Below the pieces are notes generated by a model. The model had not been told where the DNA came from, searched no databases, and saw only the letters and a program-made list of their open reading frames with translations. Position numbers and translations under genes: made by a program. Below are positions 1-64,000 of a stretch of DNA of 64,000 bases, piece by piece. Origin of the DNA: Micromonospora pattaloongensis (GTDB lineage: Bacteria > Actinomycetota > Actinomycetes > Mycobacteriales > Micromonosporaceae); contig NZ_FNPH01000001.1 in NCBI RefSeq assembly GCF_900107255.1, forward strand, positions 930,001 to 994,000. Reading direction: 5' to 3'. Each line of letters starts with the position of its first letter. The stretch's first letter is position 1.

Positions 1-132
1 GCGGAGCTGCGGCTGGCCAACTCCGGTTACGTGGTCGTGGTGGACGGCGCCCAGTTGCCGGTCTCCCGCCGGCACACGCGTGAGCTGAAGGACAAGCTGG
101 TGCGCGCGGCCAAACAGGACTGGAGCAAGTAG
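1..132 (+). CDS. LytTR-family response regulator, C-terminal fragment
   Basis: Partial gene whose 5' part lies left of the window. The visible 43 residues end DGAQLPVSRRHTRELKDKL before the TAG stop, which matches the last beta-strands and terminal helix of LytTR DNA-binding domains. LytTR regulators are usually the output half of a two-component system with a LytS-type membrane kinase. The genes that follow are a small membrane protein and a sodium:solute symporter, a common downstream pairing in Micromonosporaceae, so it probably controls uptake of a carboxylate. The fragment is short, so the family call rests on this motif alone. Confidence 0.7.
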   Translation, partial: AELRLANSGYVVVVDGAQLPVSRRHTRELKDKLVRAAKQDWSK

Positions 133-190
133 CGCATCACTTCAGCTACAACGTCCCGTTCCGGGAGGGACCCTTCGGCGGTTCACAGGG

Positions 191-230
191 TTATCCACAG
201 GGGTCCACCGTTATCCACAGGTTGTGCACA
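191..230 (+). promoter_or_regulatory. Cluster of three phased DnaA boxes
   Basis: Two perfect TTATCCACA boxes (191-199 and 211-219) are followed by TTGTGCACA (222-230), all in the same orientation. Starts are 20 and 11 bp apart, close to two and one helical turns, so bound DnaA would sit on one face of the helix. The cluster ends 12 bp upstream of the -35 element of the symporter module. dnaA and dnaN are absent, so this is not oriC itself. It could be a DnaA-regulated promoter or a DnaA titration or reactivation site. Confidence 0.75.
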
Positions 231-242
231 ACCGCGCGGAGC

Positions 243-270
243 TTGACATCGGCCGGGAGTAGGTGAGACT
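243..270 (+). promoter_or_regulatory. Promoter of symporter module 1
   Basis: A perfect -35 TTGACA (243-248) is followed after 16 bp by GAGACT (265-270), which ends 6 nt before the ATG at 277. No Shine-Dalgarno sequence fits in that gap, so the transcript is probably leaderless. The phased DnaA boxes lie directly upstream. Confidence 0.6.
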
Positions 271-276
271 GCCGGC

Positions 277-690
277 ATGGCCGGACCCCCTGATCGGAGC
301 GGGTCCGCCGGCGCGGTCACCCCGCCCCGGCGGACCCGACTGGTGCTGGCCGAGGTGACGCGCGACCGCGGAGACTCCGACCGGACCCGCACGGAGCTCG
401 CCGAGCAGACCCGGGTCGGGGAGGCGCTCGTCCGCGGTCTGGTCCGCGCGCAGCTCGCCCTGGCGCTGCGGTTGTCGCTCGTCGTCGCCATCGGGCTGGG
501 CGGGCTGCCGCTGCTGTTCGCGGTCGCCCCGGCGGTCGGCACCGCCACGCTCTTCGGGATCAACCTGCCGTGGCTGCTGCTCGGCGTCGCCGCCTTCCCG
601 TTGCTCGTCGCAGTGGGATGGATCTTCGTGCGGCTCGCCGAACGCAACGAACAGGACTTCACCGCGCTGGTGCGGCGGCCGGAGCGCTGA
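277..690 (+). CDS. Small two-TM membrane protein, symporter partner
   Basis: The 137-residue protein has a charged N-terminal cytoplasmic segment (about 1-60) and two hydrophobic helices at about 64-90 and 95-118, then a short basic tail. It lies 2 nt upstream of a sodium:solute symporter, in the position held by DUF485 proteins in acetate-permease operons. It lacks the usual DUF485 sequence seen at 7903-8340, so it is a positional analogue or a divergent relative. It is probably an accessory subunit or stabiliser of the symporter. Function is inferred from architecture and neighbour only. Confidence 0.75.
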   Translation: MAGPPDRSGSAGAVTPPRRTRLVLAEVTRDRGDSDRTRTELAEQTRVGEALVRGLVRAQLALALRLSLVVAIGLGGLPLLFAVAPAVGTATLFGINLPWLLLGVAAFPLLVAVGWIFVRLAERNEQDFTALVRRPER

Positions 691-692
691 CC

Positions 693-2333
693 GTGCCGAA
701 CCCCTACCTCGTGCCGGCGATCGTGGCGGTCACCCTGGTCACCGTCGCCATCGGCTTCTACGGCCTGCGACTGGCCCGCACCACCTCGGACTTCCTGGTC
801 GCCTCCCGCGCGGTCAGTCCGACCTGGAACGCCGCCGCGATCGGCGGCGAGTACCTCTCCGCAGCGAGCTTCCTCGGCATCGCCGGCCTCATCCTCAAGT
901 ACGGCGTCGACGTGCTCTGGTACCCGGTCGGCTTCGCCGCCGGCTACCTCGCCCTGCTGCTCTTCGTGGCCGCACCGCTGCGCCGCTCCGGCGCGTTCAC
1001 CCTGCCCGACTTCTGCGAGGTGCGGCTCGGCTCGCGGCGGCTGCGCACCCTGGCCACCGCGTTCGTGATCTTCATCGGCTGGCTCTATCTGGTGCCGCAG
1101 TTGCAGGGGGCGGGGCTCACCCTGGCCACGGTGGCCGGCTCGCCGTACCCGGTGGGCGCTCTGGTCGTGGCCGCCGTGGTCACCGCGAACGTGGCGCTCG
1201 GCGGCATGCGGGCGATCACCTTCGTGCAGGCCTTCCAGTACTGGCTCAAGCTGACCGCGCTCGCCGTACCCGCGATCTTCCTGGCGCTGCAGTGGCAGGC
1301 CGACGCCCGCCCGGCGGTGACCCCGCCCGACGGGCCGGCGTTCCGGACCGCGACCACCGTGGTGGTCGAGCACCCGGCGACGCTCGCCCTGTCCGACGGC
1401 CAGACCCGGGAGGTACGCCCCGGCGACGAGCTGACGTTCGCCGCCGGCGACCCGGTGCCGGCGGTCTCCGGAGTGGCTACCGACGCGTCCGATTGGCTGC
1501 TGCCCAGCACCGCCGGGGCCGACGACCGCGGCCTGTTCGCCACGTACTCGCTGATCCTGGCGACCTTCCTCGGCACCATGGGGCTGCCGCACGTGCTGGT
1601 GCGCTTCTACACCAACCCGGACGGCGCCGCCGCCCGCCGCACCACGCTGGTGGTGCTCGCGATGGTCGGCGCCTTCTACCTGCTGCCCACCATCTACGGG
1701 GTGCTCGGCCGCATCTACACCCCGCAACTGCTGGTCACCGGGCAGACCGACGCGGTGGTGGTGCTGCTGCCCGGCGCCGCGCTCGGCGACGGCACCACCG
1801 GCCGGCTGCTCGCGGCGCTGGTCGCGGCCGGCGCGTTCGCGGCCTTCCTCTCCACCTCCTCCGGGCTGCTCACCAGCGTCGCCGGGGTGATCTCGACGGA
1901 CGTGCTCGGCCGGGGTTCGGTACGCGGCTTCCGGCTGGCCACGGTCATCGCCGGCGCGGTGCCCGCGGTGCTCGCGCTCAACGTCTCCGGGCTGAACGTC
2001 TCGCAGGTGGTCGGGCTCGCGTTCGCGGTCGCCGCGTCCAGCTTCTGCCCGCTGCTGGTGCTCGGCATCTGGTGGCGCGGGCTGACCGACCTCGGCGCCG
2101 CCGCCGGGGTGCTGGTCGGCGGCGGGGCCGCTGTCGGGGCCGTGCTGGTGACGGTGCTCGGCCCGCCGCTGTCCGGCTGGCCGGCCACGCTCATCGCGCA
2201 GCCGGCCGCCTGGACGGTGCCGCTGGCCTTCACCGTGATGGTGGCGGTCTCGATGGCGACCCGCCGGCGCGCCCCGGCCGACGTCGGCGCCACCATGCTC
2301 CGCCTCCACGCGCCCGAGGCCCTGCGGCTGTAA
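693..2333 (+). CDS. Sodium:solute symporter, ActP-like (module 1)
   Basis: This 546-residue polytopic protein of the SSS family (cation/acetate symporter branch) has about 13 membrane helices. Family landmarks include the N-terminal AIGGEYLSAASFLGIAG segment and GLPHVLVRFYTNPD in the middle. It starts at GTG 693, two nt after the preceding stop, so the pair is translationally coupled. A hydrophilic segment of roughly 75 residues (about 205-280, VTPPDG to STAGADD) between helices is longer than the corresponding loop of the paralogue at 8337-10007. Substrate is likely acetate or another short carboxylate taken up with Na+ or H+. The upstream LytTR regulator may control it. Confidence 0.88.
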   Translation: MPNPYLVPAIVAVTLVTVAIGFYGLRLARTTSDFLVASRAVSPTWNAAAIGGEYLSAASFLGIAGLILKYGVDVLWYPVGFAAGYLALLLFVAAPLRRSGAFTLPDFCEVRLGSRRLRTLATAFVIFIGWLYLVPQLQGAGLTLATVAGSPYPVGALVVAAVVTANVALGGMRAITFVQAFQYWLKLTALAVPAIFLALQWQADARPAVTPPDGPAFRTATTVVVEHPATLALSDGQTREVRPGDELTFAAGDPVPAVSGVATDASDWLLPSTAGADDRGLFATYSLILATFLGTMGLPHVLVRFYTNPDGAAARRTTLVVLAMVGAFYLLPTIYGVLGRIYTPQLLVTGQTDAVVVLLPGAALGDGTTGRLLAALVAAGAFAAFLSTSSGLLTSVAGVISTDVLGRGSVRGFRLATVIAGAVPAVLALNVSGLNVSQVVGLAFAVAASSFCPLLVLGIWWRGLTDLGAAAGVLVGGGAAVGAVLVTVLGPPLSGWPATLIAQPAAWTVPLAFTVMVAVSMATRRRAPADVGATMLRLHAPEALRL

Positions 2334-2737
2334 GGAGGGGGCGCTGGCAACGGCCGGGACGTCAGCAGCGTCGGTGCCGGCACAGAGCCGCTCGGCCGCG
2401 CGTTGCCCGGTCCGCCGCGCCTCGGCCGGGGCGTCCGGGCCTTTCAGCCAGACCTCCGCCACCAGGTCGCCCTGCCGGACGAAGAGCCAGCGGCTCTGCG
2501 TGCCCTCGACGTTCGAACCGATCAGAAGCGACTCGTCGCCGGCGAAACCCGAGTCGATGATGACAAGCGGGTCCTCCGGCCGGCGGGGATCTGTGACCAG
2601 CGCTGCCACGCCCGCACGTAGGCCTCCTGCGCCGCGTCCTGGGCCTCGCTCAGGTCACCGCCGAGTGCGTACAGCACCGTGACGACCCGATGTCTGGTGG
2701 TCCGATAGAACTCCTCGAACCCCTCGTCTCTGTCCAA
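2334..2737 (-). pseudogene. Fused remnant of SigE-type ECF sigma factor and a downstream gene
   Basis: From TTG 2737, preceded by a GGGGAGG Shine-Dalgarno, the frame encodes the start of an ECF sigma factor: DEGFEEFYRTTRHRVV, then AQDAAQEAYVRAWQRWSQI of region 2. Near 2590-2605 homology stops and a different frame opens (ALVTDPRRPEDPLVIIDSG, then SRWLFVRQGDLVAEVWLKGP). That second piece resembles the C-terminal half of the secreted proteins often encoded just after SigE-type sigma genes. It runs into the symporter 3' end without a stop of its own. The simplest reading is a deletion that removed sigma regions 3-4 and the start of the next gene, with loss of frame. Confidence 0.7.
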
Positions 2738-2918
2738 CGCGCCTCCCCGGTCGAGATCCTGCCTCTGTCACCCGTGACCGTGGCGTGCGGTTGCACGCGA
2801 TCCGCGAACGTGCTGTCCCGTCCGCCAGGCGCACGCGGCCCTCGTACATCTGGGGTATGACGGGAGACCATCCCCCTGCCGGAGTGTCACGTGGCCTGCG
2901 CCGGATACGGTCGGACCC

Positions 2919-3683
2919 ATGACTGGTGAGCACCCGGCTCTCGCCCTGCGCGGCCTGGCGAAGCGCTTTGACAGCAAGGTGGCGGTGGCGGGTGTCGACC
3001 TGGACGTCCCGACCGGTTCCTTCTACGGCCTGCTCGGCCCGAACGGCGCCGGCAAGACCACCACCCTGTCGATGGCGGTCGGGCTGCTCCGGCCGGACGC
3101 CGGGAGCGCCCGGGTGCTCGGGCACGACGTGTGGGCCGACCCGGTCCACGCGAAGCAGCTGCTCGGCGTCATGCCCGACGGCGTACGCCTCTTCGACCGC
3201 CTCACCGGGGCGGAGCTGCTGGCGTACCACGGGCTGCTGCGCGGCATGGACCCGACGGTGGTGGACCAGCGGGCGGCCGAACTGCTCGACGTGCTCGCGC
3301 TCGGCGACGCCGGGCGGACCCTGGTGGTGGACTACTCGGCCGGCATGAAGAAGAAGATCGGCCTGGCCTGCGCGCTGCTGCACGGTCCCCGGCTGCTCGT
3401 GCTGGACGAGCCGTTCGAGGCGGTCGATCCGGTGTCGGCCGCGCTGATCCGGGACATCCTCCAGCGGTACGTCGCCGGGGGCGGCACGGTGGTCTTCTCC
3501 AGCCATGTCATGGAGGTGGTCGAGCGGCTCTGCTCGCACGTGGCGATCCTCGCCGCCGGCACCATCAAGCGGGTCGGCACCCTCGACGAGGTACGCGGGG
3601 ACCGTGCGCTGGAGGAGGTCTTCGTCGAGGTGGTCGGCGGTCGGACCGCGACCGGCGAGGAGCTGGCGTGGCTGTCCCGGTGA
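2919..3683 (+). CDS. ABC transporter ATP-binding protein
   Basis: The 254-residue ATPase has Walker A GPNGAGKTT (about residue 40), a Q-loop-region segment GVMPDG, a degenerate signature YSAGMKKKI in place of LSGGQ, and Walker B LLVLDEPFEAVD. It resembles ATPases of ABC-2-type exporters. A TACGGT hexamer at 2906-2911 ends 7 nt before the ATG, suggesting a leaderless transcript. It overlaps the permease gene that follows by 16 nt, so both are made together and should form one exporter. Substrate unknown. Confidence 0.9.
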   Translation: MTGEHPALALRGLAKRFDSKVAVAGVDLDVPTGSFYGLLGPNGAGKTTTLSMAVGLLRPDAGSARVLGHDVWADPVHAKQLLGVMPDGVRLFDRLTGAELLAYHGLLRGMDPTVVDQRAAELLDVLALGDAGRTLVVDYSAGMKKKIGLACALLHGPRLLVLDEPFEAVDPVSAALIRDILQRYVAGGGTVVFSSHVMEVVERLCSHVAILAAGTIKRVGTLDEVRGDRALEEVFVEVVGGRTATGEELAWLSR

Positions 3684-5353
3684 ACGCCGCCGCCTCGTCG
3701 GGCGCGCCGGTGCGGCGGGTCTCCCCCCGCCACTTCGTCCGGCTGAAGCTGCGGGTGATGGGCAACAACTTCCGCGGGCAGGGCTGGCGGATCGCGCTCT
3801 TCGTGGTCGGGGTCCTGGTCGGGCTCTGGTTCGCCGGGACCGCGTTTCTGCTGCTCGCCGCGCCCGGCCTGGCCGACAACACCGAGTTCGCCGGGTTGAC
3901 GGCCGCGTTCGCGGGTGGGCTGATCGTGCTGGGCTGGCTGTTCCTGCCGCTGGTCTTCTTCGGCGTCGACGAGACGCTCGACCCGGCGCGCTTCGCGCTT
4001 CTGCCGCTGCGTCGGCGCACCCTCGTGAGCGGCATGTTCCTCGCGGCGCTGATCGGCGTTCCCGCGATCGCCACCTTCCTCGGCACCGGCGGGATCGTGG
4101 TCTCGGCCGCCCTGCTCGGCGGCGCGGGCGCCGCCGCGGCGCAGGCCGTCGGGATCGTCGCCGGGCTGCTCCTCTGCGTCGCCGTCAGCCGCGCGGTGAC
4201 CAGCGCCTTCGCCACGCTGCTGCGTTCCCGCCGGGTGCGTGACCTGGCCGCGGTCCTGCTCGCCGTGCTCGCCGCCCTCCTCGGCCCGCTGCAGATCGCC
4301 GTGATGAGCGCCGTGAACAACGCCGACTGGCAGCGGCTGAGCGGGGTGGCACGGGTGATCGGCTGGACGCCGCTCGCCGCCCCGTACACGGTCGGGATGG
4401 ACGTGGTCGAGGGGCGGGCCTGGGCGGTGCCGCTGAAGTTGGCGATCACCGCGGTGACGATCGCCGCCCTGCTCGCGTGGTGGTCGCGGTCGCTGGAGTC
4501 GGCGATGGTCGGCACCGCGGCGACCGGGCGGGTGCGACCGGAGGCCGGGCTGCCCGGGCAGCCGGTGGCGCGGCTCTTCCCGCGTGGCACGCGGTGGCTG
4601 TCCCGCGACCGGTACGGCGCGCTGGTGGCGCGCGAGCTGCGGTACTGGTGGCGGGACACGCGGCGCCGGGCCAGTCTGATCACCTTCGCGGTCGTCGGAA
4701 TCTTCGTGCCCGTGATGGCGAACGTCGGCGGCAAGGGCCTGATGGACGGGCAGAACGACTTCGACGCCTCGCCGACGCTGGTCGGCCTCTCGATGCTCTT
4801 CGTCGGCATGCTCGCGGCTCTCAGCCTCGCCAACCAGTTCGGCTTCGACGGCAGCGCGTACGCGGCCAACGTGATCGCCGGGGTGCCGGGCAAGGTGGAA
4901 CTGCGCGCGCGGCTGGTCGCGTACTCGATCTACATCGTGCCGCTGCTCGTCGCCATCTCGATCGTCCTCGGGCTCTTCCTGCGCGAGCCGGCCTGGATCG
5001 GCGTCGCCGCCGGCACGCTCTTCGCCGCGTACGGCGCCGGGCTCGCGATCACGCTCTTCGTCTCCGTGTTCGGCGCCTACGCCCTGCCCGAGACCTCCAA
5101 CCCGTTCGCCATGAACAGCGGCGCCGGCATGGCCCGCAGCCTGCTCAGCCTGCTGGCCATGGTGGGGGCCGGGGCCGCCGCCATGCCGATGGTGATCGCC
5201 ACCGCGTTGCTCGGCGAGGTGTGGTTCTGGCTGGCCCTGCCCGTCGGCCTGGCGTACGGCGTCGGCGCGGCCGCGCTCGGCACGTACCTCGCCGGTGACG
5301 TGCTCGACCGGCGCATGCCGGAACTGCTGCAGACGGTCACGCCGCGACGCTGA
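3668..5353 (+). CDS. ABC transporter permease
   Basis: The 561-residue integral membrane protein has about 12 hydrophobic segments in two halves (about residues 35-280 and 330-555). A cytoplasmic stretch with the RYGALVARELRYWWRDTRRR motif lies between them. GTG 3668 is chosen because GGCGAGGAG sits 5 nt upstream inside the ATPase gene; GTG 3680, which overlaps the ATPase stop, is the alternative. Two fused halves with one ATPase fit an exporter with an ATPase homodimer. No substrate can be read from the sequence. Confidence 0.85.
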   Translation: MAVPVNAAASSGAPVRRVSPRHFVRLKLRVMGNNFRGQGWRIALFVVGVLVGLWFAGTAFLLLAAPGLADNTEFAGLTAAFAGGLIVLGWLFLPLVFFGVDETLDPARFALLPLRRRTLVSGMFLAALIGVPAIATFLGTGGIVVSAALLGGAGAAAAQAVGIVAGLLLCVAVSRAVTSAFATLLRSRRVRDLAAVLLAVLAALLGPLQIAVMSAVNNADWQRLSGVARVIGWTPLAAPYTVGMDVVEGRAWAVPLKLAITAVTIAALLAWWSRSLESAMVGTAATGRVRPEAGLPGQPVARLFPRGTRWLSRDRYGALVARELRYWWRDTRRRASLITFAVVGIFVPVMANVGGKGLMDGQNDFDASPTLVGLSMLFVGMLAALSLANQFGFDGSAYAANVIAGVPGKVELRARLVAYSIYIVPLLVAISIVLGLFLREPAWIGVAAGTLFAAYGAGLAITLFVSVFGAYALPETSNPFAMNSGAGMARSLLSLLAMVGAGAAAMPMVIATALLGEVWFWLALPVGLAYGVGAAALGTYLAGDVLDRRMPELLQTVTPRR

Positions 5354-5362
5354 GACGGGGGA

Positions 5363-5911
5363 ATGTTTCACGTGAATCAGCCCGAACCCGGTGCGCAGAT
5401 CCACGGCACCGATCCGTTCGCCACCCCGGAACAGGCCCGGTCGCCGCTGCGCCGGCTGCGGGGCCGGCTCGCCGCGCCGGTCACGCTCTGGACCGCGTAC
5501 GACAACTCCGCCGCGCCGGCCGGTCTCACCGTCTCCTCCACCCTGGTGGTGGACGGCGACCCGGGGCGGCTACTCGGCCTGATCGACGACGAGTCGGAGG
5601 TGTGGGAGGCGGTGTCCGAGTCGGGGCGCTTCGCGATCGCGCCGCTCGGGCCGCCGCACCGCCAGCTCGCGGACCAGTTCGCCGGGCTGTTCCCGGCCCC
5701 CGGCGGGCTGTTCGCGGGCGGCGACTGGACGCGCACGCCGTACGGGCCGGTGCCCGGCGGGGTGACGACCTGGGCCGGATGCCGCCTGGACAGCGCGCGG
5801 GAGTACGGCTGGGCACTGCTCGTGGAGGCGACCATCGAGACCGTCGAGATCGGCGCCGACGAGCCGCCGTTGCTGCACTACCGCGGCCGGTACCGGGAGC
5901 TCGCGGGCTGA
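5363..5911 (+). CDS. Flavin reductase family protein
   Basis: The 182-residue protein has the fold signature of FMN-binding flavin reductases (flavin_Reduct family). ARSPLRRLRGRLAAPVTLWTA leads into a first strand, then LTVSSTLVVDGDPGRLLGLI, SGRFAIAPL and a C-terminal YRGRYREL. Members bind FMN and use NAD(P)H to reduce flavin or another acceptor. GGGG at 5357-5360 lies just upstream of ATG 5363. The first six codons (MFHVNQ) coincide with the parS-like site, so the N-terminus may be shaped by ParB binding rather than by enzyme function. Confidence 0.8.
   Translation: MFHVNQPEPGAQIHGTDPFATPEQARSPLRRLRGRLAAPVTLWTAYDNSAAPAGLTVSSTLVVDGDPGRLLGLIDDESEVWEAVSESGRFAIAPLGPPHRQLADQFAGLFPAPGGLFAGGDWTRTPYGPVPGGVTTWAGCRLDSAREYGWALLVEATIETVEIGADEPPLLHYRGRYRELAG
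5364..5379. promoter_or_regulatory. parS: parS-like centromere site
   Basis: TGTTTCACGTGAATCA matches the bacterial parS consensus TGTTTCACGTGAAACA at 15 of 16 positions; the only difference is T for A at 5377. The central TTCACGTGAA is a perfect palindrome. It begins one base into the start codon of the flavin reductase gene. ParB binds such sites clustered around oriC to organise and segregate the origin. The only other CACGTG sites noticed (for example 2887 and 40337) lack the flanking bases. Confidence 0.8.
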
Positions 5912-6009
5912 CAGGCCGGTCAGCGCACCACTACCCTCGGCGATGGCTGATATCGACGGCGACTGTCACGGCGCCAATCACTAGAGCTGGTGAAGGAAGT
6001 GGCGAGGAC

Positions 6010-6198
6010 ATGGACCTGAACCGCGCCCGGTGGCGGAAATCGAGCCGTTCCAGCGGCAACGGCGGGTCCTGTGTGGAGGTCGCGGACAACCTCCACGAGG
6101 TCGTCCTCGTGCGGGACACCAAGGACCGGCAGGGGCCGATGCTGACGTTCGGTCCGGACGCGTGGCGGGCGTTCGTGGAGTTCGCCAAACGGCGGTAG
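6010..6198 (+). CDS. DUF397 protein, copy 1
   Basis: The 62-residue protein MDLNRARWRKSSRSS...GGSCVEVADN...VLVRDTKDRQGP...FGPDAWRAFVEFAKRR is a full-length DUF397 domain. DUF397 proteins are small actinobacterial partners of helix-turn-helix regulators that carry DUF5753. Some act as BldB-like developmental factors or as antagonists of the HTH protein. It is nearly identical to the next gene, a recent tandem duplication. No HTH-DUF5753 gene is adjacent. Confidence 0.9.
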   Translation: MDLNRARWRKSSRSSGNGGSCVEVADNLHEVVLVRDTKDRQGPMLTFGPDAWRAFVEFAKRR

Positions 6199-6243
6199 CC
6201 GACGCCAACAGTCCGCCGACCTGATCAAGGGAGCTGTGGAGAA

Positions 6244-6432
6244 GTGGACCTGAACCCGGCGCGGTGGCGGAAGTCGACTCGTTCCGGCACCAACGGCGGG
6301 TCCTGTGTGGAGGTCGCGGACAACCTCCACGAGGTCGTCCTCGTGCGGGATGCCAAGGACCGGCAGGGGCCGATGCTGACGTTCGGTCCGGACGCGTGGC
6401 GGGCGTTCGTGGAGTTCGCCAAACGGCGGTAG
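6244..6432 (+). CDS. DUF397 protein, copy 2
   Basis: This second 62-residue DUF397 protein starts at GTG 6244 behind AGGGAGC. It differs from copy 1 mainly in the N-terminal serine-rich stretch (STRSGTNGG against SSRSSGNGG) and at one residue after VLVRD (A for T). The DNA after the first 50 bases is almost unchanged, so the duplication is young or maintained by gene conversion. It is probably co-transcribed with copy 1 across a 45-nt gap. Confidence 0.88.
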   Translation: MDLNPARWRKSTRSGTNGGSCVEVADNLHEVVLVRDAKDRQGPMLTFGPDAWRAFVEFAKRR

Positions 6433-6643
6433 CCGACGCCACGAGTGCGTGACGTCGGCGGTGCTGCGATCGGTGCAGGTCGGGGCGGTGCCGGTAGTGC
6501 TACGGCGCGGGTAGTGGCCTGGCGAGCGGGGCGAGCCGGCAGGAGGTCACCTGTCTGGGCGGTGCGCTCTGCGCTCAGATCAGCGGAGAGAGTGCGACAA
6601 ACGGTCCCTCTCGTGGCGGAGAAGGACCGTGAGGCGAACTGGG

Positions 6644-6961
6644 TCAGGCGCCGGCTTCTTGTTGCCGCTGGTAATTCTCGTTCTGCCGAAGGGCTTCTTC
6701 GAGCTGGTCCTCGAGAATGATGATCCGGCAGGCGGCTTCCAGAGGGGTGCCTTGGTCGACCATCTCGCGAGCCCGGGCGGCGAGGCGCAACTGGTAGCGG
6801 GAGTAGCGGCGGTGCCCGCCGGATGACCGGGACGGGGTGATCAGCTTCGCCTCGTCCAGCCGGCGCAGGAAATCCGGCGAGGCGCCGGTGATCTCCGCAG
6901 CGCGGCCCATCGTGTAGGCGGGGTAGTCGTCGTCGCCGAACATGTCATCGGGTTGGGCCAT
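6644..6961 (-). CDS. MerR-family transcriptional regulator
   Basis: The 105-residue protein has an N-terminal winged HTH of the MerR type: YTMGRAAEITGASPDFLRRLDEAKLITPSRSSGGHRRYSRYQL. A coiled-coil-like dimerisation helix follows (LEAACRIIILEDQLEEALRQNENYQRQQ). There is no effector domain, so it resembles short constitutive regulators rather than metal or drug sensors. ATG 6961 is preferred over ATG 6967 because GGAGAG lies 6 nt upstream. Targets are unknown; the promoter would lie in the gene-free stretch to its right. Confidence 0.85.
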   Translation of the reverse strand: MAQPDDMFGDDDYPAYTMGRAAEITGASPDFLRRLDEAKLITPSRSSGGHRRYSRYQLRLAARAREMVDQGTPLEAACRIIILEDQLEEALRQNENYQRQQEAGA

Positions 6962-6967
6962 ATACAT

Positions 6968-7902
6968 CTCTCCATGACGAGGGCCCCGGCGCGAGAGCGC
7001 CGGGGCCCAGGGTTACGGGTCGAAAACACCATCTACCGACAGGTTCGTCGGGTTGTCGTATCCGCACCTGCCGCCGTCGGCGGCGTGGGGTGCGAGGATC
7101 GCGTAAGCGTGACCGGAGACCACCTCTCGTTCGATGGAAACTGCGGTGTCCGCGCCAGAGTTGGAACTGCGTCCTGGCGGCGGGCGATCCAACGGTGTTC
7201 AGCCCTCCCTTTCCTCTGCTTCCGATATCTGTGGTGCTGTGGTGCTGTCCGCCGGTGTCGAAGCCCCACGCAACTTCATGGCCCCGCACACGTGCGGCGA
7301 ACTGTCCTGCCAGGCCGGGCGCTCAATCAGCATCGCCCCGCCTGCTTTGCCCTGACCTGGACCTACATCAGGGCTTACCTTCCACGTGCCTTGCCTTGCT
7401 GCGTGCGGTGATGCGTACTTCCACCGCCGTGCCGAGCGAGCCACGAAATGGTTCCGGGCCCTGCTTGACGCTCGGTCTGACTCGTCTGCGTCTTTCTCGG
7501 ATCTCTTCTGTCAACGCCAGGAACACTAGCTAGTCGCGGCAAGGATGTCTAGTACGTTCGTCATAGATTTTCTTGGCGGCGGTCCGAGCTTCCAGGATGG
7601 CGGCAGTGGCGCCCACGGTGTCAGTGCCGACGCGGAGATCGCGCACGGATCGTTTATGCAGGGGCGGCGCCGGCGCGCCGGTGAGCGGCGTGAGCTGGGT
7701 CACTCGGCGCAGCCAGGGGGCCGTTCGGCGCATCCGGCCGCCGCACCGCCATCGCTGCTACCCCCGCCGTCTCCCGCCTTCCTACGGTGCGCCAAAACCG
7801 TAGTCCGATGAAGGTGGTGAACCGCGTGAGTGCGCACCAGCGAACAGGCACGCGCATCCCGATAATCCCTCTCGCCGCCGAGGCCCCCTGTGAGGTGACG
7901 GC
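6968..7902. other. Gene-free stretch of about 0.9 kb
   Basis: No convincing gene lies here on either strand. The open frames have unbiased codon use and no recognisable domains. Composition is visibly less GC-rich than the neighbours around 7100-7560. Three CTAG tetramers occur within 30 bp at 7528-7555 (CTAGCTAG and ATGTCTAGTAC), which is notable because CTAG is rare in such genomes and typical of GntR-type operators. The left end should hold the promoter of the MerR gene and the right end that of the DUF485-symporter pair. Confidence 0.6.
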
Positions 7903-8340
7903 ATGAGCACCGACGCCCCCGACGCGACCGCGCCCGAGGGCGCGGCCGACGCCGGCACAACCGCCGCGCCCGACGGCGGCGCGACCGAGACCGCCGCGGC
8001 CGACGCCGGCACGACGCCGATCAGCCCGGAACGGCACCTCGCCGTGCAGGCATCGGACGAGTTCGCGGGGCTCCGCAAGGCGCTGCGCGGCTTCGTCTTC
8101 CCGATGACCGTGGCGTTCTTCCTCTGGTACGCGCTGTACGTGATCCTCTCGGCGTACGCGCGCGGCTTCATGAGCGTGAAGCTGGTCGGAAACATCAACG
8201 TGGCGCTCGTATTCGGCCTGCTCCAGTTCGTCTCCACGTTCCTGATCGCCTGGCTCTACTCCCGGTACGCCGAACGCAAGCTGGACCCGGTGGCCGACCG
8301 GATCCGGGCGGAGCTCGAAAGCGAAGGTGCCGCGCGATGA
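7903..8340 (+). CDS. DUF485 membrane protein
   Basis: The 145-residue protein has an Ala/Thr/Asp-rich N-terminal tail of about 45 residues, then the DUF485 core. The core contains FAGLRKALRGFVFPMTVAFF, helix 1 (about 67-90), GNINVALVFGLLQFVSTFLIAWLY (helix 2) and YSRYAERKLDPVADRIR. DUF485 proteins (YjcH type) accompany ActP acetate permeases and are taken as accessory subunits. It overlaps the symporter gene by 4 nt (ATGA), so the two are translationally coupled. Confidence 0.92.
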   Translation: MSTDAPDATAPEGAADAGTTAAPDGGATETAAADAGTTPISPERHLAVQASDEFAGLRKALRGFVFPMTVAFFLWYALYVILSAYARGFMSVKLVGNINVALVFGLLQFVSTFLIAWLYSRYAERKLDPVADRIRAELESEGAAR

Positions 8341-10007
8341 AAATCCTGCTCGCCGCGGAGGCCACCAACGGCACCGCCCGCACGCTGACCATCACGCTCT
8401 TCCTGCTCTTCGTCGCGGTGACGCTCGGCATCACCCTCTGGGCGAGCCGGCAGACCAAGAGCGCGGCGGACTTCTACGCCGGCGGCCGCTCGTTCTCCGG
8501 CTTCCAGAACGGCATGGCGATCGGCGGCGACTACATGTCGGCCGCGTCGTTCCTCGGCATCGCCGGCATCATCGCCCTGTACGGCTACGACGGCTTCCTC
8601 TACTCGATCGGGTTCCTGGTCGCGTGGCTGGTCGCGCTGCTGCTCGTCGCCGAGCTGCTGCGTAACTCCGGCAAGTACACGATGGCGGACGTGCTCGCGT
8701 TCCGGATGCGGCAGCGGCCGGTGCGCACCGCCGCCGCCGTCTCGACCATCACGGTGTCGATCTTCTATCTGCTGGCGCAGATGGTCGGCGCGGGCGCGCT
8801 CGTGGCGCTGTTGCTCGGCATCCGTCCCGGGACCACGTTCCTCGGCATGGACGCCGACGCCGCGAAGATCGCCACGATCATCCTGGTCGGCGCCCTAATG
8901 ATCATCTACGTCACGGTCGGCGGGATGAAGGGCACCACGTACGTCCAGATCGTCAAGGCGTTCCTGCTGATGAGCGGCGCGCTGATCATGACGCTGCTGG
9001 TGCTCGCGCACTACAAGTTCAATCTCTCGGCGCTCCTCGGCGACGCGGCCGCCGCCTCCGGCAAGGGGAACGCGTTCCTCGAACCCGGTCTGCGGTACGG
9101 CGTGGAGAGCGGCGACGCGCTGAAGACCTTCTACAGCAAGGTCGACCTGCTGTCGCTCGGCATCGCGCTGGTGCTCGGCACCGCCGGCCTGCCGCACATC
9201 CTGATCCGCTTCTACACGGTCCCGACCGCGAAGGCGGCCCGCAAGAGCGTGCTCTGGGCGATCGGCATCATCGGCGTGTTCTACCTGTTCACGCTGGCGC
9301 TGGGCTTCGGCGCGGCGGCCCTGGTGGGCAAGGATGCGATCACCGCGCAGGACAAGGCCGGCAACACCGCGGCTCCGCAGCTGGCGCAGGCGCTCGGCGT
9401 CGACTTCCTCGGCGGTGACATCGGCGGGGCCACGCTCCTGGCGATCATCGCGGCGGTCGCCTTCGCCACCATTCTCGCCGTGGTCGCCGGACTCACCCTG
9501 GCGTCGTCGTCCAGCCTCGCCCACGACTTCTACGCGAACGTCGTGAAGCGGGGCCAGGCGTCCGAACGGCAGGAGGTGAGCGTCGCACGGATCTCGGCCT
9601 TCGTGATCGGCGCGATCTCGATCGTGCTGTCGATCTTCGCGCAGAACCTGAACGTGGCGTTCCTGGTGGCGCTCGCGTTCGCGGTCGCCGCCTCCGGCAA
9701 CCTGCCGGCGATCCTCTACAGCCTGTTCTGGAAGCGGTTCAACACCTCCGGCGCGGTGTGGGCGATCTACGGCGGTCTGCTCAGCGCCGTACTGCTGGTG
9801 TTCTTCTCTCCGGTGGTCTCGGGCGCGCCGACGGCGATGTTCCCGAACTCCGACTGGCAGTGGTTCCCGCTGTCGAACCCGGGCATCATCTCGATCCCGT
9901 TCGGCTTCCTCTGCGGCTGGATCGGCACGGTGATCTCGAAGGAGAGTGACGACGAGAAGTACGCGGAGCTGGAGGTCCGCGCCCTGACCGGCGCCGGCGC
10001 CCACTGA
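8337..10007 (+). CDS. actP: Cation/acetate symporter, ActP-like (module 2)
   Basis: This 556-residue SSS-family symporter has about 13 membrane helices. Landmarks are AIGGDYMSAASFLGIAGIIALYGYDG, the SGKYTMADVLAFRMRQRPVR loop, GLPHILIRFYTVPTAKAARKS and the LASSSSLAHDFYANV segment typical of ActP. It imports acetate and similar short carboxylates with Na+ or H+. It is paralogous to the symporter at 693-2333 but closer to classical ActP. The hairpin at 10028-10059 ends the operon. Confidence 0.92.
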   Translation: MKILLAAEATNGTARTLTITLFLLFVAVTLGITLWASRQTKSAADFYAGGRSFSGFQNGMAIGGDYMSAASFLGIAGIIALYGYDGFLYSIGFLVAWLVALLLVAELLRNSGKYTMADVLAFRMRQRPVRTAAAVSTITVSIFYLLAQMVGAGALVALLLGIRPGTTFLGMDADAAKIATIILVGALMIIYVTVGGMKGTTYVQIVKAFLLMSGALIMTLLVLAHYKFNLSALLGDAAAASGKGNAFLEPGLRYGVESGDALKTFYSKVDLLSLGIALVLGTAGLPHILIRFYTVPTAKAARKSVLWAIGIIGVFYLFTLALGFGAAALVGKDAITAQDKAGNTAAPQLAQALGVDFLGGDIGGATLLAIIAAVAFATILAVVAGLTLASSSSLAHDFYANVVKRGQASERQEVSVARISAFVIGAISIVLSIFAQNLNVAFLVALAFAVAASGNLPAILYSLFWKRFNTSGAVWAIYGGLLSAVLLVFFSPVVSGAPTAMFPNSDWQWFPLSNPGIISIPFGFLCGWIGTVISKESDDEKYAELEVRALTGAGAH

Positions 10008-10027
10008 CCGGCGCAGCACCTCTCACC

Positions 10028-10059
10028 GGACCCCGGGTGGCGACAGCCACCCGGGGTCC
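10028..10059. terminator. Hairpin terminator after actP
   Basis: Perfect 14-bp stem (GGACCCCGGGTGGC and its complement) with a 4-nt loop GACA, 20 bp after the symporter stop. No T-tract follows, as is usual for actinobacterial terminators. Confidence 0.75.
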
Positions 10060-10103
10060 ATCGCGAATGGGCCCCGTCCGTCCGTCTCGGTAGGCTGACC
10101 GTC

Positions 10104-11081
10104 ATGGTGGTTAGTCCGCGTTTCGGAGAAGGTCATCGGATTCTCGTCACCGGTGGGGCCGGTTTCGTGCCGTCCCACGTGGTCGACGCCCTCATCGACC
10201 GTGGTTGCACGGTGGTGGCGCTCGACAACTTCGTGACCGGATCGAAGGAGAACGTCGCGCACCTGGCGGACCACCCGCGGTTCACGCTCGTCGAGGCCGA
10301 CGCCTCCGACGGGCTCCCCGCGCACCACCCGGCGATCGCGCCGCGGTTCGACGCGATCCTGCACATGGCGTCCCCGGCCAGCCCGAAGGACTTCGCCACA
10401 CTGCCGGTCGAGATCCTCCGGGTCGGCTCGCTGGCGACCCTGCACCTGCTCGACCGGGCCGCCGCCGACGGCGCGCGGTTCCTGATGGCCTCCACCTCGG
10501 AGGCGTACGGCGACCCGCTGGTGCACCCGCAGACCGAGACGTACTGGGGCAACGTCAACCCGATCGGGGTGCGCAGCGTCTACGACGAGGGCAAGCGCTT
10601 CTCCGAGGCCGCCACGATGGCGTACCACCGCTACCGGGGCGTCGACGTCGCGATCGTCCGGATCTTCAACACGTACGGCCCGCGCATGCGGCCGGACGAC
10701 GGCCGCGCGATCCCGACCTTCATCAGCCAGGCGCTGCGCGGGGAGCCGATCACGGTGCACGGCACCGGGGCGCAGACCCGGTCGATCTGCTACGTCGACG
10801 ACCTCGTCCGGGGCATTCTGCTGCTGCTCGATTCCACCGAGACCGGGCCGATCAACTGCGGGACCGAGCACGAGATGTCGATGCGCGAGCTGGCGGAGCG
10901 GATCGTCGCGCTGGCCGGGAGCACGTCGGAGGTGGCGTACCTGACGCGCACCGCGGACGACCCGGAGATGCGGCGGCCGGACCTCACGCTGGCCCGGACG
11001 CGGCTGGGCTACGAGCCGTCGGTCACTCCGGAGGATGGCCTGCGGCGCACAATCGAGTACTTCCGGCAGCGCCTGACGTAA
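10104..11081 (+). CDS. NAD-dependent epimerase/dehydratase, UDP-glucuronate decarboxylase-like
   Basis: The 325-residue short-chain dehydrogenase of the extended type has an N-terminal Rossmann motif GGAGFVPSH. The family norm is GGAGFIGSH, so a proline replaces the third glycine region. The catalytic Tyr-Lys pair is in YDEGKR, and RIFNTYGPRMRPDDGRAIPTFI and GTGAQTRSICYVDDLV are hallmarks of UDP-xylose synthase-like enzymes. It would act in the cytoplasm on a UDP-sugar. It precedes three LCP genes, so it may supply a sugar for a wall glycopolymer. TAGGCT at 10091-10096 ends 7 nt before the ATG (leaderless pattern). Confidence 0.82.
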   Translation: MVVSPRFGEGHRILVTGGAGFVPSHVVDALIDRGCTVVALDNFVTGSKENVAHLADHPRFTLVEADASDGLPAHHPAIAPRFDAILHMASPASPKDFATLPVEILRVGSLATLHLLDRAAADGARFLMASTSEAYGDPLVHPQTETYWGNVNPIGVRSVYDEGKRFSEAATMAYHRYRGVDVAIVRIFNTYGPRMRPDDGRAIPTFISQALRGEPITVHGTGAQTRSICYVDDLVRGILLLLDSTETGPINCGTEHEMSMRELAERIVALAGSTSEVAYLTRTADDPEMRRPDLTLARTRLGYEPSVTPEDGLRRTIEYFRQRLT

Positions 11082-11143
11082 CACCCGTCGCCCCACAGCG
11101 TGCGCACAGCGGGCGTGCAGCGCCCGGTACGTACGCTGGTGGC

Positions 11144-12436
11144 ATGTCAGTGAGCAGGTCCCCCCGCCGCAGCTCGTCCGGGCACACACCCCCCACCACG
11201 CCAGACACGTCCGGCCGCGTCTCCGGCCGCGCGCACGTTCCGACCGGCTCCCGCGACGACCGGGAGCGCGACGCCTACGGCGCGCGGGTGGGCGTCGGCG
11301 GTAGCGCCGCCCGACTCGGCGGTGACGCCGGCCGGCCCGGCGGCGGCGGTGGGCGCCTCGGCGGTGGCGGCGGGCGCGCCGGCGGGCCTCCGGGACCCGG
11401 CGGCCCGCTTCCGGGGCCGCGGCCCCGCCCGCGCCCGCGGTGGGGCCGCATCGCGCTGGTCGCGGTCGTCGCCCTGCTCGTGCTGGCGCTGCTCACCGGC
11501 GGCGGCCTGTGGATGTACGTGCACCGGCTCGACGGATCGCTCGGGCGCACCGACGCGTTCTCCCCGATCGCCAGCGGCCGGCCGGCGGCCGGCGCCAGCG
11601 GCGCGGTCAACATCCTGATGGTCGGCAGCGACTCGCGGGACCCCGACGCCGTGCTCGACAAGCCCGGCGCGTGGCGTGCCGACACCGTGATGATCATGCA
11701 CGTGCCGGCCAGCCACGACCGCGCCTACCTGGTCTCCATCCCGCGCGACCTCTACGTGCCGATCCCGGAGAGCGCGGGCGACGCGTGCGATTCCGGCCAG
11801 CGCGCGAAGATCAACGCCGCGTTCGCGTGGGGCGGCGTCCCGCTCGCCGTGCGGACGGTCGAGTGCTTCACCGACGTCCGGATCGATCACGTGGCGGCGA
11901 TCGACTTTGCCGGCTTCAAGCAGGTGACGGACGCGCTCGGCGGCGTCGATCTGTACGTCGAGCAGAACATCACCTCGATCCACAAGCCCTACCGCAAGTT
12001 CCGGAAGGGCACGAACCACATGACCGGCGCCGAGGCGCTGGACTGGGTGCGGCAGCGCAAGCAGTTCCCCGAGGGGGACTTCGCCCGGATGCGCCACCAG
12101 CAGGAGTTCCTGCGGGCGCTGATGGACAAGGCCGCCAGCACCGGCACGCTGACCAACCCGGCGAAGCTGACGTCGTTCCTCAAGGCGACGACCGACGCGG
12201 TCACGGTCGACGACGGGTTCTCCCTGCCCGACACGGTGCTCCAGTTCCGCAAGCTCCGTGGCGAGAACCTGCAGTTCCTCACGAGCCCGCACCTGGGCAG
12301 CCAGATGATCAACGGCGAATCGGTGGTCGTGTCGGACCGGGAGAAGGCGCTCGCGATGTACAAGGCGATGCGGAACGACAAGATGGCCGACTGGGTGCGG
12401 GCCAACAAGCCGCCCGTTCGGTCGAACGGTGGGTGA
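11144..12436 (+). CDS. LCP-family glycopolymer transferase 1
   Basis: The 430-residue protein has a long Gly/Pro/Arg-rich cytoplasmic head (about 1-100), one membrane helix (about 103-125) and an extracellular LytR-CpsA-Psr domain. That domain contains NILMVGSDSRD, ADTVMIMHVPASHDRAYLVSIPRDLYV and MTGAEALDWVRQRKQFPEGDFARMRHQQ. The arginines of IPRD and of VRQRKQF-type motifs bind the polyprenyl pyrophosphate head. LCP enzymes attach teichoic-acid-like polymers or arabinogalactan to peptidoglycan. TACGCT at 11132-11137 ends 6 nt before the ATG. Confidence 0.9.
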   Translation: MSVSRSPRRSSSGHTPPTTPDTSGRVSGRAHVPTGSRDDRERDAYGARVGVGGSAARLGGDAGRPGGGGGRLGGGGGRAGGPPGPGGPLPGPRPRPRPRWGRIALVAVVALLVLALLTGGGLWMYVHRLDGSLGRTDAFSPIASGRPAAGASGAVNILMVGSDSRDPDAVLDKPGAWRADTVMIMHVPASHDRAYLVSIPRDLYVPIPESAGDACDSGQRAKINAAFAWGGVPLAVRTVECFTDVRIDHVAAIDFAGFKQVTDALGGVDLYVEQNITSIHKPYRKFRKGTNHMTGAEALDWVRQRKQFPEGDFARMRHQQEFLRALMDKAASTGTLTNPAKLTSFLKATTDAVTVDDGFSLPDTVLQFRKLRGENLQFLTSPHLGSQMINGESVVVSDREKALAMYKAMRNDKMADWVRANKPPVRSNGG

Positions 12437-12651
12437 CCGGGCTCCGGCCACCGCGTCCGACCTGCTCGATTGCCGTCCGCCGAAGTGACTCCCATCTCTA
12501 TTCGCAGGCCATTGACCCTGCGGGGGTCAGCCGGACGGCCGATGGGGATTGCACTTTCTTGATACGAAGGTGAAACCGAACGATGCTCGCGGATTGCATG
12601 TCGAATCCGTAGAGTGATCCCCTCTCCCTTGTCGCGTCCCCTGGAGCACGC

Positions 12652-13860
12652 ATGCCGGTGCAAACCCGTCGACGTCCGCCATCGCTCGAGCCGACCGCCG
12701 CGCCCGCCGTGACGCGGCTCGCCGGACCGGCCGGGCCGGGCGGTAGGCCGAAGACGGGCAAGAGCACCACGCGGCGGCGGAAGGACCCGACGTGGGCCCG
12801 CCTCATCGTGATCATGGGTGCCGTGCTGATGGTGCTGGCCGGCGGATCGATCGTCGGCGCCAAGGTCCTGATCGGCCAGGCCACGGGCAGCATCGAAACG
12901 GAGAACCTGATCGGCGGCGCGGGCAAGACCGACGCCGAGGGCGGCGCGGACCTGGACGGCCCCATCGACCTGCTGCTGCTCGGCGTCGACGCCCGCGCCC
13001 GGCTCGAGGCCGACGACGTCCGGGCGGACACGATCATCGTGCTGCACATCCCGGCCAGTCACGACCAGGCGTACCTGATCTCCATCCCGCGGGACACCGA
13101 GGCACAGATCCCGGCATTCAAGAAGAACGGCTTCGGCGGCACGACCGACAAGATCAATGCAGCGTTCTTCCACGGCGCGCAGAACGGCGGCGGCTGGGGC
13201 GGCGGGGCGCAGCTGATGGCTCAGACGATCAAGAACATGACCGGCATCAGCTTCGACGGCGCCGCGATCGTCAACTTCGGCGGCTTCAAGAACATCATCG
13301 ACGCGCTGGGCTCGATCCGGATGTGCGTCACCAAAGAGGTCACGTCCGCGCACATGATGTTGGTCGACGGCAAGCCGATGTGGCTCGCCGAGGCCCGGAA
13401 CGCCTCCGGCGAGAAGAAGCCGGTGGTGCACAAGGTCGGCTGCCGGGAGATGAAGGGCTGGGAGGCGCTGGACTACTCGCGCCAGCGGTACGGCCTGGAC
13501 AACGGCGACTACGACCGCCAGCAGAACCAGCAGAAGCTGATCAAGGCGATGGCCAGCAAGGCGATGGCCAGCGGCGTCCTGACCAACCCCGCGAAGCTCC
13601 AGCAGCTCACCAAGGCCGCCGGCACGGCGTTGGTGCTGGACACCGGGGGCACCCCGATCGCGGACTTCATCTTCACGATGCGCGGGGTCACCACCAACGA
13701 CCTGGTGCTGCTGCGTACCAACAACGGCACGTTCAGCACCAACGGCGCCGGGCAGGAGGCGCTGCAGCCGATCAGCCAGGAGATGTTCCGGGCGGTCAAG
13801 AACGACAACCTCGACGAGTTCATCATGAACAACCCGAGCGTGCTCGTCCCGCAAAAATAG
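12652..13860 (+). CDS. LCP-family glycopolymer transferase 2
   Basis: The 402-residue LCP protein has a basic N-terminus, a membrane helix at about 46-70, and an LCP domain with DLLLLGVDARARLEADDVRADTIIVLHIP, DQAYLISIPRDTEAQIP and GWEALDYSRQRYGLDNGDYDRQQNQQ. It differs from its neighbours by an insertion around EVTSAHMMLVDGKPMWLAEARNASGEKKPVVHKVGC. An inverted repeat TGACCC-N5-GGGTCA lies upstream at 12513-12529. Likely extracytoplasmic, membrane anchored and redundant in part with the flanking LCP enzymes. Confidence 0.9.
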   Translation: MPVQTRRRPPSLEPTAAPAVTRLAGPAGPGGRPKTGKSTTRRRKDPTWARLIVIMGAVLMVLAGGSIVGAKVLIGQATGSIETENLIGGAGKTDAEGGADLDGPIDLLLLGVDARARLEADDVRADTIIVLHIPASHDQAYLISIPRDTEAQIPAFKKNGFGGTTDKINAAFFHGAQNGGGWGGGAQLMAQTIKNMTGISFDGAAIVNFGGFKNIIDALGSIRMCVTKEVTSAHMMLVDGKPMWLAEARNASGEKKPVVHKVGCREMKGWEALDYSRQRYGLDNGDYDRQQNQQKLIKAMASKAMASGVLTNPAKLQQLTKAAGTALVLDTGGTPIADFIFTMRGVTTNDLVLLRTNNGTFSTNGAGQEALQPISQEMFRAVKNDNLDEFIMNNPSVLVPQK

Positions 13861-13976
13861 GCCGCGGGTCCGGGGTTCCCGGAAAGAATGTGGCAGAACG
13901 GCAATAGCCGTAAGGCGGGCAAATAGGTCCGTAGCCTGGGTCGTGAGAGGGTTTCACCTGGCACGGCCTGGGAGGC

Positions 13977-15092
13977 ATGACGTCCCGATCCGAGCGGGGA
14001 GCGCCGGCTCGGCCGGGCTACCCTGACCGCACTCCGGCGACCGCTGTCGCTCTCGTCCGACGTGGCCGCCGGCCGCGACACGCCCACGCGCCCCGTTGGG
14101 CCCGCATCCTCATCGCGCTGGGGCTCGTGCTGTTCATCGCCGCCGGCGCCGCCGGCTTCGCCCTGCACCGTCTGACCGAACGGTACGACCGCGCGCTCAC
14201 CAAGCAGGAACTGCTCGATCCGGCGGCGCGCCGCGACGAGTCGGGCAGTTGGCTGCGGCAGCACGTCTCCGGCTCCCTCAACTATCTGCTCGTCGGCACC
14301 GACCGGCGACCGAAGGACCCCGGCGGCGGTCTCGCCGACACGATCCTCATCGCGCACGTCCCGGCCGGACTCAAGCGGGCGTACCTGGTCTCGGTGCCCC
14401 GCGACCTGCTCGCCGAGATCCCCCCGGACGGCCCGGCCGGCTACCCCGGCGGCACCGACAAGATCAACTCTGCGTTCCTGTACGGCGGCGGCGGCGCGGC
14501 CGGGGCGCGACTGCTCTCGGCGACGCTGACCGGGCTCACCGGGCTGCGCTTCGACGGCGCGGCGATCATCAACTTCGGCGGCTTCCGCAAGGTGATCGAC
14601 CTGCTCGGCGGCGTCACGATCTGCGTGGACACCGAGGTCCGGTCGATCCACACCGGAGCCGTGTTCCCCGTCGGATGTCACCAGATGGGCGGGGCGCAGG
14701 CGCTGGACTACGCGCGCCAACGCTACGGGCTACCGGGCGGGGACCACGACCGGGAACGACACCAGCAGCAGATCCTGAAAGCGATCATGCAGAAGGCCGG
14801 CACCGGCGGACTGTTGGCCAATCCCGTCCGGGCCGACCAGCTGATCCGGGCGCTCGGCTCGGCGATGATCGTCGACACCAACCGGGTGCCGCCGGCGAAC
14901 GTGGCCTCCGCGCTCTGGAGCCTCCGTGCCGACGCGCTGGTCGGGCTGCAGGTGCCGACCACGGGCAGCGTCGTCGACGAGATCTACTCCGAACAGCTCG
15001 ACCCGGCCGCGGACAGCCTGTTCGCGGCGCTGCGCGGCACGGACACGGAGAGCTGGGTCACGGCCAACCCGCGGTGGGTGAACCGCATCTAG
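13977..15092 (+). CDS. LCP-family glycopolymer transferase 3
   Basis: The 371-residue LCP protein has a short basic head, a membrane helix at about 42-62, and an LCP domain with LNYLLVGTDRRPKDPGGGLADTILIAHVP, RAYLVSVPRDLLAEIP and GGAQALDYARQRYGLPGGDHDRERHQQQ. It is the shortest of the three tandem LCP proteins and is closest to copy 2 in the RQRYGL region. Same strand and order as the epimerase and other LCP genes. Confidence 0.9.
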   Translation: MTSRSERGAPARPGYPDRTPATAVALVRRGRRPRHAHAPRWARILIALGLVLFIAAGAAGFALHRLTERYDRALTKQELLDPAARRDESGSWLRQHVSGSLNYLLVGTDRRPKDPGGGLADTILIAHVPAGLKRAYLVSVPRDLLAEIPPDGPAGYPGGTDKINSAFLYGGGGAAGARLLSATLTGLTGLRFDGAAIINFGGFRKVIDLLGGVTICVDTEVRSIHTGAVFPVGCHQMGGAQALDYARQRYGLPGGDHDRERHQQQILKAIMQKAGTGGLLANPVRADQLIRALGSAMIVDTNRVPPANVASALWSLRADALVGLQVPTTGSVVDEIYSEQLDPAADSLFAALRGTDTESWVTANPRWVNRI

Positions 15093-15097
15093 CCCTC

Positions 15098-15103
15098 TAG
15101 GCT
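15098..15103 (+). promoter_or_regulatory. -10 hexamer deciding the rhodanese start
   Basis: TAGGCT ends 8 nt before GTG 15112. It overlaps the alternative TTG at 15103, which therefore cannot be the start of a transcript made from this promoter. Confidence 0.5.
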
Positions 15104-15111
15104 TGGTAGCC

Positions 15112-15447
15112 GTGTTCGGACCTCAGGTTCCTTCCGTGACCGCGCCCGAGATCTCCGGCGAGGCGTACCTCCTCGACGTGCGCGAGCACGACGAGTGGAC
15201 CGCGGGGCACGCGCCCGGCGCCCACCACGTGCCGATGATGGAGATCCCCGCCCGGCTCGCCGAGGTGCCCACCGACGCCGACGTGGTGGTGGTCTGCCGG
15301 TCGGGTGGCCGCTCCGCCCAGGTCGTCTCCTACCTGATGGGCAACGGCTGGGACAACGTCCGCAACCTCGACGGCGGGATGAAGAGCTGGTCGGCCGCCG
15401 GGCGCCCGCTGGTGAGCGAGGACGGCTCCCCCGCCCGCGTGCTGTAG
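15112..15447 (+). CDS. Rhodanese-like domain protein
   Basis: The 111-residue single-domain rhodanese has EAYLLDVREHDEWTAGHAPGAHHVPM, the active-site loop CRSGGR with a catalytic cysteine, and the C-terminal NLDGGMKSWSAAGRPL. It is probably a cytoplasmic sulfurtransferase or thiosulfate/persulfide carrier. GTG 15112 is chosen from the -10 spacing. It lies between LCP and GDPD genes without evident functional link. Confidence 0.88.
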   Translation: MFGPQVPSVTAPEISGEAYLLDVREHDEWTAGHAPGAHHVPMMEIPARLAEVPTDADVVVVCRSGGRSAQVVSYLMGNGWDNVRNLDGGMKSWSAAGRPLVSEDGSPARVL

Positions 15448-15482
15448 CTTCCGCCGCCGCTTTCCACGATCAGTAGGTAGGC

Positions 15483-16280
15483 ATGCCCGAACCGCTGGTG
15501 TTCGCCCATCGCGGCTCGTCCGCGGCGCTGCCCGAGCACACCCTCGCGGCGTACCTCCAGGCGCTCGACGAGGGCGCCGACGGGCTGGAGTGCGACGTAC
15601 GCCTGACCCGCGACGGTCACCTCGTCTGCGTGCACGACCGACGGCTCGACCGCACCAGCAACGGTCGGGGGCGGGTCAGCGCGCACACCCTCGCCCAGCT
15701 GGACCAGCTCGACTTCGGCTCCTGGCATCCGGGCGGCACCAGCGACGACCTCACCACCGACGTCCCCGCCGACCCGGACCGGACCCGGCTGCTCACCCTC
15801 GAACGGCTGCTGGCCGCCGTTCGCGACTCCGGCCGCACCGTCCGGCTGCTCATCGAGACCAAGCACCCCACGCGGTACGGCGGGGACGTGGAGCGCCGGC
15901 TGGTCGCGCTGCTGCGGCAGCACGGGCTGGCCGACCCACGGGAGTCCGACCCCGTACAGGTCACGGTCATGTCCTTCTCGCCGCTGGCGGTACGCCGGAT
16001 GCGTGAGCTCGCGCCGCGGGTGCCGACCGTGCTGCTGTTCGAGGTCATCCCGCGGGGACTGCGGCTGACCCGGCTGCCCTTCGGCGCGCGGATCGCCGGA
16101 CCGGGCGTCAACCTGCTCCGCGCCCGGCCGCAGCTGGTGCCCGCGCTGCGCGCCGCCGGCAACCAGGTGTACGTCTGGACGGTCAACGAGCCCGACGACC
16201 TCGATCTCACGCTGGAGGCCGGCGTGGACGGCATCATCACCGACCGGCCGGCCCTGGTGCTGCAACGGCTGGGACGTTAG
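15483..16280 (+). CDS. Glycerophosphodiester phosphodiesterase
   Basis: The 265-residue GDPD-family TIM barrel shows FAHRGSSAALPEHT (HRG motif; EHT replaces the usual ENT), DGLECDVRLTRDGHLVCVHDRRLDRTSNG with metal-binding Glu, Asp and His, LLIETKHP, and the C-terminal VYVWTVNEPDD...DGIITDRPAL. It hydrolyses glycerophosphodiesters to sn-glycerol 3-phosphate and an alcohol. No signal peptide is seen, so it is cytoplasmic. It lies 35 nt after the rhodanese gene. Confidence 0.92.
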   Translation: MPEPLVFAHRGSSAALPEHTLAAYLQALDEGADGLECDVRLTRDGHLVCVHDRRLDRTSNGRGRVSAHTLAQLDQLDFGSWHPGGTSDDLTTDVPADPDRTRLLTLERLLAAVRDSGRTVRLLIETKHPTRYGGDVERRLVALLRQHGLADPRESDPVQVTVMSFSPLAVRRMRELAPRVPTVLLFEVIPRGLRLTRLPFGARIAGPGVNLLRARPQLVPALRAAGNQVYVWTVNEPDDLDLTLEAGVDGIITDRPALVLQRLGR

Positions 16281-16337
16281 CGACTCCGATCCGGGCAGGA
16301 CTGCCCAAAGCACGCGCGGAGAGTGCAGACTCAGGAC

Positions 16338-17801
16338 ATGCCGGAGAGCCCTGACTACGCCGCTCTGATCGCCGGCCACACCGCGGTCATCGAGATGATC
16401 AACTCCGGCGAGGGGGGACTTCCCGTCCTCGACCGGATGCTGCAGCTCGCCCAGCGCGCCCTGGGCGCCACCGGGGTGTCCTTCGTCGAGTACGGCCGTC
16501 GCACCGGACGGATCATCGGCGCCGTCGGCGCCGCCGAATGGGAGCTGGGCCGGCCGGTCGAGCGCACCGATCCGGGGATCGCCCGGCTGCTGACCGGCGC
16601 GCGTACCCAGGAGTTCGGCGTCGACGACGTGCTCTCCGGCGAGCAGGCCAACCAGCTCTCCGGGCGCGGACTGCGCCGCGTCCTCACGGCGCGCGCCGAG
16701 ATCGGCGGTCTGGTCATCGGCACGCTGCACGCCTACTACTCCGACGCCGCCGAGCGGGCGCACCCCGATCAGCACGTGCTCATCGCCTACCTCGCCGCCT
16801 GCATCGCCCACATGTACGGCGACCACTACGGGCTGCCCGTCCACGGCGACGGCCCGGTGGTGGCGGCGCTCGCCGACGGATTGGCCATCGTCGACCAGCA
16901 CGACCGCGTGCTGCTCTGGAACCCGGCCGCCGAGACGGTCACCGGCCGGCCGGCGGCGCAGATGCGCGACCGGCCGCTGCCCTTCCCGGTCCCGCCGCCG
17001 GGCCAGGTGATCGACCACCAGCTGCCGGACGGCCGATGGCTGCGGATCACGTCCGGGGAGCTGCCCGGGCAGGCGGAGTCGCGGGTGATCACCTTCCGCG
17101 ACACGACCGACCAGCGGCAACGCGACCACGACCGGGATCTCTTCTTCGCGGTCACCAGCCACGAGCTGCGCACCCCGGTCACCGTCATCAAGGGCTACGC
17201 CGACACGCTCAACAACCACTGGGATTCGCTGCCGGAATCGGAGCGGCTGCAGGCGGCCCGCACGATCGGCCAGCGCGCCGGCGAGTTGGCGCGGCTGGTC
17301 GACCGGCTGCTGTCGGCGGCCAACGACGTCGGTCCGGTCGGCGGCTCGGCCCCCGTACCGTTCGATCTCCTCGAAGCGCTGCGGGTCGCCGCCCGGGGGC
17401 TCCCCGCCGACCTGCGCCACCGGCTGGCCCTTGACCTCCCCGTGGACCTGCCCAAGGCGCTCGGCGACCGGGCGAGCCTCGCCACCGTTCTGACCGAGCT
17501 CGCCACCAACGCGGTGAAGTACTCGCCGCCGGGGACGCCGATCGAGCTGACCGCGGAGTCGGACGAGCGGACGGTGGTTTTCCGGGTGAGCGACCGGGGT
17601 ATAGGGGTACGCCCGGAGCATGTTGAGCGGGCGTTCGACCGCTTTTGGCAGGGGGAGCAGGGTGACCGGCGGCAGTATCCGGGGGCCGGTCTCGGGCTCT
17701 ATCTCGTGCGGCGGATCGTCGAGCGACAAAAGGGATGGGTCTCCCTGCGCCCGCGCGAAGGGGGCGGTACGGTCGCAGAGGTCCGACTGCCTCGCGGGTG
17801 A
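16338..17801 (+). CDS. GAF-PAS sensor histidine kinase
   Basis: The 487-residue soluble kinase has a GAF domain at about 25-165, a PAS domain at about 175-260 (GLAIVDQHDRVLLWNPAAETVTGRP), HisKA with FFAVTSHELRTPVTVIKGY (His near 274) and HATPase_c with N-box LTELATNAVKYSPPG, G1 DRGIGV and G2 GAGLGLYLV. No membrane segment is present, so it senses a cytoplasmic cue. No response regulator is adjacent. ATG 16338 is preferred over GTG 16323 because GGA at 16334-16336 lies upstream. The RsbW-like gene follows, so it may belong to a partner-switching circuit. Confidence 0.9.
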   Translation: MPESPDYAALIAGHTAVIEMINSGEGGLPVLDRMLQLAQRALGATGVSFVEYGRRTGRIIGAVGAAEWELGRPVERTDPGIARLLTGARTQEFGVDDVLSGEQANQLSGRGLRRVLTARAEIGGLVIGTLHAYYSDAAERAHPDQHVLIAYLAACIAHMYGDHYGLPVHGDGPVVAALADGLAIVDQHDRVLLWNPAAETVTGRPAAQMRDRPLPFPVPPPGQVIDHQLPDGRWLRITSGELPGQAESRVITFRDTTDQRQRDHDRDLFFAVTSHELRTPVTVIKGYADTLNNHWDSLPESERLQAARTIGQRAGELARLVDRLLSAANDVGPVGGSAPVPFDLLEALRVAARGLPADLRHRLALDLPVDLPKALGDRASLATVLTELATNAVKYSPPGTPIELTAESDERTVVFRVSDRGIGVRPEHVERAFDRFWQGEQGDRRQYPGAGLGLYLVRRIVERQKGWVSLRPREGGGTVAEVRLPRG

Positions 17802-17878
17802 GACAGGCCGGCGCGGCGGTTGCCGGCGTTCTCCCGTCGGGGCGAACCCCCCGGGGCGTTGTGCGAGGAGGCACGAGC

Positions 17879-18289
17879 GTGTCCATGGCGTTGTCCGAGC
17901 GGTCCTGGTGCGTCGTCGTCCCGCACCACCCGCAGGGGGCCCGCGCGGCCCGGCATCGCCTCGCCGCCGAGCTCTCGGCCGCGGTCCCGGCGCCGCTGCT
18001 CGCCGACGCCGTGGCGGTCCTCGCCGAGCTGGTCGGCAACGCCGTGCGCCACGCCGACCCGCTGCCCGGGGGCGTGATCCGGGTCGCCTGGCGGCTCTGC
18101 CCGGGCGTCGACAACGACACGGTCGAGGTGCGGGTGACCGACGGCGGCGCGAACGGCGACCCCCGGCCCCGTACCGTCGGCCCCGACTCGCTGGACGGGC
18201 GCGGGTTGAGCATCGTCGCGGCGCTCGCCGACCGGTGGGGCGTCAACCGCGACGGTCTCGGGCAGAGCGTCTGGGCGCAGCTCTCCTGA
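17879..18289 (+). CDS. RsbW-like ATP-binding protein (HATPase_c_2)
   Basis: The 136-residue GHKL ATPase has the N-box ELVGNAVRHADPLPGG, G1-like VTDGGANGDPRP and G2-like LDGRGLSIVAALADRWGV. Such single-domain proteins are anti-sigma factor kinases or their relatives in actinomycetes. GTG 17879 is chosen because a strong GAGGAGG at 17866-17872 lies upstream. It directly follows the histidine kinase gene by 77 nt. No anti-anti-sigma partner is adjacent, so its target sigma factor is unknown. Confidence 0.85.
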   Translation: MSMALSERSWCVVVPHHPQGARAARHRLAAELSAAVPAPLLADAVAVLAELVGNAVRHADPLPGGVIRVAWRLCPGVDNDTVEVRVTDGGANGDPRPRTVGPDSLDGRGLSIVAALADRWGVNRDGLGQSVWAQLS

Positions 18290-18347
18290 GGCGTCGACCC
18301 GCCGCCGCGCGCGTCGATCGACCGGGGGAAGTGCGCGACCGGGAGGG

Positions 18348-18383
18348 TTATCCACCGCGGGCGGTCCACCGGGGGCCTAGGCT
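18348..18383 (+). promoter_or_regulatory. DnaA-box-like site and -10 hexamer
   Basis: TTATCCACC (18348-18356) differs from a DnaA box at one base. TAGGCT at 18378-18383 ends 8 nt before GTG 18392, so the box occupies the -35 area of a leaderless promoter. Confidence 0.45.
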
Positions 18384-18391
18384 GTGTCGCC

Positions 18392-19279
18392 GTGAGTAAG
18401 CGTCGAAAGAATCCCCGGTCCGCCGCCGAAGCGGCCCCCAAGCGGCAGAAGCTGCGCGACACGTTCGTACCCCGCCCGTTCGCGGGGCTCGCCGACGAGG
18501 CGGAGTGGATCGCGCTGCGCGAGCTGGTCCCGGCGGCGTCCGCCCCGCTGCGGCTCGCCCCGGAGCTGGTCGAACAGTACGGCGACCGCCCTGTCACCCT
18601 GGCCACCGTGCTGCCGATGGCCTGGCCCGCGATGACGAAGCCGGACGGACGGGTGTTCGTCGGGTTGCAGCGCCACGTGCAGTCCGGCGACATCTCCCGG
18701 GACCTGGCGGTCGCGGTGCTGTGCGCGCTGCAGACCGAACCCGGCGGGACGGTGGCGGTGCCGGCGCTGCCGGGACAGGGACCGCGGCTGCAGGACATCC
18801 TGGTCGACGGGGCGCTCGACATCACCATGCACGACGGCTTCGATTTCTGGCTCGACGAGGGGGCCTCGGACGACCCGAACGTGAAGGCGTCGTTGGAACG
18901 CGCCAACGCGTCGATCTACCCGACGGTCCGGCTGGCGGCGGCCCGCGCCGCGTACTGGTGCCGTGTCCCGGAGAAGGCGCACGTGCGGTGGGTGCTCCCG
19001 GACGACGAGGACACCGCGCTGGACGCGCTGTCCCGGCTGTCCGCCGGCGGCGAGCTACCGCTCGGGGAGGGGACGAAGTTCGCCGGCATGTTCCGGGCGC
19101 ACGGCCTGCTGGTGCCGGTGTGGGACGTGCCGGGAGAGCCGGAGGCCGCCGAGTGGGAGGCGCCGCTGGCCGACTTCGCCAAGCGGTACGCCGACGCGCT
19201 GGCGCAGGAGGGGCCGCTGGACAGCGCCGCCCGCCGGGCGAAGCAGGGGCTGCTGGGTCGCCAGCTCACCATCCGCTGA
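18392..19279 (+). CDS. DUF5926 family protein
   Basis: The 295-residue protein begins MSKRRKNPRSAAEAAPKRQKLRDTFVPRPF, a basic head seen in actinobacterial DUF5926 proteins. It continues with FAGLADEAEWIALRELVPAASAPL, a conserved LPMAWPAMTKPDGRVFVGLQ and a C-terminal acidic/hydrophobic repeat ending RRAKQGLLGRQL. It is predicted to be cytoplasmic. It is broadly conserved in actinomycetes but has no established function. Convergent with arcA. Confidence 0.85.
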   Translation: MSKRRKNPRSAAEAAPKRQKLRDTFVPRPFAGLADEAEWIALRELVPAASAPLRLAPELVEQYGDRPVTLATVLPMAWPAMTKPDGRVFVGLQRHVQSGDISRDLAVAVLCALQTEPGGTVAVPALPGQGPRLQDILVDGALDITMHDGFDFWLDEGASDDPNVKASLERANASIYPTVRLAAARAAYWCRVPEKAHVRWVLPDDEDTALDALSRLSAGGELPLGEGTKFAGMFRAHGLLVPVWDVPGEPEAAEWEAPLADFAKRYADALAQEGPLDSAARRAKQGLLGRQLTIR

Positions 19280-19285
19280 TCTTCT

Positions 19286-19336
19286 CCCCTGGTCCGCGTG
19301 CCCGCCGGCGCCACGGGCGGTCGCGCGGATCAGGGG
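19286..19336. terminator. Bidirectional hairpin between DUF5926 and arcA genes
   Basis: A long imperfect stem pairs CCCCTG with CAGGGG, TCCGCG with CGCGGA and GCCCG with CGGGC around a short loop. It includes the arcA stop codon, so it could end both convergent transcripts. Confidence 0.5.
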
Positions 19337-20553
19337 CGCAGCGGGGCGCGCGAGATCGGGCAGGACATGCAGCGCGGGCCGCCGCGGCCGGAGCCCAGCT
19401 CCGACCCGGCGATCCGGATGAGCTCGATTCCCGCCGACTCCAACTGCTCGTTCGTCTCGGTGTTGCGCTCGTACGCCACGCAGAGCCGGGGCGCGATCGC
19501 GAGCGTGTTGTTGCCGTCGTCCCACTGCTCGCGTTCGGCGGTCACCGGGTCGAGCCCGGTGTCGATGACCCGCAGCTCGTCGATCCCCATCGCGTCGGCG
19601 GCCGCCCGCAGGAACGGGGTCGGACCGGTGACCCGCGGCTCCCCGTCCGCCCCGGCGACGATCGTGTACGCCAGCAGCGAGTCGGCCAGGTTCGGGTACA
19701 TCAGCACGGCGTCGACGTCGACCATCGTGCAGACCGTGTCCAGGTGCATCGTGGCCCGCTGCTGGGCGATCGGCACGGCCAGCACCGTGTGCGCGAGCGG
19801 TCCGCCCGGCAGCTCGGCCGCGAGCACCCGCCGGGCCAGCCGTTCCGCGCCGGCGGGGGTGGTCCGCTCGCCCACGCCCACGGCGAGCACGCCGGGCGCC
19901 AGGGACAGGATGTCGCCCCCCTCCAGATGCTCCAGCGAGGGCTGGTAGACCAGCTCCGTACCAGCGAATCGGGGGTGGTGCCGGTAGATCGCGTCGGTGA
20001 GGGTGGTCTCGCGTCGACGGGCCGGCATGGCGAGGCTGGTCACGGCGACCCGGTCCCGGATCCAGACCGCCGAGTCGCGGGTGAACAGCAGATTGGGCAG
20101 CGGGTCGATGACGAAGTCGTGGCGGTCCATCAGCATGTAGACCAGGCCCGCCGAACGCCCCGCCGTCGGCCGCAGCTCCTCGTGCGCCAGGCCGGCGATG
20201 AGGACGCCGGCCAGGGCCACCGGGTCGAGCTGGGCGAGGTGGTCGGCGACGCGCTGCCGCAGGCTGTCGCCGAGCCGGCGGTCGGCGAGGACGAGGCGGG
20301 TGAGCTCCTGCCGGCCGTCCGGGACCTCCAGCGTCTCGGCGAGCAACTGTCCGAGATAGAGCACCTCGACCCCGTGCGCGGTCAGCTGGGCGGCGAACGC
20401 GTCGTGCTCGTCCTGTGCGCGCGCGACCCAGGGGATCGCGTCGAAGAGCAGGGTGTTGTTGTTGCGCGGGGTCAACCGGGCGAGTTCGGGGCCGGGGCGG
20501 TGCAGCAACACCGTGCCGAGCCGGCCGACCTCGCTGTCGACGTAATGCGTCAC
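19330..20553 (-). CDS. arcA: Arginine deiminase
   Basis: The 407-residue guanidino-modifying enzyme converts arginine to citrulline and ammonia. Visible signatures are LHRPGPELARLTPRN at the N-terminus, FTRDSAVWI, LEGGDILSL (catalytic Asp), TMHLDTVC (catalytic His) and the C-terminal GPRCMSCPISR with the nucleophilic cysteine. The start is GTG 20553, with AGCCTA (TAGGCT on this strand, 20560-20565) 6 nt upstream. arcB, arcC and arcD are absent nearby, so it is not in the usual fermentative operon. It may recycle nitrogen or feed citrulline to arginine synthesis. Confidence 0.93.
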   Translation of the reverse strand: MTHYVDSEVGRLGTVLLHRPGPELARLTPRNNNTLLFDAIPWVARAQDEHDAFAAQLTAHGVEVLYLGQLLAETLEVPDGRQELTRLVLADRRLGDSLRQRVADHLAQLDPVALAGVLIAGLAHEELRPTAGRSAGLVYMLMDRHDFVIDPLPNLLFTRDSAVWIRDRVAVTSLAMPARRRETTLTDAIYRHHPRFAGTELVYQPSLEHLEGGDILSLAPGVLAVGVGERTTPAGAERLARRVLAAELPGGPLAHTVLAVPIAQQRATMHLDTVCTMVDVDAVLMYPNLADSLLAYTIVAGADGEPRVTGPTPFLRAAADAMGIDELRVIDTGLDPVTAEREQWDDGNNTLAIAPRLCVAYERNTETNEQLESAGIELIRIAGSELGSGRGGPRCMSCPISRAPLRP

Positions 20554-20604
20554 ACCCGCAGCCTAGGGCAGCGGATTCACACTATCCGGAGAATCAGGCT
20601 CGGG

Positions 20605-20629
20605 TGAATGAGCCATTCATCCTCATTCA
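20605..20629. promoter_or_regulatory. Palindromic operator resembling an ARG box
   Basis: TGAATGAG (20605-20612) and its complement CTCATTCA (20622-20629) flank 9 nt. TGAATgagccATTCA (20605-20619) resembles the ArgR/AhrC half-site pair with a 5-nt rather than 4-nt spacer. It lies about 50 bp upstream of the arcA start and between divergent genes. A link to arginine control is inferred. Confidence 0.5.
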
Positions 20630-20717
20630 TTCCGGTGTCACGGCTTGCTTCCACGCGGGTACAGCGACTTACGGTAGTGGCAAGACAACTGTAGGAGACC
20701 TTTTGCCGGAGGTCGGA

Positions 20718-21470
20718 ATGACAGTCTTCCCCGCGCGCCGAGCCCTTCCCCCACGACGGGCACTACCGGCGGCCACCAGCACACCGCCGTCCCCCGCACC
20801 TCCGCCAGGCGCCCTCGAAGCGGTTCGACCCGGCCCGGTGGAGTGGGCGCGGCGCCGCCGCGCGGAACGCGAGGCACGGCGCGTCGAGGCCGCCGGCGCG
20901 CGGGCGCTCAACCGGCTCGACCACCTCGGCCCGGCGTGGCACGTCGTGGACTGGCCGCGTACCGACCCGGCAGCGACATGGCTCGACGTCGACGAGCGGG
21001 GGCAGCAGGAGCGCGCCGGTTTCCTCGCGATCGGACCGAGCGGCCTCTTCGCCGTCACCGTCGCCGACCACGGCCGGGCCCGCGTGCTCATCGCCGGCGA
21101 CGTGGTGCAGATCAACGGGAAGCGTCCGCCCTATGTGGCCGAGGCGCAGCGGGACGCGCGCCGGGCGAGCAAGGCGATCTCGCGCGCCGTCGGGCTGACC
21201 GTGCCGGTCACCCCGGTGCTGACGTTCGTCGGATCGGGCGTGATCAGCGTGTACGGGCTGCCCAACGACTGCCTGGTCGCCACCCACCGTGAGCTCGACC
21301 GGCTGCTCGTCGCCGGCGGTAACCGGATCAGCGCGGCGACCGCGGAGAAACTGTCCCGGGTGGCGGGGAACCCGAACACCTGGCTCAACGCGCCGTACCG
21401 CGGCGGTGACGACTATCGCTGGTACCGCGACGGGCGAACGGTGGCTGACAAGAGCGCAACGCGCCGGTAA
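20718..21470 (+). CDS. NERD-like nuclease-related protein
   Basis: The 250-residue protein starts with a Pro/Ala-rich segment, then a basic helix (RRRRAEREARRVEAAGARALNRLDHL). A NERD-like core follows: WHVVDWPRTD, DHLAIGPSGLFAVTV-type strand GFLAIGPSGLFAVTVADHG, and RPPYVAEAQRDARRASKAISRAVG with the conserved Q. NERD domains are restriction-endonuclease-fold relatives found in DNA-processing proteins; several active-site residues are not evident here. ATG 20718 has GGAGGTCGG just upstream. It is divergent from arcA. Confidence 0.7.
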   Translation: MTVFPARRALPPRRALPAATSTPPSPAPPPGALEAVRPGPVEWARRRRAEREARRVEAAGARALNRLDHLGPAWHVVDWPRTDPAATWLDVDERGQQERAGFLAIGPSGLFAVTVADHGRARVLIAGDVVQINGKRPPYVAEAQRDARRASKAISRAVGLTVPVTPVLTFVGSGVISVYGLPNDCLVATHRELDRLLVAGGNRISAATAEKLSRVAGNPNTWLNAPYRGGDDYRWYRDGRTVADKSATRR

Positions 21471-21634
21471 CGTCACCCGGGAGCGCTGACCCATCCGGTG
21501 CCGGCTCGCGCGCGGCGGTTGGCGACAGTCGCTGTCGTCCCGACGGGGCTGTCGGCCCGACAGCGCTATCGCTGCGCCATCGCCACCGGCCGGTTAGCGT
21601 GGCGGGTGATCCGGCGAATTGCATGGGAGGCGCC

Positions 21635-22087
21635 TTGGCGCACGTCGAACTCTCGCTCTCCGAAGCGTTCGTGCCGCGCGCGGCCGAGTCACCGCCGTCG
21701 GCCACCGGCATCGACCAGTGGTGCACGACGGTCGCGACCGCGGTCGAGCCGTGCCTCGTGATCGACGTCGAGATGCGGATCTGCGCGGCCTCCGCCTCCT
21801 GCTGCTCGCTGCTCGGGATCGGCGCCCGGCCCGAGTCGGTGGGGCGGCCGCTGCTCGGCGTCCTGCGCCTGCTCGACTTCACCGCGGCCCGTGGCGAGCT
21901 CACCGAGGGCGAGATCGACAAGATCCCGCCGCTGCTGGCGCTGACCTCCGGCCGACTCGCGCGCGGCCTGCTCCGCGTCCAGTCGGGGCCGGCGGGCGAG
22001 GGCGACGCCACGGTCGACGCCATCGCCACACCCCTGTGGGAGGACGGCGTGGTCGCCGGGTCCCTCACGTTCTTCTCCGAGGTCTGA
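21635..22087 (+). CDS. PAS-like sensory domain protein
   Basis: The 150-residue protein has one PAS-type domain (about 22-145: VATAVEPCLVIDVEMRICAASASCCSLLGI...VDAIATPLWEDGVVAGSLTFFSEV) and no output domain. TTG 21635 is chosen because GGGAGG at 21625-21630 precedes it by 4 nt; ATG 21623 in the same frame would overlap that Shine-Dalgarno. A run of cysteines (C near residues 25, 36, 41 and 42) may bind a ligand or metal. Function unknown. Confidence 0.7.
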   Translation: MAHVELSLSEAFVPRAAESPPSATGIDQWCTTVATAVEPCLVIDVEMRICAASASCCSLLGIGARPESVGRPLLGVLRLLDFTAARGELTEGEIDKIPPLLALTSGRLARGLLRVQSGPAGEGDATVDAIATPLWEDGVVAGSLTFFSEV

Positions 22088-22170
22088 CCACCCACTCGCG
22101 CTCACCGATGTGGCGATCGACGCACCCGCGGGGAGTTGGGCCGGCCAGCGACGAACCGTAGTCTCTCCTC

Positions 22171-22560
22171 ATGTTGGACCTCGATCTGCTTCCGGAGGAA
22201 TACGCGGTGTGCCGGCTGCCGGCCGGCACGTCGATCCCCGCCGAGCTCCTGCGCGGTCCCGACGCCGGCGGCCTGGTCTCGGTGACCTGGACGGCCGACG
22301 AGGTCTCGATCATCTGCCCGGCCGACCGGGTGCCCGACGGCGCGGTCGTCGAGACCCCGTGGCGCTGCCTGCGGGTGGCGGGCCCGCTCGACCTGGCGCT
22401 GACCGGCATCCTCGCCTCGCTGGTGGTCCCCCTCGCGGAGGCCCGCGTCAACATCGTCGCCTTCTCCACGTACGACACCGACTACCTGCTCGTCCCCGCC
22501 GTACGGGCCGACGAGGCGGTGGCGACGCTGACCCAGACCGGGCACCGAGTCACGGTCTGA
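22171..22560 (+). CDS. ACT-domain protein
   Basis: The 129-residue protein ends with an ACT-like regulatory domain (GPLDLALTGILASLVVPLAEARVNIVAFSTYDTDYLLVPAVRADEAVATL). This is the layout of the CASTOR/ACT-7 type amino-acid-sensing proteins. It is probably a cytoplasmic amino-acid binding protein. TAGTCT at 22159-22164 ends 6 nt before the ATG, so the message may be leaderless. Confidence 0.82.
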   Translation: MLDLDLLPEEYAVCRLPAGTSIPAELLRGPDAGGLVSVTWTADEVSIICPADRVPDGAVVETPWRCLRVAGPLDLALTGILASLVVPLAEARVNIVAFSTYDTDYLLVPAVRADEAVATLTQTGHRVTV

Positions 22561-22624
22561 GCACCTACGATGGCGGTCGGTCCCCCGCGACCGACGAGAC
22601 CACCTCTGCGCAAGGAACCGGCCG

Positions 22625-23167
22625 GTGTCCCGCACCCCTGCCCCCGCCGCCCTGGCCGCCCTGTTGGCCTGGGCCGCTCTGCTGGTCGGTTGCGGCACGC
22701 CGCCCGAGCTGCGCGACGGGCCCGGCGGCGCCGCGCCGTCACCGACCGGCGGCGCAACGGCGACACCGTCCCCCACCCCGTCCGCGCCACCCATCGTCAT
22801 CCCCACGCCGACCGCGACCACCGCGGCCCCGGGATTCAACGACACCACGGCGGTCGACTGCCGGCGCCGGCCCGACGGGGCGCAGATCGTCGCGCTGCTG
22901 CGACGTACCCCGGGCCTCCTGCCGACGAACGCCCGGGTGACCGTGCGCCAGGGCCCGCTCTGCGCCCGCGACTGGCAGTACACGGTGCTCGTCGTGCCGG
23001 GCCGCGAGCCGCTCCAGGTGGTGACCAGCGGCACCCCCACGGCACTCACGCTGGTGGCCGCCGGGACCGACGTCTGCGGCATCCCGGTCCGGGTCACCGC
23101 CCCGCCCGGAATCCGCGCCCTGGCCTGCGACGCGACGTCGGCTTCCGGGCCCGGGTACGTAGGCTAG
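22625..23167 (+). CDS. Secreted lipoprotein, unknown function
   Basis: The 180-residue protein has a lipoprotein signal peptide (hydrophobic LAALLAWAALLVGC with Cys near residue 22). A Pro/Thr-rich linker follows (about 35-75), then a C-terminal domain of about 100 residues with four cysteines (CRRRP, CARDW, DVCGIP, LACDAT). The cysteines probably form disulfides outside the membrane. I do not recognise the family. The start is GTG 22625. Its stop codon overlaps the -10 region of pheA. Confidence 0.75.
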   Translation: MSRTPAPAALAALLAWAALLVGCGTPPELRDGPGGAAPSPTGGATATPSPTPSAPPIVIPTPTATTAAPGFNDTTAVDCRRRPDGAQIVALLRRTPGLLPTNARVTVRQGPLCARDWQYTVLVVPGREPLQVVTSGTPTALTLVAAGTDVCGIPVRVTAPPGIRALACDATSASGPGYVG

Positions 23168-23172
23168 GGGCC

Positions 23173-24126
23173 ATGCCGGGAACACCGCCGACGCGCTTCG
23201 TCTATCTGGGCCCCGAGGGCACCTTCGCCGAGCAGGCGCTGCGGACCATCTCCGCCGCCCAGCACGGCACCCGCACGCCGGCCCGGAGCATCCCCGAGGC
23301 GCTCGACGCCGTCCGCGCCGGCGAGGCCGACGCGGCACTGGTGCCGCTGGAGAACTCGATCGGCGGCGCCGTCGGGGTGACGCTCGACGAGATCGCCGAG
23401 GGCGCCCCGCTGGTGATCACCCGCGAGGTGGTGCTGCCCGTCGACTTCGTGCTGGCGGCCCGCCCCGGCGTCGCGCTCTCCGACGTACGGACCGTCGCGG
23501 CTCATCCGCAGGCCTCGACGCAGTGCCGCGGCTGGCTCGCCGACCACCTGCCGGACGCGGTCGTCGTCGACGTCCTGTCGAACGGCGCGGCCGCGGCCGG
23601 CGCGGCGACGGGCGAGCACGACGCCGCGATCTGCGCGCCCGTCGGCGCCACCGCGCACCGGCTCACCGTGCTGGCCGACAAGATCGCCGACCACGCCGAC
23701 GCCGTGACCCGGTTCGTGCTGGTCGCACGCCCCGCCCCGCCGCCCCCGCCGACCGGCGACGACGTCACCTCGCTGGCCGTCTTCATCGCCCACGACCGGG
23801 TCGGCGCCCTGCTCGCCGTGCTGATGGAACTGGCCGTCCGCGGGGTGAACCTCACCCGCATCGAGTCCCGGCCCACCGGCGAGGCGCTCGGCCGCTACCT
23901 GTTCTTCCTCGACTGCTCCGGGCACGTCGCGGAAGACCGGCTCGGCGAGGCGCTGCAGGGGCTGCGGCGCATCTGCGCCGACGTGCGCTTCCTCGGGTCC
24001 TACCCGAGGCATCGCTGGACCGCCACCGGCGACCGCCCCGTGCCGGCGCCCGCCGGACTGTCGGACGTGGACTACGCGGACGCGGCCGCGTGGCTGGCCC
24101 GCCTGCGGACCGGGCGGCTGGACTAG
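23173..24126 (+). CDS. pheA: Prephenate dehydratase
   Basis: The 317-residue protein has YLGPEGTFAEQAL, ALVPLENSIGGAV and the catalytic TRF motif in DAVTRFVLVA of the PDT domain (about 1-185). An ACT regulatory domain follows (about 198-280) with GVNLTRIESRPTGEALGRYLFFLD, where the ESRP motif binds phenylalanine. It converts prephenate to phenylpyruvate and is feedback-inhibited by Phe. TAGGCT at 23160-23165 ends 7 nt before the ATG. Confidence 0.95.
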   Translation: MPGTPPTRFVYLGPEGTFAEQALRTISAAQHGTRTPARSIPEALDAVRAGEADAALVPLENSIGGAVGVTLDEIAEGAPLVITREVVLPVDFVLAARPGVALSDVRTVAAHPQASTQCRGWLADHLPDAVVVDVLSNGAAAAGAATGEHDAAICAPVGATAHRLTVLADKIADHADAVTRFVLVARPAPPPPPTGDDVTSLAVFIAHDRVGALLAVLMELAVRGVNLTRIESRPTGEALGRYLFFLDCSGHVAEDRLGEALQGLRRICADVRFLGSYPRHRWTATGDRPVPAPAGLSDVDYADAAAWLARLRTGRLD

Positions 24127-24146
24127 CGGCCGGCTCTCGGGCGCCG

Positions 24147-24866
24147 TCAGTCGAAGAGACCGCCCAGCACCCCGCCGCCCTGCTGCTGGCCCGCGCCGGC
24201 CACCGGCGGCTCCTCGGACGGCTGCACGACCACGAAGCCCTGGCCGGCGAAGCTCATCGTGAACGCCTCGCCGGTGCTGCGGCCCAGCAGCGTGCCGAGG
24301 CCGAGCTGCTCGGCGCGGTGGTAGCCGGTCTGCAGCCCCGCCGACCAACAGACCGCGGCCTGCGGGTCGACGTAGGTGGGCTGGTCCACGGTGAGCACGA
24401 CGGGGGCGCCCCTCGTGGTGATCGCGATCCGCCCCTGCCCGGTGAAGACGCAGTTGAAGAGGCCGGCCGAGGACGCCATCCCCATCCCCTGCACCATCTT
24501 GATGTCGTACTGCAGGGTCGAGTCGAACGCGAGCACGCTCGAACCGTTGATCGACAGTGCGTCCCCGGGCTCCAGGTCGATCAGGTGCACGTCGGCGGCG
24601 AAGTTCGCCAGGAACACGTCACCGCGACCGGAGATCTTCATCAGCGGGACGCCCTCGCCGGTCAGCTTCTGCTTCAGGAACTTGCCGAACCCACCCGCAC
24701 CCAGCGCCTGGAACCGCACGTCACCCTGGTACGCGACCATCGAGCCGGCCCGCGCCATGCACTCGCCGTTGAGCTCGATCTTCAGCATCTTGGAGTTCTG
24801 CAGCCGCAGACCGGGCTGGGCGGACTCCTTCTCCAGGTTCTCCGCGGCAAACAGTTCACTGCGCAT
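24147..24866 (-). CDS. AIM24-family protein
   Basis: The 239-residue protein is an all-beta AIM24 (TerB-linked, formerly DUF124) protein: NSKMLKIELNGECMARAGSMVAYQGDVRF, GEGVPLMKISGRGDVFLA, GDALSINGSSVLAFDSTLQYDIKMVQG and GQGRIAITTRGAPVVL. The C-terminus is Gly/Gln-rich (AGAGQQQGGGVLGGLFD). ATG 24866 has a G-rich Shine-Dalgarno; TTG 24881 is less likely. The biochemical role of bacterial AIM24 proteins is not settled. It is convergent with pheA. Confidence 0.87.
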   Translation of the reverse strand: MRSELFAAENLEKESAQPGLRLQNSKMLKIELNGECMARAGSMVAYQGDVRFQALGAGGFGKFLKQKLTGEGVPLMKISGRGDVFLANFAADVHLIDLEPGDALSINGSSVLAFDSTLQYDIKMVQGMGMASSAGLFNCVFTGQGRIAITTRGAPVVLTVDQPTYVDPQAAVCWSAGLQTGYHRAEQLGLGTLLGRSTGEAFTMSFAGQGFVVVQPSEEPPVAGAGQQQGGGVLGGLFD

Positions 24867-24890
24867 GACAATCCCCCCCAATCGGCACGC

Positions 24891-25244
24891 TCACCCCCAC
24901 CCGAGCGCGTGCAGCCGCTCGTCGTCGATGCCGAAGTGATGGGCGATCTCGTGCACCACGGTGACCGCCACCTCGTCCACCACATCCTCCTCGCTGTCGC
25001 AGATGCGCAGGATTGGATTGCGGTAGATGGTGATGCGGTCCGGCAACACCCCGGCGTAGTCCCAGCCGCGGGTGGTCAGGGCGTGGCCCTCGTACAGGCC
25101 GAGCAGCTCGGGATCGTCGGGCGGGGACTCGTCCTCGACGAGGATGACCACGTTGCTCATCAGCCCGAGCAACTCCTCGGGCACCTCGTCCAGGGCCTCG
25201 CCGACCAGCTCCTCGAAGCGTTCGCGGCTCATCTCGACGGGCAC
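24891..25244 (-). CDS. Metallopeptidase-like protein with minimal zincin domain
   Basis: The 117-residue protein has VVHEIAHHFGID, the HExxH zinc-binding motif with a downstream acidic residue. FEELVGEALDEVPEELLGLMSNVVILVEDES lies before it. This is the actinobacterial metallopeptidase (MMP-like) family. The start is taken as GTG 25244 (MPVEMSRERF), with ATG 25232 as alternative. It lies 24 nt upstream of the AIM24 start on the same strand, so they may be co-transcribed. Substrate unknown. Confidence 0.85.
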   Translation of the reverse strand: MPVEMSRERFEELVGEALDEVPEELLGLMSNVVILVEDESPPDDPELLGLYEGHALTTRGWDYAGVLPDRITIYRNPILRICDSEEDVVDEVAVTVVHEIAHHFGIDDERLHALGWG

Positions 25245-25330
25245 CGGTCCATTGTGCCGCACGAGCGCGATACGAAGATCGGCGTGATCGGGGACCCGCG
25301 CGGGCCGGTCCCCGATCACGCCGATGGTGG

Positions 25331-25762
25331 TCAGCCCGCGAGGCGCGCGGCGAGGGTGATCTGGGCGGCCGGCGACAGCAGCCGGGAGATCGGGCAGTTG
25401 TCCTTGGCCGCCTCCGCGAGCTTCTGGAACTGCGCGGCGTCGATGCCGGGGACGTCACCCACGGTGTCGAGGTCGATCCGGGTCACCGTCATGCCGGCGT
25501 CCGTCTTGTCGAAGTGCAGCGACGCGGTGGTGTTGACCGAGACCGGGTTGAACCCGGCGTCCGCGAGCGCCTTGGAGAACGCCATCGAGAAGCAGCCGGA
25601 GTGGGCGGCCGCGATCAGCTCCTCGGGATTGGTGCCCTCACCCTCCTCGAAGCGGGACCGGAAGGAGTAGTTGCCCTGGAGTCCGCCCTTCCCGGTGCGG
25701 ACGGTGCCGGAGCCGTCGGTCAAATTGCCCTGCCATTGGGCTGATGCGGTGCGGATAGGCAT
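25331..25762 (-). CDS. OsmC/Ohr-family peroxiredoxin
   Basis: The 143-residue protein has the two reactive cysteines of the family in AAAHSGCFSMAFS (near residue 58) and KDNCPISRLLSPAA (near 123). It also has the YSFRSRFEEGEGTNPEELIAAAH strand-helix. It reduces organic hydroperoxides with thiol donors in the cytoplasm. ATG 25762 is the first start in frame before MPIRTASAQW. It is divergent from the membrane protein at 25836. Confidence 0.92.
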   Translation of the reverse strand: MPIRTASAQWQGNLTDGSGTVRTGKGGLQGNYSFRSRFEEGEGTNPEELIAAAHSGCFSMAFSKALADAGFNPVSVNTTASLHFDKTDAGMTVTRIDLDTVGDVPGIDAAQFQKLAEAAKDNCPISRLLSPAAQITLAARLAG

Positions 25763-25835
25763 GAACACGACGCTAGCCCAAACCGGACCGTGATGCGACG
25801 ATGCGGCGAGATGCTCACCGACGGAGGGTTGGTCC

Positions 25836-26303
25836 ATGGGCCGCAAGGCGGCACTCACGCTCGGTTCGCTGCTCGGCACGATCGGGTTCGTCCTCGCGCT
25901 GATGGCGCTCGCCGTACCGTGGGCGCGCTACGAGGTGCACGCCGGTGACGACTCCGTCGCGGCCGCGGTCGCGGTGTTCCAGGTCGACCGCGGCTGGTGG
26001 TACGTCACCCTGCTGTTCGTGCTGATCGGCTGCCTCGCCGGCGCGGCGGCGGCGTCGGGGCGGGCGGCGCGGATCGCCGCGGTCGCCGGCATCGGGGTCG
26101 GGGTCGGGGCGATGCTGGTGGCGTCCGCGCTCGGCGACCAGCTCACCGGATCCGCCGTGGCCCCGCTGCCCACCGGGCTGGCGGAGGTGGACTTCCGGCC
26201 CGAAAGCGCGCCGGGCAGCACGTACGGCGTTGCCGCGCCGGCACTGCTCGCCCTCGGCGCGGCCCTGCTGTCCGTGCGGACCCCCGCTCAGCTGCGTCGA
26301 TGA
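25836..26303 (+). CDS. Four-TM membrane protein, unknown
   Basis: The 155-residue protein has four hydrophobic helices (about 8-28, 56-76, 82-102, 130-150) with an extracytoplasmic loop after helix 1 (RYEVHAGDDSVAAAVAVF). It resembles the following gene in topology (W-bearing loop after helix 1), so the two may be related. No family recognised. They are separated by 64 nt on the same strand. Confidence 0.7.
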   Translation: MGRKAALTLGSLLGTIGFVLALMALAVPWARYEVHAGDDSVAAAVAVFQVDRGWWYVTLLFVLIGCLAGAAAASGRAARIAAVAGIGVGVGAMLVASALGDQLTGSAVAPLPTGLAEVDFRPESAPGSTYGVAAPALLALGAALLSVRTPAQLRR

Positions 26304-26367
26304 ACGCCTGGGTGGCCCTGCGCGCGTGCCATGATGCGGCGGAAGCGGCGCACGGAGGGCGTACCCG

Positions 26368-27195
26368 ATGTCCCAGCAACACCCCGTCGACGGCCCGGCA
26401 CCCGGGCCGACGATCGTGGCATGGGGGCCGCGGCGCGGCCCGCTGCTGGAGCCGCTCCGCAGCCCGCTGACCGCCTTCGCGCGCGACCCGCGGGTGGTCA
26501 CCGGCGTGGCCGCCCTCGGGACGGCCGCGGTCGCCGGGTCGCTGTTCGGGGAGTGGGCCGTCACCGCGCCCGGGGACACCGCGCCGGCCGGCGACGGGCC
26601 GCCCACCGTGCCGCAGACTGTCAACGACATCGGATCGTTCGGCACCACGTACCTGGTGGGGGTCCTCGCGCTGACCGGCTGCGTCGCGCTGGCGCTGTTC
26701 GGTGCCCCTGCGGTCCGGCGGGAGCTGCGGGTCGCCGGGCTGGCGCTCGCCGGCGGCCTGCTGGTGATGCTCGGCGCGCTGCTCGCCGCCCTGCATCAGA
26801 TCATGAGTCGGTACTTCGGCGTCGAGGCGCTGGCCGTCCGGCACGGACGGGGACTCGTCCTGGCCTTCGTCGGGGTCGCCATGCTCGGCGCGGCGCTGCT
26901 GCTCGCGCGCCGGGCGCCGACGCTTCCCGGCGGTGGCGGCGGGTCCGGTGACGAGCCCGGCCGGCCGTCGCGGCGCCGCTCCGACGGGCCGGGGTCCGAC
27001 TCCGCCCGGCAACCTGCGGATCTGTCGGTCACGCCCGCGCCGCCGTTCCTCGACCCGGAGGCGCAGTCGCTCCCCCGGGCGGCGCCGCCGGGACACGGGT
27101 ACGAGCGCAGCGCCCAGCGGTCGCAACGGCGATCGGGGCCGCCGCCGGACGGGACGGACCCATATCGACGCGAATCTCGTAGCGGCCCCCGGTAG
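26368..27195 (+). CDS. Four-TM membrane protein with long disordered tail
   Basis: The 275-residue protein has four helices in the first 190 residues (about 47-65, 95-117, 125-147, 165-185). A hydrophilic tail of about 85 residues rich in Gly, Pro, Arg and Ser ([20 protein letters not shown] and on) follows and faces the cytoplasm by the positive-inside rule. No domain recognised. It ends 11 bp before serS, and the serS -10 hexamer lies across its stop. Confidence 0.7.
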
Positions 27196-27198
27196 GCT
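27193..27198 (+). promoter_or_regulatory. -10 hexamer of serS
   Basis: TAGGCT ends 8 nt before the serS GTG and overlaps the stop of the preceding gene; no Shine-Dalgarno is present. Confidence 0.5.
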
Positions 27199-27206
27199 CA
27201 GACCCC

Positions 27207-28466
27207 GTGATTGACCTGCGCCTGCTCCGCGAAGATCCCGACACCGTCCGCGCCAGCCAGCGAGCCCGTGGCGAGTCCGAGTCGGTCGTCGACGACCTGC
27301 TCCGCGCGGACGAGGACCGACGCGCCGCCGTGCAGCGGTTCGAGACGCTGCGCGCGGAGCAGAAGCAGCTCGGCAAGCAGATGCCCAGGGCGAGCGGCGA
27401 CGAGAAGACGGCGCTGCTGCAGCGTACGAAGGAGCTCTCGGCCGAGGTGAAGGCGGCCGAGGCCGCCGCGGGCGAGGCCGAGCAGCGGCTGCGCCGGGCG
27501 CAGATGGCGATCCCGAACGTGGTCGAGCAGGGCGCGCCCGCCGGCGGCGAGGACGACTACGTGGTGCTGCGGGAGGTCGGCGCCAAGCCGGCGATCGACA
27601 ACCCGCGTGACCACCTGGAGCTGGGCGAGGCGCTGCGGGCGATCGACATGGAACGCGGCGCCAAGGTCTCCGGCAGCCGCTTCTACTTCCTCACCGGAGT
27701 CGGCGCGCTGCTGCAGCTCGGGCTCTTCCAGCTGGCGCTCGCGCAGGCCGTCGAGTACGGCTTCACCCCGGCCATCACCCCGGCGCTGGTCAAGCCGGAG
27801 TCGATGGAGGGGACCGGGTTCCTCGGCGCCCACGCCAGCGAGGTCTACCGGCTCGAAGCCGACGACCTGTTCCTGGTCGGCACCTCGGAGGTGCCGCTGG
27901 CGGCGTACCACTCCGACGAGATCCTGCAGCTCGACTCCCCGATGCGCTACGCCGGCTGGTCGTCCTGCTTCCGGCGCGAGGCCGGCTCGTACGGCAAGGA
28001 CACCCGCGGCATCATCCGGGTGCACCAGTTCGACAAGGTCGAGATGTTCTCCTACTGCCGGCCCGAGGAGGCGCACGCCGAGCACCTGCGGCTGCTGGCC
28101 TGGGAGGAGGAGATGCTCGCCAAGGTCGAGGTTCCGTACCGGGTGATCGACGTCGCCGCCGGCGACCTGGGCTCCAGCGCGGCCCGTAAGTACGACTGCG
28201 AGGCGTGGGTGCCGTCGCAGGGGCGGTACCGCGAGGTCACCTCCACCTCCAACTGCACGACGTTCCAGGGCCGTCGCCTCAACGTCCGCTACCGCGACGA
28301 GAACGGCAAGCCGCAGACCGCCGCGACGCTGAACGGGACGCTCGCCACGACGCGCTGGCTGGTGCCGATCCTGGAGAACCACCAGCAGCCGGACGGCTCG
28401 GTGCGGGTGCCCAAGGCGCTGCAGCCGTACGTCGGCGGGCGGGACGTGCTGGAGCCGCGGCGCTGA
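27207..28466 (+). CDS. serS: Seryl-tRNA synthetase
   Basis: The 419-residue class II synthetase has an N-terminal coiled-coil arm (about 30-105; [26 protein letters not shown]) that binds the long variable arm of tRNA-Ser. Motif 2 lies in [29 protein letters not shown] and motif 3 in [33 protein letters not shown] is the serine-binding region. It charges tRNA-Ser (and tRNA-Sec where present). No T-box-like leader is seen, and the start fits a leaderless transcript. Confidence 0.97.
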
Positions 28467-28617
28467 CCGCTGCTGCCGGAAGGTGGCGGTCGCTTCTTCG
28501 GAGAAGGTGGTAATCGCGTCTGCCGGAAGTAGGCCTCACTTCCCCCGGAAGTAATGGTGCGGTCGCATTCAGCGAGGTACGTTTGCTGCCCCGCCGTTCC
28601 GGGGTGAAGGAGGAACG

Positions 28618-29439
28618 ATGCCGCGCCCCGGTCTCCCGAAGCTGATCGCGACCGATCTCGACGGCACCCTGGTCCGCACGGACGAGACCGTCTCCGCGTA
28701 CACCCACGGGGTTCTCGACCGGGTCAGGGCGGCCGGGATACCGGTGGTCGGCGCGACCGGACGCGGCCCCCGGCTGGCCGAGCTCACCCGCAACGACATC
28801 CGCGCCGCCGATTTCCTGGTCATGGCGAACGGCGGCCGGGTGGTCGACCAGACCGACCCGAGCGGCCCCGTGGTGCTGCGGGACGAGCGGATCTCGGGCG
28901 CGATGCTGGCCGAGCTGATCGCGGAGCTGGAGGCGGCGATCGGGCCGCTGACCGTGATGGTCGAGGCGCTGGACGCGGTCGACGCCCCGCTGTGGGGGGA
29001 CCCGGATCCGTCCTGGCGCTACCCCGACCGGTTCGAGGCACGGACCCGGGCGGAGTGCCTGCGCGGCGATGTGATCAAGGCGTTCGCCCGGGCCGCAGAC
29101 CACGACGTCGACGTCCTGCTGGCTCGGGCGCGCGAGGTGATGCCGCCCGAGCTCGCCACCGTCACGCAGTCCGGGCTGGGCTTCATCGAGATCTGTCCGC
29201 CGCGGGTGGACAAGGCCACCGGGCTCTCCGTGGTGGCGCAGGCGCTCGGCGTCGATCCGTCGGAGGTGCTGGTTTTCGGGGACATGCCGAACGACCTGCC
29301 GATGTTCGAGTGGGCGGGGTGGAGCCGGGTGGCGGTCGCCAACGCGCACCCGGCGTTGCGGGCGGTCGCCGACGAGGTCACGTTAAGCAACGATGACGAC
29401 GGAGTGGCGGTGTACCTGGATCGGCTACTGTCCCGGTGA
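28618..29439 (+). CDS. HAD-family phosphatase (Cof-type), TTA-containing
   Basis: The 273-residue HAD type IIB phosphatase has motif I ATDLDGTLVRTDE, motif II VVGATGR, and motif IV GDMPNDLPMFEWAG. It probably dephosphorylates a sugar phosphate or flavin-related compound. Codon 256 is TTA (29383-29385), a codon found in only four genes of this window, so translation may depend on bldA-type tRNA. GGAGG (28609-28613 region) precedes the ATG. It is followed by a paralogue with 1-nt overlap. Confidence 0.9.
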   Translation: MPRPGLPKLIATDLDGTLVRTDETVSAYTHGVLDRVRAAGIPVVGATGRGPRLAELTRNDIRAADFLVMANGGRVVDQTDPSGPVVLRDERISGAMLAELIAELEAAIGPLTVMVEALDAVDAPLWGDPDPSWRYPDRFEARTRAECLRGDVIKAFARAADHDVDVLLARAREVMPPELATVTQSGLGFIEICPPRVDKATGLSVVAQALGVDPSEVLVFGDMPNDLPMFEWAGWSRVAVANAHPALRAVADEVTLSNDDDGVAVYLDRLLSR

Positions 29440-30263
29440 TGGGACAGCCGCCACGACTCATCGCCACGGACCTCGACGGGACGCTGCTCCGCCCCGACAA
29501 GTCGGTCAGCGCGCGGACCGCCGCCGCGCTGGAGCGGGTCTCCGCGCAGGGCGTGCGGGTCGTGCTGGTCACCGGTCGCCCCGTGCGCTGGCTGGACCTG
29601 GTCTACCAGCAGTTGCACGCGCCCGTGCCCGCGGTCTGCGCCAACGGGGCGGTCGTCTACGACCCGGTCACCGACGAGGTGCTCCGTGCCGACCCGCTCG
29701 CCCCCGACCTGATGGCCGAGGTGGTCCGCCGGCTGCGTGCCGAGGTACCCGGCGTGGTCTTCGCGGTGGAGGTGCAGGACGGGCGCCTGATGCGGCACGG
29801 CGAGGACTGGCCGACGCACTGGAACAGCGACCATCCGACCGCCCGGCTGGTCGCCACCCCGGAGGAACTGCTCTCCGCGCCCGCGGTGAAGCTGCTGGCG
29901 CGCAGCACGCAGGACCCGGAGGTGTTCGTGAAGACGGTGGCGGGCGCCATCGCCGGGCTCGCCGAGGCCACCCACTCGTCGTACTCGGGGCTCGTGGAGA
30001 TCTCGGCGGCCGGGGTGACGAAGGCCGCGGGGCTCGCCTGGCTCTGCTCCCGGTTCGGGCTGACCGCGGCCGACGTGATCGCCTTCGGGGACATGCCGAA
30101 CGACGTGCCGATGCTGACCTGGGCCGGGCGGGCGGTGGCGGTCGCCAACGCCCACCCGACCGTGCGGGAGATCGCCGACGCGGTGACGGCGTCGAACTCC
30201 GAGGACGGCGTCGCCGCCTACCTGGAAGAGCTGTTCGCGCTCGGGTCGCCGGACCGGACCTAG
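29439..30263 (+). CDS. HAD-family phosphatase (Cof-type), paralogue
   Basis: The 274-residue paralogue of the preceding gene has the same motifs (ATDLDGTLLRPDK, VLVTGRP, VTKAAGLAWL with the motif III Lys, and GDMPNDVPML). The ATG overlaps the previous TGA by one base; GTG 29436 is the alternative. It lacks TTA codons. Its 3' end overlaps the convergent bpa gene by 4 bp. Separate substrates are likely because the cap region (about 85-185) has diverged. Confidence 0.9.
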   Translation: MGQPPRLIATDLDGTLLRPDKSVSARTAAALERVSAQGVRVVLVTGRPVRWLDLVYQQLHAPVPAVCANGAVVYDPVTDEVLRADPLAPDLMAEVVRRLRAEVPGVVFAVEVQDGRLMRHGEDWPTHWNSDHPTARLVATPEELLSAPAVKLLARSTQDPEVFVKTVAGAIAGLAEATHSSYSGLVEISAAGVTKAAGLAWLCSRFGLTAADVIAFGDMPNDVPMLTWAGRAVAVANAHPTVREIADAVTASNSEDGVAAYLEELFALGSPDRT

Positions 30264-30862
30264 AGGTACTGGCCGGTGCGGCTGGGGTCCTCGCCGGGCT
30301 GGCCCGGCTGCCCGGGCATCCCCGGCACCATCCCCGGCCCCACCGGCAGCGCCCGGCGCCCGCCGGTGCGCATCTGCTCCAGCTGCATCCGCGCGGCCAT
30401 CTGCTGCGCGACCAGCGCCGCCTGGATGCCGTGGAAGAGCCCCTCCAGCCAGCCGACGAGCTGTGCCTGGGCGACCCGTAGCTCGGCCTCGCTCGGGGTG
30501 GCGCCCTCCTCGAACGGCAGCGAGAGCCGCGCCAGCTCCTCGCGCAGTTCCGGCGCGAGCCCGTCCTCCAGCTCGGTGATCGACCGCTGGTGGATCTCGC
30601 GGAGCCGGTGCCGGCTCGCCTCGTCGAGTGGCGCCGCCCGCACCTCCTCGAGCAGCTGCTTGATCATGCTGCCGATGCGCATCACCTTCGCCGGCTGCTC
30701 GATCAGCCGCGACGGGTCCTCGGCGTCGGTCTCGCCGTCGGCGTCGCTCTCGACGGTGCCCACCGGGCGGCCGTCGGGCCCGACCACGACGACCGCGCCG
30801 GGGGCGCTCGGGACCGAGGGCTTCGGCTCGTTCTCTTCCGGGTTTCGCGGCGCTTCGGTCAT
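30260..30862 (-). CDS. bpa: Bacterial proteasome activator Bpa (PafE)
   Basis: The 200-residue Bpa/DUF2587 protein has a disordered acidic head (about 1-55) and a helical core. The core contains RLIEQPAKVMRIGSMIKQLLEEVR, ASRHRLREIHQRSITELEDGLAPELREELARLSLPF and AELRVAQAQLVGWLEGLFHGIQAALVAQQ, which form the 12-fold ring. The Gly/Pro/Met linker ends RTGQYL. The GQYL terminus docks in the alpha-ring pockets of the 20S proteasome and opens the gate for ATP-independent degradation. ATG 30862 is preferred over ATG 30871. Proteasome core genes lie outside the window. Confidence 0.93.
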   Translation of the reverse strand: MTEAPRNPEENEPKPSVPSAPGAVVVVGPDGRPVGTVESDADGETDAEDPSRLIEQPAKVMRIGSMIKQLLEEVRAAPLDEASRHRLREIHQRSITELEDGLAPELREELARLSLPFEEGATPSEAELRVAQAQLVGWLEGLFHGIQAALVAQQMAARMQLEQMRTGGRRALPVGPGMVPGMPGQPGQPGEDPSRTGQYL

Positions 30863-31212
30863 GCGATCCATCTTCGCTCAGCGACCGCCCCGGCCGTGCG
30901 CCGGGATCCAGGATCCCCGCGATCGCGTACCCTTTCAGTTACCGATCGTAGTGGCCGCCCGTCGGCATCCTCGGCCTCCGCTGGTCCGGAGCGCGGCCCG
31001 GCGGGAGCGCGCGCTACGGCAGGCAGGCCGGCCTTCCGGCTGGTCAAGACCGGCATAACGGGATCTTTCGGTGGCAGGGCGGCGACGTCGGCGTACGCCG
31101 GCGCGATCGGACCAGCGCCACCGAAGATCACGCGGCATTGACGCAGCGTCGCGAACCGGGTAGAACGCCGAGGGGGTCGGATCGGCCCGACGACCGCGTG
31201 GAAGGACAGCCC
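30863..31212. other. Intergenic region of 350 bp
   Basis: No gene is seen on either strand; the short open frames are Arg-rich with no domain. The right end holds the GAAGGAC Shine-Dalgarno of the binding-protein gene (31201-31207). The region lies between divergent genes and should hold both promoters. Confidence 0.5.
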
Positions 31213-32388
31213 GTGTCGCAGATGGACCGCCGGCAGGCACTGAAGCTCCTGGCCGCGCTCGGCGCGACCGGGCTCGTCGCCGCGTGCACGGACGGGGATT
31301 CCGACTCCGACGCCGGTGAGCCGGTACGGATCGGTCTGATCGCGCCGCAGACCGGCGGCTACAAGCCGATCGGGCAGGAACTGGTCAACGGGTTCCAACT
31401 CTTCCTCGACCTGAACAACAAGCGACTCGGCGACCACCCCGTCGAGCTGCTGATCGCCGACGAGGGCGAGAGCGAACAGAGCGGCAAGGCGGCGGCGGAG
31501 CGGCTCATCAGGGACGGCGTCCTCGCGCTGACCGGCGTCGCCAACTCCGCGGCCATGCTCGGGCTGCGCGAGACGGTGGAGCAGGCGAGGATCCCGTTGA
31601 TCGGCTCCAACGCGTCGCCGCGCAGTCTCCAGGGCGTCGTCTACATCTGGCGCACCTCGTACATCACCGATGAGCCCGGAACGGCGCTGGCGGCGTACGT
31701 GAAGAAGGAGGTCCCCCGGGGGAAGGTGGGGATCATCGCGGCGGACTACTCCGCCGGGCGGGACGCCGTCCAGGGCTTCCAGGAGGCGTTCGGCCGGGAC
31801 GGGCGGCTCGGCAAGCCGGTCTGGTCGACGTTCCAGACCAGCCCCGGCAAGCGCGCCTACCAGCGGGACATCGCGGAACTGCTGGCCGACGACCCGGCGG
31901 CGGTCTACTGCTTCTTCGCGGGCGCCGCGGCCGTCGAGTTCATCCGGCAGCTCCGCGCGACCGGCTACGACGGGCGGATCTACGCCCCCGGCTTCCTCAC
32001 CGAGGGCAACGTCCTCGACGAGCTCGGCGCCGACGCCGTGGGGACGCGCACCGCCCTCAACTACTCCTCCGACCTGAGCAACGCGGCGAACACGCGGTTC
32101 GCGGCGGCCTACCGCAAGAAGCACGGGACCTCCCCCACCACGTACGCGGTCGCGTCCTACGACGCCGCGCACGTGCTGGACAAGGCGATCCGCAACGCCG
32201 GCGCGCGCCCGACATCGCAGCAGGTCAACCTGGCGCTCGGCACGGTCGGCCAGGTGGACAGCCCGCGCGGCCCGTGGCAGTTCAACCAGGGGCGCACGCC
32301 GCAGCAGAAGTGGTACCTGCGCGAGGTGCGCCGCGACGGGCCGGTCTACGGCAACGTCCTGATCGACGAGCTCACCACGCTCGGCTGA
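31213..32388 (+). CDS. ABC substrate-binding lipoprotein, Leu/Ile/Val-type
   Basis: The 391-residue periplasmic-binding-protein type I (Peripla_BP_6) lipoprotein has a signal peptide RRQALKLLAALGATGLVAAC with the lipobox Cys near residue 23. It carries the RIGLIAPQTGGYKPIGQE, GNSAAMLGLR-type VANSAAMLGLRETVEQARIPLIGSNAS and VASYDAAHVLDKAIRN segments. It binds a small amino acid, amide or aromatic outside the membrane. No LivHMGF permease or ATPase genes are adjacent, so it either uses a distant transporter or signals. GTG 31213 follows GAAGGAC. Confidence 0.9.
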   Translation: MSQMDRRQALKLLAALGATGLVAACTDGDSDSDAGEPVRIGLIAPQTGGYKPIGQELVNGFQLFLDLNNKRLGDHPVELLIADEGESEQSGKAAAERLIRDGVLALTGVANSAAMLGLRETVEQARIPLIGSNASPRSLQGVVYIWRTSYITDEPGTALAAYVKKEVPRGKVGIIAADYSAGRDAVQGFQEAFGRDGRLGKPVWSTFQTSPGKRAYQRDIAELLADDPAAVYCFFAGAAAVEFIRQLRATGYDGRIYAPGFLTEGNVLDELGADAVGTRTALNYSSDLSNAANTRFAAAYRKKHGTSPTTYAVASYDAAHVLDKAIRNAGARPTSQQVNLALGTVGQVDSPRGPWQFNQGRTPQQKWYLREVRRDGPVYGNVLIDELTTLG

Positions 32389-32390
32389 CG

Positions 32391-32421
32391 GAAAGGGCCC
32401 CGCCGTCGGCGGGGCCCTTTC
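32391..32421. terminator. Bidirectional terminator
   Basis: Perfect 14-bp stem (GAAAGGGCCCCGCC and its complement) with a GTC loop between convergent genes. The descending strand ends CCCTTTC, so a short T run exists in both directions. Confidence 0.85.
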
Positions 32422-32437
32422 GCAGTGTCCGTACGGC

Positions 32438-33262
32438 TCAGTGGCGCAGCTCCGCCACGCAGCACTTCACGCTGCCGCCGCCCTTCTTCAGCTCCGACAG
32501 CTCGACCGGCACCGGCACGTAGCCGGCCGCCGCCACCCTGGCCGCCATGCCGCTCGCCTCGTCGTTGAGCACGACGTGCCGGCCGTCGCCGACCAGGTTC
32601 AACCCGAACGCCAGGGCGTCCGCCTCGTCGGCCAGCACCGCGTCCGGGAACAGCTGCCGCAGGACCCGCTGCGAGGCCGGCGAGAACGCGCCCGGGAAGT
32701 AGGTGACCGTCCGGTCGTCGAGCGCCGCGAGCGCAGTGTCGAGGTGGTAGAAGCGCGGGTCGACCAGCCGCAGCGAGACCGCGGGCCGGCCGAGGACGTC
32801 CTGCGCCTGTGCGTGCGCGGCCGGCTCCGTGCGGAAGCCGTAGCCGGCGAGGATCGTCCCGCCGTACGCGTCCGGCAGGTAGGCGAAGTCCCCCTCGCCC
32901 TCGTTCACCTCGCTCGGCGCCACGTACGTCCAGCCCTGCGCCTCGTAGAACTCCCGGTGCGCCGCGGCCTCGGCGGCGCGCTGCGGGTACTTGAACCGGG
33001 CGCCGTAGACCGTCCCGTCGACGACGAATCCGCCGTTGGCGGCGAAGACCATGTCCGGCAGTCCGGCCCGCGGCGGCAGCACGTGCACGGTGTGCCCGAG
33101 GTCGACGAGCGTCTCGCGCAGCCGTTCCCACTGCTTCAGCGCCAGCTCGACGTCGACCGGCGTGGACGTGTCCATCCACGGGTTGATCACGTACTCGACC
33201 GTGAAGTGCTCCGGCGGGCACATCAGGTATGTCCGCTTTCGCGGGTTCCGCTGCTGGGTCAC
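32438..33262 (-). CDS. Dimethylarginine dimethylaminohydrolase-like amidinohydrolase
   Basis: The 274-residue guanidino-modifying enzyme has TYLMCPPEHFTVEYVINPWMD at the N-terminus, EGEGDFAYLP (catalytic acid region), RFYHLDTALAAL (catalytic His) and the C-terminal GGGSVKCCVAELRH with the nucleophilic cysteine. It probably hydrolyses methylarginine, arginine or a related guanidine to citrulline. The GTG 33262 start has TACTCT on this strand (33269-33274) 6 nt upstream. It is divergent from an Lrp/AsnC gene, a pairing seen in other actinomycetes. No ornithine aminotransferase gene (rocD) is next to it. Confidence 0.85.
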   Translation of the reverse strand: MTQQRNPRKRTYLMCPPEHFTVEYVINPWMDTSTPVDVELALKQWERLRETLVDLGHTVHVLPPRAGLPDMVFAANGGFVVDGTVYGARFKYPQRAAEAAAHREFYEAQGWTYVAPSEVNEGEGDFAYLPDAYGGTILAGYGFRTEPAAHAQAQDVLGRPAVSLRLVDPRFYHLDTALAALDDRTVTYFPGAFSPASQRVLRQLFPDAVLADEADALAFGLNLVGDGRHVVLNDEASGMAARVAAAGYVPVPVELSELKKGGGSVKCCVAELRH

Positions 33263-33300
33263 GGACAAAGAGTAGGTACGCTGCAGCGGCGATAACAGCC

Positions 33301-33311
33301 GCAACTGTTGC
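33301..33311. promoter_or_regulatory. Palindrome in DDAH-Lrp intergenic region
   Basis: GCAACTGTTGC is a perfect 11-bp palindrome (with central T) 39 bp from the DDAH start and 18 bp from the Lrp start. It is a candidate Lrp-type operator controlling both genes. Confidence 0.45.
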
Positions 33312-33328
33312 TTGCGAGAGGCGGAACG

Positions 33329-33784
33329 TTGCAGATCGACGAGGTAGATCAGCGGATCATTGCGTCTTTGGTCGCCGACGCCCGGGCCTCGTACGCCGAC
33401 ATCGGCGCGCGCGTCTCGCTCTCCGCTCCCGCCGTGAAGCGCCGGGTCGACCGGCTGCGTTCCGCCGGGGTCATCCGGGGCTTCACGGCCGTGGTCGACC
33501 CCGCCGCGGTCGGCTGGAACACCGAGGCCTTCGTCGAGCTCTTCTGCACCGGTCGCACCACGCCGGCCCAGATCGCGACGGCGACCCGGCGGCACACCGA
33601 GGTCGTCGGCGCGTACACCGTGTCGGGCGAGGCCGACGCCCTCGTCCACCTGCGCGCCGCCGACATCTCCCACCTCGAGCAGGCGCTCGAACGGCTCCGG
33701 GCCGAGCCGTTCGTCACCTCGACCCGCAGCATGATCGTCCTCTCCCGACTGGTCGACGGCGCCACGGCGATCACGCCGAACTGA
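33329..33784 (+). CDS. Lrp/AsnC-family transcriptional regulator
   Basis: The 151-residue regulator has an N-terminal HTH (VDQRIIASLVADARASYADIGARVSLSAPAVKRRVDRLRSAGVIRGFTAVVDPAAVG). A RAM ligand-binding domain follows (FVELFCTGRTTPAQI...VSGEADALVHLRAADISHLEQALERL). TTG 33329 is chosen because GAGAGG lies 8 nt upstream. It is divergent from the DDAH-like gene and probably senses an arginine-derived amino acid. Confidence 0.9.
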   Translation: MQIDEVDQRIIASLVADARASYADIGARVSLSAPAVKRRVDRLRSAGVIRGFTAVVDPAAVGWNTEAFVELFCTGRTTPAQIATATRRHTEVVGAYTVSGEADALVHLRAADISHLEQALERLRAEPFVTSTRSMIVLSRLVDGATAITPN

Positions 33785-33822
33785 CCGGGAACCGGACGGC
33801 GCGGCGCCGCGTCCAACCCGGC

Positions 33823-35724
33823 ATGACACCCCGCCGCCGTCTCGCCGCAGGCGTCGCGGTCCTCCTGTTGGCCGGCTGCGACGCCGCGCCGCGCCGCGAG
33901 CCGGCCCAACCGGCGCCGCCGCTGCGGCTCGTCGCGTTCGACTCCTGCACCGACGTGCTCGCCGGGCTGAGGGCCGCGGCGAAAAAGAGCGTGGGGCCGT
34001 GGGGCCTGCCGGGCTCCATCGATTACAGCTTCCGGACCGGCCTCGACCGCGGCGGCAACCCCGCCGCGGCGGCCGAGTCCGCCGCGGGTGGCGGCGCCCC
34101 TGCCGGGCCCGACCACTCCGGCACCAACACGCACGAGGCCGGCGTCGACGAGCCGGACATCGTCAAGACGGACGGCCGGCGGATCGTCACGGTCAGCGCG
34201 GGGGTGCTGCGCAGCGTCGACCCGCACACCCGCCGCGTCACCGGCGAGCTGGCGCTGGCCACCGGCGATGAGGCCGAGGGGTACCGGTGGGCGCAGAGCA
34301 GCCTGCTGCTGCACGGCGACCGCGCGCTCGTGCTCATCTCCGGCCACGGCCGGGGCGGAGCGCGACCGGACATCGCGGGCGACTCGATGATCGTCGCCGG
34401 CCCCGAGCGACCCGTGCTGCTCCTGGTCGACCTGGCCGGGGCACCCAAGCTGCTCGGTCGGTACCGCATCGACGGCGCCCTCGTCGACGCCCGCCAGGTC
34501 GGCGGCGCCGCCCGCGTCGTCGTCCGGTCCTCGCCCCGGCTGACCTTCCCGGCGCCGCGCGGCGGCACCGACGCCCAGCGCCTCGCCGCCAACCGCGAGG
34601 CGATCGACGCGGCCCCGATCGAGGCGTGGCTCCCACGGTACGAGATCGACTCCGGGGGCCGCACCACCAGCGGCCGGATCGGGTGCGACCGCCTCCGCCA
34701 TCCGGACACGTACTCCGGGACCTCGATGGTGACGGTGCTCAGCTTCGACCTGACCCGGCCCGAGTTCGGCGACGGCGACCCCCTGACGGTGCTCGCCGAC
34801 GGCGACACGGTCTACAGCAACGGCGCGAACCTCTACGTCGTGAACGACCAGCGCTGGCGGGTCGTGCCGGGGCGGGCGGACTCGGCCGCGCCCGAACAGA
34901 GCAGCGAGATCTACCAGTTCGCCCTCGGGCCGTCGGGACGGCCGCGCTTCGTGACGTCGACCAAGGTGCCGGGCTGGCTGATCAACCAGTACGCGATGTC
35001 CGAATGGGACGGACACCTTCGGGTCGCCACCACATCGGGATTTGGCGGCGATCCCGCCCAGCAGAGCTCCACTGTCTACGTGCTCCGGGCCGACGGCCGG
35101 ACCCTGCGCGAGACAGGGCGCCTCGGCGGGCTCGGGAAGCGGGAGCGGATCTACGCGGTGCGCTTCACGGGCGACAAGGCGTACGTGGTGACGTTCCGGC
35201 AGATCGACCCGCTCTACACAGTGGATCTTCGGGAGCCGGGGGCGCCCCGGCTCGTCGGCGAGCTCAAAATCACCGGATATTCGGCGTACCTGCATCCGGT
35301 CGACAGTGGACGGCTGATCGGCGTCGGCCAGGAGGCGACGGATCGCGGCCGGGTCACCGGCACCCAGGTGTCGCTCTTCGACGTGGCCGACCCGGCCAAG
35401 CCCACCCGGATCGCCCAGCACCACGTGCCGGAGGCATCGTCGGAGGCCGAGCACGACCCGCACGCGTTCCTCTACTGGCCGCCGCAGCGGCTGCTGGTCA
35501 TGCCCCTCGACACCGCCAACGGCCCCGGCGCCCTCGCCCTGCGTGTCACCGACGACGGGCTCACCCGACTCGGCGTGCTCACCCATCCGAAGGCCGCACA
35601 GGGCGCCGTGCCGGTACGCCGGTCGCTGGTCGTGGGCGACACGCTCTGGACGTTGTCCGACGACGGACTGCTGGCCACCGATCTGTCCACGATGGAGAGG
35701 CTCGGCTGGACGCCCTTGACCTGA
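33823..35724 (+). CDS. Secreted beta-propeller lipoprotein
   Basis: The 633-residue protein has a lipoprotein signal (LAAGVAVLLLAGC, Cys near residue 18). A C-terminal beta-propeller family domain follows (PF09826 type): THEAGVDEPDIVKTDGRRIVTVSAGVLRSVDP, then repeated blades with GDKAYVVTFRQIDPLYTVDLREPGAPRLVGELKITGYSAYLHPVD and ATDRGRVTGTQVSLFDVADPAKPT. THEAGVDEPDIVKTDG is the family hallmark. It is probably anchored outside the membrane; function unknown. Confidence 0.9.
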   Translation: MTPRRRLAAGVAVLLLAGCDAAPRREPAQPAPPLRLVAFDSCTDVLAGLRAAAKKSVGPWGLPGSIDYSFRTGLDRGGNPAAAAESAAGGGAPAGPDHSGTNTHEAGVDEPDIVKTDGRRIVTVSAGVLRSVDPHTRRVTGELALATGDEAEGYRWAQSSLLLHGDRALVLISGHGRGGARPDIAGDSMIVAGPERPVLLLVDLAGAPKLLGRYRIDGALVDARQVGGAARVVVRSSPRLTFPAPRGGTDAQRLAANREAIDAAPIEAWLPRYEIDSGGRTTSGRIGCDRLRHPDTYSGTSMVTVLSFDLTRPEFGDGDPLTVLADGDTVYSNGANLYVVNDQRWRVVPGRADSAAPEQSSEIYQFALGPSGRPRFVTSTKVPGWLINQYAMSEWDGHLRVATTSGFGGDPAQQSSTVYVLRADGRTLRETGRLGGLGKRERIYAVRFTGDKAYVVTFRQIDPLYTVDLREPGAPRLVGELKITGYSAYLHPVDSGRLIGVGQEATDRGRVTGTQVSLFDVADPAKPTRIAQHHVPEASSEAEHDPHAFLYWPPQRLLVMPLDTANGPGALALRVTDDGLTRLGVLTHPKAAQGAVPVRRSLVVGDTLWTLSDDGLLATDLSTMERLGWTPLT

Positions 35725-35740
35725 CTCTCCTCCCCAGGTG

Positions 35741-35776
35741 GTGTGGGGCCCGGTTTCGGCGTGCCGGGCCCCACAC
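35741..35776. terminator. Bidirectional terminator
   Basis: 13-bp stem (GTGTGGGGCCCGG and complement) with a 10-nt loop, between the beta-propeller gene and the convergent TY-Chap-like gene. Confidence 0.8.
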
Positions 35777-35796
35777 GCCGCTCGGTGAGGTCGCTC

Positions 35797-36897
35797 CTAC
35801 AGGTACATCCCGGTCCGGTGCTCACCCGGATCCCGCTGGGCCGGCTTGTCCCCCTCGCCGAAGAAACGCTTACCGCCGAACTCGCCGTGCAGCCGATCGT
35901 CCAACTCGTCCGCCAAGCCGGTCATCACCTGGATCGCGAGCATGAGATGGCTGGCCTGGAAGTTCCGGCCGAACACGGGCACCGACGCCCACACCGTGTC
36001 CTCGGTGCAGTACAGCCGACCGATCGGCATCCGGTTGGTCAGCTCGGAGAGCCGGACGTAGAGCCGCTCGGTCGGCTCGACCTCGGTGAGCACCGGGGAG
36101 AAGACGTCGACCAGCGGCGGATTGTCCCGCACCCGGACGAAGACCATCGCCGAACCGGCGCGGATGCTCACGTCCCCGTCGGAGTCGACCTGCAGCTGCT
36201 CCGGATTGCTCTTCATCATCGTGGCGACGACCGTGCGTACCCGCTCGTCGAGCGGGATTGCCTCCGCGTCGCGCTGCGCCGAACGGGCCGCCTCCAGCGC
36301 CGCGTCGAGATCGCCGTTCCGCACCGCCTCGGGACGCGCGGCGCCGATCGGCTCCGCCTCGATCGGTTCATCGTCGGCGTCGTGCACGAGGTAGACCAGG
36401 AACGCCGGGTGCGGCGCGCCGTAGACGTCGCGGAGCGTGCGGGCGATCGTCGCGGCGAGGCGGCCGGCCTGCGCGGTCGTGGTGCTCAGCCCGAAGTCCT
36501 CACCCGAGCCCTCCACCACACCCGGCGGGGACCAGCCGAGCGCGACGAGGTCCGCGACCGCGGCCCGGTCCATCCGGAATCCCGGCGGCAGGGCGGCGTT
36601 GCCGACCGCCAGCGCGGTGATCCGGCCGTCGTCGCCGATCTGAACGCTGACCGAGTAGATCGCGTCGCCGGTGCCGGAGGCTGTCGGGTCCAGGGTCAGC
36701 TCGACGCGCGCCCCGGCCGGCAGCCGCGGCAGCGCGTCGCCGAGCGCGCGCGCGAACTCCTGCCACGCCTCGCGCACCTTGGCGCGCAGATCCGCCGTCG
36801 TCGGTTCGTCGAGCAGCACCGGGTCCAGGTATTGGGCCGCGTCCCCGGGCTGCTCACGGGCCTGGTCGCTCGCCGCGCCCGCGCCGTCGTCCGCCAT
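35797..36897 (-). CDS. YbjN/TY-Chap-like protein with RTGMYL tail
   Basis: The 366-residue cytoplasmic protein has two recognisable parts. Residues about 30-150 form a DUF-type alpha/beta domain with DPTASGTGDAIYSVSVQIG, PPGFRMDRAAVADLVALGW. Residues about 210-345 resemble T3SS-chaperone/YbjN (TY-Chap) domains: VRTVVATMMKSNPEQLQVDSDGDVSIRAGSAMVFVRV and LYVRLSELTNRMPIGRLYCTEDTVWASVPVFG. ATG 36897 has GGGAGGG 8 nt upstream. The last residues are RTGMYL, nearly the proteasome-docking end of Bpa (RTGQYL). The family call is moderate; the tail is directly visible. Confidence 0.75.
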   Translation of the reverse strand: MADDGAGAASDQAREQPGDAAQYLDPVLLDEPTTADLRAKVREAWQEFARALGDALPRLPAGARVELTLDPTASGTGDAIYSVSVQIGDDGRITALAVGNAALPPGFRMDRAAVADLVALGWSPPGVVEGSGEDFGLSTTTAQAGRLAATIARTLRDVYGAPHPAFLVYLVHDADDEPIEAEPIGAARPEAVRNGDLDAALEAARSAQRDAEAIPLDERVRTVVATMMKSNPEQLQVDSDGDVSIRAGSAMVFVRVRDNPPLVDVFSPVLTEVEPTERLYVRLSELTNRMPIGRLYCTEDTVWASVPVFGRNFQASHLMLAIQVMTGLADELDDRLHGEFGGKRFFGEGDKPAQRDPGEHRTGMYL

Positions 36898-37076
36898 GAT
36901 GATCACCCTCCCCGTCCGTCGGCCACAACCCTATCGACCGGACCGGCGGGCCGGCGCGCCCGGCTCTGGCGGGCGAGGGCACCCGGTACGCGCCCGTCGC
37001 GCGTGATCGGAGCGCGACCCGGGCCGCAGGTGCCGGGCGTCGGCCTGGCAGCACCGGATCGCGGACCGGGGAACGG

Positions 37077-37172
37077 CCGGCCCCGCGGGATCGGCGGTCA
37101 GGGAACCGCAGGCGCCGCGGGATCGTGGGTCACGCGGGCGGCCGGCGCCGCGGGCTCGTGGATCAGGGGGCG
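37077..37172. repeat. Three imperfect 32-33 bp tandem repeats
   Basis: The CCGCGGG core recurs at 37083, 37115 and 37148, each followed by a (T/C)CG(G/T)GG-type stretch. The third copy enters the 3' end of the DUF6457 gene, so repeat growth may have extended its coding tail. Confidence 0.5.
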
Positions 37173-37423
37173 GCCGACGCCGCCCCGGGGGTCGCGGAGG
37201 GCCAGGTGGCCGCAAGCGCGGTGAGCCGCGCCGCCGCCGTCGCGGGATCGGCGCCGCGACCCACGGCGAGGCCCAGCAGGTACGCCGTGACCGGCGCACC
37301 CGGACGCACCACGTTGTGCGCCACGTCCCGTGCCAGGTCCAGCACGAGCCTCGTCCGGGCGTCGTCCGGCGCCAGGCCCAGCTCCCGGCAGGCCGTCGCG
37401 GTCCACTCGTCCAGCACGTTCAT
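37163..37423 (-). CDS. DUF6457 domain protein
   Basis: The 86-residue helical protein [57 protein letters not shown] is a full DUF6457. It is usually found with MobA-like or FdhD genes in actinomycetes, and here it overlaps mobA by 4 nt (ATGA). It may assist molybdenum cofactor delivery; no biochemical role is established. Confidence 0.87.
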
Positions 37424-38025
37424 CGCGCCCACTCCTCCGCACGTCGCAGGTCGGCGTCAGTGTCGCAGTCGAACCACGGCGGCGGCCCCGACCCGGGCCA
37501 CGCGATCTCGGCGACGGTCAGGCCGCCGAGCAGCCCCCGCATCGAGGCCCCCGCCAACCCCTCCGGTCGCGCGGCGGCGAGCCGGGCGAGCGCCGCCCGC
37601 AGGGGACCCACGCGCCACATCCCGCAGAGCGACTGCCGCCGCCCGTCGTCGTCGACGTAGACGGCGCCGTCCGACGTGGACGCGTGAACGGCGTCGTAGA
37701 GCCGCAGCACGGCCGGCGTGGTCAGCAGCGGCAGATCGGCCGCGAGCACCGCGACCAGCTGGGCGCCGGGGTCGAGCAGCTCGATACCGGCGGCGATCGC
37801 GGCGACCGGTCCGCCGCCCGGCGGGTCCTCGCGGATCCACCGCACCGCGCCGGGCACGGCGACGTCGGTCCGGGGTCCGACGACGACGCACGGGTCGGCC
37901 GGCGCGACGGCCGCGAGCACCCGGTGCAGCATGGCCCGGCCGGCGACGGGCAGCGCAGGCTTGTGGACACCGTTCATCCGGCGGGCCGCGCCACCCGCCA
38001 GCACCGCCGCCGCGAACGCCGCCAT
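37420..38025 (-). CDS. mobA: Molybdenum cofactor guanylyltransferase, MobA-like
   Basis: The 201-residue nucleotidyltransferase has [31 protein letters not shown] (the LAGGxxxRMG..K motif), [13 protein letters not shown] (metal-binding Asp) and the C-terminal [16 protein letters not shown]. It adds GMP to molybdopterin to make MGD for bis-MGD enzymes such as formate dehydrogenase. ACCGTA at 38032-38037 (TACGGT on this strand) lies 6 nt upstream of the ATG. It is divergent from fdhD. Confidence 0.87.
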
Positions 38026-38115
38026 CGCCCCACCGTAGCGCCGTCACCGGCCGGCCCGGCCGGCCCAACGTCGGGGCGCGCGGGCGAATTGACCGTCCTG
38101 GCGGAGAATGACGGC

Positions 38116-38961
38116 ATGGGACGGGCTACTGATCGGCGTTCGGTGCTGCGAATCGATCTCTCGACCGACGGGGGAGCGGTGCGACGGCCGGACACACTCG
38201 CCGCGGAGGAGCCGCTGGAGATCCGGGTCGGGACGCGGGGGCCGGAGCGGCGACCGCCGCTCGCCGTCACCATGCGCACCCCCGGCGACGACCTGGATCT
38301 GGCGGTCGGCTTCCTGCTCACCGAGGGGTTGATCCGGGACGCCGACGACGTGCTGACCGCCCAGCTCTGCGCCGGAACCGACACCCCGAACACCTACAAC
38401 GTGGTGGACGTGGTGCTCGCCGCGCACGTCCCGGCGCCGCAGACCGACCCCACCCGGAACTTCTACACCACGAGCTCCTGCGGCGTCTGCGGCAAGGCGA
38501 GCATCGACGCGGTGCGGACGCGGTCCCGGTTCACCGTCGCCGACGACCCGGTGACGGTCACGGCGGCCACGCTCGCCGGACTGCCGGACCGGCTCCGCGC
38601 CGCCCAGCGTGCCTTCGAGCGCACCGGCGGCCTGCACGCGGCCGGGCTGTTCACGCCCGACGGCGAACTGGTCGTGCTTCGCGAGGACGTCGGACGGCAC
38701 AACGCGGTCGACAAGGTGATCGGCTGGGCGGTGCGCGAGCGGCGGCTGCCGCTGCGCGGACACGTGCTGCTCGTGTCGGGCCGGGCCAGCTTCGAGCTCA
38801 CCCAGAAGGCCTGGATGGCCGGGGTCCCGCTGCTCGCCGCGGTGTCGGCCCCGAGCACCCTGGCGGCGGACCTGGCCGCCGAGGCCGGCATGACGCTGGT
38901 CGGCTTCCTGCGCGGCCCCACCATGAACGTCTACGCCGGCGGGCATCGGGTGCTGACCTGA
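38116..38961 (+). CDS. fdhD: Formate dehydrogenase accessory sulfurtransferase FdhD
   Basis: The 281-residue protein has [26 protein letters not shown] (the two reactive cysteines), [29 protein letters not shown] and [19 protein letters not shown]. FdhD passes sulfur from a cysteine desulfurase to bis-MGD before its insertion in formate dehydrogenase. No formate dehydrogenase gene is in the window. ATG 38116 is preferred over the out-of-frame ATG at 38108. Convergent with the DUF4192 gene. Confidence 0.95.
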
Positions 38962-38968
38962 GGACCGC

Positions 38969-40039
38969 TCACGCCCGCGCGCGCCGGCGACGGCCCCGTG
39001 ACCCCGGCGCCCGGCGCCGGTCGGGAGGCGCCGGGCTCACCTCGGGCCAGCCGTCCAGGGTGGCGGGCGGAACGCCCTGCCGCAGCACGTCGGCCATCAG
39101 CAACGCCATCGAGTAGCCGGGGTCGCAGCCCAGCGCCCGCTCCACCGCGACGCCGGCCAGCGCCCCCTGCCCGGCGCGCCACGCCGCGAACGCGAGCAGA
39201 CTCGCCGGCGCGGCCACCAGGTCCGGCTGCGCCCGGCGCGCCACCTCGGTCCAGAGCTCGACGTGCCAGTCGTCGTCGCCGATGCGCTCCCACGCGTGGT
39301 CGCGGACCGGCAGATGCAGCAGCAGCACGGTCAACCAGGCCGTCTCGTCATCGGTCAGCCGGCCCCGTTCGCGATGCCGCTCCATCGCCTCGCGCACCGC
39401 CGCCGCACCCGCCTCGCGCAGCGCGCGCCCGCCGAGCAGGTCCGCCGACGGCGCCCGCTCCAACAGCATGCCGAGCCGCTCGTCCGCCCGCGTCGTGGCC
39501 TGCCGCATCGACTCCGCGGCCAGCCCGTCGACGGGCGCGACCTGTCGGGTGAGCGCGTCGCGCCCCGGCAGCGCGACGTGGCCGGCGACGGTCGCGGCCG
39601 CGGCCACTTGGCTGGCGGCCGGGTCGAAGGGGGTGCCCTCGGGCGGGCAGCAGTCGGGGTTGTCGCAGGTGTAGGACCAGTAGCGTCCGTCCGTGACGCG
39701 CAGCGAGTCGAGCACGCGTACGCCCCGCTCCCGCAGCGCCGCGCCGACCGCCGCGACCACCGCGGTCACCCGCTGCGGCGGCCCGTACCCGAGGACGGTC
39801 GCGCTCTGCGCCTCCTGCCGTGCGACGACGGCGGCGACGTGCGCCGCGGCGGCGTCGGGCGTGGGCCCGCCGCCCGCGGGGTCGGGCACGTCGCCACGGG
39901 CGACGAACGTGATCTTCTTGCCGCGCATCGCGACCACCACGACGCTGTCGGCCGGGTGGAACCCCAGCAGATAGGGGACGGCCGCGATCAGATCGGCGAT
40001 GGAACGCACGGACAGCCTGGTCGGCTCGGTCGAGGTCAT
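38969..40039 (-). CDS. DUF4192 family protein
   Basis: The 356-residue protein begins MTSTEPTRLSVRSIADLIAAVPYLLGFHPADSVVVVAMRG, the DUF4192 hallmark. It continues with VARQEAQSATVLGYGPPQRVTAVV and DSLRVTDGRYWSYTCDNPDCCPPEGTPFDP with three closely spaced cysteines that might bind zinc. The C-terminus is Arg-rich. It is predicted to be cytoplasmic and its function is unknown. ATG 40039 is chosen over the ATG-less extension to 40090. A DnaA-box pair lies upstream at 40090-40119. Confidence 0.85.
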   Translation of the reverse strand: MTSTEPTRLSVRSIADLIAAVPYLLGFHPADSVVVVAMRGKKITFVARGDVPDPAGGGPTPDAAAAHVAAVVARQEAQSATVLGYGPPQRVTAVVAAVGAALRERGVRVLDSLRVTDGRYWSYTCDNPDCCPPEGTPFDPAASQVAAAATVAGHVALPGRDALTRQVAPVDGLAAESMRQATTRADERLGMLLERAPSADLLGGRALREAGAAAVREAMERHRERGRLTDDETAWLTVLLLHLPVRDHAWERIGDDDWHVELWTEVARRAQPDLVAAPASLLAFAAWRAGQGALAGVAVERALGCDPGYSMALLMADVLRQGVPPATLDGWPEVSPAPPDRRRAPGSRGRRRRARA

Positions 40040-40089
40040 GGCGGGAGCCTGGCCGCCACGCACCGTGATCGCCAGGAGCCCCGGTCGCA

Positions 40090-40119
40090 CCTGTGGACGA
40101 CACGCGGGTTATCCACAGG
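40090..40119. promoter_or_regulatory. Inverted DnaA-box-like pair
   Basis: TTATCCACA (40109-40117) is a perfect DnaA box, and CCTGTGGA (40090-40097) forms its inverted partner (arms CCTGTGGA and TCCACAGG, 14 nt apart). It lies 50 bp upstream of the DUF4192 start. Confidence 0.55.
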
Positions 40120-40140
40120 CACGGAGAGTATCCGCGCTGG

Positions 40141-40650
40141 TCAGGAGCGGAATTGCAGATCGTGCAGCGCCATTCCGTCCCGCCAGCGCTGCGCCTGCCG
40201 CCCGAGATCGAGGGTCAACTCGAGCGCGGACAGCACGTCGTAGCCGGCGCCGTGCAGGCAGCGCAGCGCCTCGAGGTTGCGGGACTCCGGCGAGATCGTC
40301 AGCCGGGTCAGTCCCCGCCGCCGGGCCTGTTCCGCCACGTGATCGAGCAGTGCCCGCCCCACGCCCCGCCCGCGCCGCCCGGCCGTCACGACCACCGGCT
40401 CCACGACCCCCGTCCGGCCCTTCATGAGAAGCCCGACCAGACCGATCACCCCGTCGGCCGGATCCTCGGCGACCCACAACCCGGACAGGTCCAGCCGGGT
40501 CAGGTATTCGTCGAATGCCGCGCCGGGGTCCGCCCCGCCGAAGCCCGGGTCGTCGTAGAGTTCGCGGTGCTGCTCGGCCAGTTCAACCCAGAGCCGACGT
40601 CCCGCGCGGTGGTCGTGCGGCCGGTAGGGGCGGATCGACACATCGGTCAT
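40141..40650 (-). CDS. GNAT-family N-acetyltransferase
   Basis: The 169-residue protein shows the GNAT fold with IRPYRPHDHRAGRRLW at the start and the acetyl-CoA loop [18 protein letters not shown] (R/Q-x-x-G-x-G/A pattern). RNLEALRCLHGAGYDVLSALELTLDL follows. Substrate unknown. It lies between the DUF4192 and fructosamine kinase genes. Confidence 0.88.
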   Translation of the reverse strand: MTDVSIRPYRPHDHRAGRRLWVELAEQHRELYDDPGFGGADPGAAFDEYLTRLDLSGLWVAEDPADGVIGLVGLLMKGRTGVVEPVVVTAGRRGRGVGRALLDHVAEQARRRGLTRLTISPESRNLEALRCLHGAGYDVLSALELTLDLGRQAQRWRDGMALHDLQFRS

Positions 40651-40717
40651 GGTTCATGCTTACTCCGCATAGCCGGGCCGCGACACCCGGTTGGTGGGAA
40701 ACGGTTACGTTGCGCCC

Positions 40718-41608
40718 ATGGATCTGTCGTACCTGCGCTCGCACCCGCAGCACCTTCCGACATTCCTGACGCACCAGCGGATCCGCGAGACCCCCGTCCC
40801 CGGCGGTGACATCTGCACCACGACGCGTCTCACCCTGGACGACGGCGCCTCGATCTTCGCCAAGACCTGGCCCGAGCGCGCGGCCGCACCCGCGCCGGAC
40901 GGGTTCTTCGCGGCGGAGGCGGCGGGGCTGCGCTGGCTGCGCGCCGCGGACGCGGTCGCGGTCCCCGAGGTGATCGTGGCCCTGCCGACGCTGCTCGCGC
41001 TCGAATGGATCGACCCGGGACCGCCGACACCGGCCGCGGCGGAGCGGCTCGGGCGGGACCTGGCCGCGCTGCACCGCGCCGGCGCCCCGGCCTTCGGCGC
41101 GGAGTGGGTGGGCTTCGTCGGCGCGCTGCCGCAGGACAACACCCCCTCGGCCGGCCCGTGGCCGCAGTGGTTCGCGCAGCGCCGGCTGGAGCCGTATCTG
41201 CGGCGGTCCGTGGCGAACGGCGCGTTGTCCGCCGCCGAGGTCGCGCTGGTCGAGCGGGTGATCTCCCGGATCGACGGGTACGGCGGCGCCGAGCCGCCGG
41301 CGCGGATCCACGGCGATCTGTGGCCCGGCAACGTGCTGTGGGGCGCGGACGGGCGACCGTGGCTCGTCGACCCCGCCGCGCACGGCGGGCACCGGGAGAC
41401 CGACCTCGCCCAGCTCGCCCTCTTCGGCGGGGCGCCGCACCTCGACCGGATCGTCGACGCGTACCGCGAGACGTGGCCGCTCGCGGACGGCTGGCGCGAG
41501 CGCCGTCCCCTGCACCAGCTCCATCTCCTCCTGGTGCACACCACGCTCTTCGGCGCGGCATACCGGGATGCGGTCGCCCGGGCCGCCCGTGCCGTGCTGC
41601 GGTCATGA
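40718..41608 (+). CDS. Fructosamine kinase family protein
   Basis: The 296-residue APH/FN3K-fold kinase has ICTTTRLTLDDGASIFAKTW (phosphate and Lys region), RIHGDLWPGNVLWGADGRPWLVDPAAHGGHRETDLAQLALFGG with the catalytic Asp in HGDLWPGN and the metal-binding Asp in LVDPA. These enzymes phosphorylate ketoamines on glycated proteins or amino acids so they decay. TACGTT at 40706-40711 ends 6 nt before the ATG. It is followed 17 nt later by moaA. Confidence 0.9.
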   Translation: MDLSYLRSHPQHLPTFLTHQRIRETPVPGGDICTTTRLTLDDGASIFAKTWPERAAAPAPDGFFAAEAAGLRWLRAADAVAVPEVIVALPTLLALEWIDPGPPTPAAAERLGRDLAALHRAGAPAFGAEWVGFVGALPQDNTPSAGPWPQWFAQRRLEPYLRRSVANGALSAAEVALVERVISRIDGYGGAEPPARIHGDLWPGNVLWGADGRPWLVDPAAHGGHRETDLAQLALFGGAPHLDRIVDAYRETWPLADGWRERRPLHQLHLLLVHTTLFGAAYRDAVARAARAVLRS

Positions 41609-41625
41609 CGCGCTACCGTCGAGCG

Positions 41626-42657
41626 ATGACGATCGCGGGGGAGCCGGGGGGCGGGCTCGTCGACCGCTACGGCCGGGTCGCGACCGACCTGCGGGTGTCG
41701 CTGACTGACCGGTGCAACCTGCGGTGCACGTACTGCATGCCCGCGGAGGGCCTGGCGTGGCTGCCCGGCCCGGACGTGTTGACCGACGACGAGGTCGGAC
41801 GGTTGATCCGGGTGGCCGTCGAGCGGCTCGGCGTGACCGAGGTCCGGTTCACCGGCGGGGAACCGCTGCTCCGTCCCGGTCTGCCGCGCATCGTCGCCGC
41901 GGCCGCCGCGCTGACGCCGCGCCCCACCCTGTCGCTCACGACGAACGGCATCGGCCTCGCCCGGCTCGCCGGGCCGCTGCGCGCCGCCGGACTTGACCGG
42001 GTGAACGTCTCGCTGGACACGCTCGATTCGGACCGGTTCGCCCAGCTGACCCGGCGGCGACGGCTGCCCGACGTGCTCGCCGGGCTGGCCGGCGCGGCCG
42101 ACGCGGGGCTCGGCCCCGTCAAGATCAACGCTGTGCTGATGCGCGGCGTCAACGACACCGAGGCCCCCGAGCTGCTCCGGTTCGCGCTGGCACACGGCTA
42201 CGAGCTGCGCTTCATCGAGCAGATGCCGCTGGACGCGCAGCACTCATGGGACCGCGCGGCGATGATCACCGCGGCGGAGATCCTCGACCGGCTGGCGGCC
42301 GAGTTCATCCTGCTGCCCGACCCGGTGGCCCGGGGTGGGGCGCCGGCCGAGACCTGGCTCGTCGACGGCTTCACCGCGCCGGACGGCGGCCCCGCCCGGG
42401 TCGGTGTGATCGGCAGCGTGACCCGTCCCTTCTGCGGCGACTGCGACCGCACCCGGCTCACCGCCGACGGACAGGTCCGGGCCTGCCTGTTCGCCACCGA
42501 GGAGTCGGATCTGCGCGGAACGCTGCGCGCGGGCGCCGACGATGCGGAGCTGGCCCGGCGCTGGCGCGCGGCGATGTGGGGCAAGCGGGCGGGGCACGGC
42601 ATCGACGACCCGTCGTTCCTGCAGCCGGCTCGCCCGATGTCGGCGATCGGGGGGTGA
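41626..42657 (+). CDS. moaA: GTP 3',8-cyclase MoaA
   Basis: The 343-residue radical-SAM enzyme has CNLRCTYCMP (first [4Fe-4S], Cx3Cx2C), RFTGGEPLLRPGL and the C-terminal second cluster FCGDCDRTRLTADGQVRACLF (Cx2Cx13C), which binds GTP. It makes 3',8-cyclo-7,8-dihydro-GTP, the first step to molybdopterin. TACCGT (41614-41619) ends 6 nt before ATG 41626. It overlaps moaD by 4 nt. The C-terminal GG dipeptide in MSAIGG matches the family. Confidence 0.96.
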   Translation: MTIAGEPGGGLVDRYGRVATDLRVSLTDRCNLRCTYCMPAEGLAWLPGPDVLTDDEVGRLIRVAVERLGVTEVRFTGGEPLLRPGLPRIVAAAAALTPRPTLSLTTNGIGLARLAGPLRAAGLDRVNVSLDTLDSDRFAQLTRRRRLPDVLAGLAGAADAGLGPVKINAVLMRGVNDTEAPELLRFALAHGYELRFIEQMPLDAQHSWDRAAMITAAEILDRLAAEFILLPDPVARGGAPAETWLVDGFTAPDGGPARVGVIGSVTRPFCGDCDRTRLTADGQVRACLFATEESDLRGTLRAGADDAELARRWRAAMWGKRAGHGIDDPSFLQPARPMSAIGG

Positions 42658-42920
42658 GCGGAATCGACGGGAACAGCACGGTCACCGTGCGCTACTTCGC
42701 CGGGGCGCGGGCCGCGGCCGGGGTGACCGAGGAACGGCTGCCGTGCGGGCTGGACCGTGCCGCCCTGGTCGCCGAGTTGAGCTCCCGGCACGGCGCACGA
42801 CTCGGCGCGGTGCTCGCGGTGGCGAGTTTTCTGGTCGACGGGATGGCCTGGCATGATCATGGGGCGACGCTGCCCGCAGGTGCCACCGTCGACGTGTTAC
42901 CGCCGTTCGCGGGCGGCTGA
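42654..42920 (+). CDS. moaD: Molybdopterin synthase small subunit MoaD/ThiS
   Basis: The 88-residue ubiquitin-fold protein ends DVLPPFAGG; the final Gly-Gly is adenylated and thiocarboxylated to give the sulfur donor for molybdopterin. VTVRYFAGARAAAG at the start fits MoaD. GTG 42654 overlaps the moaA stop (GTGA). Codon 82 is TTA (42897-42899) in the conserved V-L-PPF tail, a rare codon in this genome. Confidence 0.92.
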   Translation: MSGIDGNSTVTVRYFAGARAAAGVTEERLPCGLDRAALVAELSSRHGARLGAVLAVASFLVDGMAWHDHGATLPAGATVDVLPPFAGG

Positions 42921-42934
42921 GGGGAGCTGGCGTA

Positions 42935-44266
42935 GTGGCGGTCCTGGGTTTCGCGACCACGATGGCGGTCGTCACCGGCCTGATTCACCTGTACCTGTGG
43001 AAACGGCTGATCCGCGACACCACCCGACCCGGGCGTGGGCGTCGCGTCGGCGGTCTCGTGATGCTCGCCCTGGCGGTGCTCGTGCCGGCCACGCTGGTCG
43101 GGACCCGGTCGGGCGTCACCTGGCTGGCCTGGCCGGGTTACATCTGGCTGGCCGTCATGTTCTACCTGTTGGTGATCCTGGCCGTGCTCGAGCTGCCGCT
43201 GCTGCCGGTGCGGATCGCGCTGCGCCGGCGCTCCCGCCGCCCCGCCCCGCGACCCGAGCCGCGGCCGGAGCCGGCGCTGGTCGGCGCGACCGAACCGGTG
43301 GCAAGCTCCCCGGCGGACCCGGAGCCGGCGCGGCCGGGCGTGACCGACCCGGCGGAGCGCACCGCGGCCATCGACCCGTCCGTCCCGCCGCCCGCCACGC
43401 CGCCGGCCGGGCCGGCGCCGGACCACGACCCGCAGCGGCGGCTGCTGCTCGCCCGCGGCGCCGCGATCTTCGCCGGCCTGACCGCCGCCGGGCTCACCGG
43501 GTACGGCGTGCGGACCGCCCTGGCACCGCCCCGGCTGGACCGGGTGCAGATCCCCCTGGCGAAACTCCCGCGGAGCATGGACGGGTTCCGGATCGCGACG
43601 GTCTCCGACATCCACCTCGGCCCGCTGAACGGGCGCGCCCGTACGGAACGCATCGTGGCGATGATCAACCAGCTGGACGCGGACGTCGTGGCGGTGGTCG
43701 GCGACCTGGTGGACGGAACGGTCGGCGAGCTGGGGCCCGCCGCGGCCCCGCTGCGGGACCTCCGGTCGCGCCACGGCGCCTTCTTCGTCACCGGCAACCA
43801 TGAGTACTACTCCGGCGCCGAGGAGTGGATCGACGAGCTGGGGCGGCTCGGTCTGCGCGTGCTGCAGAACGAGCGGCTGGAGATCGCGGCGCGCGGCGGG
43901 GTGCTCGACCTCGCGGGGGTCAACGACGTGACGGGCGCCAGCGCGGGCCCGGGGTCCGGGCCGGACTACGCCAGGGCGCTCGGCGGACGGGATCCGGGCC
44001 GGCCCGTCGTGTTGATGGCGCACCAGCCGGTGCAGGCGCACGAGGCGGCGCGGCACGGGGTGGACCTGCAGCTGTCCGGCCACACCCACGGCGGCCAGAT
44101 CGTCCCGTTCAATTACCTGGTCCGGCTGCAGCAGCCGGTCGTCTCCGGGCTGGGGACGGTCGACGGCACGCAGGTCTATGTGACCAACGGCGCGGGATTC
44201 TGGGGACCGCCCGTCCGGGTCGGCGCGCCGCCGCAGGTCAGCCTCGTCGAGCTGCGCAGCGCCTGA
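42935..44266 (+). CDS. Membrane-anchored metallophosphoesterase
   Basis: The 443-residue protein has three or four membrane helices in the first 100 residues, a long Pro/Ala/Glu-rich linker (about 100-170), another helix near 180, and a calcineurin-type phosphoesterase domain. Metal motifs are TVSDIHLG, VVGDLVDG, FFVTGNHEYY and LSGHTHGGQI. This YaeI-type domain is probably outside the cell and cleaves a phosphodiester or UDP-sugar lipid. It lies 14 nt after moaD. No link to Mo cofactor is evident. Confidence 0.88.
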   Translation: MAVLGFATTMAVVTGLIHLYLWKRLIRDTTRPGRGRRVGGLVMLALAVLVPATLVGTRSGVTWLAWPGYIWLAVMFYLLVILAVLELPLLPVRIALRRRSRRPAPRPEPRPEPALVGATEPVASSPADPEPARPGVTDPAERTAAIDPSVPPPATPPAGPAPDHDPQRRLLLARGAAIFAGLTAAGLTGYGVRTALAPPRLDRVQIPLAKLPRSMDGFRIATVSDIHLGPLNGRARTERIVAMINQLDADVVAVVGDLVDGTVGELGPAAAPLRDLRSRHGAFFVTGNHEYYSGAEEWIDELGRLGLRVLQNERLEIAARGGVLDLAGVNDVTGASAGPGSGPDYARALGGRDPGRPVVLMAHQPVQAHEAARHGVDLQLSGHTHGGQIVPFNYLVRLQQPVVSGLGTVDGTQVYVTNGAGFWGPPVRVGAPPQVSLVELRSA

Positions 44267-44338
44267 CGCCGGCACCGACGCGGTCGGCATTGCGCAGATC
44301 ACGGTCGCGCGTGGCGACACGCCGGCCGCCGGACGGGC

Positions 44339-47300
44339 ATGACAGGATGCGGCGTGCCTCCGTTCAGCGCCGTACCCGCCGGGGGCTCGACCGTGCGCAC
44401 CGGCTCGTTCGTGGCGGACCTGCACATCCACTCGAAGTATTCGCGTGCCTGCAGCCGTGACCTCAACCTGCCGAACCTCGCGTGGTGGGCCCGACGCAAG
44501 GGAGTCAGCCTCCTCGGCACCGGCGACTTCACGCACCCCGCCTGGTTCGAGCACCTGCGGGAGACGCTGCGCCCGGCCGAGCCCGGCCTTTACCGTCTCG
44601 ACCCCGACGCCGAGCGCGAGATCGCGCGCCGGCTGCCGCCGCGGCTGGCCAGCGTCGCCGAGGCCAACCCCGTGCGTTACCTGCTCAGCGTCGAGATCTC
44701 CACGATCTACAAGCGGGACGACCGCACGCGCAAGGTGCACCACCTGATCTATCTGCCGGACCTCGACGCAGTCGCCCGCTTCAACACGGCCCTGGGCCGG
44801 ATCGGCAACCTCGGCTCGGACGGCCGCCCGATCCTCGGGCTCGACTCCCGCGACCTGCTGGAGATCACCCTCGAGGCCAGTCCCGACGGGTACCTGGTGC
44901 CCGCGCACATCTGGACCCCGTGGTTCTCCGCCCTGGGTTCGAAGTCGGGCTTCGACGCCATCGCCGACTGCTACGCCGACCTGGCCGACCACATCTTCGC
45001 GGTCGAGACCGGCCTCTCCTCCGACCCTGCGATGAACTGGCGCGTCTCCAGCCTCGACCGCTACCGCCTCGTCTCCAACTCCGACGCCCACTCCCCCGGC
45101 GCCCTCGCGCGGGAGGCGACCGTCTTCGAAACCCCGTTGGACTACTTCGCGATCCGGGACGCGCTGCGCACCGGCGACGGGCTGCGGGGCACGATCGAGT
45201 TCTTCCCCGAGGAGGGGAAGTACCACGCCGACGGTCACCGGCTCTGCGGCGTCAACTGGCAGCCCGAGCAGACCCGCGCGGCACAGGGGCGGTGCCCGCA
45301 GTGCGGGAAGGCGCTGACCGTCGGGGTGCTGAGCCGGGTCGAGGAGCTCGCCGACCGCGCCGACGGCGAGCGGCCGCCGCACGCCCGGGACGTCACGCAC
45401 CTGGTCCCGCTCCCCGAGATCCTCGGGGAGATCAACGGCGTCGGCCCGAAGTCGAAGACCGTGGAAGGCCAGCTCAACACGGTCGTCGCCGCGCTCGGCG
45501 CCGAGCTGGACATCCTGACGACCACCCCGCTCGACGACATCGGACAGGCCGGCGGGGAACTGCTGGCCGAGGCGATCGGGCGGCTGCGCCGCGGCGAGGT
45601 GCGCCGCACGCCCGGCTACGACGGGGAGTACGGAGTGATCAAGCTCTTCGACCCGACCGAGCTGCCCCGGACGGGCCGCGCCAGCCAGCCCGACGCGCTC
45701 TTCGACGTACCCGCGCCGGACCCGCGGCCGACCGCGGCGCCGGCGCCGAAGCGGAAGCGGACGGCGAAGGCGCCTTCTTCCGCCCCCCAGCGGGTGAAGA
45801 ACGCCCCGGTCGCGCCGGTGGCGCCGCCGATCGCGCCCCCGCCCTCCCCGCACGAGCCGTTCGAACCGATGCTCGCCGGGATGGAGGAGGTCGGGACCGG
45901 GCTGCTGGACCGGCTCGACGCGATGCAGCGGGTGGCGGCGTCCGCGCCGGGCGGGCCGCTGCTCATCGTCGCCGGACCGGGGACGGGCAAGACCCGCACC
46001 CTCACCCACCGGATCGCGTACCTCTGCGCCGAGCTCAACGTCTACCCCGAGCACTGCCTGGCGATCACCTTCACCCGGCGCGCCGCCGAGGAGCTGCGCG
46101 CCCGGCTCGACACGCTGCTCGGCCCGGTCGCCGAGGACGTCACCGTCGGCACCTTCCACTCGCTGGGTCTGACGATCCTGCGCGAGAACGCCGGCGCCGC
46201 GGGGCTGCCCGCCGACTTCCGCATCGCGGACGACACCGAACGGGCGCAGGCCCGTGCGGAGGCCGGCGACAACGAGGCCGCGTACCTGAAGCTGCTGCGC
46301 GGAGAGGGCCTCGTCGACCTCGACGAACTGGTCACCCTGCCGGTACGGCTGCTGCGCGACGACCCGGAGCTGGTCGAGCGCTACCGGGACCGGTGGCGGT
46401 GGGTCTTCGTCGACGAGTACCAGGACGTCGACGCCGTCCAGTACGAGCTGCTGCGGCTGCTCAGCCCCGCCGACGGCAACCTGTGCGCGATCGGCGATCC
46501 CGACCAGGCGATCTACTCGTTCCGCGGCGCGGACGTCTCGTACTTCCTGCGGTTCTCGGAGGACTTCGTCGACGCCCGCCTGGTGCGCCTCACCCGCAAC
46601 TACCGCTCGTCGCCGCCGATCCTCGCCGCCGCCGTGCAGGCGATCGGGCCGACCACCCTGGTGCGCGGCCGACGACTCGACCCGGCCCGGCTCGACCCGG
46701 AGGCGCCGCTGGTCGGCCGCTACCCGGCCGCCTCCGTCGCCGACGAGGCGGGCTTCGTCGCCCGTACGGTCGACGAGCTCGTCGGTGGCGTCTCGCACCG
46801 CTCCCTCGACACCGGCCGCATCGACGGGCGCTCCTCGAGCGTCTCCTTCTCCGACATCGCGGTGCTCTACCGCACCGACGCGCAGGCCGCGCCGATCGTC
46901 GACGCGCTCACCCGCGCCGGAATCCCGGTGCAGAAGCGGTCACACGACCGGCTGCGCGACCGGCCCGGCGTGGCCGCGATCGCGCGCGAGCTGCGGCACG
47001 CGAGCGGGCTGGGCGGGTCGCTCGCCGCCCGGGTCCGCCTCGCCGGGCAGGTTCTCGCCGACCGCTTCGCGATGCCCACGCTCGACGCGACCCCGGCCGT
47101 CGCCCCGGCCGACATCTGGGCCGCGGTGGAGGTGCTCACCCCGCTCGCCCAGCGCTGCGGCGACGACCTGCCGCTCTTCCTGTCGCAGATCGCCACCGGC
47201 GCGGAGGTCGACGCGCTCGACCCGCGCGCCGAGGCGGTCACGCTGCTGACCCTGCACGCCGCCAAGGGCCTGGAGTTCCCGGTGGTCTTCCTGGTCGGCG

Positions 47301-47566
47301 CCGAGGATGGCCTGCTCCCGCTGCGACTGCCGGGCGCGACGCCGGACGACGGCGAGGTGGCCGAGGAGCGGCGACTGTTCTTCGTCGGGCTGACCCGGGC
47401 GCAGGACCGGCTCTACGTCAGCCACGTCCGACGCCGGCTCCGGCACGGCAGCGAACGCGACTGCGCGCCGACCCCGTTCCTCGACGCGATCGACGCCGGG
47501 CTCTTCGAACGCCTCGGCGAGACCGAACCGCGCCGACCGAAGGACCGCCAGCTGCGGCTGCTGTGA
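44339..47566 (+). CDS. PHP phosphoesterase-UvrD helicase fusion
   Basis: The 1075-residue protein joins two enzymes. Residues about 20-330 form a PHP domain (DLHIHSKYSRACS, GTGDFTHP, LSVEISTI, VPAHIWTPW, VSNSDAHSP), then a zinc-ribbon-like LCGVNW...GRCPQCGKAL and an HhH-like INGVGPKSKTVEG. After a Pro/Ala-rich linker (about 460-510) a UvrD/Rep helicase follows: AGPGTGKTRTL, FVDEYQDVDAVQ, GDPDQAIYSFRGAD, LTRNYRSS, LTLHAAKGLEFPVVFLVG and VGLTRAQDRLYVSH. Start is ATG 44339 or GTG 44354. It probably repairs or unwinds DNA with end-processing by PHP. Confidence 0.93.
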   Translation: MTGCGVPPFSAVPAGGSTVRTGSFVADLHIHSKYSRACSRDLNLPNLAWWARRKGVSLLGTGDFTHPAWFEHLRETLRPAEPGLYRLDPDAEREIARRLPPRLASVAEANPVRYLLSVEISTIYKRDDRTRKVHHLIYLPDLDAVARFNTALGRIGNLGSDGRPILGLDSRDLLEITLEASPDGYLVPAHIWTPWFSALGSKSGFDAIADCYADLADHIFAVETGLSSDPAMNWRVSSLDRYRLVSNSDAHSPGALAREATVFETPLDYFAIRDALRTGDGLRGTIEFFPEEGKYHADGHRLCGVNWQPEQTRAAQGRCPQCGKALTVGVLSRVEELADRADGERPPHARDVTHLVPLPEILGEINGVGPKSKTVEGQLNTVVAALGAELDILTTTPLDDIGQAGGELLAEAIGRLRRGEVRRTPGYDGEYGVIKLFDPTELPRTGRASQPDALFDVPAPDPRPTAAPAPKRKRTAKAPSSAPQRVKNAPVAPVAPPIAPPPSPHEPFEPMLAGMEEVGTGLLDRLDAMQRVAASAPGGPLLIVAGPGTGKTRTLTHRIAYLCAELNVYPEHCLAITFTRRAAEELRARLDTLLGPVAEDVTVGTFHSLGLTILRENAGAAGLPADFRIADDTERAQARAEAGDNEAAYLKLLRGEGLVDLDELVTLPVRLLRDDPELVERYRDRWRWVFVDEYQDVDAVQYELLRLLSPADGNLCAIGDPDQAIYSFRGADVSYFLRFSEDFVDARLVRLTRNYRSSPPILAAAVQAIGPTTLVRGRRLDPARLDPEAPLVGRYPAASVADEAGFVARTVDELVGGVSHRSLDTGRIDGRSSSVSFSDIAVLYRTDAQAAPIVDALTRAGIPVQKRSHDRLRDRPGVAAIARELRHASGLGGSLAARVRLAGQVLADRFAMPTLDATPAVAPADIWAAVEVLTPLAQRCGDDLPLFLSQIATGAEVDALDPRAEAVTLLTLHAAKGLEFPVVFLVGAEDGLLPLRLPGATPDDGEVAEERRLFFVGLTRAQDRLYVSHVRRRLRHGSERDCAPTPFLDAIDAGLFERLGETEPRRPKDRQLRLL

Positions 47567-47579
47567 ACCCGGCCCGGTG

Positions 47580-48545
47580 TCACCGCCGTTCGGTCGAGAC
47601 CACCAGCGCGACGCCGACCACGATGATCCCGCCGCCGACGAGGACCGGAACGCTGACCGGCTCGGCGAGCAGCAGCGCGCCGAGCGCCACCGCGACCGCC
47701 GGGTTGACGTACGCGTACGTCGAGACCAGCGAGATCGGCGCGTGGTGCAGCAGCCACACGTACGCCGTGAAGGCGACGAGCGAGCCGGCGACCATCAGGT
47801 AGAGCAGGGCGAGCCAGGACCGGGTGGAGACCGCGCCGAGGTCGAACCCGCGCTGCTCGCCCCGTGCCACGGCGAGCAGCGCGATCGCGGCGGCGCCGGC
47901 GAGCATCTCGTACACGGTCGCCACGAACGGGTCGTCGGGCATCGGGAGCCGGCCGGAGGCGAACGAGCCGATCGACCAGGACGCGGCCGCGGCGACCACC
48001 GTCAGGGCGCCGGCGATCGGGACGACGCCGGCCTCGCCACCGGGCAGGATCAGCACGATCAGCCCGGCGAAGCCGACGGCGACACCGGCCACCGTCGCGA
48101 TCCGGGGCCGGTCGGCGGTGGCCAGGCGCAAGAGCACGACCAGCAGCGGCACGGTCGCGACGAGCAGCGCCGCGATCCCCGACGGGACGGCCACCCCGGG
48201 CGGGCCCGACTCGGCCAGCACGACCAGTCCGTTGCCGCCGGCGAGCAGCAGCACGCCGACCAGCGCGGCGGAGCCGAGTTGTCGGGGCGTCACCCGCAGG
48301 GCGGAACGGCCGCGCCGGAGCCGCAGGATCACGGCGAGCACCAGGGCCGCGGTCGCGAACCGCGCCGCGGCCGACAGGAACGGCGGCATCGTCTCGACGG
48401 CGATGCGGATGCCCAGGTAGGTGGAGCCCCAGACGACGTAGACGATCGCCAGCGCCAGCCAGATCAGTCCCGGTGACGTGGCGGCCGGGACGGGCGCCGG
48501 CGGGTGTCCCGGCGACGTTCGCATGCTTCCGGTGGATGAGGTCAT
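47580..48545 (-). CDS. EamA-family transporter
   Basis: The 321-residue drug/metabolite transporter has ten hydrophobic helices in two EamA repeats. Signature stretches are YVVWGSTYLGIRIAVETMPPFLSAAARF in the first and LLYLMVAGSLVAFTAYVWLLHHAPISLVSTYAYVNPAVAVALGALLLAEP in the second. Such proteins export metabolites or amino acids. TAGCGT on this strand (48555-48560) lies 9 nt before the ATG. Confidence 0.92.
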   Translation of the reverse strand: MTSSTGSMRTSPGHPPAPVPAATSPGLIWLALAIVYVVWGSTYLGIRIAVETMPPFLSAAARFATAALVLAVILRLRRGRSALRVTPRQLGSAALVGVLLLAGGNGLVVLAESGPPGVAVPSGIAALLVATVPLLVVLLRLATADRPRIATVAGVAVGFAGLIVLILPGGEAGVVPIAGALTVVAAAASWSIGSFASGRLPMPDDPFVATVYEMLAGAAAIALLAVARGEQRGFDLGAVSTRSWLALLYLMVAGSLVAFTAYVWLLHHAPISLVSTYAYVNPAVAVALGALLLAEPVSVPVLVGGGIIVVGVALVVSTERR

Positions 48546-48642
48546 CGGAAGATCACGCTACGGTGGCCAGAGGTCGCCGTCCCGAACGGGGTGGGCGTCT
48601 CACCTCTTCGTTGCCGGGTTCGTCGCGCAGGAGGACAGCCCC

Positions 48643-49266
48643 ATGCCGCACCGAGGACCGTCCGGCGGTGATCCGCATCCCGGCCGGCGGCCACCGGAGG
48701 CGTACGGGCGACCGGCGGAGCCCCGGGCGGCAGAGCCCCGGGCGGCAGAGCCGCGGGCGGCGGGGCCGGACGGCCGCGCCGGGCGGCCTGACCCCGCGGC
48801 CGGCGACGGCCGGTACTACGCGGCGGCGGTCCCCTCCCCGGACACCCGGCCGCCGGCCCGATCCCGGCCCCGGTGGTGGATGGTGCTCGCCGTGGTCGTG
48901 CCGCTCCTCGTGATCGTCGGGGCCGGAACGGTGATCCGCCTGCTCGGCGGCGACGGGGACACGGCGGCCGGACCGGGGGAGGGCGCGTCCGGGCGCGCTC
49001 CCGCGCCGCAGGCCGGCTCGTCGGACGCGCGGTTCGTCAAGGCGGGCGAATGCCTGCGCAACGAGGGGGAGCCGCGCCGGCCGAAGCTGGTGATCGCGAC
49101 CTGCGGCCCCGCCACGTACGAGGTGTTGGCGCGCTTCGACGGCGCGACGGCCGGGGAGGCGGACGCGAAGCAGAAGTGCCGTGCCGTGCCGGGCTACACC
49201 GACTGGTTCTACTTCAAGACGGAGTTCAACGCCCTCGACTACGTCCTCTGTCTCAAGCTGCGGTGA
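48643..49266 (+). CDS. LppU/SCO3897-like membrane protein, copy 1
   Basis: The 207-residue protein has a Pro/Ala/Arg-rich cytoplasmic head with an EPRAA tandem repeat (about 26-40), one membrane helix at about 84-106, and a C-terminal extracellular domain. That domain has four cysteines (GECLRNEG, ATCGP, KCRAV, YVLCLKL) that probably form two disulfides. It belongs to the LppU/SCO3897 group of unknown function. A GGAGG Shine-Dalgarno lies at 48629-48633. It is paralogous to the next gene. Confidence 0.75.
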   Translation: MPHRGPSGGDPHPGRRPPEAYGRPAEPRAAEPRAAEPRAAGPDGRAGRPDPAAGDGRYYAAAVPSPDTRPPARSRPRWWMVLAVVVPLLVIVGAGTVIRLLGGDGDTAAGPGEGASGRAPAPQAGSSDARFVKAGECLRNEGEPRRPKLVIATCGPATYEVLARFDGATAGEADAKQKCRAVPGYTDWFYFKTEFNALDYVLCLKLR

Positions 49267-49405
49267 TCGCCGGTTTCAAGATCCCGCGACGTGGTCCGGA
49301 TTGCCCGCGAGCAGGGCGGCTGGCGCGGTCACGCTACCGTGCGGGGAGCACGGGGCGATCACCGACGCCGATCTCCCCTGTACACCCTTCGACGCTAGGA
49401 AGATC

Positions 49406-50179
49406 ATGTCCAGCTACGGACCGCCGGGCGCGCCCGGCCAGGGCCAGCCCGACGAGCCGTACGGGCAGCCGCCCCAGCCGCCGGCGCCGCCGCCACCCGG
49501 CGAATATCCGCCACCGCCCGCCTATACCCCGCCGCCGGCGCCGGGTGCCCCGGCCGGCAGCCCTCCGCCGGCCGGCGCCTTCCCCCCGCCCCCGCCCGGT
49601 GCCTTCCCCCCGCCCCCGCCCGGTGGCTTTCCGCCGCCCCCGCAGGGCGGCTTCCCGGCCCCCGACTATCCGGCGCCGTCCTCCGGCGCCCCGGCGTGGG
49701 GTCAGCCGCCGGCGCCCGGCATGCCCGTGCCGCCCCCCGCGTCATCGAAGCGCGGGCTCAAGATCGGCCTGATCATCGGGGCGGTCGTCCTGCTGCTGCT
49801 CTGCCTCTGCGGCGGCCTGTTCGTGTACGCGGTGGCGAACTACGAGGACGACGCCGCCGACTCGGTGGCGGCGCCGACGGCCAGCGCGTCGCCGTCGGAG
49901 AGCCCGAGCGTCAGCCCGAGCCCCAGCGAGGACGACACCGCCGACGACGATCTGGTCAAGGGCGACTGCGTGGTCAACGAGGGGACCGACTCCGACGCGG
50001 AGCTGCGCAAGGTGCCGTGCGGGCCGGACACCTTCGAGATCCTTGCGAAGATCCCCTTCACCACGGATTCGAAGCGCTGCGAGAACCAGTTCATGGGGTC
50101 GCCGGAGACGGACACGACCTTCACCAGCGACGGGCCGGGGAGCCTCAACGACTTCGTGCTCTGCATGAAGGAGCGCTGA
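49406..50179 (+). CDS. LppU/SCO3897-like membrane protein, copy 2
   Basis: The 257-residue paralogue has a Pro/Gly/Tyr-rich head (about 1-112, with repeated FPPPPPG units), a membrane helix at about 117-140 (LKIGLIIGAVVLLLLCLCGGLFVYAV), a Ser/Pro/Glu linker and the same four-cysteine domain. Its cysteines lie in GDCVVNEG, VPCGP, KRCENQ and FVLCMKER. AGGAAG precedes the ATG. The gene is followed by the 23-bp perfect palindrome. Confidence 0.75.
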   Translation: MSSYGPPGAPGQGQPDEPYGQPPQPPAPPPPGEYPPPPAYTPPPAPGAPAGSPPPAGAFPPPPPGAFPPPPPGGFPPPPQGGFPAPDYPAPSSGAPAWGQPPAPGMPVPPPASSKRGLKIGLIIGAVVLLLLCLCGGLFVYAVANYEDDAADSVAAPTASASPSESPSVSPSPSEDDTADDDLVKGDCVVNEGTDSDAELRKVPCGPDTFEILAKIPFTTDSKRCENQFMGSPETDTTFTSDGPGSLNDFVLCMKER

Positions 50180-50206
50180 GCCGCGGCGTCAGCACCAGAG
50201 GCCGAT

Positions 50207-50258
50207 AGGAATAACTAGGGCTGTCTAGCGAAAATGCTAGACAGCCCTAGTTATTCCT
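50207..50258. repeat. Perfect 23-bp inverted repeat with 6-nt loop
   Basis: The left arm (50207-50229) and right arm (50236-50258) are exact complements, separated by GAAAAT. Each arm starts AGGAATAACTAGGGC (or ends with its complement) and holds two CTAG tetramers. The arms are markedly AT-rich for this genome. No T-tract follows. It may be a factor-independent hairpin, an operator for the ATPase gene 87 bp further on, or both. Confidence 0.85.
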
Positions 50259-50345
50259 CGATCCGCGCCGGCCACAGTCGACACGCGCTACCCGCATCTA
50301 CGTTTGTCTAGCCGTCGAGGTAGACGGGCCGATAGCGTGCTGGGC

Positions 50346-51590
50346 GTGGATCCGGTCCGCAACCCGTACGCACCCGGCGCCGGGCAGCGCCCACCCGAGC
50401 TCGCCGGTCGCGCCCGCGAGCTGGAGGTCTTCGACGTCGTGCTGGAACGGGTGGCCCGGGGTCGCCCGGAGCGGAGTCTGATGCTCACCGGGCTGCGCGG
50501 CGTCGGCAAGACCGTGCTGCTCAACACCCTGCGCTCGCAGGCGATCGGACGCCTCTGGGGTACGGGAAAGATCGAAGCCCGTCCCGAGCAGTCGCTGCGC
50601 CGGCCGGTGGCCGGGGCGCTGCACATGGCGGTCCGCGAGCTGGCCCCGCACCATCGCGCCCCCGACCGGATCGACGCGTTCCTCGGCGTCCTCAAGGCCT
50701 TCGCGCTGCGCGCGACCCCGGCGACCACCACCGGTCGTGCCGCGCCCCGGCTGCGCGACCGCTGGCAGCCGGGGATCGACGTGCCCGCGACCACCGGCCG
50801 GGCCGACTCCGGCGACATCGAGATCGACCTGGTCGAGCTGTTCAGCGACGCGGCCGACATCGCCACCGACGTCGGCACCGGCATCGCCCTGTTCATCGAC
50901 GAGATGCAGGACCTTGGCCCCCAGGACGTCTCGGCGCTCTGCGCCGCCTGCCACGAGCTCTCCCAGCTCGGCGGGGCGCTGATCGTGGTCGGGGCCGGCC
51001 TGCCGCACCTGCCCGCCGTGCTGTCGGCGGCCAAGTCGTACTCCGAACGGCTCTTCCGCTACCAGCGCATCGACCGGCTCGACCGCGGCGCCGCGGAGCA
51101 GGCGCTCTGTGCCCCCGCGGCGCGCGAGGACGTCGAGTACGAGCCGAAGGCGCTGGAGCTGCTCTACGAGAAATCCGGCGGCTACCCGTACTTCGTCCAG
51201 GCGTACGGCAAGGCGACCTGGGACCACGCCCCCAGCTCCCCGATCACCGCCGCGGACGTCCAGGTGGCCGCGCCGGAGGCGGAGGCCGAGCTGGCGGTGG
51301 GCTTCTTCGGGTCGCGTTTCGAGCGGGCCACGCCGGCCGAACGCGAGTACATGAGGGCGATGGCGGCGCTGTCTCCGGTGACCGGCGAGTCCGACGGCGC
51401 CGGTCGGGACGATATGGACGCCGCGGTCCCGACGGCAGTGATCGCCAGGTCGTTGGGGCGCAAGCCGGCGAGTCTGTCCCCCGCCCGGGACGCCCTGATC
51501 AAAAAGGGTCTGATCTACTCCGGCGAGCGCGGCACGGTGGCGTTCACCGTGCCCCACTTCGGCCGCTACCTGCGTACCCAACCGGCCTGA
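50346..51590 (+). CDS. AAA-family ATPase with winged-helix-like C-terminus
   Basis: The 414-residue P-loop ATPase has LAGRARELEVFDVVLERVARGRPERSLMLTGLRGVGKTVLLN (Walker A GLRGVGKT near residue 45), Walker B ALFIDEMQDLGPQD and a sensor-like VVGAGLPHLP. The C-terminal part (about 330-410, with VIARSLGRKPASLSPARDALIKKGLIYSGERGTVAFTVP) resembles a winged HTH. The architecture recalls ORC/Cdc6-like and STAND ATPases found as orphan genes in actinobacteria. TAGCGT (50333-50338) ends 7 nt before GTG 50346. Role unknown. Confidence 0.83.
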   Translation: MDPVRNPYAPGAGQRPPELAGRARELEVFDVVLERVARGRPERSLMLTGLRGVGKTVLLNTLRSQAIGRLWGTGKIEARPEQSLRRPVAGALHMAVRELAPHHRAPDRIDAFLGVLKAFALRATPATTTGRAAPRLRDRWQPGIDVPATTGRADSGDIEIDLVELFSDAADIATDVGTGIALFIDEMQDLGPQDVSALCAACHELSQLGGALIVVGAGLPHLPAVLSAAKSYSERLFRYQRIDRLDRGAAEQALCAPAAREDVEYEPKALELLYEKSGGYPYFVQAYGKATWDHAPSSPITAADVQVAAPEAEAELAVGFFGSRFERATPAEREYMRAMAALSPVTGESDGAGRDDMDAAVPTAVIARSLGRKPASLSPARDALIKKGLIYSGERGTVAFTVPHFGRYLRTQPA

Positions 51591-51717
51591 GCCGCGGCGG
51601 CCGGGTCCCGCCTACGCCGACGAGCGGCCCCGTCCGTCCCCTGCGGACGTCGGCGCCGGCTGCACCACGTCGGGCATTCCGCGCGTGGAGAGTGGACGCA
51701 GCGGGTATGACTGGTCC

Positions 51718-52263
51718 ATGACACCGGTACGCACCGCCGCCCGCGCGCTGCTGAGCGGCATCTTCGTGGTCAGCGGGGCGCGGGCGCTGGCGAACCCCGA
51801 GCAGCTCCTGCCACGCGCGAAACGGGTGACCGACCGGGTGTCGCCGTTGCTGCAGAAGCTCGACGCGCGGCTGCCGAGCGATGGCCGGACGCTGGTGCAG
51901 ATCAACGGCGCGGCGCAGCTCGTCGGGGGCGTGCTGCTCGCGACCGGCCATGCCACCCGACCGGCCGCGGCCGTGCTGGCCGGCTCACTGGTTCCCACCA
52001 CAATGGCCGGACATCCCTTCTGGACGGTGGACGACCGTGTCGAGCGGCAGACCCAGCAGATACATTTCCTGAAAAATTTGGGCCTTCTGGGCGGGCTGCT
52101 GCTCGCGGCGGCGGACACTGAAGGGCGACCGGGCCTGCGGTGGCGCACGACACACGCCGTGGACGACGGGCGGCGCGCGCTGCGGCGCACCGTCCGCTCC
52201 GCCAAGCGGGACGCGCGGATCGCGGTCCGGTCGGCGGCGGCCGCGCGGCACCTACCGGGGTGA
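51718..52263 (+). CDS. DoxX-family membrane protein
   Basis: The 181-residue protein has the DoxX pattern: RALLSGIFVVSGARALANPE, a helix around residues 60-85 (GAAQLVGGVLLATGHATRPAAAVLAGSLVPTTMAGHPFW), and LKNLGLLGGLLLAAAD. The C-terminal 40 residues are basic (ALRRTVRSAKRDARIAVRSAAAARHL) and absent from short DoxX proteins. It may act in membrane redox or thiol metabolism; no partner oxidoreductase is adjacent. Confidence 0.85.
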   Translation: MTPVRTAARALLSGIFVVSGARALANPEQLLPRAKRVTDRVSPLLQKLDARLPSDGRTLVQINGAAQLVGGVLLATGHATRPAAAVLAGSLVPTTMAGHPFWTVDDRVERQTQQIHFLKNLGLLGGLLLAAADTEGRPGLRWRTTHAVDDGRRALRRTVRSAKRDARIAVRSAAAARHLPG

Positions 52264-52477
52264 CCACCGTCGATACGGACGTTTGATAATTTGTAGGCAT
52301 CGGGTGGTGGCAACCACCTGAACGGCACTCGCTGCGTTATCCGGTGGTAAAAGTCGCGAACCAGTGTGGGATCGGACACGGTCGGGTAACGCGCCCAGCA
52401 ATCACCAGGCGCACCGTTCTAGGCTCATGGATGGACCTGGGCGGGAAGCACAACATTGGTACGGGGGTGGCCACGCC

Positions 52478-53932
52478 ATGCCGGCGACCGTCGGGACGCG
52501 GACGAGCCGCCTTGCCCCAGTCCGTCGCATGACCCGTGGGATCGACCTTCGGACGGTGGTACGGCTCGGCATCGTCGCCGGCGCCTTCTACGCTGCATGG
52601 CTCGCCATCCAGACGTTCGGGCGTCCGTACAACTTCTTCGACATGAAGATCTACCACGGGGCGGTGGTCTGGTGGGCAGGCGGTAACGATCTCTACGAGT
52701 TCATCGCGCCGCTGACGACCCTCGGTTTCACGTACCCGCCGTTCGCCGGCCTCGTGATGCTGCCGATGGCGGCCCTGCCCACCGAGGCGGCGGGCTGGGT
52801 CAACGTCGCCGCCAGTCTGGCCGCGCTCGCGGTCGTGCTGGCCGCGCTGCTGCGGCCGATCGCCGACCGGCTGGGCTGGTCGCGTTGGTTCGCGGTCGCG
52901 CTGGCGGTGCCGCTCGCGACCGCCATCGAGCCGGTCCGGGAAACCCTCGGCTACGGGCAGGTCAACCTCCTGCTGTTCGCCCTGATCATGGCCGATCTCG
53001 TCGCGCTCCGGTGGCGCGCCCGCGGCGGCGCGCGTCGGGAGGAGACGGCCGGCCTGCTGCGCCGGTTCTGGCTGAGCGGGGCGTGGGCCGGCGCGGGTGT
53101 CGGGCTGGCCACCTCGATCAAGCTCACCCCGGCGCTGTTCATCGTCTACTTCGTCGTGACGAAGCAGTGGCGGGCCGCGCTGACCGCCGTGGGCACGGCG
53201 TTCGGGGTCACCGTCGGGACGTTCCTGGTCGCGGGCCGCGAGTCAGCCACGTACTTCACCAGCGTGCTCTGGCAGACCGAGCGGGTCGGCGCCGCCGACA
53301 TGACCCCCAACCAGTCCCTCGCCGGCGTACTCGCCCGGCTGTACGACTCGATCGAGACGCCGGGGCTGCTGTGGCTGTCGTTCGCGCTGCTGATGCTGGC
53401 GCTCGGGCTGTCCCGGGCCTCGCACGCGCACGCCGACGGTGACGAGTTGACCGCGTTCACGCTGATCGGTCTCACCGCGAACGTGATCAGCCCGATCTCC
53501 TGGTCGCACCATCTGGTCTTCGTGATCCCGGCGATCGTGGTGCTCGCGGACGCGGCGCTGCGGCGGCGCGGCGCCAGCCGTGGGCTCGCGTACCGCGGCG
53601 CGCTGTCGGGCAACCCGGGCATCGTCGGCGTGACCGGGCTGCGCAGCCCGATCTGGTTCCCGATCCTGACCGGGTTCCGGCACGCGACAGCGGCGGTCGG
53701 GCTCTACGTGCTGTTCCTGGTCTCGCCGATCTGGCCGTACGAGCACCAGCTGTCACAGGGGGTCTCGCACTACCAGGACGGGCTGTTCGGCCTGCTCATG
53801 GAGAACTCGCTGGCGCTGGCGCTGATCGTCCTGGTGGCGGCGCTGCCATGGCGGCCCGGCGCCGAGCCCGCTTTCTACGGCGAGTACGGCGTGCGCCTCG
53901 ACCGGCGGCCGGTGGGCCGCGTCGCGGCGTGA
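52478..53932 (+). CDS. GT87-family mannosyltransferase-like protein
   Basis: The 484-residue polytopic protein has about 11 membrane helices and the GT87 (PimE-like) hallmarks: an aspartate after helix 1 (NFFDMKIYHGAVVWWAGG), the YPPFAGLVMLP motif, and conserved QVNLLLF and SWSHHLVFVIPA segments. It uses polyprenyl-phosphate-mannose on the outer leaflet to elongate phosphatidylinositol mannosides or glycans. ATG 52478 is chosen; ATG 52427 in frame and ATG 52529 are alternatives. TAGGCT at 52420-52425 is a promoter hexamer. It ends 3 bp before the convergent moaE. Confidence 0.87.
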   Translation: MPATVGTRTSRLAPVRRMTRGIDLRTVVRLGIVAGAFYAAWLAIQTFGRPYNFFDMKIYHGAVVWWAGGNDLYEFIAPLTTLGFTYPPFAGLVMLPMAALPTEAAGWVNVAASLAALAVVLAALLRPIADRLGWSRWFAVALAVPLATAIEPVRETLGYGQVNLLLFALIMADLVALRWRARGGARREETAGLLRRFWLSGAWAGAGVGLATSIKLTPALFIVYFVVTKQWRAALTAVGTAFGVTVGTFLVAGRESATYFTSVLWQTERVGAADMTPNQSLAGVLARLYDSIETPGLLWLSFALLMLALGLSRASHAHADGDELTAFTLIGLTANVISPISWSHHLVFVIPAIVVLADAALRRRGASRGLAYRGALSGNPGIVGVTGLRSPIWFPILTGFRHATAAVGLYVLFLVSPIWPYEHQLSQGVSHYQDGLFGLLMENSLALALIVLVAALPWRPGAEPAFYGEYGVRLDRRPVGRVAA

Positions 53933-53935
53933 CCC

Positions 53936-54373
53936 TCAGGGACAGTTGACCCACTCTTCGGCGCCGTCGGCGAACACCTGCCGCTTCCACACCGGAAGCC
54001 GCGATTTGACCTCGTCCACGAGCCGGGCGCAGGCCGCGAAGGCCGCCGCCCGGTGCGCGGTGCTCACCGCCGCGACCAGCGCGACGTCGCCGATCGCCAG
54101 CGTCCCGGCGCGGTGCGAGACCGCCACGGCGTAGACGTCGGGGTCGGCCGCGATCTCCGCCGCCACCTCGCCCAGCACGCCGGCGGCGCTCGGGTGCGCC
54201 TCGTACTCCAGCAGCGTCACCGTCCGACCGTGGTCGTGGTCCCGCACCACACCCTGGAAGGAGACCACCGCGCCGGCCCGGCGGTCGGCGACGGCCGCCT
54301 CGTGGGCCGCGAGGTCGAGCGGCTGCGTGGTCACCGCGCAGAGCGGGACGCGTACGGTCGTCGAGGAGGTCAT
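53936..54373 (-). CDS. moaE: Molybdopterin synthase large subunit MoaE
   Basis: The 145-residue protein has AVVSFQGVVRDHDHGRTVTLLEYEAHPSAAG (the FxGxVRdh motif), RAGTLAIGDVALVAAVSTAHR and the C-terminal VDEVKSRLPVWKRQVFADGAEEWV with the catalytic Lys. It forms a heterotetramer with MoaD to sulfurate precursor Z. It is about 11 kb from moaD and on the other strand, so the subunits are made from separate transcripts. moeA lies 40 bp upstream on the same strand. Confidence 0.95.
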   Translation of the reverse strand: MTSSTTVRVPLCAVTTQPLDLAAHEAAVADRRAGAVVSFQGVVRDHDHGRTVTLLEYEAHPSAAGVLGEVAAEIAADPDVYAVAVSHRAGTLAIGDVALVAAVSTAHRAAAFAACARLVDEVKSRLPVWKRQVFADGAEEWVNCP

Positions 54374-54413
54374 CGCGGGGCCCTTTCGTCCCGTACGGAT
54401 CGCCGCAGCCGGT

Positions 54414-55670
54414 TCACGGGCGTTCCCCGGCGGCCAGCGGCAGCGGCGCGAGCAGAACGCGCGACCCCGCGTCGCCGTTCGTCCCCGGCGGGATGACGGC
54501 GAAGCCGTCGGCCCGGGCGAGACCGCGGAGCATGGCCGAGCCGACGTGCCGCAACGGGCGCGCGGTCCCGTCGCGGGGATCGACCCGCACCAGCGCCAGG
54601 TGCGTGTAGTCGCCCCGGCCCGGCACGGGTTCGGCGAGCGTCACCCGCGGCAGCGTGGGCTCGGGCCGCCCCTGCAGGCCGGCGACGAGCGGCGCGACGA
54701 GCGACACCAGGGCCACGATGGCGGACTGCGGATTGCCGGGCAGGCCGGCGACGAACCGGGGCCGGCCGTCCGCGCCGCGCACCCGGGCCAGCAGCATCGG
54801 AAACCCTGGCCGTACGGCCACCGTGTTCACGACGTACTCCGCGTCCAGCTGCCGCAGCGCCGGATGCAGGTGGTCGACCGGGCCGTGCATCGTACCGCCG
54901 GTGGTGCAGACGAGGTCGACCTCGGCGAGCGCGCGGCGCAGCGCCCCCACGTGCGCGTCGAGCGTGTCCTCGACCGGGCCGATCACGTTCTGCGGATCGA
55001 CGCGGACGCCGTAGCGGCGCAGCCACGCCGGGACGGCGGGCCCGAGCGCGTCCCGGACACGGCCGGCGCCGGGCGGCCCGGAGGTCAGCAACTCGTCCCC
55101 GAAGACGAGCAGCGCCGCGCGCGGCGCCGGACGGACCCGCAGCAGGTCGTGACCGCACGAAGCGGCGAGTCCGATCACTCCGGGGTCGACCGGGGTGCCC
55201 GCCGGGAGCAGCTCCTCACCGGCGGCGGCCTCCTCCCCGGGCGTACGCCATTCCGGCTGTAAGCGGGGCGTGCCGCTGATCCGCCCGTCCGGCGTACGGG
55301 AGCTCTCCTCCACCCGCAGCACCGCCGCCGCGCCGTCCGGCACCATCGCCCCGGTCGCGATCTCGACCGCGGTGCCGTCCTCGGTCAACGGCGCGGGCGT
55401 GCCGCCGGCGAGCACCCGCCCGACCGGCCGCCACGGTCCGGCGCCCCGGACGGCCCAGCCGTCCACGCTGGAGGTGGGGAAGGCCGGCAGCGCGGTCCGG
55501 GTGGTCAGCGGCGCGGCGAGCGTGTGCCCGTCGGTCAACGGCAGGGCCAACTCGACGGCGTCCGGCGCGGCGGCCAGCCCGGCGGCGTGGACCCGGGAGC
55601 GGGCCTCGTCCCAGGCGATCGGGGCCGGCGCGGGCGTGTGTTCTGCCGCGACGGCGCTGTGTGCGGTCAC
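54414..55670 (-). CDS. moeA: Molybdopterin molybdenumtransferase MoeA
   Basis: The 418-residue protein has ALPAFPTSSVDGWAVRGAGP, EIATGAMVPDGAAAVLRVEE, LLVFGDELL and LVCTTGGTMHGPVDHLHPAL, then VAGLPGNPQSAIVALVSLVAPLV. It inserts molybdate into adenylylated molybdopterin. The start is GTG 55670 with AGCCTA at 55677-55682 (TAGGCT on this strand), 6 nt upstream. Codon 137 is TTA (55260-55262). The TTGGT(M) motif has a threonine and serine pair that deviates from the usual TGGVSVGD, as in some actinobacterial MoeA-like proteins. Confidence 0.92.
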   Translation of the reverse strand: MTAHSAVAAEHTPAPAPIAWDEARSRVHAAGLAAAPDAVELALPLTDGHTLAAPLTTRTALPAFPTSSVDGWAVRGAGPWRPVGRVLAGGTPAPLTEDGTAVEIATGAMVPDGAAAVLRVEESSRTPDGRISGTPRLQPEWRTPGEEAAAGEELLPAGTPVDPGVIGLAASCGHDLLRVRPAPRAALLVFGDELLTSGPPGAGRVRDALGPAVPAWLRRYGVRVDPQNVIGPVEDTLDAHVGALRRALAEVDLVCTTGGTMHGPVDHLHPALRQLDAEYVVNTVAVRPGFPMLLARVRGADGRPRFVAGLPGNPQSAIVALVSLVAPLVAGLQGRPEPTLPRVTLAEPVPGRGDYTHLALVRVDPRDGTARPLRHVGSAMLRGLARADGFAVIPPGTNGDAGSRVLLAPLPLAAGERP

Positions 55671-55769
55671 CCGCCGAGCCTATCGTCGGCGGTCCCGCCG
55701 CCGAACGATCCGGTCACGCGCGATCGACGGGAGCCCCGGCGGTGTCAGCAGCGGGTCAGTGGTGCCGTG

Positions 55770-56249
55770 TCACGGCGCGGGGTGGTCGCCGCCGCGCAAC
55801 TGGTCCACCGTGTGCGCCAGGATCGGCCCCAGCACCGCGAGCCCGTCCCGCGCGCCCCCGGTCGAGCCGGGCAGGTTGACCACGAGCGTGCGGCCCGCCA
55901 CCCCGGCGATCCCCCGGGACAGGGCGGCGGTCGGCACCTTCGCCCGGCCGTGGGCCCGGATCGCCTCCGCGATGCCCGGTATCTCGTAGTCCAGCACCGT
56001 CCGCGTCGCCTCCGGGGTGCGGTCGGTGGGGGTGACACCGGTGCCGCCGCTGGTGACCACCACGTCCACGCCGTCGGCCACCGCACTGCGCAGCGCCGCG
56101 GTGACCGGGTCACCGTCGGGGACGACGATGGGGTCATCGACCCGGCAGCCGAGGTCGCGGAGTCCGGCCACGAGAAGCGGGCCGCTGGTGTCGGCGTACA
56201 CGCCGGCGGCGGCGCGGTTGGAGGCGACGATCACCCGGGCCCGGATCAT
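55770..56249 (-). CDS. mog: Molybdopterin adenylyltransferase, MogA/MoaB-like
   Basis: The 159-residue protein has VIVASNRAAAGVYADTSGPLLVAGL, DVVVTSGGTGVTPTDRTPEATRTVLDYEIPGIAEAIRAHG and VVNLPGSTGGARDGLAVLGPIL. It activates molybdopterin with ATP before MoeA acts. ATG 56249 overlaps the moaC stop by 4 nt (ATGA), so it is coupled to moaC upstream on this strand. Confidence 0.94.
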   Translation of the reverse strand: MIRARVIVASNRAAAGVYADTSGPLLVAGLRDLGCRVDDPIVVPDGDPVTAALRSAVADGVDVVVTSGGTGVTPTDRTPEATRTVLDYEIPGIAEAIRAHGRAKVPTAALSRGIAGVAGRTLVVNLPGSTGGARDGLAVLGPILAHTVDQLRGGDHPAP

Positions 56250-56737
56250 CCGCGCTCCCCGGGTCGCGTCCAGTGGCCGGTCTTGCCGCCCTCCTTGCTC
56301 AGCACCCGTACCCGCTCGATCGACGCGGCCGGGTCGACGGCCTTGACCATGTCGATCAGCGCCAGCGCGGCGCTGGCGACGGCCGTCAACGCCTCCATCT
56401 CCACGCCGGTGCGGTCGGCCGTCCGGGTCGTGGCGGTGATCTCGACCGCGTCGACGTCGAGACGCAGGTCGACGGCGACGCCGTGCAGGGGGATCGGATG
56501 ACACAGCGGGATCAGGTCCGGGGTGCGCTTGGCGCCCATGATGCCGGCGATCCGGGCGACGGCCAGCGCGTCCCCCTTCGGCAGGCCGTCGCGGCGCAGC
56601 AGCTCGACCACGTGCGCGGTGGTCTGCACCCGCCCGGCGGCGACCGCCCGCCGCGCGGTCACCCCCTTGGCGGTCACGTCCACCATGCGGGCGGCTCCGG
56701 TCTCGTCGACGTGCGTCAGGTGTGCGGGATCGGTCAC
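56246..56737 (-). CDS. moaC: Cyclic pyranopterin monophosphate synthase MoaC
   Basis: The 163-residue protein has MVDVTAKGVTARRAVAAGRV, ARIAGIMGAKRTPDLIPLCHPIPLHGVAVDL and TGVEMEALTAVASAALALIDMVKAVD, the full MoaC signature with catalytic Lys and His residues. It converts the MoaA product to cPMP. GTG 56737 has AGCGTA at 56744-56749 (TACGCT on this strand), 6 nt upstream, so this is a leaderless head of a moaC-mog unit. Confidence 0.96.
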   Translation of the reverse strand: MTDPAHLTHVDETGAARMVDVTAKGVTARRAVAAGRVQTTAHVVELLRRDGLPKGDALAVARIAGIMGAKRTPDLIPLCHPIPLHGVAVDLRLDVDAVEITATTRTADRTGVEMEALTAVASAALALIDMVKAVDPAASIERVRVLSKEGGKTGHWTRPGERG

Positions 56738-57341
56738 CGGGGGAGCGTAACCAGGAGCCGGTCGTCGCGCCCGTATCGGCGGGCCCGACAGGGGTGGACT
56801 ATTGCGTCGGAAGACACCCGGCGGGGCGGCGCGTCGCCGGATACGTGATATTGAGCGTGCGACTTGGACGGTCGCCGGTCGCGTGCGGTAATGGACGCGT
56901 TCGCGCCAACCTTTGGACCGCTTTAAACGATGACAAAATGAACACGAAGCGCCCGATTGGTAACGGAGTGGTGTGCCGCCGGATCAGGCCGGATGGCCGC
57001 CACCGGCCGCCCTCGCGGCATTCCGACTTTCGCTCTGCGTCGCCATTTGGTCACCGAGATTAGATGAAGGCGTTTACGATTCGCAATTCATGAAAAGACC
57101 GACATATCATCATTCACAAATGGCCGTCCTCGCATTTACTCTTTGATCAGTTCGCCACGGGATACCCGACATCCGGCACCCCGAGTCGGCGAATTAATCC
57201 AAAGTTCAGCTTGGCGATTGATGAGAGGTGTGACATGCGCGACTACGACTGGCGGTGAATGGCTATCTTGGCCCGATCTGCAGATTCCCGACCCGGCGTG
57301 GTTGACAGCGGGTCCCACCCATCGGTCACGATGCAGCAGGG
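56738..57341. other. Divergent intergenic region of 604 bp, AT-rich centre
   Basis: No gene of ordinary length is seen. Around 57040-57230 the sequence is visibly AT-rich (for example GCGAATTAATCC and ACATATCATCATTCACAAATG), unlike the rest of the window. It probably holds the promoter and a long 5' leader of the GGDEF-EAL operon. I did not see a known riboswitch fold (c-di-GMP or fluoride), but I could not search by structure. Confidence 0.55.
57235..57258 (+). CDS. Possible seven-codon upstream ORF (MRDYDWR)
   Basis: ATG 57235 is preceded by GAGAGG (57223-57228) at 6-nt spacing and closed by TGA at 57256-57258, with product MRDYDWR. It lies 83 nt before the GGDEF-EAL start. A short leader peptide with this spacing could control downstream translation. 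Function is purely inferred. Confidence 0.3.
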   Translation: MRDYDWR

Positions 57342-59888
57342 ATGCGACACGACGGGTCACCTACGAGCACTGACGACCAGACCGAAGAGCGGCTCCGGCT
57401 GCTCGTCGGTCTAGTCGTCGTTACGGCGACGATCTGCCTGGCCGTCGCCGTCGCGCACCTGACCGCGCCGCCGCGGTCCCTCCTCTATCCGATCGCGCTC
57501 GCCGGGCTGGTCGCCGTCACCAACGCCCTGCAGGCGAAGATCCGGGTCCGCGCCCAGATCAAGGCCTTCTCCTCGACCTCCGCGGCGATCCTGGTCGCCA
57601 TCGCCCTGCTGCCACCGCCCTGGGTGGTGCTCTGCACCGCCGCCGGCGTCGCGCTGGCGAACGGCCTGACCCGCAACCAGCCGATCAAACTGGCCTTCAA
57701 CGTCGGAAAGGACACCACCGCCGCCGCGCTGGCGAGCCTCGCGGCGCACCGGGCCGGGCTGCTGCCGACGCTGGAGGAGACCGGGGGCGTCGCCTGGGGC
57801 CCGCAGCTGGTCGGGCTGCTCGCCGCCGCAGCCCTCTACACGGTGGTCGACGAGCTCCTCGGCACCCGCGTGATGGCGCTGGCCACCGGCCGCTCCTGGC
57901 GCAAGGTCGCCTTCCAGGACAGCGACAGCCGGATCACGTTCCGGCTCGCGAACCTGGTCATCGCGGTCGCCACCGTCGCGATCCTCAGCTACGGTCCCGG
58001 ACTGCTGCTGGCGATGCCGCCCGTCGTGGTCGCCCTGCACCTGTCCCACGTCGGCCGACTGCGGGCACAGCAGGAACGCCGGGCGTGGCAGCGGCTCGCG
58101 CAGACCACCGACGAGCTCAACGTCGTCGACCTGGACGCCGTGCTCCGCACCGCCGTCACCCGCGCCGCCCAGCTGTTCTCCGCCGATCAGGTCGACGTCG
58201 AGGTGCACCTCGGTCCGCAGCCGCGGATGGTGCGGGGGACCGCCGACGCGATCGCGTACGACGGGCCCCCCGCCGAGCCGCCCGGCACGGCGGACGCGGT
58301 GATCCGTACGCCGCTGGAGGACCACGCGGGCGGCGGGGACGTCGGCGCGCTGCGGCTGCGCTTCCGGCAACCGGTGACGCTCTCGGAACGCGAGGAGTAC
58401 ACGCTGCGCACCTTCGCGTCGGCGCTGTGCACCGCGATCCGCAACGCCTCCGCGTACGCGGAGCTCGCCCGGGCCGCGCGGGCGCACGCCCACGCGGCGT
58501 CGCACGACCCGCTCACCGGCCTCGCCAACCGGCGGGAGCTGCTCGAGCGCGGCACCGAACTGCTGGCCCGCCGGCACGCCGACGGCGTCGCCGCGCTGCT
58601 CCTGATAGACCTCAACCACTTCAAGGAGATCAACGACACCCTCGGCCACCCGGCCGGCGACCGGGTGCTCACCGAGGTCGCGCACCGGTTACGCGAGGCG
58701 GCCCGCCCGGCCGAGGTCGTGGCGCGGCTCGGCGGCGACGAGTTCGCCGTGCTCTTCAGCGGCCTGCCGGCGCCGGCGATGGCCGCCCACCGCGCCGAGG
58801 GGCTGCTGACCGCCCTGCGCGAGCCGATGGAGCTGGAGGGCATGCGGATCAACGTCGAGGCCAGCGGGGGGATCGCGGTCGCGCCGGGGACCGGCGGGAT
58901 GCCGGAGCTGCTCCGCCGCGCGGACGTGGCGATGTACCAGGCGAAGCGGTCCGGCCAGCGGATCGCCACGTACGCGCGCGACCGCGACACCGCCGACGTC
59001 GCGCGACTGGCGCTCGGCGGCGACCTGCCCCGCGCGGTCGCCGAACACGAGTTCACCGTCACCTTCCAGCCGATCGTCGACCTGGGCACCGGGGAGGTGC
59101 TCGGCGCCGAGGCGCTGGCGCGCTGGCACCACCCGGACCGGGGCAGCATTGACCCGCTGCGATTCCTGGAGACCGTCGAACGGTCGGGGCTGCTACCGGC
59201 CTTCGCGGACGCCGTACTCGATCAGTCCCTCGCCGCGGCGTGCGCCTGGCGCGATGCCGGATTCGACCTGCCGGTCGCGGTCAACGTCTCGCCGCGCAGC
59301 CTGCTGGACCCCCGCTTCCCCAGCTCGGTCGTGGCCCGGTTGCAGGCGCACGACCTGCCACCGGACCGCCTCTTCCTGGAGCTGACCGAGACCCTGACCA
59401 TCAGTCAGCTCGAAGTGGTGGACCGGGTCCTCGGTCAGCTGCGGGACGCCGGGATCCGGCTGGCGCTCGACGACTTCGGCACCGGGTACTCGTCGCTGTC
59501 GGTCCTGTCCCGGATCCCGGTGCACGAACTGAAGATCGACCGCGCGTTCGTCATGGCCATGGAGAACTCGCCCGAGGCCGCTGCGGTCGTCCGGTCGACG
59601 GTGGAGCTCGGCCGCAGCCTCGAGCTCGTCGTGGTCGCCGAGGGGGTGGAGAGCGAGCCGCAGCGCCGCGCCCTGTGGGAGCTGGGGTGCACGGCCGGGC
59701 AGGGACACCTGTTCGCCCGGCCGATGCCGGCGCCCCGGTTGCTGAGCGCCCTGCGGCGGGGCTCCGGCGGTCGGTCCGGATCGCTCGCGCCACCGCTGCA
59801 CGACGACGGGGCGGTGATCCGGCTGACGCCGGGACGGCGGGCGAGCGGACGTGGCCGTCCCGACCGTCTGCCACACTTGCCCGCGTGA
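57342..59888 (+). CDS. Membrane diguanylate cyclase/phosphodiesterase (GGDEF-EAL)
   Basis: The 848-residue protein has about seven membrane helices (about 20-235), a GAF-like region (about 255-365), a GGDEF domain (about 385-540; RLGGDEFAVLFSG) and an EAL domain (about 560-815; GAEALARWHHPD, LTETLTISQ, DDFGTGYSS, KIDRAF, AEGVES). Both active sites look intact, so it can make or degrade cyclic di-GMP. Codon 450 is TTA (58689-58691) within the GGDEF domain. It is followed by three genes that overlap end to start. Confidence 0.93.
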   Translation: MRHDGSPTSTDDQTEERLRLLVGLVVVTATICLAVAVAHLTAPPRSLLYPIALAGLVAVTNALQAKIRVRAQIKAFSSTSAAILVAIALLPPPWVVLCTAAGVALANGLTRNQPIKLAFNVGKDTTAAALASLAAHRAGLLPTLEETGGVAWGPQLVGLLAAAALYTVVDELLGTRVMALATGRSWRKVAFQDSDSRITFRLANLVIAVATVAILSYGPGLLLAMPPVVVALHLSHVGRLRAQQERRAWQRLAQTTDELNVVDLDAVLRTAVTRAAQLFSADQVDVEVHLGPQPRMVRGTADAIAYDGPPAEPPGTADAVIRTPLEDHAGGGDVGALRLRFRQPVTLSEREEYTLRTFASALCTAIRNASAYAELARAARAHAHAASHDPLTGLANRRELLERGTELLARRHADGVAALLLIDLNHFKEINDTLGHPAGDRVLTEVAHRLREAARPAEVVARLGGDEFAVLFSGLPAPAMAAHRAEGLLTALREPMELEGMRINVEASGGIAVAPGTGGMPELLRRADVAMYQAKRSGQRIATYARDRDTADVARLALGGDLPRAVAEHEFTVTFQPIVDLGTGEVLGAEALARWHHPDRGSIDPLRFLETVERSGLLPAFADAVLDQSLAAACAWRDAGFDLPVAVNVSPRSLLDPRFPSSVVARLQAHDLPPDRLFLELTETLTISQLEVVDRVLGQLRDAGIRLALDDFGTGYSSLSVLSRIPVHELKIDRAFVMAMENSPEAAAVVRSTVELGRSLELVVVAEGVESEPQRRALWELGCTAGQGHLFARPMPAPRLLSALRRGSGGRSGSLAPPLHDDGAVIRLTPGRRASGRGRPDRLPHLPA

Positions 59889-61210
59889 TCTCCCCCAACC
59901 CGTCGACCGGTCCTGCCCGTCTCCGGTCGGTGGCGCGGCGGATCGGCGGCCTCGGCGGCGACCTCCTGCTCTACGGGCTCTCCGCGCTCTTCGCCGCCGT
60001 CACCGCGGTCACCTCCACGCTGGCCCCCCATCGCGCCTGGGGCGCGGTGGCCATGATCGGGTACGCCGCGGCGGCGCTCGCCGCCGCGGTCCAGCTGGTC
60101 GCCCGCCGCCGGGGCGTCGTGCCCCGGCTCACCGGCGCGGCGGCCCGCGCCACCGTCACGGCCGTGGCCTGGGCGGCCGTCGCGCTGCTGCCCATGCTGC
60201 TGCAGTGCGTGCAGCGGGCCGGCGGACGCCCGGACCGCGCGCAGGAAGAGGTCGTGGTCGTCGAGGACGGCGGGCTGCGGCTGCTCCACGACGGCACTCC
60301 CTACCTCGGTCGCGAGGTGATCGCGGCGCTGCCGCCCGCGGAGCAGCTGCTCGGCTACCTGCCGTACCAGCCCGGGATGGCGCTCTTCGGCCTGCCGCGA
60401 GCGGTCGCCGGCGTCGCCTGGTGGACCGACGCGCGCGTCTGGTTCGCGGTCGCCACGACGATCGCGCTGGCCGCGGCGCTGACGATCCTGGCCCGCCGGC
60501 GGCCGGACCCCGAAGCGGCGCCGTCGCTCCTGCGCGCCGCGCAGCTCGCCACCGTGCTGCCGGTCTGCGCGCTCACCCTGGCCACCGGCGGGGACGACCT
60601 CCCCGTGCTGGCGTTCTGCCTGCTCGCGCTCGCGCTCTGCGCCGCCGGGCGGCACGGCGCCGCCGGGCTCACGGTCGGATTCGCCGGCGCCCTCAAGCTC
60701 TTCGCCTGGCCGGTCACGCTGGTGCTCCTCGCGTACGCCGCCACCCGCGGCCGGCGCACCGCGCTCCGGTTCGCCGTCGGCGGGCTCGGGCTGCCGCTCG
60801 TCGCGTTGGTCCCGGCGCAGCTCGTCGACGCCGACGCGCTGGTCGAGAACGTCGTGCTCTTTCCGCTCGGCCGGGGACTGGTGACCAGTCCCGCCCAATC
60901 GCCGCTGCCCGGCCACCTCATCGCGGCGACGCTGCCGGCCGGGCGCGCCATCGCCGCGGCACTGCTGGTCGCGGCCGGGTTGGCGATCGCCGTCCGGCTC
61001 GCGCGGCGTCCGCCGCGCACGGCCGCGGACGCGGCGGTGGTGTGCGGGTACGGACTGCTCGCCGCGATGCTGCTGATGCCGGCCACGCGCTTCGGCTACC
61101 TGCTCTACCCGGTCGCGTTCCTGGCCTGGGCCCCGGCGCTGCGGCTGGTCCGCGCTGTCGGACGCCCCACCGGCCGCGGGTCACGGCGCGCGACGGCACC
61201 GGCCGCATGA
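59885..61210 (+). CDS. GT87-like polytopic membrane protein
   Basis: The 441-residue protein has about ten membrane helices and resembles DUF2029/GT87 mannosyltransferases: an extracytoplasmic segment with LGYLPYQPGMALFGLPRAV and GALKLFAWPVTLVLLAYAATRGRR as in the related gene at 52478. The usual aspartate after helix 1 is not obvious, so catalysis is uncertain. GTG 59885 overlaps the upstream stop (GTGA) and it overlaps crcB1 by 4 nt (ATGA). Confidence 0.75.
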   Translation: MISPNPSTGPARLRSVARRIGGLGGDLLLYGLSALFAAVTAVTSTLAPHRAWGAVAMIGYAAAALAAAVQLVARRRGVVPRLTGAAARATVTAVAWAAVALLPMLLQCVQRAGGRPDRAQEEVVVVEDGGLRLLHDGTPYLGREVIAALPPAEQLLGYLPYQPGMALFGLPRAVAGVAWWTDARVWFAVATTIALAAALTILARRRPDPEAAPSLLRAAQLATVLPVCALTLATGGDDLPVLAFCLLALALCAAGRHGAAGLTVGFAGALKLFAWPVTLVLLAYAATRGRRTALRFAVGGLGLPLVALVPAQLVDADALVENVVLFPLGRGLVTSPAQSPLPGHLIAATLPAGRAIAAALLVAAGLAIAVRLARRPPRTAADAAVVCGYGLLAAMLLMPATRFGYLLYPVAFLAWAPALRLVRAVGRPTGRGSRRATAPAA

Positions 61211-61620
61211 CCCGGTTGGAACGCTGCGTCCTGGTCGTGGTCGCCGCCGGTGGCGCCCTCGGCTCCGCCGCCCGGTACGGCCTCGCGCTGGCCTGGCCCG
61301 CGCCGCCGGCGAGTTTTCCCTGGGCCACCCTGCTCACGAATCTGACCGGGTGCGTCCTGATCGGGGCGCTCATGCAGGCCATCGCGGTCCGCACCGCCCC
61401 GCACCGGCTGCTCCGGCCCTTCCTCGGCACCGGAGTGCTCGGTGGCTTCACCACGTTCTCCACGTACGCCGTGGAGACCCGGGCCCTGCTCGCGGCCGGT
61501 CGGCCCGCCCTCGCGGCCGGGTACGTGCTCGGCACCCTCGCCGGCGCGCTCGTCGCGGTGCGGCTCGGGATGCTGGTCGTACGACGGCTGCGGCTGGAGC
61601 CCGCCGGGGGCGGAGCGTGA
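61207..61620 (+). CDS. crcB1: Fluoride channel subunit CrcB/Fluc 1
   Basis: The 137-residue four-helix Fluc protein has VAAGGALGSAARYGLALA, WATLLTNLTGCVLIGAL (conserved Asn) and GTGVLGGFTTFSTYAVETRAL (the GGFTTFSTF motif lining the pore). Fluc channels expel fluoride as dual-topology homodimers or heterodimers; two adjacent genes imply a heterodimer of opposite topologies. ATG 61207 overlaps the upstream stop. Confidence 0.94.
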   Translation: MTRLERCVLVVVAAGGALGSAARYGLALAWPAPPASFPWATLLTNLTGCVLIGALMQAIAVRTAPHRLLRPFLGTGVLGGFTTFSTYAVETRALLAAGRPALAAGYVLGTLAGALVAVRLGMLVVRRLRLEPAGGGA

Positions 61621-61991
61621 CGCTGCTGCTGGTCATGGCCGGGGGAGCGGTCGGCGCGGCGGCCCGGTTCCTCACCGACCGGGCCGTCACCGCCCGGTTC
61701 GGCCGCGCCCTGCCGTGGGGGACGCTCACCGTCAATCTGGCAGGCTCGTTCCTGCTCGGTCTGCTGGCCGGCGCCGGCGCCGCGCTACCCGGTTGGCTCG
61801 GCGCGCTGCTCGGGACCGGATTCTGCGGCGCCCTGACCACCTACTCCACCTTCGGTTACGAGACCGTCCACCTTGCCGTCGGCGGCGGTAACGGTCGACG
61901 CCGGGCCCTGCTGAACGTCGTGCTCACCCTCTCCGTCGGGCTGGCGGCGGCCACGCTCGGGTGGCTCGTCGCACCGGGCTCGCCCGGCTGA
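61617..61991 (+). CDS. crcB2: Fluoride channel subunit CrcB/Fluc 2
   Basis: The 124-residue partner has VMAGGAVGAAARFLTDRAV, WGTLTVNLAGSFLLGLL and GTGFCGALTTYSTFGYETVHL. GTG 61617 overlaps the crcB1 stop (GTGA). The two proteins share the fold but differ in charge distribution at their ends, as expected for subunits inserted in opposite directions. It closes the coupled four-gene run. Confidence 0.94.
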   Translation: MTLLLVMAGGAVGAAARFLTDRAVTARFGRALPWGTLTVNLAGSFLLGLLAGAGAALPGWLGALLGTGFCGALTTYSTFGYETVHLAVGGGNGRRRALLNVVLTLSVGLAAATLGWLVAPGSPG

Positions 61992-62002
61992 CGCCGCGTC
62001 CG

Positions 62003-62055
62003 GCCGGAAGCACGCGGCCCGCCGGGTCGGGCCGTAAGCACGCGGCCCACCGGGT
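62003..62055 (+). repeat. 25-bp direct repeat upstream of phosphoribosyltransferase
   Basis: The 25-bp units at 62003-62027 and 62031-62055 match except at two positions, with a 28-bp period. Their core is AAGCACGCGGCCCRCCGGGT. A palindrome GTGCGcagCGCAC follows at 62067-62079. These may be operator sites for the gene at 62107. Confidence 0.6.
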
Positions 62056-62106
62056 AGCTTGCCGGAGTGCGCAGCGCACGCCGGTGATGAGGCGTAGACC
62101 AGATGC

Positions 62107-62742
62107 ATGGAGAAGCCGTACCTCGACCGGGTCGCAGCCGGGCGCGCCCTCGCCGCCCGGCTGAAGCACCTCGCCGACCGGCCCGACGTCGTGGTGCTCG
62201 GTCTGGTCCGGGGCGGGGTGCCGGTCGCGGCGGTCGTCGCGACCGAGCTGCGCGTGCAGCTCGACGTGCTGGTCGTGCGCAAGCTGGGCGTTCCCTCGGC
62301 GCCGGAGCTGGCATTCGGGGCGATCGGTCCGGACGGCGTCCAGGTGCTCAACCCGGAGATCTCGGAGCGGATCGAACCGGAGCGGATCGCCGAGGTGGTG
62401 CGGGCGGAGACCGCCGAGCTGCGGCGGCGCGAGGAGGTCTACCGGCCGGGCCGGTCGCCGCTGGACCTGCGCGACCGCACGGTGGTCATCGTGGACGACG
62501 GGCTCGCGACCGGCGCGACGATCCGGGCCGCGGTGGTGCTCTGTCGGCAACTCCACGCGCACCGGATCATGGTGGCCGTGCCGGTCGGGTCCGTCGAGGC
62601 CTGCGCGGTGGTCTCTGCCGACGCCGACGAGCTGCTCTGTCTGCTGCGGCCGGCCGACTTTCACGCCGTGGGGCAGTTCTACGAGAACTTCGAGCAGGTC
62701 TCCGACGAGCAGGTGACCGCGATGTTGACGGAGCGCACGTGA
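62107..62742 (+). CDS. Phosphoribosyltransferase-family protein
   Basis: The 211-residue protein has the PRTase fold with VVVLGLVRGGVPVAAVVATEL, the PRPP loop VVIVDDGLATGATIRAAV and the flexible-loop region. KLGVPSAPELAFGAIGPDG is typical of the actinobacterial erythromycin-esterase-linked PRTase family rather than of purine salvage enzymes. The C-terminus has FYENFEQVSDEQV, seen in this family. TAGACC ends 6 nt before ATG 62107, consistent with a leaderless transcript. Its substrate is unknown. Confidence 0.85.
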   Translation: MEKPYLDRVAAGRALAARLKHLADRPDVVVLGLVRGGVPVAAVVATELRVQLDVLVVRKLGVPSAPELAFGAIGPDGVQVLNPEISERIEPERIAEVVRAETAELRRREEVYRPGRSPLDLRDRTVVIVDDGLATGATIRAAVVLCRQLHAHRIMVAVPVGSVEACAVVSADADELLCLLRPADFHAVGQFYENFEQVSDEQVTAMLTERT

Positions 62743-62764
62743 CAACAGCCGGTACCGTCGAATG

Positions 62765-63172
62765 ATGCAGATGACCTGTCCGAAGTGTCATGGCGAGATG
62801 CGTCAGTACGAGCGCAGCGGCGTCGTCGTCGACCAGTGCGGCGAGTGCCGCGGAATCTTCCTCGACCGTGGCGAGCTGGAGAAGCTCTTCGAGGCCGAGG
62901 CGAGCTGGAACCGGCAGCACACGCCCCAGGCCCCGCCGGGAGCGCCCCAGCCGGCCCACGGCGCGCCGGCCGCCGGCGGTGGATATGTCCCGCCGCCGCC
63001 CCCGCCGCCCGCGCCCGGCCACCACCAGCCCGGATACCCGCCGGCGCATGTCCCGCCGCAGCCGGTGAGCCACGGGTACCCGCCGGCGCCCGCGTACGGC
63101 GGCCACTACGGCTACCACGGCCACTACCGCAACAAGCGCCACCGCGGTTTCCTGGGCGAGCTCTTCGACTGA
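62765..63172 (+). CDS. Zf-TFIIB-type zinc-ribbon protein
   Basis: The 135-residue protein has a TFIIB-like zinc ribbon at the N-terminus: CPKCHGEMRQYERSGVVVDQCGECRGIFLDRGELEKLFEAE (CxxC...CxxC). A Pro/His/Tyr/Gly-rich linker (about 55-120) follows and the tail is basic: YRNKRHRGFLGELFD. ATG 62765 is preferred to ATG 62762, because TACCGT at 62753-62758 ends 6 nt before it. The zinc ribbon may bind nucleic acid or protein; function unknown. Confidence 0.9.
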   Translation: MQMTCPKCHGEMRQYERSGVVVDQCGECRGIFLDRGELEKLFEAEASWNRQHTPQAPPGAPQPAHGAPAAGGGYVPPPPPPPAPGHHQPGYPPAHVPPQPVSHGYPPAPAYGGHYGYHGHYRNKRHRGFLGELFD

Positions 63173-63184
63173 CCTGCGGACGTC

Positions 63185-63217
63185 GCCGCCGGCCGGGCGC
63201 GCACCCCGACCGGCGGC
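63185..63217. terminator. Bidirectional hairpin between zinc-ribbon gene and dnaB
   Basis: 13-bp stem with one G-T type mismatch (GCCGCCGGCCGGG against CCCGACCGGCGGC) and a 7-nt loop, between convergent genes. Confidence 0.6.
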
Positions 63218-63263
63218 ACCCGTTGGCCCGAGATGCTGACCGGCACAGCACCGGATGCGCCGG

Positions 63264-64000
63264 TCAGACCGCCATGTCGACGAAGCGCGACAGGTGCAGC
63301 TGCGCCGCGACGGTGATGCTGTCGGTCGGACCGTTACGGTGCTTCGCGACGATGAAGTCCGCCTCGCCGGCGCGGGGCGACTCCTTGTCGTAGTAGTCGT
63401 CGCGGTGCAGCAGGATGACCACGTCCGCGTCCTGCTCGATCGAGCCGGACTCACGCAGGTCGGACAGCTGCGGACGCTTGTCGGTGCGCTGCTCGGGACC
63501 ACGGTTGAGCTGGCTCACCGCGATCACCGGGCACTCGACCTCCTTCGCGAGCAGCTTCAGACCACGCGACAGTTCCGCGACCTCCTGCTGCCGGCTCTCG
63601 GTCCGCTTCGGCGAGCTCATCAGCTGGAGGTAGTCGACCACGATCAGCTTGAGATCGTGCTTCTGCTTCAGCCGCCGCGCCTTGGCCCGGATCTCCATCA
63701 GGTTCATGTTGGGGGTGTCGTCGACGAAGATCGGCGCCTCGCTGATCTCGCCCATCCGCCGGGCGAGCTTCGACCAGTCGTCGTCGGAGAGCTGCCCGGA
63801 ACGGAGCACGTGCAGCGGCACCCGCGCCTCGGCGGAGAGCAGCCGCATGACGATCTCGACCTTGCTCATTTCGAGCGAGAAGATCGCGCTGGCGCAGTTG
63901 GCCCGGATCGCCGCGTTCCGGGCGAAGTCCATCGAGGCCGTGCTCTTCCCGAGACCGGGACGTCCCGCGACGATGATCAGCTGGCCGGGGTGCAGCCCGT
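63264..64000 (-). CDS. dnaB: Replicative DNA helicase DnaB, C-terminal part
   Basis: The gene runs off the right edge. The visible C-terminal RecA-like ATPase domain has Walker A GRPGLGKST (about 63945-63970), FSLEMSKVEIVMRLL, VVDYLQLM (Walker B), LLAKEVECPVIAVSQLNRGPEQR, DLRESGSIEQDADVVILLHR and the arginine-finger region KHRNGP. It unwinds DNA at the fork. No intein interrupts the Walker A motif, although actinobacterial dnaB genes often carry one there. dnaB next to an origin cluster fits an oriC-proximal position. Confidence 0.97.
   Translation of the reverse strand, partial: GLHPGQLIIVAGRPGLGKSTASMDFARNAAIRANCASAIFSLEMSKVEIVMRLLSAEARVPLHVLRSGQLSDDDWSKLARRMGEISEAPIFVDDTPNMNLMEIRAKARRLKQKHDLKLIVVDYLQLMSSPKRTESRQQEVAELSRGLKLLAKEVECPVIAVSQLNRGPEQRTDKRPQLSDLRESGSIEQDADVVILLHRDDYYDKESPRAGEADFIVAKHRNGPTDSITVAAQLHLSRFVDMAV

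Follow-up and report, generated by a model that had tools for sequence, protein, structure and literature searches.

The window analysed here, a stretch of 64,000 nucleotides of Micromonospora pattaloongensis DNA, encodes a two-domain TY-Chap protein whose last six residues, RTGMYL, differ by a single residue from the RTGQYL end of the bacterial proteasome activator Bpa encoded in the same window. This likeness was pointed out in the first-pass annotation, and both ends were confirmed by translation. That the tail is near-unchanged across very different relatives suggests, as judged from the sequences, that the TY-Chap protein is a so far undescribed helper of the proteasome.

Domain organization and fold

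The positions of the TY-Chap gene, its parts and Bpa in the window are as follows.

35797..36897, minus strand: TY-Chap protein gene; ATG at 36897, stop TAG at 35797-35799; 366 residues
36397..36771, minus strand: TY-Chap3 domain (PF22552), residues 43-167; hmmscan E=1.6e-27
35857..36252, minus strand: TY-Chap1 domain (PF22551), residues 216-347, T3SS/YbjN chaperone fold; hmmscan E=3.7e-45
35818..35856, minus strand: flexible linker, residues 348-360, hypervariable in sequence and length; pLDDT <50
35800..35811, minus strand: C-terminal GMYL, putative docking tail for 20S alpha-ring pockets; the last six residues, RTGMYL, lie at 35800-35817
30260..30871, minus strand: Bpa (bacterial proteasome activator), PF10759 E=1.3e-75; C-terminus SRTGQYL

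The open reading frame of the TY-Chap gene spans 35797..36906 on the minus strand, and the C-terminus of its product reads HRTGMYL. The gene is present as a single copy in the 5.35 Mb genome. In hmmscan, the TY-Chap1 and TY-Chap3 domains score 153.2 and 97 bits, with curated cut-offs of 27, and the protein has no match to the Bpa domain (PF10759). NCBIfam holds no model for it.

The AlphaFold model of the TY-Chap protein (pLDDT 79.5; like the other structure model used, a monomer) consists of two confident domains, with the TY-Chap3 domain modelled mostly at pLDDT >90, and of a disordered stretch from residue 348 to 366. A Foldseek search of the PDB with this model returned 2plg, ExsC, SycH, SycT, CesT and YbjN, with a probability of 1.00 and a target-normalised TM of about 0.5-0.8, showing that the model falls in the T3SS/YbjN chaperone fold. 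The TY-Chap/YbjN domain that had been noted earlier is thus borne out by Pfam, which resolves it into PF22552 and PF22551, and by the match of the model to solved structures.

Conservation of the C-terminal tail

Orthologues were found in 171 of the 201 genomes of the host's family, with matches that extend to residue 366. All 56 orthologues whose C-termini were compared end in GxYL (GMYL in 53, GQYL in two and GLYL in one), and an exact IGQYL end is found in two of the orthologues (L039, L053). When 34 diverse orthologues with identities down to about 45% were aligned, G363, Y365 and L366 were invariant, and the linker columns next to them had entropies of 2-3.5 bits. The length of the linker, measured from the end of the domain to the last four residues, ranges from 13 to 21 residues in 55 orthologues. 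Since the codons of the tail Gly, Tyr and Leu vary and all three stop codons occur among the orthologues, the conservation acts on the end of the protein and not on the DNA. The same genomes also hold TY-Chap1 or TY-Chap3 paralogues without the tail (L063, L064, L065), which serve as an internal control.

Following a proposal of the first-pass annotation, we also compared the conservation of this end with that of the end of Bpa. Phylum-wide, Bpa proteins terminate in G[QPTSN]Y[LI]. The TY-Chap tail keeps its G, Y and L without exception and has M, Q or L at x where Bpa has Q, P, T, S or N, so that it is as strict as its counterpart. By lineage (L099-L128), the Bpa tail is GPYL in Streptomyces-like genomes, GTYL, GSYL, GNYL or GTYI elsewhere, and GQYL in others. 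The variable x of the TY-Chap tail agrees with studies of Bpa and Mpa, in which the Q of GQYL was dispensable and could be exchanged without loss (PMC6017811; PMC12288473).

Judged from residue frequencies, about one in 5000 proteins would end in GxYL by chance. About one such end is therefore expected in a proteome of this size, and a GMYL end seen in one protein could be a chance resemblance. We regard this explanation as extremely improbable, since it is refuted by the conservation of the tail down to an identity of about 45% beside a linker that is not conserved. The strongest excess over chance is the retention of the tail in 56 of 56 orthologues.

Co-occurrence with the proteasome

The host genome carries prcA, prcB, pup, Mpa (with a GQYL tail; L088) and Bpa, i.e. 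a complete Pup-proteasome system. We sampled 197 genomes across the phylum. Of these, 20 have a TY-Chap1 match and 84 are hit by the PrcB model, which scores above its cut-off in 83. All 11 sample genomes with a tailed TY-Chap1 have prcB; their tails are GMYL (G000, G192), GAYL (G056), GGYL (G037), PGYL (G001), and SGYL or TGYL (G009, G050, G072, G094, G105, G183). The ends other than GMYL belong to more distant TY-Chap1 proteins from other actinobacterial families, Nitriliruptoraceae among them. The tail is absent in all four TY-Chap1 genomes of the sample that lack prcB (G186, G015, G133, G074). It is also absent from the TY-Chap1 protein of five prcB-bearing genomes (G188, G154, G016, G060, G082), and several of the matches without a tail score weakly and could represent other families of YbjN-like proteins. 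The association of the tail with prcB has a one-sided Fisher p=0.026 in this sample, in which the lineages are not independent.

The proposed co-occurrence with prcBA holds in one direction. No tailed form was seen in a genome without prcB, but 30 genomes of the host's family (about twenty of them in genus g155) have neither the TY-Chap gene nor a TY-Chap1 match, and all 30 are prcB-positive. We therefore rejected the gene as a strict correlate of prcBA. A PF22551 match was also absent in the sampled mycobacterial-like (f2) and Streptomyces-like (f4) genomes, and the TY-Chap gene does not have the near-universality in prcBA genomes that has been reported for Bpa. As it is missing from many proteasome-bearing genomes, the TY-Chap protein is an accessory, non-obligatory factor.

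A scan of GTDB with proteins of the G050 type gave 15 loci, mostly from Nitriliruptoraceae MAGs together with Salsipaludibacter albus, and all 15 proteins end in -GYL. In this tail the glycine stands directly before the Tyr, one register off G-x-Y-L. The Mpa of Nitriliruptoraceae genomes, where found, ends in GQYL. The Nitriliruptoraceae protein was modelled and compared in the same way (AlphaFold, Foldseek) and has the same T3SS/YbjN fold with a disordered tail at residues 149-161. Bpa was not found in five of these genomes that have prcB and a tailed TY-Chap1 (G009, G050, G072, G094, G105), and was found in their sibling G183. Because these five prcB-positive Nitriliruptoraceae genomes lack a Bpa match, the tailed TY-Chap1 might replace Bpa in them. 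In the Nitriliruptoraceae locus L144 (about 2000-10250), the TY-Chap gene, on inspection by eye, has an ArsA-like ATPase pair on one side and a penicillin-binding protein on the other, with a metallophosphoesterase after the latter; no proteasome genes adjoin it in this neighbourhood, likewise judged by eye.

The register shift of the Nitriliruptoraceae tail, and the fact that docking is deduced from sequence, would fit an explanation in which the GxYL end serves another purpose, be it recognition by some other protease or partner, or packing within the protein's own fold, and resembles Bpa by convergence. However, both models show the tail as disordered, a variable linker sets it off, it is restricted to prcB-positive genomes in the sample, and it occurs as exact GQYL in two lineages. 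We consider a purpose of this kind unlikely.

Gene neighbourhood

The TY-Chap gene lies outside any proteasome operon. It is 4-6 kb away from the Bpa gene in L129 and L136, and Bpa was not found within about 10 kb of it in the seven other family loci checked (L137-L143). The genes between the two are unrelated (DDAH-like, Lrp regulator, beta-propeller). As seven loci are without the linkage and the intervening genes are unrelated, we gave proximity to Bpa little weight as a sign of function.

A loss of the TY-Chap gene was observed in the Salinispora-like genome G376 (L272 15308-15611), which has two prcB genes. This genome retains the neighbourhood that runs from DUF4192 to Bpa, with Bpa in place, but the TY-Chap gene is missing between mobA and the beta-propeller gene; the match to fdhD is partial. 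In Salinispora tropica CNB-440, a second beta subunit guards against the organism's own proteasome inhibitor.

Other proteins with a GxYL end

The whole genome was scanned with the DNA pattern GGNNNNTAYCTN plus a stop, which leucine ends coded by TTA or TTG escape. Five sites had a true stop, namely Mpa (GQYL), Bpa (GQYL), the TY-Chap protein (GMYL), a Cpn10 paralogue (GLYL) and a spurious frame of 19 residues. Once this frame is set aside, all real proteins of the scan are therefore protein-quality-control factors.

The Cpn10/GroES paralogue (PF00166) is encoded outside the window, at G000:C24:618645-618980(+) of the host genome (L206/L095), and ends in TGLYL. When it was searched for in 121 genomes of the family, 120 gave matches, although in a few genomes it was canonical GroES alone that matched. 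The matches to the paralogue reach the last residue with few exceptions, genus g155 included, and TGLYL was found at all 30 ends examined. Cpn10-type proteins ending in GLYL also occur in the Streptomyces-like genome G162 and in G060. GroES is a heptamer, matching the seven-fold symmetry of the alpha ring, and a co-chaperonin-type ring bearing a proteasome-docking tail would be striking if true.

In three genera (L260 in G199, L263 in G218, L267 in G162), the last four residues of a DUF5925 AAA+ ATPase (PF19347, PF00004) are GQYL, GMYL or GLYL, and its tail makes it another candidate for a proteasome-docking ATPase. In G133, the sole prcB-less genome in the census of GxYL ends, no real GxYL protein was found. 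Literature searches on a cochaperonin with the mycobacterial proteasome and on DUF5925 returned nothing.

Discussion

The PrcA of the host has an Arg at position 26 and a Lys at position 52, in what we take to be the register of the mycobacterial PrcA numbering. In published cryo-EM work, the alpha-subunit residues R26 and K52 are contacted by Tyr and Leu at the end of Bpa (PMC11953334). As both PrcA residues are present in the host and the tail is conserved, the TY-Chap protein probably docks on the alpha ring of the 20S proteasome via its GxYL tail.

How docking could serve the proteasome is suggested by the arrangement of the protein. The TY-Chap3 and TY-Chap1 domains are predicted from their fold to hold unfolded or extended stretches of a client. 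The flexible linker of 13-21 residues would present the GxYL end, and its Tyr and terminal Leu would enter the pockets between PrcA subunits, as the tails of Bpa and Mpa do. Once docked, the TY-Chap protein may carry its client up to the gate, which it possibly helps to open. Given that the body of the protein has the fold of a peptide-binding chaperone, the most economical function would be to deliver unfolded clients, and on this analysis we find the case for delivery, as opposed to gating, competition or assembly, evenly balanced.

We lean slightly towards the full reading, in which a chaperone that binds clients independently of ATP docks on the 20S proteasome of actinobacteria. The known activators are rings (Mpa a hexamer, Bpa a dodecamer) whose binding uses avidity, and T3SS-type chaperones are usually dimers, which counts against a docking chaperone. 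The same is true of the 30 prcB-positive genomes without the gene, its absence from the f2 and f4 samples, the register shift to -GYL, the five tailless prcB-positive genomes and the lack of a proteasome operon.

A role in assembly, as a plug or in competition for the pockets is the main rival. The same tail would dock on the alpha ring, and the protein would be a chaperone of assembly or storage, or would keep Mpa and Bpa away in the manner of a plug. The combination of chaperone domains with a docking tail follows a logic like that of the eukaryotic assembly chaperones Pba1-Pba2, whose HbYX tails fill the equivalent pockets of the alpha ring. Moreover, the regulation of activator association with the bacterial core has been stated to be unknown (PMC12288473), which leaves room for such a role. 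As regards assembly, however, 30 prcB-positive genomes do without the gene and the mycobacterial-like and Streptomyces-like samples have no match, so proteasome assembly does not depend on the TY-Chap protein. We regard this rival as rather unlikely.

Taken as a docking chaperone, the TY-Chap protein can be compared with the three bacterial proteasome partners described in reviews, Mpa/ARC, Bpa/PafE and Cpa. Bpa/PafE (PF10759) is an ATP-independent partner with a variable linker of 15-20 residues and a conserved C-terminal G-x-Y-L, as the TY-Chap protein would be in the reading proposed, but it is a four-helix bundle that forms a dodecamer ring, whereas the TY-Chap protein has two T3SS/YbjN-like domains. 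The proteasomal ATPase Mpa/ARC shares a C-terminal docking tail, GQYL, and is encoded in the same genome, but is an AAA+ hexamer that reads Pup and has no homology to the TY-Chap protein. Cpa, the Cdc48-like proteasome interactor, is likewise an accessory partner limited to prcBA-bearing actinobacteria (PMC6017811), but is an AAA+ ring without a penultimate-Tyr tail. ClpI was considered as an earlier-reported protein of the GQYL type and rejected, as its authors state that the motif is absent.

Class I T3SS effector chaperones (ExsC, SycH, SycT, CesT) and YbjN share the fold of the TY-Chap protein, but no docking tail is known in them and their roles are in secretion or regulation. PMC9503650 defined the TY-Chap families as chaperones of ARG-centred ADP-ribose conflict systems that are predicted to bind peptides. 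The Pfam domains TY-Chap1 and TY-Chap3 are common to those systems and the protein described here; theirs lie in immunity-type neighbourhoods, whereas ours is a family-conserved chromosomal gene with a putative docking tail. The passages on TY-Chap in that paper mention no connection to the proteasome, and we found in the literature neither an earlier report of a TY-Chap protein as a proteasome partner nor one linking YbjN with the proteasome.

The proposal of the first-pass annotation, that this protein is a proteasome partner, is favoured by the conservation of the tail, the restriction of the tailed forms seen to prcB-bearing genomes, and the fold. Of the two findings that the annotation had named as refuting, a variable GxYL end and an equal occurrence in genomes lacking a proteasome, neither was borne out. 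It needs to be qualified in that the protein is not universal in proteasome genomes, and would be an accessory partner.

Tentatively, and with somewhat less confidence than for the TY-Chap protein itself, we suggest that a hidden set of non-homologous GxYL-tailed quality-control factors (TY-Chap, the Cpn10 paralogue and the DUF5925 AAA+ protein) may serve the 20S proteasome beyond Mpa and Bpa. If so, several types of chaperone would pass clients to one core via the same pockets. For the TY-Chap protein, docking, if true, would mean a further substrate route to the core that is independent of pupylation and ATP, or a regulator of the pockets.
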